Shown: positions 1-64,000 of the stretch, in pieces
Layout: every line of letters begins with the position of its first letter
Position numbering within the stretch: the stretch's first letter is position 1
DNA from: Onchocerca volvulus
Lineage: Eukaryota; Nematoda; Chromadorea; Rhabditida; Onchocercidae
NCBI GenBank assembly: GCA_000499405.2
Contig: HG738137.1
Coordinates: 9,953,317-10,017,316 of the forward strand
Length of the DNA stretch: 64,000 nucleotides
Reading direction: 5' to 3'
The notes under the pieces: model-generated
Database searches by the model: none
What the model was told of the DNA's origin: nothing
The model's input: the letters and a program-made list of their open reading frames with translations, nothing else
Translations under genes and position numbers: made by a program

Positions 1-524
1 CACAAGCAGGATGGTATGTATTTTATAATTCTTAGTTACTTTTTTTTTTTAATGTAAGTTTCTTTTAGAATTTTCTTTACCCGAAGGTAATAAACTCATG
101 ATTTCTGCTCCATTTCAGGTTTTTGTTCCAACTGTGGCCACAACCTCCTGCTGCCATCCTCATTCACGGCCGCACAGAAATGCGCTGCAGTGGAATTGCA
201 TGTCCTCGAATGGTGCCCGAGGACACGTGCGGCCGTGATGAATGAAAGACGGGTTAAGCGCCGCAGACTCGATCTTGTGGGGAGAGAAGAGGATGCACAG
301 AACCTCTTCGTTCCAGGTAAAAATTAAAGGACGTTTATAAATTCAGTTCAGATGCGAAGAATGCAAACATATATATCGATAAAATAATACTTGTGAAGTG
401 GACCTCATAACTTTTTTGTTCAAGAAATTTTTTCAGATTAGCCGTAAATGACGGATATCTGGTTTCCCCATGCGGACAACCCGTCGCTGCCTGCTCCGAT
501 CTCCACATTCTCCACAGCAGATGA
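1..524 (+). CDS. 3' part of an unrecognised gene (three exons, 5' end outside window)
   Basis: Exons are read as 1-13, 119-316 and 442-524 (TGA at 522-524). The GTATGT donor, TTTCAG acceptor and GGTAAA donor keep one open frame of about 97 residues. The second exon begins with a CxxC pair (FCSNCGHN) that could be half of a zinc site, and contains a basic run (RRVKRRR) typical of a nuclear signal. The third exon has two more cysteines but uses a less usual acceptor (GATTAG); the nearer TTTCAG acceptor would break the frame. The exons are far richer in G+C than the A-rich DNA that follows. I do not recognise the family. The last exon and stop are the least certain part. Confidence 0.35.
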
Positions 525-539
525 TCAGGCCGGTGAGTA

Positions 540-770
540 ATGTTTAACAAAAATAAAAAAAATAAAAATAAAAAACAAAAAAAATTGAAAAAGAAAAAAC
601 AAAATAAAAAAAAACAAAAAAACGAAAAAAACAAAAAAATGAAAAAAAAACAAAAAAATAAAAAAACAAAAAAAAACAAAAAAAGACAAAAAAAAGTCAA
701 AAAAAAAAGATTCAAAAAGAAAAAAACTAAAAAATCAAAAAATTAAAAAAAAAATTCGTTAATTTTTTTC
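540..770. repeat. A-rich low-complexity tract
   Basis: Runs of 4-10 A are separated by single C, G or T. A second tract of the same kind lies at about 1135-1265. The lysine/asparagine-rich frame through it is a compositional artefact. There is no clean repeat unit. Confidence 0.8.
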
Positions 771-3700
771 CTTACTGTTAAAGAAGCTGAATTACGGATT
801 TGAGAAGAGAATTTAGAATTAAGAATCTCATGCATTTAGTACGGCATGTTTGTGATGCTATGAATAAAATTAGAAGATAAAGTTTTGATAGGTTTGCGTA
901 CAATTTTCCATGACTTGAGAAAGTAAACATCAAAGGACTTCTTGAGGAATTCAGCTACTTTAAATTTTTTTATCGTTATTTAACTTAATTTCTTTTTTTT
1001 TTATTAATGTGGAATTTCTGTTTTATTAATTTGTTGTTTGTTTTTAAAGTTTTTAATATTTTTTTTGCTTTCATTCTTGTTATTGGAATCATTTAGTATT
1101 TTAATGTTATTTCATAGCAATGAAAAAGATCAGGAAAATAAAAAAAAAATAAAAAATAAAAAAATCGAAAACAAATCAAAAAAAAATAAAATAAAAAGTG
1201 AAAAATAAAAAGATGAAAAAAAAACAAAAATTGAGAAAATATAATAAAAAACAAAAAATGTAAAAAGTATAAATAAAAGATTTCTTTCTTTCCAATTAAT
1301 TTTTGAAGTGTCAGAGCAGTTGAATTCTGAATATTAAAAGAGATTCGGAAGATTTGATGTATTGAGCATACCCTGGACTATACTAATTATTGCTTATGTT
1401 ATTATTATCAAAACAAGATTTCTTCAAGCCTTTTAAGATAAGCAAAAGGAATCTCTTTGAGAATTCAACTGCTTATTTTTTCAAATTTTCTATTTTTGTT
1501 GCTGTTTAGCTTTAAAATTTGTGGTTTCTACTGATCACTCTATTTTTCAGTTTTGTTAACTGTATATCTCTACAGATGAATTTTTAGTTTTGTTAACTGT
1601 ATTCTCTGCGGATAACTTTAGGTCCTTACTAATGAATTTATTGTTCTGAAGCAATTGCTGTAAATAGTTAATAAATTTTTTGTGTTTTGTTTGTTATTTT
1701 CATTTGATTTTGTGGTTTATTTTAGATAATTAACTACTGTTAATTGTTTTGAGTTTTTGTTTACTTCTTTGTTCCATTTTAAAGCTGCTGGTAATTAATC
1801 TAATTTTCCTTTTGCGACTCTTTTTAGTTTTTACTAAATTTATTGTATATGCTGGGTGTCAATTTTTGATATATAATATTTAATTTGCAGGAACTATTTC
1901 TTTATTTCAAAAATGGTGTATAATAGCTGATCTAATAACGCGTTATTTTGAATTAATTCGTAAGTTGACACCAATTTTATGATCTCACTATGCGGTTTTT
2001 TCTTAACAATTTTCCCATTGTTATTGATTTTAAAAATTTTTTGAACATTTCATTTTTTCGAGTCTCCTAAATTTTCCTGTTTTTGTTGGATTTCTAAATT
2101 GCGATATTTTTAGCGACATAGTCTCTGATTTTTTGAATTTTGATTTTGCTGAATCCTCTATTGTGACAGGCTTGAAATTTCTATTGAGTTCTGGAAGGAA
2201 CGGATTTATTTTAATTCCTTTATTCACAGTGGCAGTAATCAAATTATATATAATTGGCAGTAAAGTAGAAAATCACGCATGTAGTGAAGCAAACTGGGTG
2301 ATGTCGATTGGATTTTTAGAGAAGAATATGCTGGGAGCTTGGACAGGGGGTAACGTAGCTTAAGATCGTCCAGTTAGAGCGAATCCAATTCGAATAAATG
2401 AATAAGAAAAAATGTTTTTTTTTTTTTTTTTTTGGAATTTAGTAGAAGTATTTTAAATATTAAGAGTTAGGCGTATTGGGATATAATACAATTGATAACA
2501 AAATAATTGTGAGAGAAGAACAGTGTTTACCAAAGGAAAAAGTGATATGACAGTTTAACTGAATACAAAAATGGAAACGATATTCAAGCACAAGATAAAT
2601 GATTTTGTTAGCTGTGAACGGAAACGCATAGATGTGATTGTAAATTAGCTGGGAAACAGCACACAATGAGAAATAATTTTATAGAGGATGATTCACTAGA
2701 AAATTTCACAAATTTTTAACCATTTCATTATATAACTTACTATTCTAATTAGTTTTAGTTCTGAATTAATTTCGGTTTTCCCGATGTCCTCTAAATTTTT
2801 GAGTTTTTCGAATATTTTGAAATTTTCAATATTTTGGAGTTTTATGTTCTCTTCAGTTTTTTGAATCTATGGTTTTACCGGATTTCCGAATTCTAATTAT
2901 TCTATTTTCCAGGTTTTTATAATCCTTAAAATTTCACCTTTTTCAGTTGTCAACTTTTTGAGTTTCTAATTTTTCTGTTTTTTTTCTTTTTTTTTTCAGT
3001 TTTTCCGTTTTTTTTCTGTTTTTTCTTTTTTTGATTCCTCTTCAGATTTTCTGAGAGACTCAATTTTTTTGATTTTACTGATTATTCAATTGCTCTATTT
3101 CGTTGATTTATCGAATTTATGTTTTCATTAAGTCTTTGATTTTTTTGGGCTTTTAGTTTCTTGAATTCCCAGAGTTTTTGGTTTTTCAAATTTTCTCATT
3201 AATTTATTTTTTGAATTTTTGTATTTTGTTGGGTTTTTTTCAATTTTCGATTGTTCCAAAATTCTGAATCTCTGGTTCTTTTAGTTTTTTGCACCCGGTT
3301 TGCAGTTTTCATCAATTTCTAATTGATCTCATCAAATATTAATCTTTTGATCTTTGATTTTTAAATTATTGATTTTTGGGTTTTTCAGAATTTTCATTTT
3401 TGATTCATAAATTTCTCAGTAGTCATGTTTTGTTAATTTTCCGAATTTATGCTTTTGGCAGGCTTTTGATTTTTGTTAATTCTCTGTAGCTCCTTGATTT
3501 TTTATTTTTTCACGAACTTCCAATTTTTCAATTGTTCCATTTTTCCTATTGTTTTCTTGTTTTTCGATATTTTGATCCTTCAATGCTCTGAGAAAAAACC
3601 GGAAAATTAAAATATTGAAAAATAAGTTTTCCAAATCTTTTATTTCGATTTTCTTGCTTAGTCCTTTTTTATTAGATGTTTGATTTTTTCGAGTCTTTAT

Positions 3701-5169
3701 TTTTGCTTAAATTATTTTCTGATTTTTATAATTTTGATTTTTTTAAAATTTTAAGTTTTTGATATTTCCCGATTTTTTTTTTTTTTTTGAAAATTTTAAT
3801 TCTGAATTTGTCCTCATAGTTTCGAATTTTTTAAATAGCGATATCTTTTTGAACCCTTGGGATTTTTTCGATTTTTTTTTTCGTTTTTTTTTTTTTTCTT
3901 TTTTTTTGTTGGCTAGCACGTTTTTATGCTTCTCTCTTCGCTTTTACTTACTCATTTTTCTTCGTTGATTTTATGTATTGCGTGCTTGCCACATTAACTT
4001 TAATTACCGCATAAACTTTTGTTATTATTATTGCATGTGCAAATATTTTTCTACTTGCACTTATTTCATCTTTTTTTGTTAATTCCGCCCGCTTTTACAT
4101 TTCGAAATCTAATTTTATTTTTTAATATAATAAAATTTGAAAGAATAGAGAGAAAGACAAATTTCTTCGAATGACAAAGAATGAAAGACGAAAAGACATC
4201 GTCACATTAATGTCACCCTTCCCAGGTCATCTATCCATTCTCACCAATTCAAGTTTTACATACATTCTTGTCTGTGTTTGTATGTATGATGTTTATGTTG
4301 TAATGCTGCACATTATCTGTTTTCTTATTTCGTCTTCTTTTTTAAATTTACTATTTTTTTCTCAACTTTTAATTAATGAACTTTCACTTATCAGTTGACT
4401 TATTTAGATTCCGTCCACAAAATATATGAATTTCATGTTTGATTAAAGCACAGATTCTAGAAAACCAAACATATTTATGACCCATTTATTAGTTCACTGA
4501 GAATTCCAGTTTTAAGTATCTATCCGTTATTATAGGTATTGTTTATTAGTGCGAGGAGCAAAATAAGAGTTTTCAATGTTATGCAACAAAGAGCGAATTA
4601 CACTGAAATGCACAATGACTTACTTATCTCAACTATTTCCTCAATATCAGATATGAAGTAAAAAAATTTATAAGTTGACGAAAAAACTTTAATTATTAAA
4701 ATTGATAGAAAGATGATCTGCAGTCAGTGAAGTAGATTAGATAATTCCGTATATAATAACTAAAATGTTTAAATACTAATTTCAGCAAATAATATTCTAT
4801 CTTGTCGTTAATTTTACAATAAAAAATTTCAGCAGTTAAGAAAGTTTTTCTCTGCAGAAAGGCATTAGTCTTCCTAAATTAATTTTTGATTTCTTTCCGT
4901 TTGCATTTAATGAAAGTTTTAAAATTTTTTTCTTTCAGATACTATTAATTAATCAATTATTTTTGCACTTTCCGCAAAATATTTTAGAGATTTTGTAAGA
5001 AAGGCAATGGAACGATTACATTAAATATAAGATTATTTAAGAATTTTAAATTAATAGCTTTTTATAAATTATCAATAAAAAACGAATGATAAAACGAAAA
5101 CTGTAGGTATCGTAATTTTTTTTTGAAATTATTCTCCTATCGCTAAATTTAATATGTAGAATTAAATGA
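771..5169. other. Gene-free AT-rich stretch
   Basis: I see no convincing exon here. 771-2780 is ordinary AT-rich DNA with one short open frame (2133-2363) that lacks recognisable motifs. 4000-5169 is likewise plain and probably includes the promoter region of the ankyrin/SAM gene downstream. Confidence 0.5.
2780..3970. repeat. T-rich degenerate simple-sequence region
   Basis: About 1.2 kb is built of T runs of 3-10 broken by short words such as GAATTT, GATTTT, GAGTTT and TTCAG. The strand asymmetry is extreme (T far above A). No fixed period is visible. It may be an old expanded simple repeat. Confidence 0.7.
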
Positions 5170-5219
5170 TTCATCAGATATTAAATATATGGAATTCTAT
5201 ATATTTAATATCTGCTGAA
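5170..5219. repeat. Near-perfect 21-bp inverted repeat (hairpin)
   Basis: Left arm 5170-5190 and right arm 5199-5219 pair at 20 of 21 positions around the 8-nt loop GGAATTCT. It lies about 180 nt before the proposed start of the ankyrin/SAM gene, so it may sit in its promoter or 5' UTR. Confidence 0.75.
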
Positions 5220-5400
5220 TTTATTTTTCAATATGGCAGCGAAAAGAAAAGAAATTTACGAATTTACTGTCTTTGAAATCTTTGGATATAAAGAAAATTT
5301 TTTTTATTAAAATTTTAGAATTATTTCCTACTTTTGCAGATAGCAATAAAGTGTTTGTCGTTTCAAGTGAGGAATTAATATAAGATATTTCATATGAATC

Positions 5401-8400
5401 ATGTTTGAAATTTTCAGAAAAGAGATAAATGATGCTTTGAAGAAACGGAAGGAGACATTTTATGCGTGGATGAGTTCTGTTAGTATCGAGCAATTTCTTG
5501 CAGCTTGTGAAACTTGGAATTTAGAAGAGGTGCATCAAGCTGTAGAATCTGGATTCCTTGTTGATACATTCGATGATGATCATGTTACCGGATTACAGAT
5601 GGCTGCTGCAACTGGAAATATTGGAATTGTTAGTTTTCATAGATAATGATTTGTGTCTTTTTCAAAAAATACTAGCAATTATTTCTAACGTTTAATCATT
5701 TTAAGCTGAATCTTCGTGAAATATTCGTATTGAAATTCACGTGAAGCACAGACTTTACTTTATTTTATTTTTTGTTCAAAAAACACGTTTAAGCCGTTTT
5801 ATCACTTCAGGTACAGTATTTACTGGACCGAGGTGCTGATATCGAGAAAACTAACCAGGTGGGGATGACAGCTCTTCATCATGCAGCAAAAAATGGTCAT
5901 GCTAATATTGTTCGAATACTTGTTCAACGTGGTGCAAACTATCAAAAACTGACGTACGTTATTCAGATTATTTGTTATGAAATTCATACCCTCAAATCTA
6001 TATAAATAAAAATGCAATTTTCCGTTGTTACTTCCGACGCAACTTTTCAAGCTCTTCACTGATTGTTTTGAAATTTTGACATAACATTGGATCCGAATAG
6101 GCATGTGTTTCTTTATAGATATACCTACTTTTTTTTAAATTCTGTCCGTAAGGGTAAATATATTTTACTTACACGTGAAAGTATTATTTTTTTTTTTCGA
6201 AGTAGATTTACGGCAACTTATTTATAACAATGATGAAAATGCTATCCAAAATGCTCTGATTAACAGATGAATAAAATGAAGCCAGTTAATCAAGAGGTGA
6301 TACGATGAAGATCAGGTAAGGAGGAGAAGTCTAGAGAGAATTTAAAAGGACAGGATTTGAAGTTGGACTTCAAGTTCAAGTTCGAGGTTCTTACATCGAT
6401 GCAGCAATAACAAGAGTTCGCAGTTAAGGCGACACAGCAGTAGCAGTGATCCGACAATTCAGATGAGCAGTATTCATAAGAGCGACGAAGGTAAGAATAA
6501 CCCAGTGATCAATTTGACTGATTATTCTCTGGTAATTGTTTATTACAAAAAATTCTTCCCCCATCAATCAATTAGACTTTCTCAACAGGATTCTTCTGTA
6601 TAATCTGTAACTGAAAATTGCAGAAATAGTAAGCTGGATTTCACCTAATATAAATGCTGTGCGATTAAAAACTTTATTTTTTGTTCGCATAGAATCTCTT
6701 CAAACAGAGCAAGACATAGAATACTTTTCTGATACCTGTTGCCGACTTAGCCGAGTTTCAATAGCAAGGAGCAATCTCAATCCAACCAAATTACAATTCC
6801 ACCAAATTTTTCCCCCAACAATTTCCACTTAGCCAGACTGACTCATAGCAACGAGGTATGTAAAAAGTATAAATAACATGCGTGTATTTGAATGAAACAT
6901 TGTGTCAAAATTTCAAAGCAGTCGGTAAAAAGAATAACGAGTAACACGGAACGCTCAAATTTTCACTTATAAGCATTTTTTTTTATTTTTTTAAATTTAT
7001 AATTAGCTGGATTCGGACCCAGCTAGTTATAAATAAAAATTGGTATTGGTGCATTTAAAAGACAAATGAAAATTAAACTAAAGGTATTTTATATCAATAC
7101 ATTTTCAATAAAAGACTGCAATTTCACTTATCAAATATATGTTTGATCGAATCAGAAGTGAATAAAATGTAGAACGTACTTTTTAAGAATTAAATATTTA
7201 ATTGTAAAGAATAAAATGCATTGTGATATATATTACAAAACGAATAGTTTATCTGTTATCATTCTTATTTTCTCCTATTAATTTAGATACCTTGGTGCAT
7301 CAGCCATGACCTTAGCAGCAGGAAGTGGACATACAGATCTTGTCAAGCTACTCCTCGATTTACGAGTTAATATCAATCCGTCACATACGGCACTTTGTCC
7401 GACACCTGTAATAGCTGCAGCTTTTCGAAAGCACACACATTTATGCGCACTATTGTCACAAAAGTTTGCGATTTTATGACTAAATCAATTTGTTAACATA
7501 GAATTGCAATAAGCATTTACGGTGCAAGTTGCTTGCTCAAGTGTAATTCTTAAACAATGAATGCAAAAAGGCAAATATTTTGCATATAATTGTTTCAACA
7601 CAATTATTTTAGAGGAGCTTATTTGGATGGAAATATTCAACGACTTTCAAATCTTTCTGCTTTATCAACAGCAATATCATGCGGTGCAACAACAGTTGTT
7701 GGCGCATTACTCGAACTTGGCGCCAATCCATCATTTCGATCTTTAAATGGCATGACTTCAATAGAACTTGCACAACATCTGCAACGAAATGAAGTATTAA
7801 CTGTGATTAATTCAGCTATTCGAAGTACATTAAAAGGCAAGTTTTCACTTTTTCCAAGTTCTACTATTATTCAATTAAAATGAACTTAGCAATCAGCAAA
7901 ATGAGCTTAGCAATTATCTAACAATTTCAGAAATTTATAACAGAAAGATCTGAAAGGCGCAAAAAAATCAATACTAGATTTTAATTTTTATTAGTAATTA
8001 ATTAATAATTATGAGCCAAAATTTTTCTATTTTTGCAATGAATTTTTTAAGAAGAGGAATCGTTCGAAGTAGATTTACGGCAACTAATTTATAACAATGA
8101 TGAAAATGCTATCCGAATGATACTTAATCGACATTTGCCGTATGTTCCATTTCCGGAAAATACTACACCGTTAATGTATGCTGTCCTGTTAGCTGATATC
8201 AATATTGTAAGCGAATATTTTTGCTTATTATGATTGATCACCTTCCTTCATTCTAACTTTTTTTAATAGAAACATGAAGTGATATTAGTTTGAACAAAAT
8301 TAATTACTTTCAAACAGGTAAAAATAATTCAAGAAGCAAATGTTGCTGACATTAATACTGCCGAAAATGTTTCTGGACTTACGGCTCTCATGTTTGCTGC

Positions 8401-11400
8401 TATCATCGGGTAAAATTTGTAAATATTAATAGCAGTACCTAAGGTTTCATTAATCAAAATATGACAAATTAAAGTTTTTTCGTAAAAGATTTAAATTTGA
8501 GTATTAAATATATATTGTCGATCAGTGAATGAGCTTCATTAATAATGATATTAACGATTATTATCAAAAGAGAAGTATCAAAAAATCAAAGAATTCAATA
8601 AAATGGAATAAAATTGAAAACAGTAAAATGATAGAAATAATTTTGATAGAAATTATGAAGTTATGGAATATTTGATAAACTTTGGTGCTGACATTTCGCT
8701 TATATCTCTTGATGGATTCACAGCTATCGATTATGTTTTTGCTACAGGTATTGCAACTTTTGAATTACAACCTTCTTCTTTTTTTTTAATTTAGCAAGAA
8801 AAATTGTCATAAATTTGATAAAGGATAAGTGAGAAAATATTTATAGGGAAAAAGTAAGATTAATTTTGATTTTCGTAGAAAAATCATCATGATGTAATCT
8901 ATATAAATAAAGATTTGAATGCTACCTGTTACTTCTCAATGATCTCCGCAATTTCTCCACCGATTCTTTTTAAATTTCGACCATCTTGCATTCGAATACT
9001 GCGTGCTCTTATGTAGATATACTTACTTTGTTTCACGTGTTCCGTGCGTGACAACTAACAGTATGTGAGAGGGCAGGGTTTATTGACTCCGCCTTTCTTT
9101 TTTTTTCTCATTCTTCTTCTTCCTCCCATCTCTCTAATAATAATTAATAATTGATAATTAAACAATAATAAATAATCTTTCTAATAATAGTAATAGTAAT
9201 AATAATAATCCGCCTTCCTTTTTTTCTCTCATCCTCCTTCTACCTCCCATCTCTCTCTATTGCTATGCTTATTACATTACGTGGATTTATCCAAGGAAGG
9301 AGGAGAAAAATGATAAAAAGAATTAAAATACTTGCTGTTATGGCAGATAAATACAAAAATTTTCGGATTTATAACGAAAAAAAATTAAATATCTGTTAAG
9401 TTTTGAATTTGGAATTCTTTTTTATAAATAAAAATTAGCATAATTCGTTTAAAAAAGGTATAAAATTTAACCTAAAGAAATTTTATTACATTAATTTTAA
9501 ATATTTCATGGGAGTAGGCTTTTTGCTCAGTTAATCTTCTTCGACTTAATTTTGGTTTAATTTAATTTGAGGTAAATTTATTTTAAAATATTAACTCATA
9601 CTTTCGTCATTTTTCCATCGATTAAATATTCAAATCTATCAGAAGTATTGGTGACTTGTAATTTAATATAACTGATACTAATTCTTTCTTTTTTGAATTT
9701 TATTCAAATATTGTTATTTGTTTATTTTAATCCAACTGTCTATAACTTATGCTTATAAATCGCGAACAAAGTCTTCGATCGATTGCGAATGCCATCACCG
9801 AATCGATCTGCTGCTGCTTCGTTCGATGTAGAATTGCTTTGCGAACAAAACTGCAACATCACCGATCTTTTGCCATACGTGCAATAAAGTATTCCTAAGC
9901 TAACATTTGAGCAAAAAGGCATTTACGGTCAAATAATGGGAGTTGAAGAAATGTTGAAGAAATCTTTTTTTTAGATACGTCAAGAACTGGTAAAACGTTC
10001 CTAATTAGATTGTTTCTGACTGCCTTCGATCCAAAAAGGACATAACCTTATATCTTTCATCGTTCGAAATATCTGAACATTGTTACCAGTGTAAGAACTG
10101 CTCAGCCCGCTTTGAAATTGCCATTAAGCATGCAGTTCTTTGAAGCTCCCACATGCAACATTTCCAAAACATCCGGCATGGGAAAAGTATTGCGAATGCA
10201 AACTTATTGTTTGAGATGAATGTACAATGGTGCACATAAAATCGGTCAAGATTCTTGATCGATCATTGCGAGATTTGCGTGGAAATATCAGACCATTTTG
10301 AATGCATTAATATTGCTTGCAGGAGATTTCAAGCAAACATTACCTGTAATTCCTTGATCGACACTAGCAGACGATAGAAATGATTGCTTGAGATATTCTA
10401 CTTTCTGGCGACAGTAAAATTGTTAAAATTAACTAAATATACATATCCAACTGCAAAACGATCGATCAATTGGGATCTTTTCACATCAATTGCTGGAAAT
10501 TATGAACGGAAAGCTGCCGATGATCTGACCACAGGACGAATTTCATGGCCTCATAATTTCTGCGATTTAGTAATGTCAAAAGAAGCGTTGATTGAGAAAG
10601 TATTTCCCGATATTCAAACCAAATATAAGAATCACGATTGACTTAGTGAATGAACTATTTTTGAGGCCAAGAACAAAAACGTTCGACGAACTTCACAATA
10701 TTATTCAGTCTAACATTCAAAGCGAAGCAATCTCATACAAGTTCGTCGACACTATTATGGAAGCAAATGAAGTCGTTAACTATCCAATAGAATTTTTGAA
10801 TTCATTCGATCCACTAGAATCGGCGTGTCAATTGTCATGTTGCGAAATATCAACCAGCTAAAACTTTGCGGCGGCATGCGGCTTGTAGTAAAAAAATTAA
10901 TGAGCAATGTCATAGAGGCAATCTTGACAGAATTTTTCAAAGGTGAAGATGTCTTTGTTCCTTGTGTTTCTATGATTCCAACGGATATCCCATTTCAGTT
11001 TAAGAGACTGCAATTCCCAATTCGATTGGCGTTTTCATTCACCATCAACAAAGTTCATGGTCAATCTTTGGAATGTGCGATTTAGATCTAGAGACCGAAT
11101 GCTTTTCACATGGACAATTATGTGTGCGTATTTTAGAGTCGGCAAACCAGACAATTTCTTTATCTACGCAAACAGTGACAACGGAACAACAAAAAATATT
11201 GTATATTCGCAAGTATTGTGAAATTAAACATAATAAATTTGGGCGAAAACTGAAAGATATCAAATAACGCCATGACAGTAATGTAAACAAGAAATAATAA
11301 AGGTCAAGTGGCTTGACATAGTTTCAAAGGGATGACAAACATTTTACCACCAAAAAGCTCCAATTCACAGATAAACGACGAAGATCGACGCAGCAACAGC

Positions 11401-14400
11401 AAAACTTCGGAATTCTACGGGTTCCAGTTCGACAGTTCAAAGCGACACAACAGTAGCAATAATCGGACAATTCACTTGAATAGTATTCTTCTCTCTTATC
11501 GACAAAGGAAAGAATAACCCAATGATTAACTTGCCTAGACGTTCTCTGATAATTATTTGTTACGAAGAAACACTCTTCATCAATCAATAAAGCATTTCTC
11601 AACAGCATTCATCTCTGTCACAAAAAACACAAAAAACCTCTTTACACTTATAGCTGACCCAGTCTAATTACAATAGCAAGAATCAGTCTCCAATCCAACC
11701 AAACCACAAATCAAATTACCAAGGATCAGTTTTTTCCCATGAGTAGAAACGCTTTCTCTTTTCTTTTTTCCACTTAACCAGACTACGCGTGTATAAAAAC
11801 ACGCGCGTATTCGAATGCAACGTTGTGTCAAATTTTCAAAGCAATAGGTTTCTGATATTTAAGATTTTGAATTAATATACATAAGACGCGTGTTTAAGAA
11901 TTTTCGGAGGTTTAAGATTTTGAACAAACGAACATTGATGTTTTTATTTATATAGATTAGCTGCAGCTGGCACGCGAAGCATGGCCGACCCACAGCTAGC
12001 TGGATCGGTCACGTGGAGCGAGGCCGGATCCAGCTAGTAATAAATAATAATACTAATATTATTTTCACAGTAACAATAAATAATAATAAATGAGGATAAA
12101 TAAGAATAAATAACAATAAATAATAGTAAATAATAATAGATAATAATGACTAAGAATAAATAATAGCAATAACAAGAAATAATAATAAATAATAAAAATT
12201 GGTCAAGAAAAGTAAACAATGATAAATAATAGTGAATAATGATAAATTATAATGAATAATAATGAACAATGATAAATAATAATAATATTTTCACCTGTAA
12301 GTAATAACAATAAATAATAATGAATAATGATGAATAATAATAAACAATAATGAATAATAATAAATAATGATGAATGATAATAGATAATAATGAATAATAA
12401 CAAATAATACTGAATAATAATAAAAAATACCGATTGATAACAAATAATAACGAATAATAGTAAATAATAATGAATAATGATAAATAATAACAAATAATAA
12501 CAAATAGCAATGAATAGTGATAAATAATGATAAATAATAAATAATGATAAGTAATACTAAATAATAATAAATAATAATGAATGATAATAAATAATAATGA
12601 ATAATAATTAATAATAACGAATAAAAATAAACAATAATAAATTGTAAAAAATAATAATGAAAAAGTAATAAGTAATAATGAATAATAATAAATAATAAGA
12701 AGTAATAATAAATAATGAACAATTATAATGCTTTCACGTGTAAGCAATAGTAAATAATAATAAATAAGAATAAATAATAGTAAACAATAGTGAGCAATAA
12801 TAAATAATGATAAATAATACTGAATAATAACTAATAATAATAAATTATAAGTGAAAATGAGCAATAATAAATAATAATAAGTAGTTATAACTAAAATAAT
12901 AAATAATAAATAATAATGAATAACGATAATAATAATATTTCCACGTGTAAATAAAGATAAATAATAAATAATAGTAAATAATTAATAATAGAAAATAATA
13001 ATGAATAATGATAAATAAAAATGAATAAGAATAAATGATTAGAACAGAATACGCTGATTAGCCAAAATCTGAGTTTTGCATCCGATATGTTACCATTATA
13101 AAAGTGATGTAAACCGATTTCAAGTTGGTGTTTAATAAATTTTTTGACTTTTCAAGGCTTAAAAACATGCGGATATTCGAATGCAACCTTTTTTCAAAAT
13201 TGTGTTAAGGACTTTCCGATATCTAAGATTTTGTGTAAATATAGGTAAGGTGCGTGTTTAAAACTTTCGGAGGTTTAAGATTTTGAACCAACGAACATTA
13301 ACATTTTTATTTATATAGATTAGCTGGACCCGGCCAAGCTCCGCATGGCCAGCTAGTTAATAATATATTCACAGTGCTTTTTATCATATCATATGTAATA
13401 TGCAGAAATTTTGCATTTTTTTGAGGAAATATAAATGCCGATTTGCTTTGTTCGCTACAACAGCAACTTGGACATCGTACTACTTTGCTAGCACAGAGAA
13501 CCGATACCCATCAGCACCAACATTTAAGCCGTGTTATTCATAGCAGTAAGACGAAAATTGTATGTTAATTGTATGTTTGTTTTTTCAAATTTTGCATAAT
13601 TAACGAGAAAAAAAAAACTAGCCATAATTTAATCGAAATGGTTTAACAGTTAATGTGAATTTAATATGAATCTTGATTATGCTTAATCGTATCCAACTGA
13701 AAATAAATCATATATCTGGTAATTTTGATGAAATAATTTGGGGAAACTTGGTAAATTTGAAGTTGCATCAATAAAAATGTAAAAAAATATACATTTTCCT
13801 GAAATGCTTCGTTATATGTGTGCTTTTAGATATATTTACACTTGTATCCGTTATGTATGCTACGTATTGAATTGTCATACTATTATAGTTTGATAAAAAG
13901 AATTATATTTGATAATTTGAAAAAAAATTAAAGAATCTAATTTCGATATTTTTAGCTGAACAAGATATCCAGTCATGTCAGTCGTGGTAGCAATACAGGA
14001 AATATCTTGGACAACAAGGATAAGCCAAACTTTAGTAGAGCTCATTTGGCTAAGCTCGTACAAATTCATCAACATGATGATGACGAATTCATTTTGGCTA
14101 ATGATATTTTAAAATCGGTTGGAAATGAAAAAGTTGGAAGAGGCGATGATTTACATCGTTACATTGAAGCTGCCAGATATGTTGCCGAAGTATGAATTCA
14201 TTCAACCAAATATATAAGTCGATTAATTTAAGTAATTGAGTAAATTTCATTCATTTATGCTTTTATTTACTTCATGTATGCTATTATTTTATCTTTAAAT
14301 AAATATGTAATTTCAATTCGTCTTGAGCAAAACATGCATCCCCCGTTAAAGAAGTTTCAAGCTATTATTTGTCAAGATAAGAGTTTTGAAATACTTGGAA

Positions 14401-16528
14401 ATTTTGAAACAAATATATCAATGAAAATTTTAATATCTTGTATTTTCAGAACTGTGCTAATCAGGGAATCATTAATTTACCAGTCGTATTTACTCTGAAT
14501 AAAAATGATTTAGAAAAGAGTAATTCAATCAAATATGAACCATCTTTGGAAAATTCGATCTCTGCTTCTACAGCAATCAATCATAAACATCGGAATTTTT
14601 TATCAACTGCTCAATGGAATGCTTATTTATATTATGTAAGGAAGAAAAAAATATTTGAAATTTATTCTTTCTAATGTAGATAAAAAAATACTAACATTTT
14701 AATCCAAATCTTTGAAACAATAATAAACACAAAATGAGATTTTTTGGCAGAAGTTGTAAATTAAAATTTGATTAAAAACTGAATATTTGATGCAAATTTT
14801 TAAGTGGAAACTAATTACTATGTAATGGTAGAAAAAATTCTTAGAAATAAGATTTCAGGAATGTCGTTTTCCGAACAGAAATTCTGGAGGAGTATTTATG
14901 AATACTAGCAGAAGACGAAATTTATATTATGATAACGATAGCCGAGAAATAAGCTCTTCAACGTCAGCTTCGGGTAAAAAAACTTACTTGAAACCTAAGT
15001 ATGCTAATTGCTGATGTAATTCGCAAATTTGTTAGCCTTTGATAAATAGAGCAGAACATTAAATTACTAAATTAAAAATTAAATTACTGATGTTTCGGTG
15101 CAAGATTATTGATATTTATCATTTTATTAATTTCAGATCGTTCATTTTCTATTTTTTCACGCCATTATGCATCATCATTGGGACGTGGTTCAACGCACAC
15201 ATTGGGTACCATTCCACGATTTCGTAGTCGATCACGTGAAACCATTAAGCGTAATAATACTGGTATTGGTGAAAATGATGATGATCGCAATTCACCATCA
15301 CGTTCATCTTTAAATCAATATATTTTTTCTGACAAAGATGGAGAACGTTTAAAAAAGTAAGCGTATTTAAATTTTATGAAAAATTATCAGTGTGAAAATA
15401 TATCTCAAAGGGCTGAGATTATAATTCCTTCTATTTAACTTTAGAAGATGCATAATAGATCTGCGGACTGGTTTAATTTATAGTTTCATAAATATTAGCC
15501 ATTCTTATTTTGATTTTGATAACTTTAGAAGATAAATCAGTTAATTTTAATTTATCCTATAAATGATTGGAAAATGGTTTTATTTTCACCTGGCGTAATT
15601 TTGTATTTATTATTCTCTTAATTTATCCATCACAATCAACAGAAGCACTTCTACTCCAACACTTGACGCTCTTGTTTGGCGATCTTCACTTAGTGATGGC
15701 AAACATATGGATAAGATGAAACGAAAGTTAAGCAACATATCAGCAGCGAAAGCTGCTACCTATGACAATGCATATCATGAAAGAAGACAGAAAGTTACGG
15801 AAGGTGAAAAAATTTAAGTCATTTCTCAAATTTTATCAAAATCTATTATCAATAATTAAGTTTTTCTTGGAAAAAAAAATTGAATACTAGCAATCAAACA
15901 CATATAAAATTAAATACCAGTAATTAAATGGATTAGTTTCGAATTTAAATATTATGTAAATATGTTGTTTTCTTTTATGAACATTAACTCATTTGTTTGC
16001 TTTCACATTTCTACTGCATTAATAACACCTAATTATCACTAAAAGCAAAATACATTGCATTTCATTTTCATATCTGTAAATATCATTAGAATTTGCATGA
16101 AAAAACACATTTGATACCAGTTTATAAATTTTTCAATGAAAAGATTTAGTCATTTCTTTACTTTGCAATTTTTCGAAAAAAAAATTACAGTTTTTTTTTT
16201 TTTTTCTATTTATATGTTATACATAAGTTTCAAGTTTGAAGTTACTAGGGACCAATGGGCAGCAAGCTAAGGATCAACATTATTTTGATGTCCAAATATT
16301 GTAATGCTCATTTCATCAAATTCGTTAAACCTTATTCCATTTACAGATTTGATATGGGAAAAGCTAAGTGAAGCAGGCCTTGGCAAATATGTTAATTTGC
16401 TAAAAAATGAAGAAGTTGATAAAGGAACATTTCTGGCTTTGACTAACAATGATCTCATTGATATTGGTATCATCGACATGACACATCGAAATGCTTTGCT
16501 TAGAATTGCTAAAAGTTTGAGATATTGA
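5401..16528 (+). CDS. mlt-2: Ankyrin-repeat and SAM-domain protein, ANKS6/MLT-2 type
   Basis: Exons: 5401-5628, 5811-5953, 7287-7463, 7613-7836, 8052-8206, 8318-8409, 8650-8747, 13426-13559, 13956-14189, 14450-14635, 14859-14973, 15137-15356, 15643-15803, 16347-16528. Joined they total 2349 nt, a 782-residue protein. Ankyrin repeats span about residues 55-370, a serine/arginine-rich linker follows, and a SAM domain forms the C-terminus (about 722-782). The repeat phrases LGASAMTLAAGSGH and NFGADISLISLDGFTA and the SAM phrase EVDKGTFLALTNNDL resemble vertebrate ANKS6. From known biology, ANKS6 partners NEK8 and INVS at the cilium, and its C. elegans counterpart MLT-2 works with NEKL-2 in moulting. 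The start is uncertain: an acceptor at 5411-5417 or the ATG at 5470 are alternatives. Intron 4 has a GC donor, and introns 2 and 7 hold transposons. Confidence 0.85.
5997..7026 (+). mobile_element. Non-autonomous Helitron/Helentron-like element in intron 2
   Basis: The left end reads TCTATATAAATAAA, as in the larger element at 8898. The right end is a short hairpin (AGCTGG...CCAGCT) finishing in CTAG followed by T, the usual Helitron 3' signature. The first 150 nt resemble 8898-9060, and 6380-6600 resembles 11420-11620, so it looks like an internally deleted relative of the element in intron 7. No helicase remains. It carries a copy of part of the host gene's exon 5 at 6196-6247. Confidence 0.65.
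6196..6247 (+). repeat. Copy of host exon 5 segment inside the intron 2 element
   Basis: These 52 nt match 8063-8114, the coding start of exon 5 of the surrounding gene, at 51 of 52 positions (T for A once) and in the same orientation. Similarity fades after 6247. The copy lacks the splice acceptor of the original, and its upstream flank is a T run. It is best read as a captured exon fragment; a local duplication is the alternative. Confidence 0.85.
8898..12037 (+). mobile_element. Helitron/Helentron-like element with decayed helicase, intron 7
   Basis: It starts TCTATATAAATAAA at 8898 and ends in hairpin-forming sequence finishing CTAG at 12034-12037. The word TTTTTATTTATATAGATT at 11941-11958 is the inverse of the left end, giving the subterminal inverted repeats described for Helentron-type elements. 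Between them lie CT-rich duplicated segments (about 9090-9257) and the helicase remnant. It sits in the sense orientation in intron 7 of the ankyrin/SAM gene. Confidence 0.65.
9770..11266 (+). pseudogene. Decayed Pif1-like helicase of a Helitron
   Basis: Fragments in several frames follow the order of a Helitron Pif1 helicase. MPSPNRSA lies at about 9788-9811, followed by LTFEQKGIYGQIM near 9900. A worn Walker A (RTGKTFLI) lies near 9981-10005, and a Walker B region (LLAGDFKQTLPVIP) near 10310-10350. The C-terminal phrases FTINKVHGQSLE (11039-11074) and CFSHGQL (about 11100) follow. Many stops and frameshifts separate the pieces, so it cannot encode a working enzyme. No Rep nuclease domain was found upstream. 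Confidence 0.75.
12038..13030. repeat. Degenerate AAT/TAAATAATGA array
   Basis: Nearly 1 kb of imperfect units built on AATAAT, TAAATAA and GAATAAT lies directly after the CTAG end of the element. The motif TTTCAC(G/C)TGTAA recurs at about 12290, 12728 and 12940, with a weaker version at 12066, suggesting a longer unit of roughly 210-230 nt or multiples of it. Long Ile/Tyr/Leu-rich frames on the minus strand here are artefacts of the repeat. Confidence 0.8.
13130..13356 (+). mobile_element. Second 3' end of the Helitron-like element
   Basis: This repeats the terminal part of the preceding element: a segment around 13171-13280 resembles 11809-11915, TTTTTATTTATATAGATT recurs at 13305-13322, and the TAGCTGG...CCAGCTA hairpin ends in CTAG at 13353-13356. 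No separate left end is visible. The AAT array lies between the two right ends, so this is either part of one longer element or a nested or truncated copy. Confidence 0.6.
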
Positions 16529-19500
16529 TCAAATTTTTATATTCATGATATCACTCAAATTGCTCAGTACCTATAAATGAACAAAAATTACTATCAACAT
16601 TATAAAGTGTGTATTTCTTGAAAGTTCCGGAAAAAATTTTGTGACTTAAAAATTTCTTTCTCGGAAAAAATGTTCATAATTCGATCATTTCCAATTAATT
16701 AATCTGTTAAATAATTGCCGAAACTATTAGGATAAATTTATCTTTACAGAGAAAATTGAGGAATTATTAGGAGAGAAAATTTCCTTAATTATATCAATAT
16801 TTATATGAGCAAATGTTACATAGCCCAATGAAGTAATTAAAATTAATGTATCCAATGTTTCTTGTTTCTGTCATTATTTATGAATAAATGCAGGTATAAT
16901 CATGATAACGCTTATCATTATCACTTATCTCCTACGATGAAAAAAATGATAGCAATTAGTATTTAATTCAGTTTTATTTCTTAATCAGTTTCGGTATTAA
17001 CAAATGTATTTGATTCAATTCATTTCCACCCGGAAGTATTTGATTGATTTCCACTGGTTCCTGCATTAGACTTCATATATGCCTGATATCTATGTTAGAT
17101 ATGATAGGCTTCCATATTTGATTCTAGTTTTAGCGCTAAACCTAAGATATTTTCGTTTTTTTTTTTTTTTTTGAATTGATTTAAATGAGAATTTAAAATT
17201 TAAAAAACACATCTGAAGAGGATAATGTTCACATAACTAGTTTCATTGTTCACTTTTCAACGTTGACTACTTATAGCTACATTTTCTTTATTTAAGCACC
17301 TTATTATAAAAATTCGAAACAGGTTTTCATTTTAAAAACTTGATTCCCGCATGCTGTGATCAATAAACTGGCTATTTTTGAAATATAGATATGAAAATCT
17401 GACGTTCCTATCATGTTTATTTTTCATTGCACTACATTTAAAACAATTCTAACTTAAAAAAAATTCAAATTTATTTTGACACAGATTTTCTCACACAAAG
17501 GCACTAAAAAAAAAATTTTTATTGTCTGATTTTTCGCCATTTCCTGTTATTAAAAATTGCAGTACACTTTAAAAAAAGACGAGAGAAAATTTAAAATACT
17601 TTTCTTTCTAAAACCTAAAAAAAAAAAAATCTGCAAATAATCCTTGTTAAACTATTGCTATTATTTGTCGGAAAACGAAGCGAATAACAGATTGCCCTAT
17701 TTTATGCCTAATTAAATTGAGGAAATGAGAAAAAAAAATGAGTTCTCTAAAATTGTCATTCTTTGCTTTTTTTTCTCAAATCTGAAAATCAAGCATAAAT
17801 GATATTAGTACTTTATTGTATGCCAGACGGATTCAGAAGTAAAACAAAAAAAGAAAAAATTATTATCGGAAACATAAAAATGTTGGGATTCAAAATGGAT
17901 TGGAAGAATTGAGGTTCTGATCGAAATTTTCTCAGGATTATCACTACTCTATCATTTGATATTATCCTCATCTTCCTATTATATAAGAAGAAGTAGTTAT
18001 TGGAAATGCAATTTTATTGAAGTGTGCATTAAATTTGTTGTTAATTGGCTGCTTATTATAATCATAAGTTTTGGTTCATGGTTAATTCAATAAGCGAATA
18101 AAATTATTTTCTAATTTTCTTCGCAAAATATGAAACTATTGAAGTCAATTTCTTTCTATTTATTTGTGTTAATTGCATGAAAAATCATGTCTGAACACAA
18201 ATTAAAAATAAATATTTGACAGAATTCTATTTCCGAATCTCTCACCGATCTTTTCTTTTTTCAAATTTATTCATTGCATAAATCCTTTTCTTATTTCCTT
18301 TCCCAAGTTTCAATACCGATAACTTGCAGAAATCACAGAAATTTACAAATAAATTAAATTCTTAGCGTGAACGTCCTAATTCCAATAAGATTAAATCAAA
18401 TATTTTAAATTGTCGCTTTCAGTAAGACGAAGTCAGAAATGCGTATCATACCATTCATATGAGACATTGAATGAAATGACGGATTTATTTCAAACAAATC
18501 ATAATAACTTTCGATCACTTCATCATTTATAAATCTTTCTTATTCTTAGTTTTGAAGAAAAATGTATGTATGTCTGTATGCAGATCCTAATCAAATTCAA
18601 AAATATATGTCAAATTTAGGTTTCCCAAATCTTCGGAATTTTTTAAAAATTACCAAAATTCTTCTTTCATGCAAGGAAAGAACCAACATTTATTTATGCA
18701 TTTGAAATCGAAGAAAATTTCCGAATTGAAACGACTTCACCGGAAAAATAAAATAAAAAACTTTCTGACGGAAAAAAAAGCTGACATTTGCAAGACCTGA
18801 TTTTCTTACTCTCGCTCTTTCATCTTTTTTCATCAATATTTTTTTTTTTTTTATTTAGAGAAAAAAGCAAAAATGAAAAATAGGGTTGCAAAAAATATGC
18901 ATAATATTATATCGACAACAATAATTTTTGCATGAATTAATTTATAAGAAAAAGATGGAAAATTTTGGTGATAATTTTTGGAAGTGAGATAAACAATAAT
19001 TATATTTTTGATGTTAAAAAATCAGAAATTAGTTTCTTCAGTTTTTGAAATAAAATTTTGAAAGAATTCTTTTATTCAATCCTTCATTTCGGAAACAAAA
19101 TTTCTTTTTAATCAATTTAATTTTCTTTGTTAAGTGTTTATTATAATATATTGTTGCCATAATTTTTGATAGATGATAACAAAGGATGTAACTCTGAGCA
19201 TTTATTTCGGAAAAATTTTTTTCCCAACATTTTTCAAATTAAGTGTGAACTACTTCATAAAATCAAATGATGATTGATTAGTATTAAATATGAATCATTT
19301 TACAAAATCAAATAGTTGATTAAAATTAAAATTATTTGCAAAACCTCTTACAATAATTATGCAGTTGTGACCAAAATATTTTGTGAACATGAAATATTAG
19401 CCAGAATTGCACCAATTAATTATAAAACCGACACAAATTTTCAGTCATTTAAAATATTTGCATAATTAAAATATTTGAGGAGGGAAGCAAGAAAGGAATT

Positions 19501-20155
19501 ATTCAGTTGCAAGCAATTTTAAAAATCAAAAAAAAAGATTTAATAAATAATGATAAATAGTCAAAATGATGAAATTATTTTTGTTTTTTACATACAAAAT
19601 CAATCGATGCATCTCGGATCATCCAATATTACATATAATATATTATTGAATATGGGCTCGCATAAAAAGGAATCTATTAACCTAACGGATTACTTTACAA
19701 TGAAAAGCCCCTAATTTAAATATATTAAATGAAAAAAATATAACAAAACAATAATCATTAATGAGCAAAGACAACATATTTTTATAAATGTTTATTTTAT
19801 AACTGAAATTAATTATCTGTACAAATAGTTTATTGTTGCAATGAAATTAATGCATACGAAAATGTTTAAACATATTTTTGCATATGTTCATTACTAATAA
19901 TCACTAAGGGTCTAAGTGTTGGATAAATTAATGATTAGCTATCTTTTAAGAAGATCTAACATCAGGCCAAATTATTTCCTTTTTTGAGTTGACGCATTTT
20001 CGCATCAGTTATTTTTAACCATACTTAAAATTTGAATTTCGAGAAAGGATATTTTGAAAAAAGAAAAATTTTTTTTCACCCGTCATAAACGCTTAAATCT
20101 TTTTTCGTTGTTTGAAAAATCTATCTGATGATGAAAAAAGAGTTGACAGATGATT
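16529..20155. other. Intergenic region between convergent genes
   Basis: AT-rich DNA between the stop of the ankyrin/SAM gene (+) and the stop of the ground-like gene (-). It should include both 3' UTRs. I see no exon, RNA gene or mobile element in it. Confidence 0.5.
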
Positions 20156-23100
20156 TTAATCCTCCCACGTTAATGAATGCCTTCCGTTAATTTGTAATTG
20201 GCAATTACGCTTACCGTACCAATTTACATACGCAAATTCCGAATCAGAAACAATGGAATTAAATCGACCGCCGAAACGTTTCGATGCTTCGTTTTCGATG
20301 TTTCGTGCTGCATCTAAATTATCGCGATATTCGTTCAGCGTTGACTGGAATTGATTAAATTTCAAATAGAAACATAGAGATTAATTAATTCAATAATTGA
20401 TTAACAAGAAAAATGAATGATGTTTTGGCTGATTGAAAAAAATTAAGACAGATAAATTCAATTTTCAGATTTCATTCCAATTTTTTATTGCAAAATTTAA
20501 AAATTTATCCAGAATTCTCACAATATTTTGTCAAAATTTAATCATGTAAGTGGATATAAAGAATTGAAAAATGAAAATTAAAACATACCACAATAATAGC
20601 TTTTAGAGTTGGATCATTGCATGTGGAATCATCCGTTTCAATACTTCTTGATTCGAAAATCGTATTCCTCTCATGATCATCGTTTTTAACACTTGTTTTC
20701 GTTAATTCCTAGAGATTTATCAATGTAATTATTACTTATTATCAATATAATCACTGCATATTCAATGGAAACTGATTTGCTTTAAATAAGAAATATATAA
20801 TAAACAATTTATGTTTGCTTAAATTTTGCATGATGAAATTTGATAAAAACATACTTTTCGCATTTCAAGTAAAATGCTGCATTATAAGGAATATAATTTA
20901 AGTTTTATAAAATATAATTTATCAATAATTCGAGTTCAAATAATTGAAAGTTACCGAAACGATTGGTGCTGCAGCAATTTTTGATTGTTGCAAGGAAGCC
21001 TCAAAAGCCACATTACCATTGGCATTTAGTGCTGCACCATCATATCCAGCTTCAGGTTCAGGTTGCTCATATTTCTCCTGCGGTAATTGCGACATTTCGT
21101 TGCCATCAGTTTTTGCCCCGCTACCGTAATCAATTATATCAGTCTTAACTTGACCTTTTTCAGCAGTGTTAAAATGGTTGTACAATTGTTTTTCTTGCGG
21201 TTTTTGCTGTTGTTCAACTTCATAACTAACAGTTTCCTCATAACCAGTTCCACTTACTGATCCCAATTCTTGTTTGCCTGAAACTAATGACTTCTTTATG
21301 AATCGAATTCATTGAATAATGGAAACTCTATTACGAATTATTAAAATTCATTGTTTTGAAACGTAAAAATATCAAATATTTAAATATTTATAGTTGAATA
21401 AATACTCACAATTTGCCATTTAATAGTATTATATATTGAATTCAGGAAAATTCTAACATTATTTCATAAGCATTTTACTAATTTTTGATTTATCTTAGAT
21501 TTGAAAATCTTCAAATATACATATTATACAGAAATCAAATATTTGAAATGGCTATGAATCGAATGAAAGGAATTGAACCGTTTGGAAATAATGAATTTGA
21601 GCAAATCTAGCTTGAATGAAATTCAAAATTGTCAAATAAAATCTTGTCTCAATTTTTTTAAATTTGCAAATATGCAAGAAAGTCAATTATTTCTAATATA
21701 GCTTTAGATTAAAAGATTCATTTCATAAAAATTTCGAAAGAAAAAAAATTTTTTTGATAATGACTGTATTAAATCTGTTTTGCTTTATCCATATATATTC
21801 AGATTATTAGTCTACATTCTTATATTATATAGGTCCGATAACCGGAACTGGAAATCCCGAATTTTTGAGGGAAAAAAGGATCCGATTATCGGAACACTTA
21901 TGCGTATTTCTAGAATATTCCACAAATAAAAGCAGTTTAAATTAATTTTTTTTCGGCTAAAAAATGAGTTTTAAAAAGCAATAATAATAATCTTGAATTT
22001 TGAGTTTCATAATTTTTTGATTTCTAACCAAAATCCTGAATTTTGCAATCTCTTATACAACTGTTCATTAAAACAATTCATAGTTCATCAAGCTTACCTG
22101 GTGATACTTCAGTGGCATCTTTAACCGAATCAATAACAGGCAACAGTTTCATTTTGGTTTGTGCTATTTCACGATCGTAAATGGGTTGACCCATTTGTGG
22201 CATTGGTTCTTGTGATCTTTGAAGAACATTTGCCGGAAGAGGTGTAAGACTAGTAATGTCGCTTCTTCCATCATAGAATTCATTGCCTATTCCTCTGATT
22301 CCACCTGAAATTATCATATAGCACTGTTGACGTATAAAATTTTTGTTATTAAAAATTTGGAAAGAAAAAACCAAAAAATTTTTAAAATTCTTATCGAAAA
22401 AATCTTTTATTAAAAATTTGGAATTAATTGAAAATATAATTTTTAACAGAAATCATAAACATTTGCTAATCGGTAATAACGAAAAATTATCAATCATAAC
22501 TTGCCTGAATAATAAATGTTACCACTAATTGGGTTATTTTGAGAAGGTTGATATAATGCGCTATTTTTTAAAACCATTTCAGAATTGAAATTTTATTCAT
22601 ATCAAGAAACAACTAATTTTTGAAATCAAAAAAGAACTCAGAACTTTATATTTTGTATTTCAAATGTGAGAAACATTAATTTATATAACTTTATATAATT
22701 CTTTTTAGTTTACTTTATTTTATATGATTCTTTTTTACCATTTTAATTTTTATAATTCTATTTTACTCCTTTTGTTTGCTTTTTGCTTAATAATCTTTGA
22801 AAATTCGTTTTTTTAATGTTTTGACCAAACAAATCTATCAGGCATATATTAAATAATGAAAATCGTTTTCATTACTAAGCTATTAAAAATTTTCATTCAT
22901 TTCATAGAAAGGAAAATCCACAATCCATAAAAGTTTTCAGTTAGACAATTCTCAATTTAAAATGCTACTCTTAAATACTAATTTCACAAAAGTATGTTTT
23001 GTAAATGCAAGTTTTCAATTTAGTATAATTTTTCTCAATTATTGTTATTATTATCACCATCGAAATTATGATGCATAATTTTTCTAAAAGTTAGAATTGT

Positions 23101-26100
23101 TAAATATTTCCTTCCAGAAATTTATCAACGAAAATTTTTCTTCATTAACCGATGAAATTTTCAAAGAGACATTTATGTAATCATTAAAATGGTTTATTCT
23201 TTCGCAAAATTCTACAAAGAAAAGACGGATACAAACAATAGATCTTATAATCTTAATTAAACAAAAAAAAAAAAAAAATGAGTAGTAATCTTGAAGGAAG
23301 ATTTATCATATTTTATTTTTTCTTTCAATCGTTACACTTTTCTTCGATTCGAACAAAATTGAAACATTCATTTACAGTTATTACAGATAATTCATTTCCA
23401 TAGTTGTTTAATATATCAAAAGTTGAAATAATTCGTAAATTTTTTCTTATTATCAACATCATTTCGAATTTATTGCTGTTCCTATAATAAGTACTATAAT
23501 ATGCAATGTATTTTTAACGAAAAATTATTAATTTATTTCTCATATGTTTACAATTTTAATTATCAAATATTGTCTTCATTAAGACCTAATTTATCACAAG
23601 TGTTAAATTCAAAAAGAAATTCATCCTTCTTGTTCTTCTTATTTTCAGTTTAAATAAATCACTCGTCCTTTCAAATATTTCAACAAATAATATATTTTAA
23701 TATATATCTCGGACGAATAGTTGAATAATTGATGAAATTAATTTTAAACAAATTATACTTAAAGAATAATTTTTCTCATCAGAATAATTTTTCATTCTTT
23801 TTATTTTGCTTAAATTTTTTTGAGCTATATTAGGAAAAGAAAAGTACCATAAAAAGGTTGGCTTCCGCTACTGAAAGAAGGTTGATAATAACCTGTACCA
23901 GCATAAGGTTGATTATAACCTGTTCCAGCATAAGGGTGATAACCTGTTCCAGCATAAGGTTGATTATAACCTACTTGTGGTGATTGCTGTGGCATGTAGC
24001 CGAATGACGCATATGGCGGATATGGCGGATATGGCGGATATGGCGGATAATAACTGAAACAGCAAGATTTGCGAATTGCAGGAAAATTTAGTTTATGGAT
24101 ATTTAAATTAAAAATGAATCATAAATGAAATAATTAAAATCAATTATAAACAACACATAGCCTTTGAATTAATTAATTATTAATGTAGCTATTGGAAGTA
24201 ATAAAACGTATATACTTTTGTTTTGAAATCAGTAGATTAATTGGACAAAATTTGAAATTTCAAAAATTTGAGACTTATTATAATTCATTAATTCAAAAAT
24301 ATATTTAAACTAATTAATTGTTGTTTTGAATGTTAAAAAAAAAAAAAACCATGTAAAAAAGTAACTAAAAACATCTACTGTTTTCTTTTCTATTAATTTT
24401 CTGGAAAAAAACGAAAAAACTGAATAACTTCGACTAAGTCAAATTATTATGCAGTGGAGACTTTTATTTCAAAAAATTTAGAGAAACTTCAGAATTTTGT
24501 CATGCAATGATTGCATAGAACATCATCTTTCCTGAAGCAGATATTTAAATGAATACGGAATAACAAATGATTATCCATCACGGAAAAACGTTAATTTGCT
24601 GTACTTAATAATATATAATATATATATATATTGTTCGCAAACATGCAAAATACACGAGTTAGAATTTAATCGTGCATTCAGCGTTTCTACAAATAGGCCA
24701 TTTATAAAATATGGATAGTGAAAGAATCTCTTTGTTATCTTTTTATGGTCGAGAAATTTTCCACAAATATCAAAAATCTAAGTCCTGTAATAATTAAACG
24801 GAGAACCAGTAAAATGCAAAAAAATGATGAAGTTTTCCAAAAAGATTAGGAAGAATTATTCCAGTACAGAAAAAGACCATAATAATGATCATGAACATTG
24901 ACGACTGTCAAAACGCTTTAGTATTTTGGAATTCTTCCTTGTTTGAATTCCCCTTTTCAATTTTCAAAAAAAAAAAAAAAACTTTTTTTTTTCCAAAAAT
25001 CCGCTTGGAAAGCTTATTTCTGAACAAAAATATGCATCTTTATTGACAGATCTTTACGTTTTCTTTTTTGAAAAAACTTATGGACTGACTGGAAGATTAT
25101 AAAATGTGATAATCCAGTCACTTGGAGCAAAAAATGATGAAGTTTTTCCAAGAAGATTAGGAAGAATTGTTCCAGTCCAGAAAAAGACCTTAATAATGAT
25201 CATGATCATTGATCACTGCCAAAATACTCCAGTATTTTGGAATTCTTCCTTGTTTGAATTCCCTTTTTTAATTTTCAAAAAAAAAAAATTTTTTCCAAAA
25301 TAATAATTTAAACATTTCTATGAAGAATACGTAAATTAAGAAAATTTTTTGAAAAAAAAAAATTATACAAACAGAATAGGAAGAAGTTGTAAAAATAAGC
25401 AAATCGAAAATTGAATTTTCAAAATAATCAAAAACAATAATTAAATAAGTACAACACACTAATTTAGAACGGTGAGTATGAAAATTATAATAATCAAGTC
25501 AAAGAATTTTATTACAATTTCTTAATTAACTAACTTTTTACTAATAATTGTATAATTATGAAATACTTTATAATTAACAGCTATAATCTGATTTTATTCA
25601 ATACTTATATTTCAACATTCATCATACTATTTGTTTCTTAAATATTGGATTATACGATTAAACAACAAAATTTAATTTCAATTTCAATATCTCTCTTTTC
25701 AGTTATCAAAGATACTTCTTTCTGAATGTTATCCTCATTTCTTAAGGTAAAAAAAAAAAAAAAAGAAAAAGAAAAAATAGAGAAACTTCCTAACTTATAC
25801 GCAATACGTTCTGAAGCGTAAAATGACGTTTACAATACGCTAAATAGAAGATGAAGAATTATACAACGAAAACAAAAACAAAACGCTATTCGATGATCAA
25901 TTGGCGCAATGTTTCTGTCCCAAATAAAAGATAAAAATGATTCTTACGAAAAGCTTATAATGCAAATGCTATCGAACTATTTACTTTAATGATTTCAGGA
26001 TCAAAGTGTGAGCGTTAAAAAATTAATTGGATATTTACGTTAAAAAAGAAAGAGAGCTGCAAGAAATAACGAGATATTTAAACAAATAGGAATTCCAATT

Positions 26101-28782
26101 TGTAACTAATCAAGTAGAATTATCAGTAGAAATAATAAAATTGTTAATTTGATTGTTTCATCTGAAAATTATAAATATTGTGTTTTGTATCATTAATTTT
26201 TACATAAGAATTGCATTGTTAGAATAAAATTAATCCATTTTAATTACAGTTACTGTCAAGTAAAGGATTTTATTGAATTCGATAAAAGAAATGAATTGAA
26301 AAAATTTAAAATATGCAAATATGTCGTAGTATCCATTAAACAAATAAAATGAAACGGAAAATTATTTTAGAAAGGAAAAAAAGAAAGAATTATGAATTAC
26401 AAATTATTTTCTTAAAATAATTACGAATTTTGTTTTGCGATTAATTAATTGCAAATTGCAAATTTTCATCAAAATTTGTCAGAAAAATAAGTGCATTAAT
26501 TAGTGCAAATAATTGGTCTAAAAAAATTATGAATTTAAACTTCTTGTTTTATTTCATTTTCTTTCACTGTTTTATTTCATTCGATTAAATTTGATAAATG
26601 AAATTTAAATTCAAAATTACAATCAATTTATTTCGTATTAAACTCATTTCATTCATTTCTCTGTTTTTTGATACATTATGATCAACAAATATATGATCAT
26701 TCGATTTTTTAGATTTTTTTTTGCAGTAATTTCTATGAGAAAGATCCAAATTTTTCGAAATACTGTTGCTTGAATAATTTATGATTAACTGATCGAAAGA
26801 TTTCTTTCATGCTTTAATCGAAAATTTTCAATAGATCATCAAGGATTTAATCCTTTTCCTTTCACCGCTACAATTAAATTTCTTTCTCCATCTCTCACTC
26901 TTTTTTTTTTCTTCCTAATAAAATCTAAAAAAATCGACCAAAAATGTTGAAAATTGGCGAAATGAATGGCTAATACTAAAACCTAAGAAATAATAGCTGA
27001 ATAGTTCATTACGAAAATATATCTAACCCAAAAGAGTCGATATTACTTGCAAAAATTTATCCGTAAATTACAATTACGATTTCAGGAATTAAAGTGATTA
27101 ATTTTGTCGTGCGTGATGTAAAAAAATGTTTGTCAAATTCAATTAATTTTGTAAAATAGTTGGATAGGGATTTAGATTTGGTAAAGGAAACTTTTTGACT
27201 TTTTTTTTTTTTTTTTTTCAATAGCATTTGCATAGAAAATGCGTTTATTTTAATCTAAATACTCGAAAATGATGGGAAAATTAAACGAAAAAAATGAAAA
27301 GAGAGAAAGGGAAAAAAACGAGAGAAAGAGAGAGAAATCGAAAAGAGAAAAATTTAAAGAGGAAATCAATCAACAATCAATTTATCTAATACTGAAAATT
27401 TAACATTTTTCAACAATTTTCGAGCAATAAAAATGATGAATGAGTGTATGGAGGAGAAGAAGAGATTTGGTTAATAGGGGTTGATAGTTAGGCAGGGAAA
27501 ACACCGGGGGAAATGATTAATAGCGGGGGAGGAATCGAGGGAAATAGAATGATCGATTAAATCCAGAGAACGCTAACTTAGTTTTTTGTTTTTTTTTTTT
27601 TACAGAAATATCTTGATATTATGTGATATTTTCGATATGACTAAAATGGAAGATTTAAAAAAGCAATCAATGAGTTGAGGATAAAATGACAGGAAAATTG
27701 AAATGGATAGGGAAAATATACTAATATGATAAACTTTCATAACTTTATTCTCTTTTGATGGCAAATTATGATTTGCTTATCTAATTTATGGCATACTTAC
27801 TTATTCATGACCTATTTAGGAAGTTCAATTCAAGGATGTAAATTTGAAAAACAATTTAAAAAGAAAAAAAGAAAGTAAAGAATTCGAGTGGAATTTGACA
27901 GAGAATACTTCACTTCAAATATATTCTATATTAGTAGATAAATCATCATTGATATAAGAAAAAAAAACGAGTTAGAAAATTGATGGTGTATGGAAAATGT
28001 AAATACAGAGTGAACATCCATTCCATCATGATATTTGGAAGATCTAATTTAGAGTCTAGTTTAGATTTTTTTTTTCTTTTGATGATAAATTATAATCCGT
28101 TTATCGAATTGATGATATAATTAGTTATTCATGGCCTAATTAACAAGTTCAATTCAAGGAAATAAATTTTTCCGTTTTTTTTTTTCCATCATTATAATCT
28201 GTAAACATCCTTCACAAAAATGTGAAATGAAAAGACGAAAAAAACGTGAAATCAATGAAAATAAGATGCTAAGGCATATTTTTTGCCAAAAATCAGATGC
28301 TTTCCGTTAAAAATAGCTCAATTAGTCAATTCGTATTACGATTAATTCAGCATAATAAGTGCCATAAGATACTTATATAAGAGGAATGATTGAATGATAT
28401 ATTTTATGATAACGATAGGTTATTTACTTATTTTTAAAAAATATATCAGTACTTCCTGTTAAATGAAGAAAATACATAATGCATTATTCAAAAAGATAAT
28501 TACATTTGATGCTGCTGAAAGCAATGCTTTATCAATTTCTTAATTCCATATTTTATTACCAAAATTATCCGGTTACTTTGACACAAGCATTTATCATCAA
28601 TATTATACACGTACGTTGTCGTCCAGAAATCAATTATCAGTTGCCCATTTACTTCGCTTGAATTTACTTAGCTTATTGATTCAATTTGGGATGAAATTGA
28701 TACAATGAAATTTTTAGAAACAAATTCAGTGATCAATGTATATATCATTTGAAACTATTCGACATAAAATTTCCTGCTGCTG

Positions 28783-28824
<42 letters not shown>

Positions 28825-30178
28825 ATTGACATTGGAGTTAATTAAGAAAAAAAGAAAGTTTGTCAAATTTGAAAAAAATTGATAGTAAAGTATGTGAACC
28901 AAAAAAATAATTACATAGAATGAAAGAGAAATTGATATTATTATTTTTTCCATTTTATTCGTTCTTTTTCTTCTTGCATCAATATATTTTATCACTATCA
29001 AATTTGACAATTCTAACAGAAGAATTTAAAAAGAACTTTTAGATATTTTAATTAGTAACGTTTACCTTAATATGTTATGTTTATCGTTTATTGTTATTCT
29101 AATAAAATTGAACAATTCATCGCGTGATGATGGATGGATATCATAATTAAACTCTATTTTTTTTTTAAATTTCAATTTTAAATAAAATGTCGGCATTATA
29201 ACTGATTGAAAATGAAATAAGAAGGATACTCTTCAACGAAATGAAATTGCAATGAATAATTCATTCAGAAAATTAATAACACTTTTTTAATATTTCAAAT
29301 AGAAATAACACAATTCCATATAATAATTATTTACAAAGCTTGTAATTAAATTTGTTGTTGAATGCATTAAGATGGTTTTCTATTGAAGGGACAATAATAT
29401 TTTTTCTACTCAAAATCGAGAAAATAGACATTTTTGATATGCTTAATTGACTATTTGACGGTTAGTAATCAAATAAATTTTAATTAAAGCAAAATTCTTA
29501 AAAAAATGAAAAAAAAATCAGTGTCAAAATTCAAAATTAGTTCAAGATTTTCTTAAGATTTTAATTTACCAGAATAAACATTGTCATAATTTCTAAAATC
29601 TTTTTGTAAATGTTAAGTATTTTATTCTAAAAATCACATCGTTATCTGAAACACTTTATGCATTTATTAATGTTCAAATATATTTCATTGATTGAGCAAT
29701 AAATGACAGCTAAAGTAAATTTCAATTAACAGTTTTCTGAATTTTTCAATTTTTGATGATGATTTTTGGATATCGTATATTTCATGTGAATTATGTCTCA
29801 TACTTTTGCAGCATTTGATTTACTTTTAATCCATTATTATGAATAATCTGAAATTTGCAGCAGTAAGTGAAAAACATGATAAAATTAGGTTGCAAACCTT
29901 GGATATGGAGGAACAGGACATGGCGGTTGTTTTGGGCGACATTTTAGTGCCGATGCAGGTGGGCAGCAATGTCCACTCATACAGGCTTGAGTAGGCCCAA
30001 GTATAACGATGAATTCTATCATCAACTGTAACGCCAATTGAGTACCACTAGCACTACGACTGATAAAGTAATCACTTGTCATCATAATCCAATATTCTTG
30101 CCACTTTATGCTCTTCCAGGTAACGGCAACAAACAAACAAACAACAACAACAACTAAGGCCGTAAGATAGCGATTCAA
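20156..30178 (-). CDS. Secreted ground-like (GRL) domain protein
   Basis: Minus-strand exons in coding order: 30178-29898, 24053-23848, 22304-22098, 21277-20955, 20708-20589, 20344-20156, totalling 1326 nt (441 residues). Residues 1-19 form a hydrophobic signal-like segment, then comes a Cys/Pro-rich stretch (CMSGHCCPP, CRPKQPPCP). Exon 2 encodes Tyr/Pro/Gly repeats (YPP four times, then near-copies of YNQPYAGTG). A Gln/Glu-rich middle follows. The C-terminus fits the nematode ground-like domain: TCNDPTLKAII, AARNIENEASKRFGGRF, FAYVNWYGKRNCQL. Ground-like proteins are hedgehog-related secreted proteins expected at cuticle or epidermis; a role here is inferred from the family. The start is uncertain, because a later ATG at the second hydrophobic stretch (MIEFIVIL) could be used after trans-splicing. 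Intron 1 is 5.8 kb. Confidence 0.8.
24817..25290. repeat. Direct repeat of about 155 bp, two copies
   Basis: Copies at about 24817-24975 and 25130-25290 share long identical blocks, including GATTAGGAAGAATT, TATTTTGGAATTCTTCC and TTGTTTGAATTCCC. The second contains the palindrome AATGATCATGATCATT. Both end in A runs. They lie in the long first intron of the ground-like gene. The unit is not identified. Confidence 0.8.
28774..28823. repeat. (CTG)n trinucleotide repeat
   Basis: About 16 CTG units with a single CTA interruption near the left end, within intron 1 of the ground-like gene. The polyglutamine frame on the minus strand is not part of any gene I can build. Confidence 0.9.
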
Positions 30179-33100
30179 ATCACTCTATTACCAAAAAAAT
30201 TCTCATCTGAGATGTCCACACCCTCTTCAATCTCATAACAACTGTAAAATTCGAAATACCCTAAGGCATAATCTGTAGTGGATGTGCTACTGTCCCGCCC
30301 TTGTAAAAATCTATCTTAACAATTAATGCAATGATAATTCAAACTGATAATAAAAATGGCTAAAGTTATCATATCTAGTATCATCTGCACCACTGTTACT
30401 ATCATTTTTACGTCAATACTCTAAATTACCGCAATGAAAAGTATCCATGTGTTCGATTCGTTGATTTTTTCCTTTTTCCTAAGATATTTTTTTAATACTT
30501 CTCAGCAATTTATTCAAATTCGCAAAATATGAATGAAATAATAAATTTGAAATTATATCGATAATTTATTTGAAGTAGTATGATATTTTCATGAATGTTA
30601 TGACAGCATGCTACCGGAAGTTTTAACTTTATATCAAAACTTATGGACAGAAATAATGCCTAAAATTTTGAAAGAGGTATCTTGTCTTACAATTTATCTG
30701 ATTATTTTGAAGTTTGCATATACATCCAATATATTCATATTAGTTAGAGTACAAAATTGAAGCAAATTTTTAACATTCTAATTAAGAAAAAAAAGGATTC
30801 GAATTTTTGGAAAATATTCAAAATACTCGGAGCAAATTTTCTGGCCTACAACTTTCCCAAAAATTTTATGCATAATTCAGTTCTAGCAATTTTTTTCATT
30901 CTATCATGTCGATTAGAGATGAAGCTATTCGATTTCATGATTTTTCAATAACTAATTGCAAATTTCATGCATAAAAGATTTGCATCATTAGATAACAAAC
31001 TCTATTATTGCATATTTCAAGAAGAGATGAATCTTTTAAATGAGAGAGTTTTTCGGAAATATTCTTTTGTGATACAAGTATTATTTCTCCTTGGAATTAT
31101 TTAATATAAGGTCATTTCATTATTCAAAGTTTAAATATTGCTGAGAACTTCTCGAAAAAGCTGCCTATTGAATAACAATACTATGATAATTATTCATAGT
31201 GTAATTATTCTATACTCAACTTTTGACTTTTGGTTTTTTGATGAAATCATAAGTTATCGTGTAATTTTAGTTCGTGATAAAAATACATTTCATGAAAGCA
31301 TATTTGAAGTTTTCTGTTTTTTTTTTTTTTCAGATTAACTGAAATTCCCGAATTTTATCGCAGAAATAATCAGAGATAATAAATTTTTGAATCGCAGACA
31401 TTCCGGAAGAGCATTGTTTACTTCTTTTCTTATTTCAGTTAAGTAATAGGATTTTTTTTTTCTTGTTCCAGATTAAATTAGATTAGTTGAGTTATCCGAA
31501 TTTTATAAGAAGATTAGTTTGACGATGCAAATTTTCACTAACAAACATTCCGGAAAAGAGTTTTTTTTTTTTCTTCATTTCTTTTTTTGTTTCAATATGT
31601 TATGCATCATAACAGTTTGATGCAGGTATTTTTCCAGTAATTTTTTATTTTATTATCTTTCGCATATAAATATTAAATTTGTTATTTTATTAGAATATTA
31701 AACTTCTTAGAAATGTAAGAAATTTTTGGGTAACTGTAATCAAAATTTTTTAATAAACTGAAAATTTCAGCAATAACTGCTCGTATATTTTCTTCAACAG
31801 GTTTTTTTTTTTTTTTAATTATAATTAATTCATCAATAATCTATTGTTTTGATGGTTGTGCAAAACTAAATCGAAGAGTTTTAACTGTTTAAAAAATCTT
31901 GGATTAACACAAAGAAAAAAAAATAATAATTTCGGAAACATCTACTCTGTTTTTTTTTTTCTTTTTTTTTAATCGTATTTTACAACAAATATGTAATTTG
32001 TTATTTCCATAATTGTTCGAAGTTTTCAAATTATTCCAAAAGAAAAAAAAATTTCTTTTGATATAAAATTGTATTTTATATCAAAAGATTAAACCGTTAA
32101 AACTATATAATTAGTTCTACCATAAAAAATTTAAAGAAGTTTTTTTTGACTTATCTGAAATAATTTGAAAAACTTCGATATGTTTTGTTTTAACCGAAAC
32201 TCGCAAAATAATAATTGTTGGACAAATGATTCATAGTTTTTTTCTTCCATAATTTTTTTCTTTTGCATAATGAGATTGAAAAAAATTTGACTCAAAAATA
32301 AGTGAATGCAAAAAGATGGATAATAATAGACAAATATTCCTCTTATCTCTGTTTCGTTCCAATTAAAAGCTATAATTAATCATCATGTTTGGAAATCAGT
32401 TAACATTGATTAAATATTTGACATCAATAAATGATCATTTCAAAAACCTATCATTTGTTGGTAGTTGTATTGCAAACTATCATTAAATTTATATGATTTT
32501 AAATCAGATAACTTTTAGTTGATAAGAATGATAAAATCGGAAAACTTATCATTTTAATCATTAATTAGAATAGAATTCGGAAGGAACGAAAAGAGTGAAG
32601 AGTAAAAGAAAGAATAAGCGAATTAATGATAGCAAAATGAAGTTTAAAATTTTGAATGATGAAAGATTGCAGAAGGTAAAGTTTGAAAAACTTTACCCTC
32701 ATCCTTTAATATACAACTTCAAAAGATGTCTTCTTTTTTTCCAAGCATCTGATTAATTAGCGAACATTTTATTTCGGATGAAACAAAGAGAGATTTTTAT
32801 TTTTATTCATTAATATTTATCAAAGAAGAAAACGAGCAGAAAAAAAATCAGGAAACAGGAAGAACATGATAAGATAATAATAAAATTTCTCCTTTCTTAA
32901 TTTTTTTCAATCCTTAAATTGAAAATAATTGATTAATCAATCAATTGTTATGCATTAAGCTGAGCAATTATGTCTTTGCATAAATAATATTGAATATCAA
33001 TTTTACGCTTTCTTTTTTTTGTTTGTGCAACTTCTATAAATTATAATATGATCATATCGAGAAATGTAATCAACTCCCATCAAAAAAAAAAAAAAAAAAA

Positions 33101-36100
33101 ACGCAATTGAATGCAATTAAATTTCTTTACTAATAAAGAAAAATTTAAATTTCTTTGAACAAACAGTCCTTTACATGAGTAAATTTACTACTGAATATTT
33201 ATATTTAGCTAAAATGTAAACAGTTTCGCTTAATGTTTTCGTTTTTTAGGAAAAAAAATTAAAGCAAAAGAGCCAAAAAAATATTTGATTATTAATCATA
33301 TATATAATGACATAAAAAAAGAATGATTGCAAAAATTTTTATAAACTATTTTATTGTAAAAATTTCCTAAATTATCGTAAATTTCAGAATTTATCAAGTT
33401 GCAAAAAAAAAAAAAGCAGAACGGATTAAATAACATTTCCGATTAAATTCTTTTTTTTAATGAATTGGAAATGAATAGTTTTTATAACGAAATTAGTTGA
33501 GCAAATTGTAGCATATCGGAATTTATTTTGGGCATATCGAAATTTAATTTGGAAAATAAATGTATTCTTCGCAATAATTCATATAAATTATTTGAAATAA
33601 AAATTTTCCTAATAAATGAATATATCAAAAAAAAGCAAGATATTAATGCATTGTTGAAGTTTCATTTTGGTAATTCCATGATATCTCGAAAGATATTTAT
33701 AGCAAACATGAAATTATGATCCAATTCGAAATGGAAAATCAAATATCGTGTATAAGCTATATAGCAATATAATATCCAGAAATTCGTTTGTTGAAATCAT
33801 CATACTTTATGTTTTTTGTCTCACCTTGTTAAATCAGATTCTACCTTGTCAAAGTCGAACACCGTAAATATATGAAAAACTAACATGTATTATATGCTCC
33901 AATAATTCAAGAAGATCTTTCTATTGATTTATAATATTTTAGATGAGCATGTAGACCATTCTTGAAAACTTCCATATTACTGAAAAATTTTATTTGTAAC
34001 AAATTCTTTCCTTCATTAAAACTTTTAAATTAAAATTAATTTCAAATGCAATTAAAAAACTTCATAAATCAATAGCAATATAAGTGACGAAGAAAATATT
34101 TTGGAAAAACTTCTCGAATATTTTCAATAATTTACCTACTTATCTAATGAATATTTTGATGAAAAGATGGGAAGATTGGTAAGGATAGAAATAAAATGAA
34201 TAAACTGAATTCGTATAATTTTATCATTAAATTGATATAATTATATCATAGGAGCTTTTTTTTTCCTGATGAAAATTAAGAAAAATTACTAAATACTTAT
34301 TATGAAATTTCAAACCAATAATTATTTGCCAGGTAAAAATGATAAGTTATTACTCATAATTAATGTTAAATTATTTACCATAGTATTATTATCATCCAAT
34401 GAAACGCTTTGTATTGACATTAAGTTGACCAATAATAATTAAATTAATAAAAGATGGAAAAAAATAAACCAATTGTTCGTTTTGTATTTCAAATATTTAT
34501 TTCTCATGTACAGTTGTGTCTTGAATAAATGAATATTGTACTTTGTTGCAACCTTTTAATATCTGAATAACGGAAATTGTATAAAAATGATTGGAATTAT
34601 ATTACAAGAAAGCTAATAAACATGTAAGGATAGGAAATTATATGCACATTGTTTTATTTAATAAATAAATGGTTAGTTGTAATGATTACTAATAAATTTA
34701 GATTATGTGAAACAATATTTTTTGGGTAAGTTTGTTAATATCGTTTTAAAATTAGTAAACAGAAATTATCAGTATTTATTTATTAATTCATTTTTCAATT
34801 ATTATTAATATTTTTTAAAAAAGAGAAAAAAAGAAGGTTAGACATTAACGAAATTTTATATGTTTCTTTGATACTCATTTAGGTAACTATTAATCATCCT
34901 TGCATCAATGCAAATTATTATCATTATCACTATTATTATCATGAACGGCTATACTTCTTTCAATACAATGATAAACGTTTTCTGTTTGCACTAATTTCTG
35001 CTATATCATTAAATTTAACAATTCATAAATTCCTTTGCATTTTTCTTTCTCAAAATCAATCAACAGGAAGTATGGAAAAATACAAGAAATTCGGTAAAAT
35101 ACGGAATTTCAAAAAAAAAAAAAAAAAAATAAATAAAAACATGAAATGTCAACAAATAATCTCGCTGACATTTTGTCCTTTTACTGTTTTGATATCCTAA
35201 TTATTTTAAATGTCAAATCACAGACTGATGATTGATATCTATCGAAAACAAAGCAAGGAGATCATGTGTTGAATTCTAGATTCATTTGATTGTTGTCATT
35301 CATCCTGAAATTAAAATTTTATTGCAGTTCTACTATAATCCACATCTAGTGCATTTATCTAAATATTAATTGATGCAAAGAATTTAAATCTAATTCAACA
35401 GCATATCTTCAAATTATTTGTCGAAATTTAATGAATTATTATTCAGATATAAGGAATTTGTTTTATAAAATTTGCAAACATTACTATTAATGTATCATTT
35501 TGAAAATGCCTATTTATGCAAATGTAAAGAATTTTTGAGTATTTCTTTTTCCATTTTATAGAATATTCATCATCTTTCTAGACCATCTTGCTAATAAATA
35601 TCATAGGGTTAATACCAAATTAACGAATGATATTGAAGATGATCAAGCATCTATCATTGATTTCCCGGAAGAAATTTATAATACTAACAATTCAAGCTTA
35701 ATTAATTTTATCTGCTTATTGTGCTCTTATCAGTTTATAAGAAATGTTTCAATTCGTTGCGATGCCACTTTCAGACAGATATCATTCATATGGTCAATTA
35801 ATTTTGAAAGCAATTTTAATTTGAACAATTTATATAATTTTAAAATTAGATCGAAAGTATTCACCGGAAAGGTTATTATACATATATGAATATATAATGA
35901 GGATTCCTGTAACTGATATATATACATATAATTCAAAAAACTAACTAAATTTAAAAAAAGTTAAGGAACATTTTCTTCCGAAAAAAAAAAGTGTTCAGTA
36001 ATTTTTTCTCTTTTTCTGCTGCAAAATAAATGCTTCAAAAAAGAAAAAATGATATTTTCTAGGATAAAAAGAAAAAAAAAAAAGAAATATTTCTTGGAAA

Positions 36101-37480
36101 TATCAAACAGAAAAAGAAAATTATTGTAAAATTAACGAATACAGAATGATTTATTTCTTTTGCCATTGCTACTTTTTTTTTTTTTTCTTGATGAAATTTA
36201 AACGGAAACTAATTTTTCCTTACTTCACTTTCTAATGATAACATTTTCAAAATGATACATTATTCTTACTAAATTTACCCAACAATTTTCCATATTTTTT
36301 CTATTCATTTAAATATAAAACAGTTATCAACAGTTTTCTCTGTTGGAAAAATGAAAATATGCCATTGATATTTCCAATGAGTTCATTGGTAATGTCACTA
36401 AACACTAGAACTTGTTCTTAAGACAGTTTGTAACCTATCTTTTCTTATCAGGTAAATTTAACAGTAAATCATAGGTGGAACAATCCTCCTCTCATCCTTT
36501 CACACCTGGCTCCATTCATTGTACTTCTGCTACTTTCACTTTCACCATTGCTACCAAAATTCTTCATTATATACAGTGCTATCAATTACACACCATCACC
36601 AATATCCTGACTATGATAAATTCCAGCAAATCTCAATCATCTTCGAATTTTTTCCTTTCTCGTTACTACCGATTTCACTGCACGTTCACGACTAATCACA
36701 ATAATTCACAACGATTTTCCAGTAATTTGCACTTGAAACTTTTGAAAATAATACAAATACAAGATAAACTTAAATTTTAACTCTTAAAATGCTTATCCGG
36801 ATTCATAATTGTATGTAATCCAACCAATAATATCATTTTATGGGAAAAAAAAAAGATGAATATAAATTAGAAACTTCAATGATTTTTTTCAAATTAGAAG
36901 AAAACAGAATATATGATACTTATTCCGACAACATACGTGAAACTCTTTTCTTCTCGATCCAAAAGTCAAAACTTTCGTTATCTTACCCAGTCTTTCATAC
37001 TTTTTTTTTTGTATATGCAATCGTAAACAAATTTTCTTGTACAAATATAAAAATGCAAACCATTTATCCTTCTCAAAGTTTTTTTTTTCTTTTTTACATA
37101 GATGACGACTTGACCACAAAAAAAATCTGAAACAACGAACAAACTCAGAGATAAGAAAAAGGATAAATGTTAACAACGAGATGTTTCCGGAATCTGTATG
37201 GTTTAACACAACAAAAATACTAATTGCAACTTAACTGCGGAAATAAAACTGCGATGACGGAAGATTTTTTCTGATATATGAAAAGTTAGGGGAAAGAAAA
37301 ATATCAGAAAAGTTTCAGAACAAAATCTTTACACAAGTTCACCGTACCGCATCTTTTTAAAATCTACCAAAAATGTTTATTAAAAAAACAAAGTCTCAGA
37401 AATCTTCCCATAATCTCTTTTCTTATCCCCCTATAGAATTACATATTCTTTGTTAGTTCACAATCATTGCATTTTTTAAA
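30179..37480. other. Gene-free region between two minus-strand genes
   Basis: 7.3 kb of AT-rich DNA with many A and T runs. It should hold the promoter of the ground-like gene (left) and the 3' UTR of eIF2 alpha (right). Short open frames (for example 36475-36780) lack recognisable motifs and splice partners. Confidence 0.5.
32054..32088. repeat. Perfect 16-bp hairpin
   Basis: Arms 32054-32069 and 32073-32088 are exact reverse complements around the loop TGT. The stem is almost all A/T, so chance origin in this base composition is possible. Confidence 0.8.
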
Positions 37481-40028
37481 TCATTCGTCAAGTTCGTCAG
37501 AATCATTATCACTTTTATCCCTCCGAGTTGCCTCCTCAGCATCTGCTTGCTGATCTAATTCTTTTGGTGCAACCAAACCATCATCATCGCTACCCTCTTC
37601 ACCACTTAATTCTTCAACAAGAGTTTCCATCAATTCCATTCGCTTCCTGATTTCTTCTTCATCCAAATCTGTTACTACTTTCGGCTGAAATTTCAAGAAT
37701 TAAATCAAAATGAAAAATGTACTGCGGCGGAATCCTCATAAAAATGACTGCAATCTAATACGATAGTGTTGCATTTCAGAACATCACAATAGATTCTCAC
37801 TCAGCATGCTATAGCTTACAGTCTTATAAGTTGATAAGTTAATGGATTCCAACATATTAGTCAAAACATATTGATTTTTTATGAACTATGACGTAGATTT
37901 TAACAAAGCTCATCAAAATATCTCCAAACAATTAAGTCTTATTTGAATCAATAACTTTCTATCAAAACCAAATAAACTCGGAATTTAAAATCAACTTACA
38001 GCCATAATAGTTTTGAAGGTCCCTTGATAAGACTCGATAGTTTTTCTGATTAAATCAAGAGCTTTATTAATTGCTTCCAAACCTTCACTTTTTTCTAATG
38101 TTTGCGTCGTAACAACAAAAAGTGGTGCTGCTATAAGATTGATCTATAATGAAATAATACTTAACAAATAAATGAGAAAGAATGTCTTGTCAACCGATCT
38201 AAAAATCTGAAGAAAAAATCTAGATGTGAAAATCTCCTAATTATGAATTTCAGTGCTATCCCAACCCTTTTTTACCTAATTAGTTTAGAAAATATGCGCA
38301 CAAAAATTTGCAAACATATTTTCTGAGTCTTGGGATGAAGCATAGGTTAATTACTATTCAAATCACCTTGATTGGCATTTCCGGGGTTGAGCATTTCTGT
38401 CCTTTGATCAAGGCATTTTTCACAGCATCTATTCCATCATATGCAAAACACGAAACTTCAATATCGGCTCGAATTTTTACGGCCTGTGGAGTCAGTCTTT
38501 TTCTGAAACGCCACAAAATTTTCTTTTGATTAGTTCATCAATAGAACCTTAACCGTAATTCGATTAAATTAAATATAACTCCTTGAAAAGAAGTTCATAA
38601 CAGTTTGATTTTTTCAGTGATCACATAAATCGTTAGGTTTTTGCGTACTTTTTTATTTTCCTTTTTCTAACTTCTGTTGAAAAGAAAAAAGCTCACATAT
38701 TCATATTAGAAAATTCATATATACATAAAATTAAAAAAACTTAAATAATTTACTTAATATCTATCAGAAGTTTCTCTCGAACATCCGATGTTATGTCGCA
38801 TTCATCCAAGGCAGTTGGATCACTGATAGCTTTCTTAAAAATATCAAACGCTGCTCCTTTTCTTTTTAGTTTTCTATCGAAATACCACGCTGTTTTATCA
38901 TATAGTTCTTCTAGCTGCTCTTCGGAATCATAACCCAACTGATCGGCCACATGTCGAAGAATACTACAGAAAATTGTGAAATTAACAAATATTCCTCAAC
39001 TTACACAAGTAAAAATTCGACCCTAAAGGAAAAGCAAACTGATACAATTATTACATCTTCTCACAATTTTTAATAACTTTGAGAAGTTAACGACATCAGT
39101 CATTCGATAATATCGTAAGGAGGAAAAAGACTGTATTAAATTATTAATATTCGAAACTAACGAATAAAAAAAACAAATCGATATAATGTCATAGATTAAC
39201 GTATGCTGATGTCTTAATAATATCGAAAAATTGCTGAGGGACAAGTAATAATAAGGGAACAAAACAAATTATTCATACTCCGAAAGACAGACAAAATTAC
39301 TATTATGTACGGCTGTTTTTATGAGAAGATTCATTTATAGAGAATATTTTAGCTTAATACTTTCTTTTGATGAACTCTGAGTACAAAGCAGAACTAAACA
39401 ATAATTCCATCAAATAGATCAATTACCTATTGACAGCTTTGGCCTTTGCAAACCGCTCCTCACATTGTATCGAGTCCTTCGAATAAACTCGCCTCTTCGA
39501 TAAATCGATATAACCTTTCTCCTTATCAACACGTATAACAACAACACATTCGTTTCGACCAACTCGGATTAATTTATTTACTGAACGAATACGACGCCGT
39601 GAAAGCTCTGATAGCAATATCATACCCTCTGTAGTATACTGATGTTAATTAATTTAAAAATTTAAAATGGGTAAACATCTTAATGCATAATTTAAAAAAA
39701 TTCTGAAACTATTGCTATTGTCCCAGACGCTTCACAGTGATACCAGAACAACTAACGATAACACTTCAATATTATTTATAAGAATAAAGAGGCAATAAAG
39801 ACTCATAACAGCATTATCACATCATTAAATGTTTTCAGCATATATCTGAATCCTTTAATAATACTGAAAAGAAAATAATACCGATACTAGAAATAGAAAT
39901 ATACCTATATTATTATATTCCAGTAGCGATACGTAGGCTCCCATCTCAGCAATTTGGCGTATATTTACCATGACCGTATCCTCCACGTCCGGAAACTGAT
40001 TTGCATAAAATCGACAAGACAAAGGCAT
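37481..40028 (-). CDS. eif-2A: Translation initiation factor eIF2 alpha subunit
   Basis: Coding-order exons: 40028-39905, 39628-39427, 38963-38754, 38502-38367, 38143-38000, 37684-37481; 1020 nt, 339 residues, the usual length. eIF2 alpha is the regulatory subunit of the eIF2 GTPase that brings initiator tRNA to the ribosome. The N-terminal S1 domain ([22 protein letters not shown]) leads to [12 protein letters not shown], with Ser51 of this protein in the place phosphorylated by stress kinases. The middle has [11 protein letters not shown] and [15 protein letters not shown]. The C-terminus ([11 protein letters not shown]) ends in an acidic tail. Introns obey GT-AG and phases match throughout. 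It lies 734 nt downstream of the phb-1 stop on the same strand, so the two could share a transcription unit; this is not shown. Confidence 0.97.
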
Positions 40029-40762
40029 TCTGGCCTTTCAAAACCCAAACGGTCCTTCCTGGAACCAGATCAGCAAATAAATTCATAATATAACCATATT
40101 TATACACTTCCAAATTCCTTTCCACTTAATACTGATATCGAATTCAGACATATTGGTTTGAGAAATCAAACAAAATATTCACGGAGTACTTTTCCTCTTA
40201 TTATTTTTAACATAGGTATTAATAAAAAACTTTACAGCAGCGCATCCGAAACTAGAGATGAAGTGGAACTTTCTACTTAACTAAAACAGTATAGCAACAA
40301 CTTCAAATATTACAGAAAACAATCTTTTACATATTTTTGCATAGTTTTCTGGTATTTGATCTTATTTCTGATCATATAGATCATATAGACAGAAAATCTT
40401 CTCAGGAATTTCCTGATCTTATGCGTTGCTAAGGACGCAAATAAGGCGTCAACATACGTCAGGCTAAGATTCATCTAATAGATCTGAAATCATTAATTGC
40501 ATGAAAAAGTCTTTTTTAAAAAAAAGGAAAAAATATATAACAGCTAATTACCGTCTTAACTGTTTTAAAAATATGAGCGAAAACGTAAATATTTTATAAA
40601 ATTAAGTAAAACAGGAACATAACTAATTCATAACAATAATAACAAAATGAAATCAAATATGAAAACCGTAGCAGATACTAATGCAGAAGAGAATAAAAAT
40701 TTGAATTTGCACGACAATACTATTCAATCATAAACATCATTCAAATCAAAGAAAATCTTGTT
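40029..40762. other. Short same-strand gap between phb-1 and eIF2 alpha
   Basis: It holds the phb-1 3' UTR and the 5' flank of eIF2 alpha. A possible trans-splice acceptor (TTCCAG on the minus strand) lies about 35 nt before the eIF2 alpha ATG, and another AG lies directly beside the ATG. No other feature is seen. Confidence 0.4.
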
Positions 40763-41102
40763 TCATTGCACTGCTGGTAAATTGAACAATATATTTTGAT
40801 TATTCGGTAAATACACAACATTTCGAGATTTCGCCATCCTTTCAGCTATTTCTTCTGCTGCTTCAATTTTCCGCAATTCGATTAAACCATCACCAGTTTC
40901 TTTGAATGCCTGCATAATACCATTGATATTGAATGTTACATTCTATTTAAAATATAATGATAAATGACACTGTTCAGAAACATTTACAAGAGTTCATTTA
41001 ACGCTTTATGTTCTACCATTACTAACTAAACTGTTATTAACTATGATTCTCAAAAAATCAATCATCATATTGTAATATTCCTGGAATATATACGAAAGTT
41101 GC

Positions 41103-41136
<34 letters not shown>

Positions 41137-43397
41137 TACCTGAGCCAAAAGTTTAGCTGCCTGTGCATCACCTTCTGCAGTTGTTATAGCTGCAACTTTC
41201 ATTTGTTCTGCTGTTTCGACAAGATAACGAGCTTTTTCAGCTTCTTGCTGTGCCACTTGTTTCATCTCTACAGCATCTGTAAATTCACGTCCGAAAGACA
41301 GATGTGTCTGAAAATTTTTCGCAAATTTTAAAAGTTAGGAAACTGAATATAAACTGAAATGCAATTTCAAAAAACAAAAAACTATATAAATTCCAATTCT
41401 TGTGCTATTTGCAAAACTATCCGATCATCTATTTTAATGTGACAATCGATAGTAATGACAGATTTCTTTGTGCTATTGCTGCTGTATCCAAAATAAAAGA
41501 ATGAGCTAACACTGCAAAATTTTTCTTGTCCGAGTATCTTTATGTATCGGGCGAAGAATCATTAAGAGAATAAACCTAAGAGAAAAGTTTTTTAAGATAT
41601 AGGAATCTAAAATTAAGCTTTGATCTATAGTACTTTTAGCTGATGTAGTAACAACAGTAAAAAAATAAAAACACAAAATTTCTAATTATACAAGTTCGCA
41701 TTTGAAGTCATGAATTGACCATTCTTAAGAAAAAGTATTTGATATTTCCTATATTGTTATATAATAGTTCATTATATAGATAAGAATGGACAAATAGCGG
41801 CATCCTTTGATATCGCTTAATCATTGTCTTTCCATACCATGGTTAAATGTTCTAACTGAATTTCACAGTGAATTAAAAAGCTTCATCAGACTTACAATAG
41901 CAATGTCATCTAATAAAATGCCGAACTGCTTGGCTCTTTCCGATAATTCAACAGAAACTCTATGACTGACACTTTCTCGCTGTGTGATCATTTCATGTGC
42001 ATCGAATTGCGCCTGAAATTAAACGCGACTATTCCGACAATAGAACAATTTCTGGAAATAAATTTCTTCGGAAGAGGTAAAGAAAAGTAATATTTCTGCT
42101 AAATAATATGATAATAATAAGAAAAGATTATGGTAAAGATTCTAATATTCTAAATAATCCTAATTTAATAATAACAACACACAAAAACAAACCCATAATG
42201 AATGATTTAACAAAAAATCTGTTTGAAGGGAACATCTTAGCTCCTGTAGGAAATTCACGATCACCATGTATGTCTTATCAAGAAGAACAAGCTAGATGCA
42301 ATACCTTTAGATGCAATATGGAAAAAATAGGGTTAAATGCTTTAAAAATGTGATTACTCACAACGACAGCTTTCAAAACTTCATTTGTAATTGAAGGCAA
42401 CACTCTCTCTGCATAGTCTCGTCCAATGTTCAAATATATATTCGGTAACTTATTCGGTTCGGGTCGATGCAAAACTCTCAGTGTTATTTGCACATTTTGT
42501 AGGTCTAAAATAAAATTAATAAAAAAAGAAAAAAATACCATTTCATTGAAGTTATATTTCTTTAAAAAAAATTTTATATACTATTAGAGACTTCTATATA
42601 ACAATGAGAATTTATTCATTCCTTCTGACTGTTTTTTTTATTCTTTTCAAAATCGAAGGAAAACAGAAAAAAAGAAAACATCTTACCTTTACTTCCTGTA
42701 ATCGTGGAGATAACTCTTGGGGTTGACCGAATATCAAAAATAATTGGATTTTGGATTCCTGGAATCAACACATGTGTTCCCTCGCCGATAACATCTGGCT
42801 TTACCCCAGTGAAACGATCGAAAATTACAGCTCGTTGCCCACCATCAACTGTAATAACAGAAGCTTCAATGATTTCCTTTTTTTAAATTCCCAAAATATT
42901 TCCGTTTATTTTTGAAAAATATGTATAATATCATTTCCATGATCTTCAATATAAAGTAATTCTATGACTTTTAAAACTTTATCCGTTTAATATTCCAAAA
43001 ATTTATTTCAAAGTATTAATTATAAGCAGAAAAAAAAAACTTGAATAAATGAATCTTTTAAATTATGCTTCAAGAAACTGCTGAACTTACAAATTACGCA
43101 ATGAATTTATATGTTTCTAATACTCATACCTAAACAAAGTATGTTATTCAATAAACTTGATATTCGATTATTTAATTAGCTACCTACCTACAAGATTATT
43201 TCATAGCACTCAATATTCGACTATTTATTGTCCCAATAAAAGAGCTAGAACTCAATACTACATTATTTAGCTATTTAATGAAAAAGCCATGAAAACAAAC
43301 CGTTATACAATGCTTTCGATATCACGCCCGCACCAATGGCCATCGTAGCTCCAAGTTGGACCAAACGTTTCATTAATTTCTCTCCCACTGCTGCCAT
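40763..43397 (-). CDS. phb-1: Prohibitin 1 (mitochondrial inner membrane SPFH protein)
   Basis: Coding-order exons: 43397-43301, 42848-42687, 42504-42362, 42012-41896, 41307-41140, 40909-40763; 834 nt, 277 residues, close to the family norm. Prohibitin 1 forms ring complexes with prohibitin 2 in the mitochondrial inner membrane and supports cristae and respiratory chain stability. An N-terminal hydrophobic segment (about residues 14-29) precedes the SPFH domain with [25 protein letters not shown] and [15 protein letters not shown]. The coiled-coil region has [16 protein letters not shown] and [13 protein letters not shown]. Every intron is GT-AG with matching phase. Intron 5 begins GTAAGATATAT and runs straight into a TA microsatellite. 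An acceptor (ATTATAG) 16 nt before the ATG suggests trans-splicing or a 5' UTR intron. Confidence 0.97.
41107..41135. repeat. (TA)n microsatellite beside a splice donor
   Basis: About 14 TA units in intron 5 of phb-1, separated from the exon end at 41140 only by the donor GTAAG. Confidence 0.9.
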
Positions 43398-44850
43398 TCT
43401 TTTCTTTTTCTTCCTATAATAAAAATTAATTGTCAGTAATGGAAGTTATAGTTAATACAGTAGCTCTGAACTGGATTCAGAAACATTCGATTCATTCAGA
43501 AAGAATAATAATTTGATTCACACGGAAAATTACAGTTCATGATACTCTTAACAATTAATAAATAGCTATAAATCTCGAAACATGGTAAAACAGACATTTC
43601 TTTCTCATCCTAAACAAACACATAGGAAATAAGTCAGCCGGAAAAATACTATCCCGACAAATAAAAACATTTTGTTGCGCACATGTCACATGTTTATCTT
43701 TATCTTTTTACTGTAACAATGCTACTTTTGTCTAGTACTTAATCATGTAGGTACCACACGAAAAACTATATAATCTCGAATTCCATGTCAAACTGTTAAA
43801 CTATCAAAATGGGAATTTCATAAGTGGTCTTAGAAAGATCAAGATAAAACTTCAATTACTGCATCGTTGACAAAACAAGCCAAAACGATGGTTCCAGAAG
43901 AGAAACTCCTAAGAAATACGCATAAGCAAAGTGTCTGAAAATTCTTCATGAAAAAGAATAATAAGACAAAAAGAGGCACGTGATATTTTCATTCCGATTA
44001 ATTCCGAGCAAATGACCCGTAAACTCAACTTCTTCTGATAGTTAAAACAAGAAACATCCAATCCGGTGACTCCTCTTCATTATGCACAACAGTATATAAA
44101 TCTAAGATCATTTCTTCACACAGATACGATATATTGATCTATCGAATGGAAAGGATACATTAGATCTCGTAGAAAATTCATTCTGTTCATGTTAAAACGT
44201 TGACGAACCAAATCCAGACAACAATCTTTATCAGGGAAACCTAGTTATGTTGTAACTAAATGGTGTCCATGAGATGTTTCATATAAGCATTCATATGCAT
44301 CTTAACATTTTACATACTATCAATAGGGATTCAGAACATATAAAAAATTAAAATCTTGACAAAAAACTTATTCATTCTTCCTACTTTACCACAGTTAGAT
44401 GAGAAAAGACTCTAGGATATCCAAAATCATCTCGTAATCTGGGATTTCATTTTCATATTCTTGGTCTGAAATGCTTCAGTAGTTTGGTTTTTGGGATGCT
44501 CGATGAGATGGATGATGTAGGTAGGAATGTCTGACGTACGATGGCCTTAGGTATCAGCTGATGGCGTGACCCTTGTGTGGTTCACGTTACGTGAGACGTT
44601 AAAAGGCTAAGTGGTACTACGAATTTTGCGTGTCTTGCATTTTAGATTCATTATTTAGGGGATGTTTGATTTCTCTCCTCAGCATGTCATGATTTAGCAT
44701 CATAAAATGTTGATTAATTGGCTTAAATTTTATTCGTTACGTAACTCTCGCATCTCTACTCATCAATTAAACCACTGATACGTTAAAAACGATGCTTTAA
44801 GTTAGGTCATCTCGAAAAAATTGTCGATTTCAGTGATGATCTATTTTTCT
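43398..44850. promoter_or_regulatory. Divergent intergenic region between phb-1 and rpl-27A
   Basis: 1.45 kb separates two divergent housekeeping genes, so both promoters should lie here. An AG acceptor for phb-1 (minus strand) is at 43414-43415. The palindromic CACGTTACGTG near 44583-44593 is the only site-like element I noticed; no function is assigned. No exon is seen. Confidence 0.5.
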
Positions 44851-44857
44851 TTTGCAG
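44846..44857 (+). promoter_or_regulatory. Probable trans-splice acceptor of rpl-27A
   Basis: TTCTTTTGCAG ends 7 nt before the ATG at 44865. A poly-pyrimidine acceptor this close to a start codon, with no upstream donor or exon found, is typical of spliced-leader addition in nematodes. Confidence 0.6.
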
Positions 44858-44864
44858 GTTTTGA

Positions 44865-45821
44865 ATGGCCACATCGAAGAAAAAGACAAGGAAACTAAGA
44901 GGTCACGTATCACACGGACACGGACGTATCGGAAAACATCGTAAACATCCAGGTGGCAGAGGTAATGCTGGTGGACAACACCATCATCGCATCAACTTTG
45001 ACAAATACCATCCCGGTTATTTTGGAAAGGTTTCATTATTGCTTACTTTCATGAAGTATTTTACCATCGCATTGGCCTGCCATGAAAATACAATTTTACC
45101 TTTCTATTCATCTAGAACTTAACTCTTCGTTAAATAAAGATAGGGACAAATTGTCTTTTTTTTATTTGCAAATCTTTTTTTGTCTTGTGCGTATTTTTAA
45201 TATTTTTGTATTTCTTGTAATTGAGAACAGAACAATAGATTAGCATTTTTTGTCATAGTGGCATATGCATATTCCTGTATTCATTATATAGCTTACGGCA
45301 TGTTTAGTCTATTTCCATACAAGAGATAGAGAGCTATAAGTGTCTTATTCATCTTCAGACTTTTAAAGCAACGCAATGATTTTCGATTTCATTTAAAAAT
45401 GAGCTGGTTTTATTTTACTTTGACAAGATTATTTAATAATTGTGATGCAGTGAATTGTCGAATGAATTATAATGAAAGATTTAAATGCATTGCCGTAATA
45501 TAGATTATCGAATATTTGAAACAAATTAAATAATTCTTTTAGGTGGGTATGCGAAATTTTCACTTGAGACGTAACCGACTGTATTGCCCGACAGTAAACA
45601 TTGACAAGCTATGGTCATTAGTGTCAGAGAATTTGCGCAAAGTTTATGCTGAAAAGAAAGATAAGGCACCAGTAATTGATGTCGTCCGAGCTGGTTATTT
45701 CAAAGTTCTTGGGAAAGGTCTTCTACCGAAACAGCCTGTTATAGTCAAAGCGAAATATTTTTCACATTCAGCGGAAAAGAAAATCAAGGCAGTAGGCGGT
45801 GCCTGTGTATTGGTTGCTTGA
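44865..45821 (+). CDS. rpl-27A: 60S ribosomal protein L27a (uL15)
   Basis: Exons 44865-45029 and 45543-45821 give 444 nt and 147 residues, the family length. It is a structural protein of the large cytoplasmic ribosomal subunit. The N-terminus [20 protein letters not shown] followed by [15 protein letters not shown] is the hallmark of the family, and the C-terminal half holds [14 protein letters not shown] and [16 protein letters not shown]. The intron starts GTTTCA and ends TTTTAG, with the join at ...YFGK|VGMRN. It is transcribed away from phb-1 and precedes the P1 gene on the same strand. ATTAAA downstream of the stop may serve as poly(A) signal. Confidence 0.97.
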
Positions 45822-46471
45822 GGATTTTAATGTCTTTTTACTCTGTATTTGTTATTGTTTTCATGAGATTAAATATTATGATTTGAAAGTGTATGTCTGA
45901 ATCGGTCGTTTATTCGACATAAACATTTATTTATCATTATGAATCATGTTTTTAGGCTTGATAAGTGAAGTAGATCTGGAGAGGTTTGGACTGAAACGTT
46001 TACAATTTATTCTTGAAATTGCTGTCGAAATATTGATCTTGTAAATGAATCGCATACCAGTAATACTAGTATATACACAGCTATTCTTGTAAATAGCTTT
46101 TACAAAATAGCTTTTTCAGTTTTTTCGTTGCTGTCATTTCCTAGTCTTGATATGCGTACTTATTTTCATCTAAAGAAAGTAGTTGTTACAAATAGGCTCA
46201 TTGCCTATTTTTTGTGCCAATGAGAATATACTAAACGAATTTATGAAGACTATTTTATGTTCGAGTTAAGTAGGCTCTGTCATCATGGGTTGAGCAATTA
46301 CGGTTTTTTCTTTGAAATTTTTGGGATTTCAATAAAACAAAGAAAGAAAAGAAAAAATAATTTATCGATTTAAATGGATTTAATGTTTTTTAAACATCAC
46401 TTCAGACAAAGTGCATTGTTCTCGAATAGAGCTAAGGCTTGATAGCGACGTGCACTTGCATAACAGGAAAA

Positions 46472-47032
46472 ATGGCAAACCAGGAGTTGGCGTGTGTTTA
46501 TGCGGCACTTATTTTGCAAGATGATGAAGTTGCGATAACTGGTGACAAAATTTCGACTCTTTTGAAGGCTGCGCATGTTGATGTTGAACCATTCTGGCCA
46601 GGATTATTTGCTAAGGCTCTGGAAGGAGTTGATGTGAAAGTGTGCACTATTAATTGTAACCATCGTTTTGATTTTCAGGAGAAGTATTGAAAGCTATTTT
46701 TCAACTGAAATTTTTCCCTTTTTATAAAAGAAACAGAGAAAATGGAGATGTAAACTACGTCATTTTTTTTTTTCTGAATTTAATTCCAGCTTTTTGTTTT
46801 TATAAATTCCTAAATTCCGTTTTCATTGTGTGTATTGTGACTTTTTCAGTCATTGATAACTAACATCAGTTCAAGTGTTGGTGGTGGCGGTGGTGCACCA
46901 GCAGGAGCAGCACCGTCTGCAGCAGCAGCAGCAGCAGCACCCGTGGCAGCAGCTGCAGAAGAGAAGGAAGATAAGAAAGAAGAGGCAAAAGAAGAATCAG
47001 ACGATGATATGGGTTTTGGTCTTTTCGATTAA
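46472..47032 (+). CDS. rla-1: 60S acidic ribosomal protein P1
   Basis: Exons 46472-46639 and 46850-47032 give 351 nt and 116 residues. P1 pairs with P2 on the ribosomal stalk that recruits elongation factors. The helical N-terminus ([19 protein letters not shown]) is followed by a Gly/Pro/Ala hinge. The charged tail ends [12 protein letters not shown], the P-protein signature. The start at 46472 is preferred over an in-frame ATG at 46439 because it begins MANQELA as in other P1 proteins and because ATAACAG, a likely trans-splice acceptor, ends at 46466. The same-strand gap to rpl-27A is about 650 nt, so an operon is possible but unproven. Confidence 0.97.
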
Positions 47033-47727
47033 GTAATTTCATATGACGCTTATTCTGTATGCTTATATTGTTGTTTTGAATTAACAAATTTGCTTTAAAA
47101 TTTTACATAAACATCATTTGAAAGCAGCACATATTCTTTAAGGCACAAATACCGGAGAATTAGAAATCACATTTCAGGAAGAATGGAATAATATAGGATA
47201 GCTATTTAGAGAAATTTGGAAGTAACATATGTTTAGAATTCATTTTTCAAGAAACGCAATGAATTTAGGGATAGAAATTCGAGCGGAAAAATTAGTAAGA
47301 AATGGGGCGATTCTTTCATTGCGTTGAATTTCAGTTCAGAAAAGTGCTGATTTGATGCTGGTACTTTCTTTCAAAAAATTCGTTATTGAAGTTGTCCTTA
47401 ATAGCGATAATTGCATATTTTTGGCGATCTTAGGGGACTTTAGAATGAATTTCTGGCAAAGGAAACATCACAGCAATGCTAAAGAACAATCTTAAATTCC
47501 ATTTCAATTTTTGGGAGTTGAGTTGTTGGTAGCCTAATGTTCACTTTAATGAAATTCTGAGTCTGTGACAACTTCTTTCCTAATTTATTCTTTGCAACCT
47601 ACTTTGACGCCCTAAATTTTAGGCACGTGGAATACAAAATTATCCTATGATTTGGCTATTACCTCTGATTGAAATATTTTCTCAAGATGAAACATAATTC
47701 ATTTTGAATACTAAGGCACAGGATTTT
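47033..47727. other. Convergent intergenic gap
   Basis: It lies between the 3' ends of the P1 gene (+) and ARL13 (-) and should contain both 3' UTRs. Nothing else is seen. Confidence 0.5.
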
Positions 47728-50700
47728 TTAAATTGATTCAGTCCTCGTTCGAAGTGGTTGGACAGCACGCTTTGATTGTTGCTTTGGTATAACTGTTAAT
47801 GGCACAATCTGACTAATGCGAGCAGGTTTTGATCTCGAATGTAAATCGCCTGAAAGCTAGTAAAACGTTGATTTATGTTATGAATTTGAAATATATTGAT
47901 AGAAATTCAAGACGGAAGATTGTCGAATAAATTTTCATCGAGTAAATTCCGGAAAATAAGTTCGAGAGATGATTTATTAATTTGAAAAATTGAAGCTTTA
48001 TGCCAAAAAATTTGTATCCTGCTCTTTTTGATGTGAATACCATTCGTATCCAGTGTTCCATCCATTTGTCCACTTGTCTTTTTCGATTCCTTCAAATCTT
48101 CGAATAATCTTTTTACTTCAAATATTTGCGGATATTTCATTTTTCCCGTATCAGTCGATGCAGGTGAAAAATCACTTGCTGGATCAATCATATTCCGTAA
48201 ATACTGTAATATGTTTAGATTACACTTTCTATGCAAGATATCAGTCAATGAAATTAAAATATGAAATTGATACATTCAACTTTTCAGGCTTCTTTCATCT
48301 CCAAGTTCGTTTTTCCACTTTTTTTTTTTTTTTTTTTTTTTTTTGCAGTATACGAAGCACATTAGAAATTTCGTTGACCGAAAAAAACTTTTGTTTCATA
48401 TGTTCGAGAATTCACCCTTCTCTGTTTTCTTGGTTCATTCCTGATTTCCAAGTTGTTTATTTGATTGACATTTGATTTTGTAGAAGGCATAACCGTTGAA
48501 TGATTGGTGAATTCATTTTCATTCATTTGTTGTTCAGTCAGTTCTACTACTTCTGCTGTACCTGCTTCACTTGTTTTATCCTCGGAAGTTGAACTGGAAA
48601 ATACTTTAATATGATGATAACAACCAGCTTTTCCATTTGGCAGATCTTCAGAAAAAAAAATAAAAAGAAGAAAGGAAATTCCAATCTTTAATTTCATTAT
48701 AAACGAAAAAAAAAAAAAACTGGAAATTAGCTGAAGAAGCATTTCATAAATTTGCTTCTTTTAGCAAATCCCTCAATAAACAGATATACCTGCTAACTGT
48801 AGCAGCAAGATGATGTTTTCGTCTCATTCGTTCCTCATTTTGACGACGTTTAAATTTTTGCAATGCTTCGTCCACTCTTTTCCCTAACACTTCATAATTG
48901 TTGTAAATTTGCTCTAATAACCATTCGAAGCCATCTTTAAGAGTGGAATCTATCATTTTTCCACTACCCGCATTTGACTGACAAATTTCCTTAACAATAT
49001 TTGAATTGCCTTATGTCAACAAAAGTTTCAATCACAAGATAATTATTGGAACATTTCTTCATTGAGATCTTATTGAGGCAATTTGTTTGCTCTCATTTGT
49101 GAAGCCAAAGCTTTAATTTGTTCAAATATTGCCTTTTTATTAGACTTATAATGCCTTACATTCATTGATAATTCATTGAAGCAATAACGCTTTAAATCAT
49201 ATTTTTGGATTTGTTCTTGATGACAAGTAGTATTGCCTTTTTGTTAGCCTATAATAGCTTACAGTAATTGAAAACTTATCGAAATTATATCCTCTTATTC
49301 TATCACACTGTTCAACGGTAAATTCAAGAGCAAGTAATCTGAATGTTAGTTTACAGTATTGCAAATAAAATTAACTTACTATTCGAATTTGCGTCTGATA
49401 TTGATTTGCTAATCTATGTAGATCAAAACGATCGGTAAGCTGAATTTCATCGATACATCTTTCTTGATCTTTTTTATTCAGAATTACGAGAAATGGCTTA
49501 TTATGCAAATCTTCATCACTAAGAACATTCTTCAATAATTGACCGCTTTCTTCGATACGATCTCGTTCGCTTCCATCAATAACATAGATTACAGCAAATA
49601 CCTAATTTTTTAAATCTTATATATCAATGTATATAAATAAAGTTCAAATTTTATTTAATTCAATTTCTCTCACATAATTTTCATTCTTGAAAGCAACTTG
49701 ATAATTGCAAACTTTTTTCTGACAAAAAAAAAAAGAAAAAAAAAATCGAACGATAACAAAAAAACTTCTCCCTGCATAACCATAAGTCCTGCTTGAAAAA
49801 CACTTAGTAAAAAAATTGTTATCGTTGTTTTCTGCCATAAAAGTACCTACCCGAACTTTAGATTGTAGAATTCAAATTTTTGCTTCACTCTATTATATAG
49901 TAATCAAATTAATATAAATGAAAGATAGTATAATAATCATCACAGGAATTACGGCTTCAGGTAAATCAGAATTATGCAATAATCGAATGAAAAAATATTT
50001 GAATATTAGCATAATAAATTGCGATTCAGAGAAGGTATACAAGGAAATTCCCATAATTACTGCTCAGCCGTCGAAGCAAGAAAAACCTTATAAATTGTAT
50101 GGATATGTTTTGGCAAGAGAAAATTATTCCGTGGATCTATGGCTAGAAGATGAAAATCAATAATGTATTGGAAAATTCACAAGTACCCCATCATCACTTG
50201 AGGAAATGAGTTTTATATTAGCAGTATGATCAAAGACTTGTCATCAATTCCACTAATAAGTCAGAAAGTGAAGAAAAATTTTTCGGTGAGTTCAGAAAAA
50301 ATATAAGTAAAGAGGAGTACTATAAATTAGTGTTGAAAAGGGTGCTTACGTTTAAGGTCAGATAGAACAATAGTTGGCGAGCTACGTGGGCTAGAAACTT
50401 TTAGTTTCCTTAAAGCGATAAACACTGGTCACTCAGGGTCAATATCAACCATTCATGTGGATAGTCCAGCAATGCCCTTGAGCAAATAAAATTGACGGTT
50501 ATGCAAGCAAACTTCGGCATGTCTTCAGGTCAAACGATGCCATACATTAATTAAGAATGTAATGAATATTATCATTCAACTTCAAAGAATGAACGAGGGA
50601 AAAAGAAATATTTCCGAAATATTATATCCTAGATTTTTAAATAAAAATTTATAAATTTGTATAAATAAAAGAAAGTAATTTATGAGTCATAGTGGAAACC

Positions 50701-52222
50701 ATCTACGGAACATTTTGATAGGAGATGTTGTAGTTTCCAGTATACTGGAGTTTTGCTTCTATTTATCTGAAATATTGTTCCATCTGTTTGTTGATGGTCC
50801 AGATGGTGTAGATTTTAAAGCGGTTGACCCTAGTTTAACTCCTTTCCCTCAGGCTCTCTGGCCAACAATTTTCGATCATTTACAACATTGTTGGCATCAT
50901 CCAGAGTTATATGGCTCTGAACTTGCAATTAAATTAATTACATCTTCTGTACTGCCTATCATTGTTTCAATAATTGTTTTGTGGAATTTAAGAGAGAGAA
51001 TAATTAAATGGTGTCCATTTAAAAAGACAGAATCGCTCCACGGAGATTCAAAATGGACATCAGAAAAAGACATACGAAAGGAAAGGTTAAGAAAGCAAAA
51101 AAAAAAAAAAAAAAAAAGAAAAAAAAACAAAAAATATTGCTTGATGAGGATAAAAAAGGCTATTTTATTGCTGACGGATATCAACACACATCTTTGTTTA
51201 CACCTTTGGGTTCTGGTAAAGGTGTCAGTTTTGTAATTTATAATTTATTATTCTGGTCTGATGCGATAATTGTACACGACATAAAATTAGAGAACTATGA
51301 AATAACAAGTGGTTGGTGAGAACGACAAGGACAAAAAGTACATTTGTATGAAATCCAACACTAGCCAGAATATTTTAATTAACCTTTTGAAAATTATACC
51401 TCAGGATAATAATTTTTCCATATAGAGCGTATCCGATCACCACCACCCAAATCATATGCAATAATTTCAGCTTTTCTATATCTAAATTCTTTTAGCGTAA
51501 AACCATTCGTAGGTAAAACATCATTTAATTCACCTGTAAGTTGATAATTTCACAGCATTTATTGAACCATTATAATACTTAGTATTTAAGTAGCGAAATA
51601 CAATTTATAAACTTTCTAGCATTATAATCGTATCAGTGATTACTAATTTATCATACATTTGTTGTAATGTTTAAATTCAAAAATTATTTCAAAAAATAGG
51701 TAAATGCAGCAGTTGCATGCAGTAGCTGAGTAGTAGTAAATTATAAAAATTACTTATCATTCAAAAATCATTTGTGAAATTTGTTTTCTTCAAAGCATTA
51801 AACTGAATGATGTAACTGTAAGATTTTAATACTTTTTTGTTTGTAGATTAATCGACATTTTTTTCTAAAAAATGATTACCTTACCTGAAGCTAATGCGCA
51901 TATAGCAGTTGATTTTCCTGCACCATCTAAGCCCAAAATGCAAATTCGTATTTTCCTGAATTTATCAAGTTTAATAATTAAAAATTTAAAGTGATAACAA
52001 TGTTGGGTTACTCAAACATTCATTTAAAAAAAAATTTCAGCTTTCCTTTTTTCAAAAAAAAAAAAAAAAAAAAAAGGAAAAAAAGCTTACAAAAATATTT
52101 TTTCAAAAAAAAAAAAAAAAAGATAGGAAAAAGAAAAGCTTATGGAAATACATTTACCTAACTTTTTTGTGATGTTGCAACTTTTTTGTATGCTTCTTAA
52201 ATCCACCAACGCAATTGCCCAT
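47728..52222 (-). CDS. arl-13: ARL13-type ciliary small GTPase
   Basis: Coding-order exons: 52222-52158, 51955-51885, 51533-51400, 49601-49380, 48989-48790, 48593-48389, 48203-48041, 47849-47728; 1182 nt, 393 residues. ARL13 is a membrane-bound GTPase of the ciliary shaft that acts as exchange factor for ARL3. P-loop GLDGAGKST is at residues 30-38, the ARL13-style DLGGG replaces the usual DxxGQ at 73-77, and NKKD is at 132-135. KNYYPE follows the switch region, and a charged, probably coiled-coil helix (KFKRRQNEERMRRKHH) leads to a Ser/Thr-rich tail. The protein begins MGNC, which suits myristoylation of Gly2 and palmitoylation of Cys4. Exons 6-8 are supported by phase and open frame but are less conserved. 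Intron 3 (49602-51399) holds the Wolbachia-like insert on the other strand. Confidence 0.9.
49918..50342 (+). pseudogene. miaA: Fragment of Wolbachia-type miaA (tRNA dimethylallyltransferase)
   Basis: An open stretch of 81 residues from ATG 49918 has the MiaA N-terminal phosphate-binding loop GITASGKSE, then INCDSEKVYKEIPIITAQP and YKLYGYV, before a stop at 50161. Other frames resume with FYISSMIKDLSSIPLIS (about 50210-50260) and KEEYYKLVLKR (about 50310-50340), both fitting the middle of MiaA. MiaA adds the isopentenyl group to A37 of tRNAs. Wording and residue choice look alphaproteobacterial, Wolbachia in particular, though I cannot run the search. Stops and frameshifts make it non-functional. 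It lies antisense inside intron 3 of arl-13. Confidence 0.8.
50343..50654 (+). pseudogene. virB11: Fragment of Wolbachia-type virB11 (type IV secretion ATPase), C-terminal part
   Basis: The frame from 50343 opens with CLRLRSDRTIVGELRG, the Asp-box/Walker B region of VirB11-family ATPases, then AINTGHSGSISTIH with the conserved His box. A frameshift near 50475 continues with LEQIKLTVMQANFGM, and a third frame with NIIIQLQRMNEGKRNISEI ends at TAA 50652-50654. The N-terminal domain and Walker A are missing. VirB11 powers type IV secretion at the inner membrane in bacteria. It joins the miaA fragment without a gap and precedes virD4 by 27 nt, the gene order of the Wolbachia vir operon. Confidence 0.85.
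50682..51375 (+). pseudogene. virD4: Fragment of Wolbachia-type virD4 (type IV coupling protein), N-terminal part
   Basis: From ATG 50682 an open frame encodes MSHSGNHLRNILIGDVVV, a hydrophobic segment, LWPTIFDHLQHCWHHPELYG, a second membrane segment and CPFKKTESLHGDSKWTSEKD. An expanded A run at about 51099-51130 shifts the frame. The next frame gives DEDKKGYFIADGYQH and the Walker A region TPLGSGKGVSF, up to a stop at 51317-51319, after which QGQKVHLYE can still be read. The match is to the front third of Wolbachia VirD4, the hexameric coupling ATPase of type IV secretion. The fragment stops about 25 nt before the splice donor of arl-13 exon 3. Confidence 0.9.
52037..52141. repeat. Duplicated poly(A) block in arl-13 intron 1
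   Basis: The pattern TTTTTTCA(n)...GGAAAAA...AAAGCTTA occurs twice in tandem (about 52053-52090 and 52100-52141), with A runs of about 18-22. Confidence 0.75.
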
Positions 52223-53208
52223 ACACTAATAACGAATTGCACGATGCAACGAAAGTTTAGTCAACAAAATTTATTTTTTTCAATTATTCATGAAATGAGG
52301 ATTAAGCAAGAAGAGAAAAGTGACAGACGACCAAAATTGATTGTCATAGCAACGCCAGAGGCATATCAACTTTACCTTTATTTGTCCAATCATTATTATT
52401 AACAAGTCAGGCAAATCAAAAGAGGTAAGTGTAGTAGTTGCATGCAAACAAATCACAGAAATTACTCATCAATCAAAAAATCAATTTTGTTTCTGCTTGA
52501 GAGATTTTTGTGAAATTTTGTTTCTTATAGCACTAAACTGAATGATTTAATTGTAAGATTTCAATGAATTCTTGCTTGTAGATTAACCGACATGTTATTT
52601 TTACAACAGAATGCTAAGTTGCTACTTTTTAAAAGATTATTCAAAATTTCATAATCATTCACATATTTGTGCATAGCTTATTTTGTTTTTAGCATTTTCG
52701 GATCCACTGTCATTAATTTTAGTATTGATGCTTTAATGTTTGCTATTTAAACTTTCAATTATTATAATTTAATCGATCGCAATATCCAATAAAATTTTAT
52801 GTCGTTTTGATAGAACAGTTTTATGTTGGGTATTATTAAAAGAGCGAAAAAAATTTTTGAAAGAATTAGTTAAATTGTTGTGAATATTTAATTATAGTTT
52901 GTACCAAGAGATTAAAAAAAAAAAAATGGAATTACGTAAAAAAAAGATTATCTTTAAGATTCGAGATATTTTCTTTTTCAAAATTAGAAATGAAATCATA
53001 ATTTTAAATAATTATTGTGTTATTATAATATCCAACAACTATTGTTATTATTATTTTTATTATTGCTACTAATGTTATTAATATTATTATTATAGTTACT
53101 ATTATTATTTTTATTTTCTTATTCCTTTATTTATTTTGCTTGAAATTTTATTGAGTTACACTGCGAAACATTTCTATCACTTTATGAATGCTTGCCATTC
53201 TAATTTTA

Positions 53209-53271
<63 letters not shown>

Positions 53272-54507
53272 GTTATTATTATTATTATCACTATAATCAT
53301 ATTCACTGTTAATCTCCATATTTTCGGTTGTCCGAGAATTAAAATAAAGATTTACAGGAAAATATAACGAATATGAAGTTTGGAATTATGTTTATTTCTA
53401 TTTCAGATATTTTATTTGAATGAAGACGAAAGTTCAAATTGCAAAAATAAAAAAAATTTACTTTAAGCGTAGCCGTTATTCTAAATAACAAAATATTAAT
53501 AGATACGTACCTAAATAATTAAATCATGAGTGAATGATGATAGTAAATTAGAATTAAATAATTGAATAAAATGTGATACAATTTTATTAATCTTATTTGA
53601 TTCATCTAAAATGAGTTTTGGAATACTGCACAAATAATTAGTCAATCAATTATATTACTATATCGTAACAATTATTCATTTTCTCTTCTATTCACTTTTT
53701 TTTTTTTGTAAAAGATGAATGATGAAAGGAGAATTTTCCTTAGTTTATATTCACATTAAATAACTTTGTTTCTGTATTCTTCGTTGCTGATTTGAAATTA
53801 AACTACCTAATATCTTTTGTTGTAACTACAATGTAATGAAATAATAAAAATAACAAAAACTGAGGTTCTCCACCATTTTTTCGTAAATTATTACGGATAT
53901 CAACGATAGAGTGCATCTAATTTAGCATAATAATAATAAAAAAGTCAAAAAATTGATATAAAATCTGTATTTTCTGGATTTCTTTTTTTAATTCAACTCA
54001 CTTTTCAACTGAAATTTCTGGTTGTTTTTAATCAAGGATTGTTAACTGAACTACTGAAAGGATAAAAATATCAGTGAAATGCTGATAAAATAGGTAGCAA
54101 CGACACTATATAATGCAGATATTGTTAGGAAATTATCGCAATATAAATTGGAATTTATTCGGAAAATACTTAAGGACTTCATGATGCGCAACTACTGTTA
54201 CATGAAATCGCTTTTGCTGATAGCAATTATATTATCAGCTGCATATAATCACTGACATATATTCAGAATGATGCTGACAAATAATTTCTCATATTTCGAT
54301 CAGAATTTATTATTCAGGAATGGATCAGCAAATTCATCAATGTTAATCTGCAAGTTGAAACATTCATGTGTGACCTTAAAATCTTTCGAAATTGTCACAT
54401 TTACGAAATAGCTCTATCACAGCAACATCAATGCCAATTGCATAAGTCGGTTCATAAGCAATAAAATTTCACTATTACATCAAAACTGGCTAAATATGCA
54501 TAAGCTC
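52223..54507. other. Gene-free region upstream of arl-13
   Basis: This should contain the arl-13 promoter. Apart from the TTA microsatellite I see only AT-rich DNA. A weakly open stretch at about 54100-54240 could be an extension of the cyclase-like remnant that follows but has no clear motif. Confidence 0.4.
53207..53290. repeat. (TTA)n microsatellite
   Basis: About 27 nearly perfect ATT/TTA units with one TTG, and looser TTA-rich DNA just upstream (53040-53110). Confidence 0.95.
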
Positions 54508-54840
54508 TTTTCACCGGAATTTATCTTATCCATTTTTTTCCAACAAGTGTTCGGCATTACATGAAGGTAGCATGGTTATTCGTAATCATGAAATCATTTC
54601 AGTTTCAAGTTATTGTACCATGACATATCTGCAGTTACTTGATTTATCCTTTGATGCTCGTAATATCGAACTGCGGTTGGCCTTAGTGAACGCATTGATG
54701 TCATTGTTTTCGTGGTTAGTGAAATAAATTTCTTTATCGGGAACAGATTACCGATTACCGCGATTGCGAAAAGCGTTGCAAAATTTTCCGATGCGAAATC
54801 TGATATTTTTCGCTGGGCAATTTCAAAGAGGAAAAGTTAA
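54508..54840 (+). pseudogene. Broken fragment resembling a bacterial diadenylate cyclase (DAC) domain
   Basis: Three successive frames line up with the DAC domain order. FSPEFILSIFF (54508-54540) resembles the helix before the active site. LHEGSMVIRNHEII (54557-54598) resembles the DGA-motif segment (LHDGAVII). RTAVGLSERIDVIVFVVSE (from 54667) resembles the stretch after the RHR motif (RHRAALGLSE...VVSEE). The last frame stays open for 57 codons to TAA 54838-54840. The RHR motif itself falls at the frame break. DAC enzymes make cyclic di-AMP from ATP and are bacterial or archaeal; I know of no nematode family. No intron boundaries are needed. Source is unknown; Wolbachia is an obvious candidate given the insert in arl-13. 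Confidence 0.5.
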
Positions 54841-57147
54841 ATTATTGGAAAAAAAAAATGCTCAGTGAATATATTTCAGCAGCTGAAACAAATGGCTTCA
54901 CACCGACTGAAGCGGTAAACATTTTATAACTATGTTTTAAATTTCGCTGATTACGGTAAGGAAATCATAAAATGATTGTATCTGTTTGATTACTGTATTA
55001 TCTATTATTCTAAAATTCTATTTACACTGATTGTCCTTATCTAATCGAAAAAGAAATCTCTTTTAATACATTGACTACTGTAGTAAAGAATGAGGAAAAA
55101 TAATGAAAATTAGACGAAAATTTAAAAAATTTTTTAATGAAATAGTGTGGCTTCTTAATAAAGTAGCGCTCAATCTTTGCTATTTTTAACGCTACATCTT
55201 CGCATCGCCAATCATTCATAATTTTTTCGATAAAATTTCAATAATTCGGTATTTTGCAATTATTTAATGAATAGACGAGATCTATTTTATTTTTTTTCTT
55301 AATTTTATTGAATAAACAAATATCATTTTTGTCATTTTAGTTTCATTAAATAATCAAATTTTGTTTCAACTAATTATTGGTCAAATTTTTATGATACAAT
55401 TACAATAGCGACTTCGAAAATTGAAAATTTTTAATTTGAATTTATTAGCAAAACTAAAAGAAGAAATCAGTCTGGAAATTTCTAGAACCGACTGAATTCG
55501 ATCATCAATCATATTGGAATCGAAATGCAACTAATAATTTAGTGGTAAATTTCGATTCAAATGAAAAAAAATAAAAAAAAATAGCATAAAGGATAATTAC
55601 ACTAGTAATAACACAAAATTTTTTTACACAGTATACTAGTGTCTTGGACGGTCAAAGAAGGAAAAGAGAAATTATAATCGCTGAACTAAGATAAACTATT
55701 AAATTAAAGAGATTTCGCATATTTTGGTATTTCAATTGAATATCATCCCATATTAACACAAACTGATTGATTTTCTTTCGATTTTCTTATCGTCAATGAA
55801 AAAAGATAGCGAAAAATTGCGCATAATACAACAAATTAGTAGAAAAATCAATACAATGAGCTTATCTGAATTATTTTATGTTTTGCTGCACATGCTATTC
55901 AAAATTATTTTATCAAACATCAAAATGATATTTTATTCACTAAAATCTAATGCACCGATTTTTCCATGAATAAATTATCTTTTTGATTTTTGTTGAAATA
56001 ATTAATTTATCTTAACTAAAACGGGGTATGAATGGCCTCTTTTTGCTTATTCTTCATTTTCATGTCATCTATTGCAACATTTTAAATTACTGGTTTTCAA
56101 GTTAGGAAAAAGAAGATTTACAGAATTTTTTTTTTTTTTAAGTTCTTCGCTGAAGTACCTTAATTTCTCATCAATCTCATATGTATATGATTTACATAAC
56201 CTTGCACATAGTAGTTAAATGTGAATAATTTATATTTTTGGCAACGAAAGAAACGGAAACCAAATCTGTCGTAAACGATTTTTATTTTGGTACTTTGTGA
56301 ATATGTCGAAATAAATTTTACAGTTTTTATCAGCAGATTTGCTACATGTCAAATCTTCTTGGGTCCCATTTCGATGCTTTTTCTTAATTAAGGAAATGAG
56401 AATTTATGGTAATAGGATCTAATTAACTAAAATTATTTAGAAGGAAATAAATACTAAGATCGTTTGGCATATCATTACTGATTATCATTTAAATTTCTAT
56501 TGTAAGATAATGATTGATTTAAAGTCTTTCGTTTAGCTTGTATTCGTTATGGGCAACGCAATATCGCTCAATATTACTTCGATGGGTACAGTTTTCTTTT
56601 TTTTAAAATTTTAACTTAAGTTAATGCGAAATTTAAGAAAAATGATTTCAGCAGTTATACATTTGCTGCCAAATTTAGGAACGGATTTCAATGATGCATT
56701 TGCTATTTAAAATTCGAAAATTCTTGCTGAAAAGCTGGAAATTAGGTAAAAATTTGATTAAATCTTCAGAGACAACATATGATCAAGTAAACTCAAAAGT
56801 TGTATTTTATCAATTGATGCATTTGCATTACTTTTCCGAAAAACTGGAATTTTGGTGAAATTTATTCGAAATTATAGAAACAGTATATAGTAAATATTCT
56901 GATGAAAAATTGGTGATGCTATTCAGAATTTATCCTTCGAATATCTGAAAAATCTAATGTCCGCGTTTTTCTTGTCGTTATATATTATTGTGTTACAAAT
57001 ATTCTCTAAAATCGAGTTTATATCTACCAAATTGCGCCACTTCAATTATTAATTGTATAAAAGATAATGCAGGTTGTAATAAGCTAATGAATATGGATGA
57101 ATTAATTGATTATAATAATGAATTATTTGTTTCTATCATTTTACAGA
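54841..57147. other. Gene-free AT-rich stretch
   Basis: A short open piece after the cyclase-like fragment (54860-54930, reading EYISAAETNGFTPTEAV) may belong to another remnant. Otherwise nothing is recognised. Confidence 0.4.
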
Positions 57148-57868
57148 ACTAGAAGAGATACAGACTACAACAGTTTACAAACTTTGAGTCAAACCATCGA
57201 TCTCAAATACTGCTTATCAGGATAGCGAAATAAATCCGCCATCTCTAAAGGAATGTTGGGAACTTGTATGTCAAGCAAATTTCACCAGTTTTTCCATATA
57301 TTTAGCTTTTTATTATTGCCAAGTTTAAATTTAATTGGAGAAATATATCATTCAGAAAATGTAATTTCTTGTTTTAATATGTTTTTTCTCATGGAAAGGT
57401 TGAATTGATCACAAAGAATTCAACTTCGATCTTGTATATAATTGTAAATTTCGCAAATTTTTCTGCTTAACAAATTTACAAAATGAAAAAAAAAATTTAT
57501 TTTGATGAAGATTTGATGATTTATTTTCCAATTTTAATGTAAATGAAGATTTGAACGATATCATTGGTCACTAGGTTATGCTATTTTATTTGGCGATGAA
57601 AAACAGTTGGATATGACCCGCTTAATGGATTGTATTTATATGAACATACTCATATTTCAAGAAAATCGATGAAAATACTTTGCGCATTTCCTGGTTTGGA
57701 AATTTCGTTAGATTTCTGTACAGAATTTTCGAATACCGCTTAGAACTAGAAAGAATCAAAAACAAATAAGATAGTTTTATTTATATAATTTCAGCTGTAA
57801 AAAAGTTTTCATATGTCTTCAATACAAAAGCAGGTCCAATGGATGGAGCAATTTTATCATCTAATTGG
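57148..57868 (+). pseudogene. Exon-like islands of an unrecognised, probably broken gene
   Basis: Three islands carry splice-like edges. 57157-57264 follows TTTACAG and ends at GTATGT; it reads DYNSLQTLSQTID in one frame and DSEINPPSLKECWELV in another, so a frameshift is needed. About 57575-57661 follows CACTAG and reads YAILFGDEKQLDMTRLMDCI. 57796-57868 follows TTTCAG and reads VKKFSYVFNTKAGPMDGAIL before GTGATG. I do not recognise the protein. The phases do not join cleanly, so this is more likely a decayed gene than a working one. Confidence 0.25.
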
Positions 57869-59639
57869 TGATGGGATAAAACTATCTTGTTTTAATTTGC
57901 TGACAATTTCTCATCTATGGTCATAGAATCTATTAAGTTGTTTATATTTTATATTCAAAAACGAGAAATGTAATATTTAGGATATATGTCGAGTTGTGCT
58001 AAATTATACTAGTGTTAAATATTTAGTGTTTTAATGCAAAGATTAGAATAAATTGCGGTTTTTTAAATTTAAAATCTCATCATCAAATCGTATTATCATA
58101 ATTGATTGATAGAAGTTCTCTATGTCTAGTATATTAAGAAAAAGAATCATGAGACATGATTGCAAAAACAATTAGTGATTGGTACACTGATTATTGCCAT
58201 ATTTGTTTTTAATTTACAACTAAATTTTTCAGTGACTGGAATCTATATTGTTTATACTAAAATCTGAAACATGAAAAAGTAAGTTTATTGAAAATTAATT
58301 GATCAGAACTTTACATCTTGAAATATCATGCTGAATACCAAATAAATTCCAATGAGAATTTTTCTCTATTAGAACTTTCTATTAGAAAGTAAGATGAAAT
58401 CTTCAAGGATCAATGAAACACAATTTTTTTTATCAGGTCAAATTGAAGTTGACAATTTTCAAGATAAAGTGAAGTTGACAATTATGATTAGTAGAGATGA
58501 TCAATTTACTCAAAAAAGTGAAAACTATAAATCGAACACTTATGACAACTCAAATTGTCGAAAGGATAATTAGTGAAGTCCCGTTTGCGTTGTTACTCAA
58601 TCGGATATCCGAGAAAATGTGTTTATCCACTTGATGGTTTCTTATTTACAAGAGAAAGCTAAAGTAAGCATGCTTTTTTCATCCTTAAGAGAACCTCTTT
58701 TTTCGTAGAGTTGCAGTTAATTAATAAATTTTTTAAATGTATTGCTTGAAAAAGAGAAAAAATTATATGACGTTTCACAAGGAATGTCAAACATATAGAT
58801 ACATCGATTTATCATTTAAACTTACTGATTAATTAATTTTTTGGTGATACAACGGATAATAGAAATACAGTCCTATTCCGCTATGTGATTTCGAGCCAAT
58901 TTAAATCCAGCGATTCCCCAATGTCCACTCCAGCGATTCCTCAATGTTCACCCAACTGAAATTTTTGCGAATTATATTCGGAATATAAATATTCACATAG
59001 ATATTCACTGTAATCTAATTTTATTTTTAACCATGGTTAAAATTTCTTAAAATTTTTTTTCTTTTTTTTGAATATAGATATGACGAAATAATTATGAATT
59101 TTGATATAAGCAAACTTTCGACTTTTACGCTAGAATTAAAATCAAACAACTTCACTGTTAAAAAAGTTCTTATGTGCTAAAAGATTGATTCATCAATTCT
59201 TTGCCCTGATCAGTATTCGATGAGCGGCGCTTTCTAAACTTCACTAAATTCTATCAATGCCAATAACTCGCAGATAACTTCTCTACTATCAGAAAACAAA
59301 TCATCGATTGTATTATCAATATTTATCAGTTCATTGCATGAAATAGTCGCGGCAAATAAAATTCATCAAACAAAGATTTAATTATACAAAAAATTTATCT
59401 TTATTAAATTCCAATCCCAATAGAACAAAAACTTTTCTCATAATTCTTTCACAACAAATTTAGTGTCTGAGGTGAGGATTACAAGTTTGGTTAAAGAAGC
59501 TTAACCAATGAAAGAGAAGATCCTTGATTTTTCAACGAACTTAATGAATTCGATCTAACAATATTACATCAAAAAATTCCACAAGAAGAATTAAAACGAT
59601 AAATCAAATCAAATTACGGATCATCAAAGTAAAATGCTT
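57869..59639. other. Gene-free AT-rich stretch
   Basis: No exon or repeat is recognised. ATAAAACTATCTT near 57877 is the inverse of AAGATAGTTTTAT near 57767, bracketing the third exon-like island. Confidence 0.4.
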
Positions 59640-61260
59640 CCAATTATACATTGGCCTTCTCGAATCAACCAACGAAGAATGGTCGGAATTGAGAGAATTG
59701 TGACCGCGCAAAAGGAGAGAGAAAAGGAGGAAAAATATGCTAAAATGAACGACGATTTTGTATCTTAAATTTAAGAACTAAAGAAGCCGTTATTACTTTG
59801 AAAATAGGTATTGATTAAGAAATATAGCACCAACATTTAAGTCAAATAGATATCGGAAAGCCAACCAGAGAACCAACTTTATAAAAACAAATACCATCAA
59901 CTTATCGTGCAACTATAAATTTGCTGCAATTACCATTACCAATCTTCAGTGGTGATTCAAAGCTGGGGTAGGAATTATGGAACAGCTTCAAAGAAGTTAT
60001 ATACCTCCAAAAAATTCCAGAAATTCAGAAACTAATTTAACTGATTTCATGTTTGAAAGGAGATGCTTTAGTAGTTGTAAGAGGATATGTCATGTTCCAG
60101 AGAATTATGAATTTATAGAATGGAAATTAGTCATTGAAGTGATCGAAAGAGTTTTTGGCAACTGGAAAGAATGGGTGAGAAAAAACATAGTATCGAAACA
60201 ACTATTGAAAGCAGATTGCCAGCTTGGATTTTGACAGAGCTTGTCGATTAAAATCAAAAAAAAATTGGAATGTAACCAGAAACAACTGGGGATCAAATCC
60301 TTAGTCGGAAAAAGAACCTGTCAAACACAAAAAAACAAAGTGTGCTGTATAGTATTAAGGGAGAAATCTCTGTCTTATTTACAACAAATAAAATAAAATA
60401 GGTTGTCCTGAGCTAATTCCAAAAAAAGACTATCAAAAGTAGTAAGAAAAAAGATTTTGATCATTCTGTAATAAAAATCATTGAGATAGCGATTGCAAGA
60501 CTTGTCCCACATTCAAAAAGAAATAGAATGTTTGGAAAAAAAGTAACGCAACTATCTTAGTAGCTGTCTTCAAAAGAACATACCAATAATAACCACATTG
60601 AAAAAAAAAAAAAAAGTTTTTGCTTCCATTGCAAAGATTTTCATAACACAGCGTTTTGTAAGTATAAGAATAGCTTATAAATTGATGGACGAAGCAAAGA
60701 GAAATTAGATCCACAACGCATAGCAAATTCAATAATTGAAAACGAAATTCAAAAAGGTAAGCGAATCTTACTTTCCTGCAAAAAGTTCAGCGCATTCTCC
60801 AAAAAACCTAGAAATTCAATAAAAAGCTTACTTTTCGACGTCAGCTCGCACTTACTATTCGATATCAACTCGCAATTAACTTTCATGTCTAAGGATTTAG
60901 AAACTGATTCGCTAAATCGATTAAATCTTCAAGAACCGACGATCTAGAGTTGAGAATCATTTAATTTGGTAATAGAACACCAAAGACTTACTATCAAAGC
61001 AGAAGTTGGAATGAAAATTGGGAGAAAGGAAATTATATTGTTTGTGGCAAATGATGGATTAGGTTAACGTGATACATTATTTAACAAATGAATTACAAGT
61101 ACTAAAATCGTATAAAAAGAAATTTTTATCGAAACAAAACAAGACCTAATAAATGGTCTTAAGAGTCATTGAAAACAACCTGACGACACTCACTGGAGCA
61201 AATTATTTCTTTAACTTTATTCAATTAGATATGATCCAGATTCTAAGGTCAGGATTCTTT
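59640..61260 (+). pseudogene. Decayed BEL/Pao-type LTR retrotransposon, gag and protease region
   Basis: LPLPIFSGDSKL near 59930-59970 matches the start of the gag domain in nematode Pao elements, followed in shifted frames by LISCLKGDALVVVRGY (60035-60085). A zinc-knuckle-like stretch (CKDFHNTAFCK) occurs near 60635-60665. LLFDVSSHLLFDINSQLTF near 60830-60890 sits where the aspartic protease would be, but lacks the expected catalytic DTG triplet. Stops and frameshifts are frequent. No reverse transcriptase or integrase was found, and no clear LTR pair. It is an old, inactive remnant. Confidence 0.55.
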
Positions 61261-64000
61261 TTACTGTACACAAAAGTTGGACTTATGATAGTTGGTAGTG
61301 AATAGACAAATGAATTCCACAACTGAAACAAAACAGAATGAAAAAGATTAAGTGTCAAAAAAAAAAGCGCCAGTATGTAAAATAAAATGCAGACAATGAA
61401 GTTAATAACAAAAAAAAAAAATATTTGAAATAGAATGAAAAAAGATTAAATGTAAAAAAAAAAAAAAAAAAAAGCGTCAACCATAGAACTATAGATGGCA
61501 TAAACGATGCGCATAAAAAATGTGTTGCATTTGTGATTGTCGCAGAGATCGTGCGGGTAAAAGAAGACAATCAGTGATTCCTTCATTTTAAATTTGACAT
61601 TGCATATTTGCTGTAGTTGATTGTGAAATCATTTTTTGTCTTTCAAGTCAATGATCTTTAAAAAAGCTCTCTTTCATTATGCTAACCACAAGCACAACCT
61701 CATGCGTAACAAAGGCGCATGCATCTGAGACAACCAAGGATCTTTCTTGTATTCGCAAAATGATACCAAGATCCTCAATCCTCGAATAAGAAGAGAGTCC
61801 TGAGTACAAAAATCATTTCAACCAACAAGTTGCCATCAGCTCGGTGGGATGGTCCAGCTCGTGGTATATCAATTTTTCTTATTACGTAACCTTATTTTCC
61901 CTTTTTCCTATTATAATTTCTTCATGAAAGTTATCCCTTTGATATCGAAATTGTACTGGTGATATAATTGCTGCGTCCGTTGATTAACAAACCAATCATA
62001 ATAAATATTTAATTACCCAAGTTTAAGTTTGAGGTTCGTTTCCAAGTGAGTAAACAACAAAACCAGAAACTGTGAGAATTGAAGAGCAGAATTCAACCTA
62101 TTATTTTGTCACGATCAAAAAGAAAAAGCGACAGTGATCAAGTAATAAAAGGATAAAAAAGAATCTAGAGAAACATGCATGCAAAAGTCGGGAAAGCATA
62201 GATTAGATTAATAATGAAGCCTGCAAAAACAAAATTAGTAGCAAAGGATATAAACAAGTAAAATTATCGGGAAATACTCAAAGATTAACAAAAAGCATAT
62301 AGTAAATAGCTTAGATAACGAAAGAATATAAAATCAAATAATTATCACATATAAAAAGTGAGGTTAATCAAAACTTACGAACGAGATAAAAGCAGAGAAA
62401 GTTTATGATAATTTAAAAATAAGCATAATAAGCATTTAATATAAACAATGTTTAAGCAACAAAAGGTATGATAAGTGATATTGCAGAGAGTTTGCAAAAA
62501 CTAAGGTGAAGCATAGAAAAATTAAATAACATAAAGCAAGTCCGAATCCGAAGTAAAATACTAGGAAAAAAAAAATAAAATTGAAAAAGTATGCAAAACT
62601 GTTAGTTAACTGAAATGTTAAATAAATACTTCTTTACAACACTTAACTCCAAAATTGGATGCAACAGTGACAGTAATCTTTGTTTAAAATTGACAAAAAG
62701 AAAATAAATGACAGTATAAATACAAATAGAAAACTGGACAGAGAAATCGCTGGATAAAATTAAATAATAAAAATACAAATAAAAATCGTAAAAAATCATC
62801 CGGATATTTCAGTTGTTTCATTCTTTTTTTATTTTTGGTAATTAAGAAATGACTGATGATGAAATAAGCATAAAACAAAATTATTACAAAGAATTGTAAT
62901 TAAAATAATTTAAAATGCAGAAAGTATTTAAAAAATGGAAGCAGACAGCGAAATGTTAAACAATTAAAAAATAAAAAAAGGTGAAACAGTCTATTTGAAG
63001 GCCAATAACAAACTTGAAATAACCAAAAGTTAAGAAATAACGCATTTTGTTCTTTAAAATCAAAGGAATTGCAAACTTATTTAACACAATGATACAGTAC
63101 AAGAATATTTGTTTAACAGTAACTGATGCAAAAAAAAGAAAACACATAAAAAAGCAGAAAATTTTAAAAATGACGAAGGTAGGCAACAATGCAACCGAAA
63201 AATTTAAAAATTAAGAACAAAATTTCAAAGAAAAGAATTGAAAAATGATGATCAAAAAAAAAAGCTCGTCCAATTTTAACCATAATTTTAAATGTATTTT
63301 ACAGTATCTTTTGCTAAACAAAACAAAAAATTAACAGTAACATTAGTTTATTTAAATCGAATGATAAACAGGTGATCTTCAGCGTTATCTGCTGATAGAA
63401 CGAATTTTTAATTAAAATATTCAATTTACATGTGTAATGGTAGTATGCATAATTTATAATAAGCACAAAAAAAACGTATTTTATTACTTTTTCATGTTTT
63501 TTGATGGAATAGAAGGCTTTTATTATATAAAAAAGAAAGATGAAAACAACATGTTAATTTGTAGCAAGTAGTTTTTTTTTTTAATTACCAACAAAATCAA
63601 ATAATTAAATAATGATAAATGTATAACGCAAAAGTATTTTAATTAATTTTTTAAGTTATTTTCCAATTTCAATTTTGAATTTTAATTTTTTTCGTTGTTT
63701 TATTTTTTATTTTTTTTTTTGATTTTTTTCACGAATAACTGAAAAAAAAAAAGCAACAAACTTAAAAAAAAACACCAAGCACACACATAAAATATCAAGA
63801 CCCCTTCCTTTCCGAAGTTGATATTTTAAATGTGATATAATTAAATTGACGAATAACAGATGAAAGTATTTTGATTTCAGTCTATTTCTTGAATTACTGA
63901 AGTTGAGATTAGCAGATATGATTCATATCCTTTTTTTTCCATAACAGTAAAACAAAATTTGCTGAAGAAAAAAAAAGACCGATGTCATGCTCTCTTGATG
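61261..64000. other. AT-rich terminal stretch without a recognised gene
   Basis: 61680-61880 is less AT-rich and could be a remnant of the retroelement's non-coding end. From 62180 onward the strand is A-rich (many AAA words, few T runs). No gene is supported. Confidence 0.4.
62008..62034 (+). repeat. SL1-like spliced-leader sequence with internal duplication
   Basis: TTTAATTACCCAAGTTT is identical to positions 3-19 of the nematode SL1 leader. The following AAGTTTGAG equals its 3' end, so AAGTTT is present twice. The leader's first two G are replaced by AT. The expected SL RNA body does not follow, so it is not an intact SL RNA gene. Confidence 0.6.

Follow-up and report, generated by a model that had tools for sequence, protein, structure and literature searches.

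A composite Wolbachia insert in an intron of the Onchocerca volvulus arl-13 gene

The third intron of the Onchocerca volvulus arl-13 gene contains 1,610 bp of bacterial DNA which, from its sequence, is a nuclear Wolbachia transfer (NUWT) and a composite, built of two donor fragments from non-adjacent sites of the Wolbachia chromosome. The locus lies within the 64,000-nucleotide stretch of DNA analysed here (the window; table 1). We consider it about 90% probable that two fragments from a supergroup C Wolbachia were ligated to one another, entered intron 3 of arl-13 at a break there and have since drifted neutrally.

Table 1. Positions (in the window unless stated otherwise) of the insert, its donor fragments, the host exons and related joins.
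Feature	Position	Strand	Content or basis
Composite NUWT, 1,610 bp	49760..51369	+	BLASTN against wOo: two abutting matches, E=0
Donor fragment A	49760..50337	+	wOo 99882-100460 (+), 88.7%; in order, a divergent open frame (edge), an intergenic stretch, 5' part of miaA (ATG 49918) with frameshifting indels
Donor fragment B	50338..51369	+	wOo 654039-653043 (-), 86.8%; 3' end of virB11 (to about 50655), then 5' part of virD4 (ATG 50682)
A/B join	50337..50338	.	zero filler; microhomology not exceeding a few bases; wOo sites ~553 kb apart
arl-13 exon 1	52157..52222 (donor end approximate)	-	start codon, MGNCVGGFK; tblastn, O. flexuosa P0001
arl-13 exon 2	51885..51963 (upstream edge approximate)	-	P-loop
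arl-13 exon 3	51400..51533	-	DLGGG switch region
arl-13 intron 3, 1,798 bp (188 bp minus insert)	49602..51399	-	GT...AG ends
arl-13 exon 4	49380..49601	-	NKKD motif
arl-13 exon 5	48792..48989	-	tblastn of P0001, P0002, P0003, P0007
Further arl-13 exons	as far as about 47731	-	tblastn of P0001, P0002, P0003, P0007
Joins of wOo 99.9-105.1 kb with 653.0-654.5 kb	window; C2:23622173-23622827; C3:14.09/14.11 Mb pair		

What identifies the donor? The Wolbachia of Onchocerca ochengi, wOo, is closest to the insert (87-89%; 800,000 of its 957,990 bases were covered by BLASTN), and wDi comes next. Both strains belong to supergroup C (PMC12693587). The window read backwards gave no match to wOo at E 1e-4. 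Pfam places the virB11 piece of the window in T2SSE (4.6e-10) and the virD4 piece in T4SS-DNA_transf (5.5e-18), while the miaA piece, at 1.2e-4 for IPPT, falls slightly short of the curated cut-off; three other pieces from the Wolbachia side of the window were assigned to no Pfam family. The wOo counterparts are intact, with Pfam applied to parts of their frames: miaA, 328 aa (IPPT 1.6e-60); virB11, 330 aa (T2SSE 6.8e-33); and virD4, 679 aa (T4SS-DNA_transf 5.7e-134). The initial annotation had recognized Wolbachia-type miaA, virB11 and virD4 pieces in the arl-13 intron, on the strand opposite to the gene and between exons 3 and 4, and with this the wOo matches, the Pfam assignments and the strands agree. 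Its limits, 49918 and 51375, are replaced by those of the BLASTN match to wOo (table 1). The insert thus includes 158 bp ahead of the miaA start codon, and in wOo these bases contain the beginning of an open frame of 156 aa that is divergent.

The host gene is, on the matches of its exons, an ARL13B, a cilia-type gene encoding an ARF-family GTPase with the ARL13-type DLGGG, a motif which we take to be typical of ARL13. Eleven proteins matched the exons, among them ones named ARL13B from Wuchereria, Dirofilaria, Anisakis and Toxocara; a sequence search of the PDB placed ARF1 at the top and ARL13B further down. The junction of exons 3 and 4 is in phase 0 and reads ...NYYPE|VFAVIYVIDGS..., with its residues E, V and F unchanged in seven of seven aligned relatives, so that the exon phases still fit, as had been proposed. 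The insert is separated from the 5' splice site by 30 nt and from the 3' splice site by 158 nt. In the assembly it lies in nematode nuclear DNA, bounded on both sides by exons of this single gene; the contig is at least 27.8 Mb long. The insert probably does arl-13 no harm.

Did the two parts arrive from one place in the donor? Of the three bacterial fragments, virB11 and virD4 form one block in wOo, but miaA is remote from them, which the earlier reading had missed: the two loci stand ~553 kb apart in wOo (99.9-100.5 versus 653.0-654.0 kb), and in the complete chromosomes of wDi and of the strain from Dipetalonema caudispina they are likewise distant from each other. It is this distance in all three genomes that identifies the insert as a composite, and on its value in wOo we reject a simple transfer of a single miaA-virB11-virD4 stretch. 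Since PMC4703054 mentions limited rearrangements in wOo, the donor's own gene order is not certain, and both parts might have been contiguous in a rearranged Wolbachia and transferred in one step. There are three nuclear places where pieces from wOo 99.9-105.1 kb and 653.0-654.5 kb meet (table 1, last row). The breakpoints and orientations differ among these joins, however; the loci are distant in each of the three chromosomes just named; supergroup C genomes are described in PMC4703054 as unusually syntenic; and another nuclear locus (L055) is a composite whose pieces retain 96-99% identity. We therefore regard a contiguous donor as unlikely.

That a second insertion followed a first into this intron and abutted it by chance is a less likely reading again. 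Wolbachia-like matches are common in this genome, but not one nematode base separates the parts, and the two are equally diverged: insert-derived sites number 41/570 in fragment A and 82/994 in fragment B (Fisher p 0.50), and wOo-derived sites 13/570 and 19/994 (Fisher p 0.71).

How has the insert changed since it arrived? A maximum-likelihood tree of both fragments separates the insert and wOo from the five remaining Wolbachia at 100% support, on branches of 0.113 and 0.014, respectively. Changes on the insert branch are spread evenly over the three codon positions (40:34:36), whereas those on the wOo branch favour the third (6:2:18; Fisher p 0.0014 for positions 1+2 versus 3). From this difference we conclude that the insert is a sequence decaying neutrally in the nucleus; the flat spectrum also leads us to reject a selected coding function. 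The reading frames of fragment B are disrupted by indels and by a poly-A expansion of roughly 30 bp near 51099-51135. The frameshifting indels and the neutral substitutions both bear out the earlier view of a decaying transfer, and its description as an old one of endosymbiont origin is supported by the matches to wOo and then wDi and by the in-frame joining of the host exons. Judged by branch lengths, the insert would be older than the split of O. volvulus from O. ochengi and younger than that from Dirofilaria; it is probably missing from O. flexuosa. The locus is in effect a datable fossil, and its presence or absence in arl-13 across Onchocerca species would date one Wolbachia-to-nucleus transfer.

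These data also bear on the proposal that contigs of a live endosymbiont were mistakenly joined into a nematode chromosome. O. volvulus, O. ochengi and O. lupi do harbour live supergroup C Wolbachia (PMC12693587). Yet the insert differs from wOo by 11-13%, while live wOv differs from it by 0.49% (99.51% identity; PMC5310847), which argues against such a join. The flat codon spectrum and the undamaged intron ends and exon phase point the same way, and when the genome was searched using the wOo regions, with every candidate scored, no contig carried a long, nearly identical copy (in the search with the window stretch, 40 of 111 candidates were scored). We consider an assembly chimera scarcely credible. 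Equally remote is retention for a function, for example as an antisense or regulatory element of arl-13: its apparent age, greater than that of the O. volvulus/O. ochengi split, and its closeness to the 5' splice site would favour it, but the alike evolution of the codon positions, the broken frames and the poly-A expansion reveal no coding constraint.

We propose instead that two pieces of the chromosome of a supergroup C symbiont were freed, presumably in the germline of an Onchocerca ancestor. That they would have been ligated end to end is suggested by the abutting of the donor fragments and their equal divergence. End joining may then have captured them during repair of a break in what was a short third intron of arl-13. 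Because the insert is intronic, with GT...AG ends and exon phase intact, it would be removed from the transcript by splicing and, having no selected function, would drift neutrally; the flat codon-position spectrum, the indels, the poly-A expansion and the in-frame host exons are consistent with such drift. By eye, no target-site duplication is apparent around the insert. At ten joins with a gap of at most 6 nt (wider joins being left out), overlap showed no excess over that in 577 blunt joins made by simulation (p 0.66 when means are compared and 0.14 when counts of 2 or more are). Blunt joining gives no overlap excess and old joins erode, so that this comparison neither supports nor excludes end joining. 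Four composite events were detected between the queried wOo blocks, and in three of them, the window included, the same two blocks are paired. Such repeated pairing is not expected from one-off random joining and therefore counts against our explanation; a preference for pairing the 100-kb and 654-kb blocks is suggestive only.

The insert is mostly ordinary. NUWTs number in the hundreds in each Onchocerca genome (PMC5310847; PMC12693587), 531 having been published for O. volvulus (PMC5310847), and the present one may already stand in the published tables. With such inserts both abundant and catalogued, it is less surprising than the initial annotation supposed; its modest novelty lies in the mosaic build and in a possible recurrent breakpoint in virB11. 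Like NUWTs of O. volvulus and other filariae, it is fragmented, non-functional nuclear DNA of supergroup C type, but it is longer than the mean of 434 bp for those of C origin in Onchocerca (PMC5310847; PMC12693587), and differs from the usual NUWT in being composite and in lying in the intron of a coding gene. In a published filarial nuclear insertion, non-contiguous Wolbachia pieces likewise adjoin; that one is next to its flanking genes, whereas ours is inside an intron, abuts without filler and has a wOo-like donor. Complex numts and nupts and mosaic organelle insertions also combine several donor fragments in one nuclear insertion (PMC6215612), although there the donor is an organelle rather than an endosymbiont; end-joining hallmarks are reported for them, while our joins show no overlap excess. 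The two-fragment build suggests that endosymbiont DNA enters the germline nucleus as pieces that meet before or during integration. Tests for Wolbachia virB11, virD4 or miaA may detect nuclear copies in O. volvulus.

Is such patchwork common? Taking as composite any locus with wOo pieces more than 20 kb apart joined within 500 nt, we found eight among 25 other distinct NUWT loci examined. At C2:12.26 Mb, six Wolbachia pieces occupy about 670 bp. The four nuclear copies found of the virB11 region all start inside 16 bp (wOo 654039-654054), a short way downstream of a GGGCAGGGCAGGGC run, a clustering with a Monte Carlo p of 0.0036 that was spotted post hoc and is uncorrected for other noticeable patterns. 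It is possible, though doubtful, that many Onchocerca NUWTs are patchworks of religated short fragments and that the Wolbachia chromosome has recurrent break sites. The virB11 copies share no flanks, pairwise BLAST matching virB11 alone. Bases common to at least two copies and absent from wOo also occur in some Wolbachia, except one at the end of the alignment, and apart from this one there are no substitutions exclusive to the nuclear copies such as would mark nuclear duplicates. From two alignment columns, with which other columns conflict, two of the four copies appear to have left the Wolbachia lineage before the other two.

Does the bacterial DNA reside in an intron of arl-13? The intron that holds it has GT...AG ends, its flanking exons 3 and 4 join in phase 0, and the arl-13 protein aligns across their junction with relatives from filariae and other nematodes, the closest in the protein database being the ARL13B of O. 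flexuosa (89% identity). The initial annotation had placed Wolbachia DNA between these two exons, with compatible phases, and so it stands. The insert is separated from the 5' splice site by 30 nt and from the 3' one by 158 nt; subtracting it leaves an intron of 188 bp.

What is the insert made of? By BLASTN comparison with 800,000 of the 957,990 bases of the chromosome of wOo, the Wolbachia of O. ochengi, it comprises two matches that abut one another. In fragment A the margin of a divergent open frame is followed by intergenic DNA and then by the 5' portion of miaA; fragment B carries the final part of virB11 plus the beginning of virD4. A virD4 pattern search of the genome collection gave 57 matching stretches; a relative is encoded in 12 of them, and each of the 12 comes from a Wolbachia or Rickettsiales record. 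The match running from virB11 through virD4 (about 50343-51369) is present in all 12 of these loci, and the miaA part in all nine genomes searched, those of nine of the 12. In all three genomes comprising a single chromosome, the two regions lie far from each other. Thus the earlier description of neighbouring bacterial genes is right for virB11 and virD4, which adjoin in wOo, and fails for miaA. Within the virD4 fragment, a poly-A expansion of about 30 bp occupies 51099-51135; similar tracts are numerous in the nuclear genome.

Features of the window and positions of the donor regions in Wolbachia (wDi, another supergroup C Wolbachia)
Feature	Position	Strand	Remark
arl-13 exon 1 (MGNCVGGFK)	52222-52157	minus	
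arl-13 intron with insert	51399-49602	minus	
arl-13 coding matches	on to about 47731	minus	exons beyond the fifth by location only
Fragment A	49760-50337		wOo 99882-100460 (+), 88.7%
Fragment B	50338-51369		wOo 654039-653043 (-), 86.8%
Wolbachia-like piece	6599-6710		87.5% to wOo 268 kb
Wolbachia-like piece	13038-13157		90.1% to wOo 76 kb
Wolbachia-like piece	41536-41689		80.8% to wOo 253 kb
wOo	miaA 99.9 kb; virB11-virD4 653 kb		
wDi	miaA 154 kb; virB11-virD4 within 566-582 kb		
D. caudispina strain	miaA 738 kb; virB11-virD4 within 337-354 kb		

How old is the transfer? The alignment has 1,564 sites, at which 123 changes are assigned to the insert branch and 32 to that of wOo, with one unassignable; wOo and wDi differ at 159 of the same sites. 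The insert changes are spread evenly over codon positions (40:34:36), those of wOo unevenly (6:2:18), a pattern that fits the old, decaying transfer first proposed. By site count, the wOo branch after its split from the insert amounts to 40% of one half of the distance between wOo and wDi; in the ML tree it makes up about 23% of the way back to the split from wDi (0.0138 versus 0.0138 + 0.0455). PMC5310847 gives 99.51% identity between wOo and wOv, the live Wolbachia of O. volvulus. At about 0.25% per lineage for that pair, versus 1.4-2.0% for wOo since its split from the insert's donor, the split from the donor would be some 6-8 times as old as that of wOv and wOo, given alike rates. The database entry for the O. 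flexuosa protein (P0001) gives a single contig of 2,924 bp as its source, while residues 1-292 of the protein cover 3,813 bp of the window (52222-48410); O. flexuosa would thus lack at least 889 bp of the corresponding span. This shortfall fits a missing insert, though shorter introns could also produce it. We conclude that the insert is a true nuclear Wolbachia transfer (NUWT) within an intron: old, composite and decaying neutrally.

In kind, the insert is ordinary for Onchocerca. Cotton et al. counted 531 nuwts in the O. volvulus genome, seven exceeding 1 kb (PMC5310847), and Vancaester et al. 653 regions in that species, with Onchocerca NUWTs of C origin averaging 434 bp (PMC12693587). O. 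flexuosa and A. viteae are reported to carry short Wolbachia-like fragments, some near poly(A) tracts (PMC2882956), and complex insertions of organelle DNA are established as a class (PMC6215612). The terms intron, exon, junction, chimeric, expressed and virB are absent from the main text of PMC12693587. Among the papers listed in our literature searches, none deals with this arl-13 insert, which supplementary tables may list. Its composite build merits a genome-wide look.

Five wOo queries (about 39.6 kb in total, E 1e-3), with every first-look candidate scored, gave 134 matches in the 94.7 Mb of 115 contigs, merging to 130 at 116 nuclear loci, with 68-100% identity to wOo (median 85.5%). In this assembly, where the window occupies C2:9953317-10017316, the 22-mer probe OVS2, described as specific to O. 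volvulus (PMC3378604), has two exact matches and its reversed control none. Some weak matches may be related nematode genes rather than NUWTs; four collinear pieces at 1.339-1.341 Mb of contig C4 (70-78%) are exon-like in look. We retrieved 33 loci with flanks (L002-L004, L033-L062) and removed eight that coincided with the window, shared a place with another locus or were inverted duplicates. Eight of the remaining 25 are composites, in which wOo pieces more than 20 kb apart are joined within 500 nt. From the three pieces in the remaining 62.4 kb of the window, proximity alone is estimated to yield about one in 25. Since 16% of wOo lay outside the comparison, eight is a lower bound; three loci recruited by poly-A (L005, L006, L008) had no match in the 800,000 bases compared. 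The locus near 12259176 of C2, the window's contig (L062, also L007), is a patchwork of about 670 bp (locus 1323-1994) with six pieces of 33-183 bp from wOo 60.7, 653.6, 29.5, 519.4, 225.3 and 796.3 kb. Locus L045 (C2:23622173-23622827 and on) joins pieces from wOo 654, 101 and 57 kb, pairing the same two regions as the insert at different breakpoints.

Might virB11 break recurrently? A 1,001-bp wOo query has six nuclear matches, of which four (the window, L045, L050 and L061) span the virB11 part, and all four start at wOo 654039-654054. Of 20,000 length-preserving shuffles, 0.36% placed four same-side ends within 16 bp. We put forward this possible recurrent breakpoint, a post hoc observation, as a lead. 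At two columns, L050 and L061 agree with all 11 other Wolbachia aligned, and wOo, the window and L045 share a different base, which suggests transfers of differing age, although other columns conflict.

The three short further pieces bring the apparent number of NUWT sites in the 64-kb window to four. A three-piece composite, 96-99% identical to wOo at C3:14113477 (L055), forms an inverted pair with C3:14092884 (L056), about 20 kb away. Two pieces, C3:18529474-18529754 (281 bp) and C2:21003958-21004070 (113 bp), are 100% (rounded) identical to wOo, which suggests very recent transfers.
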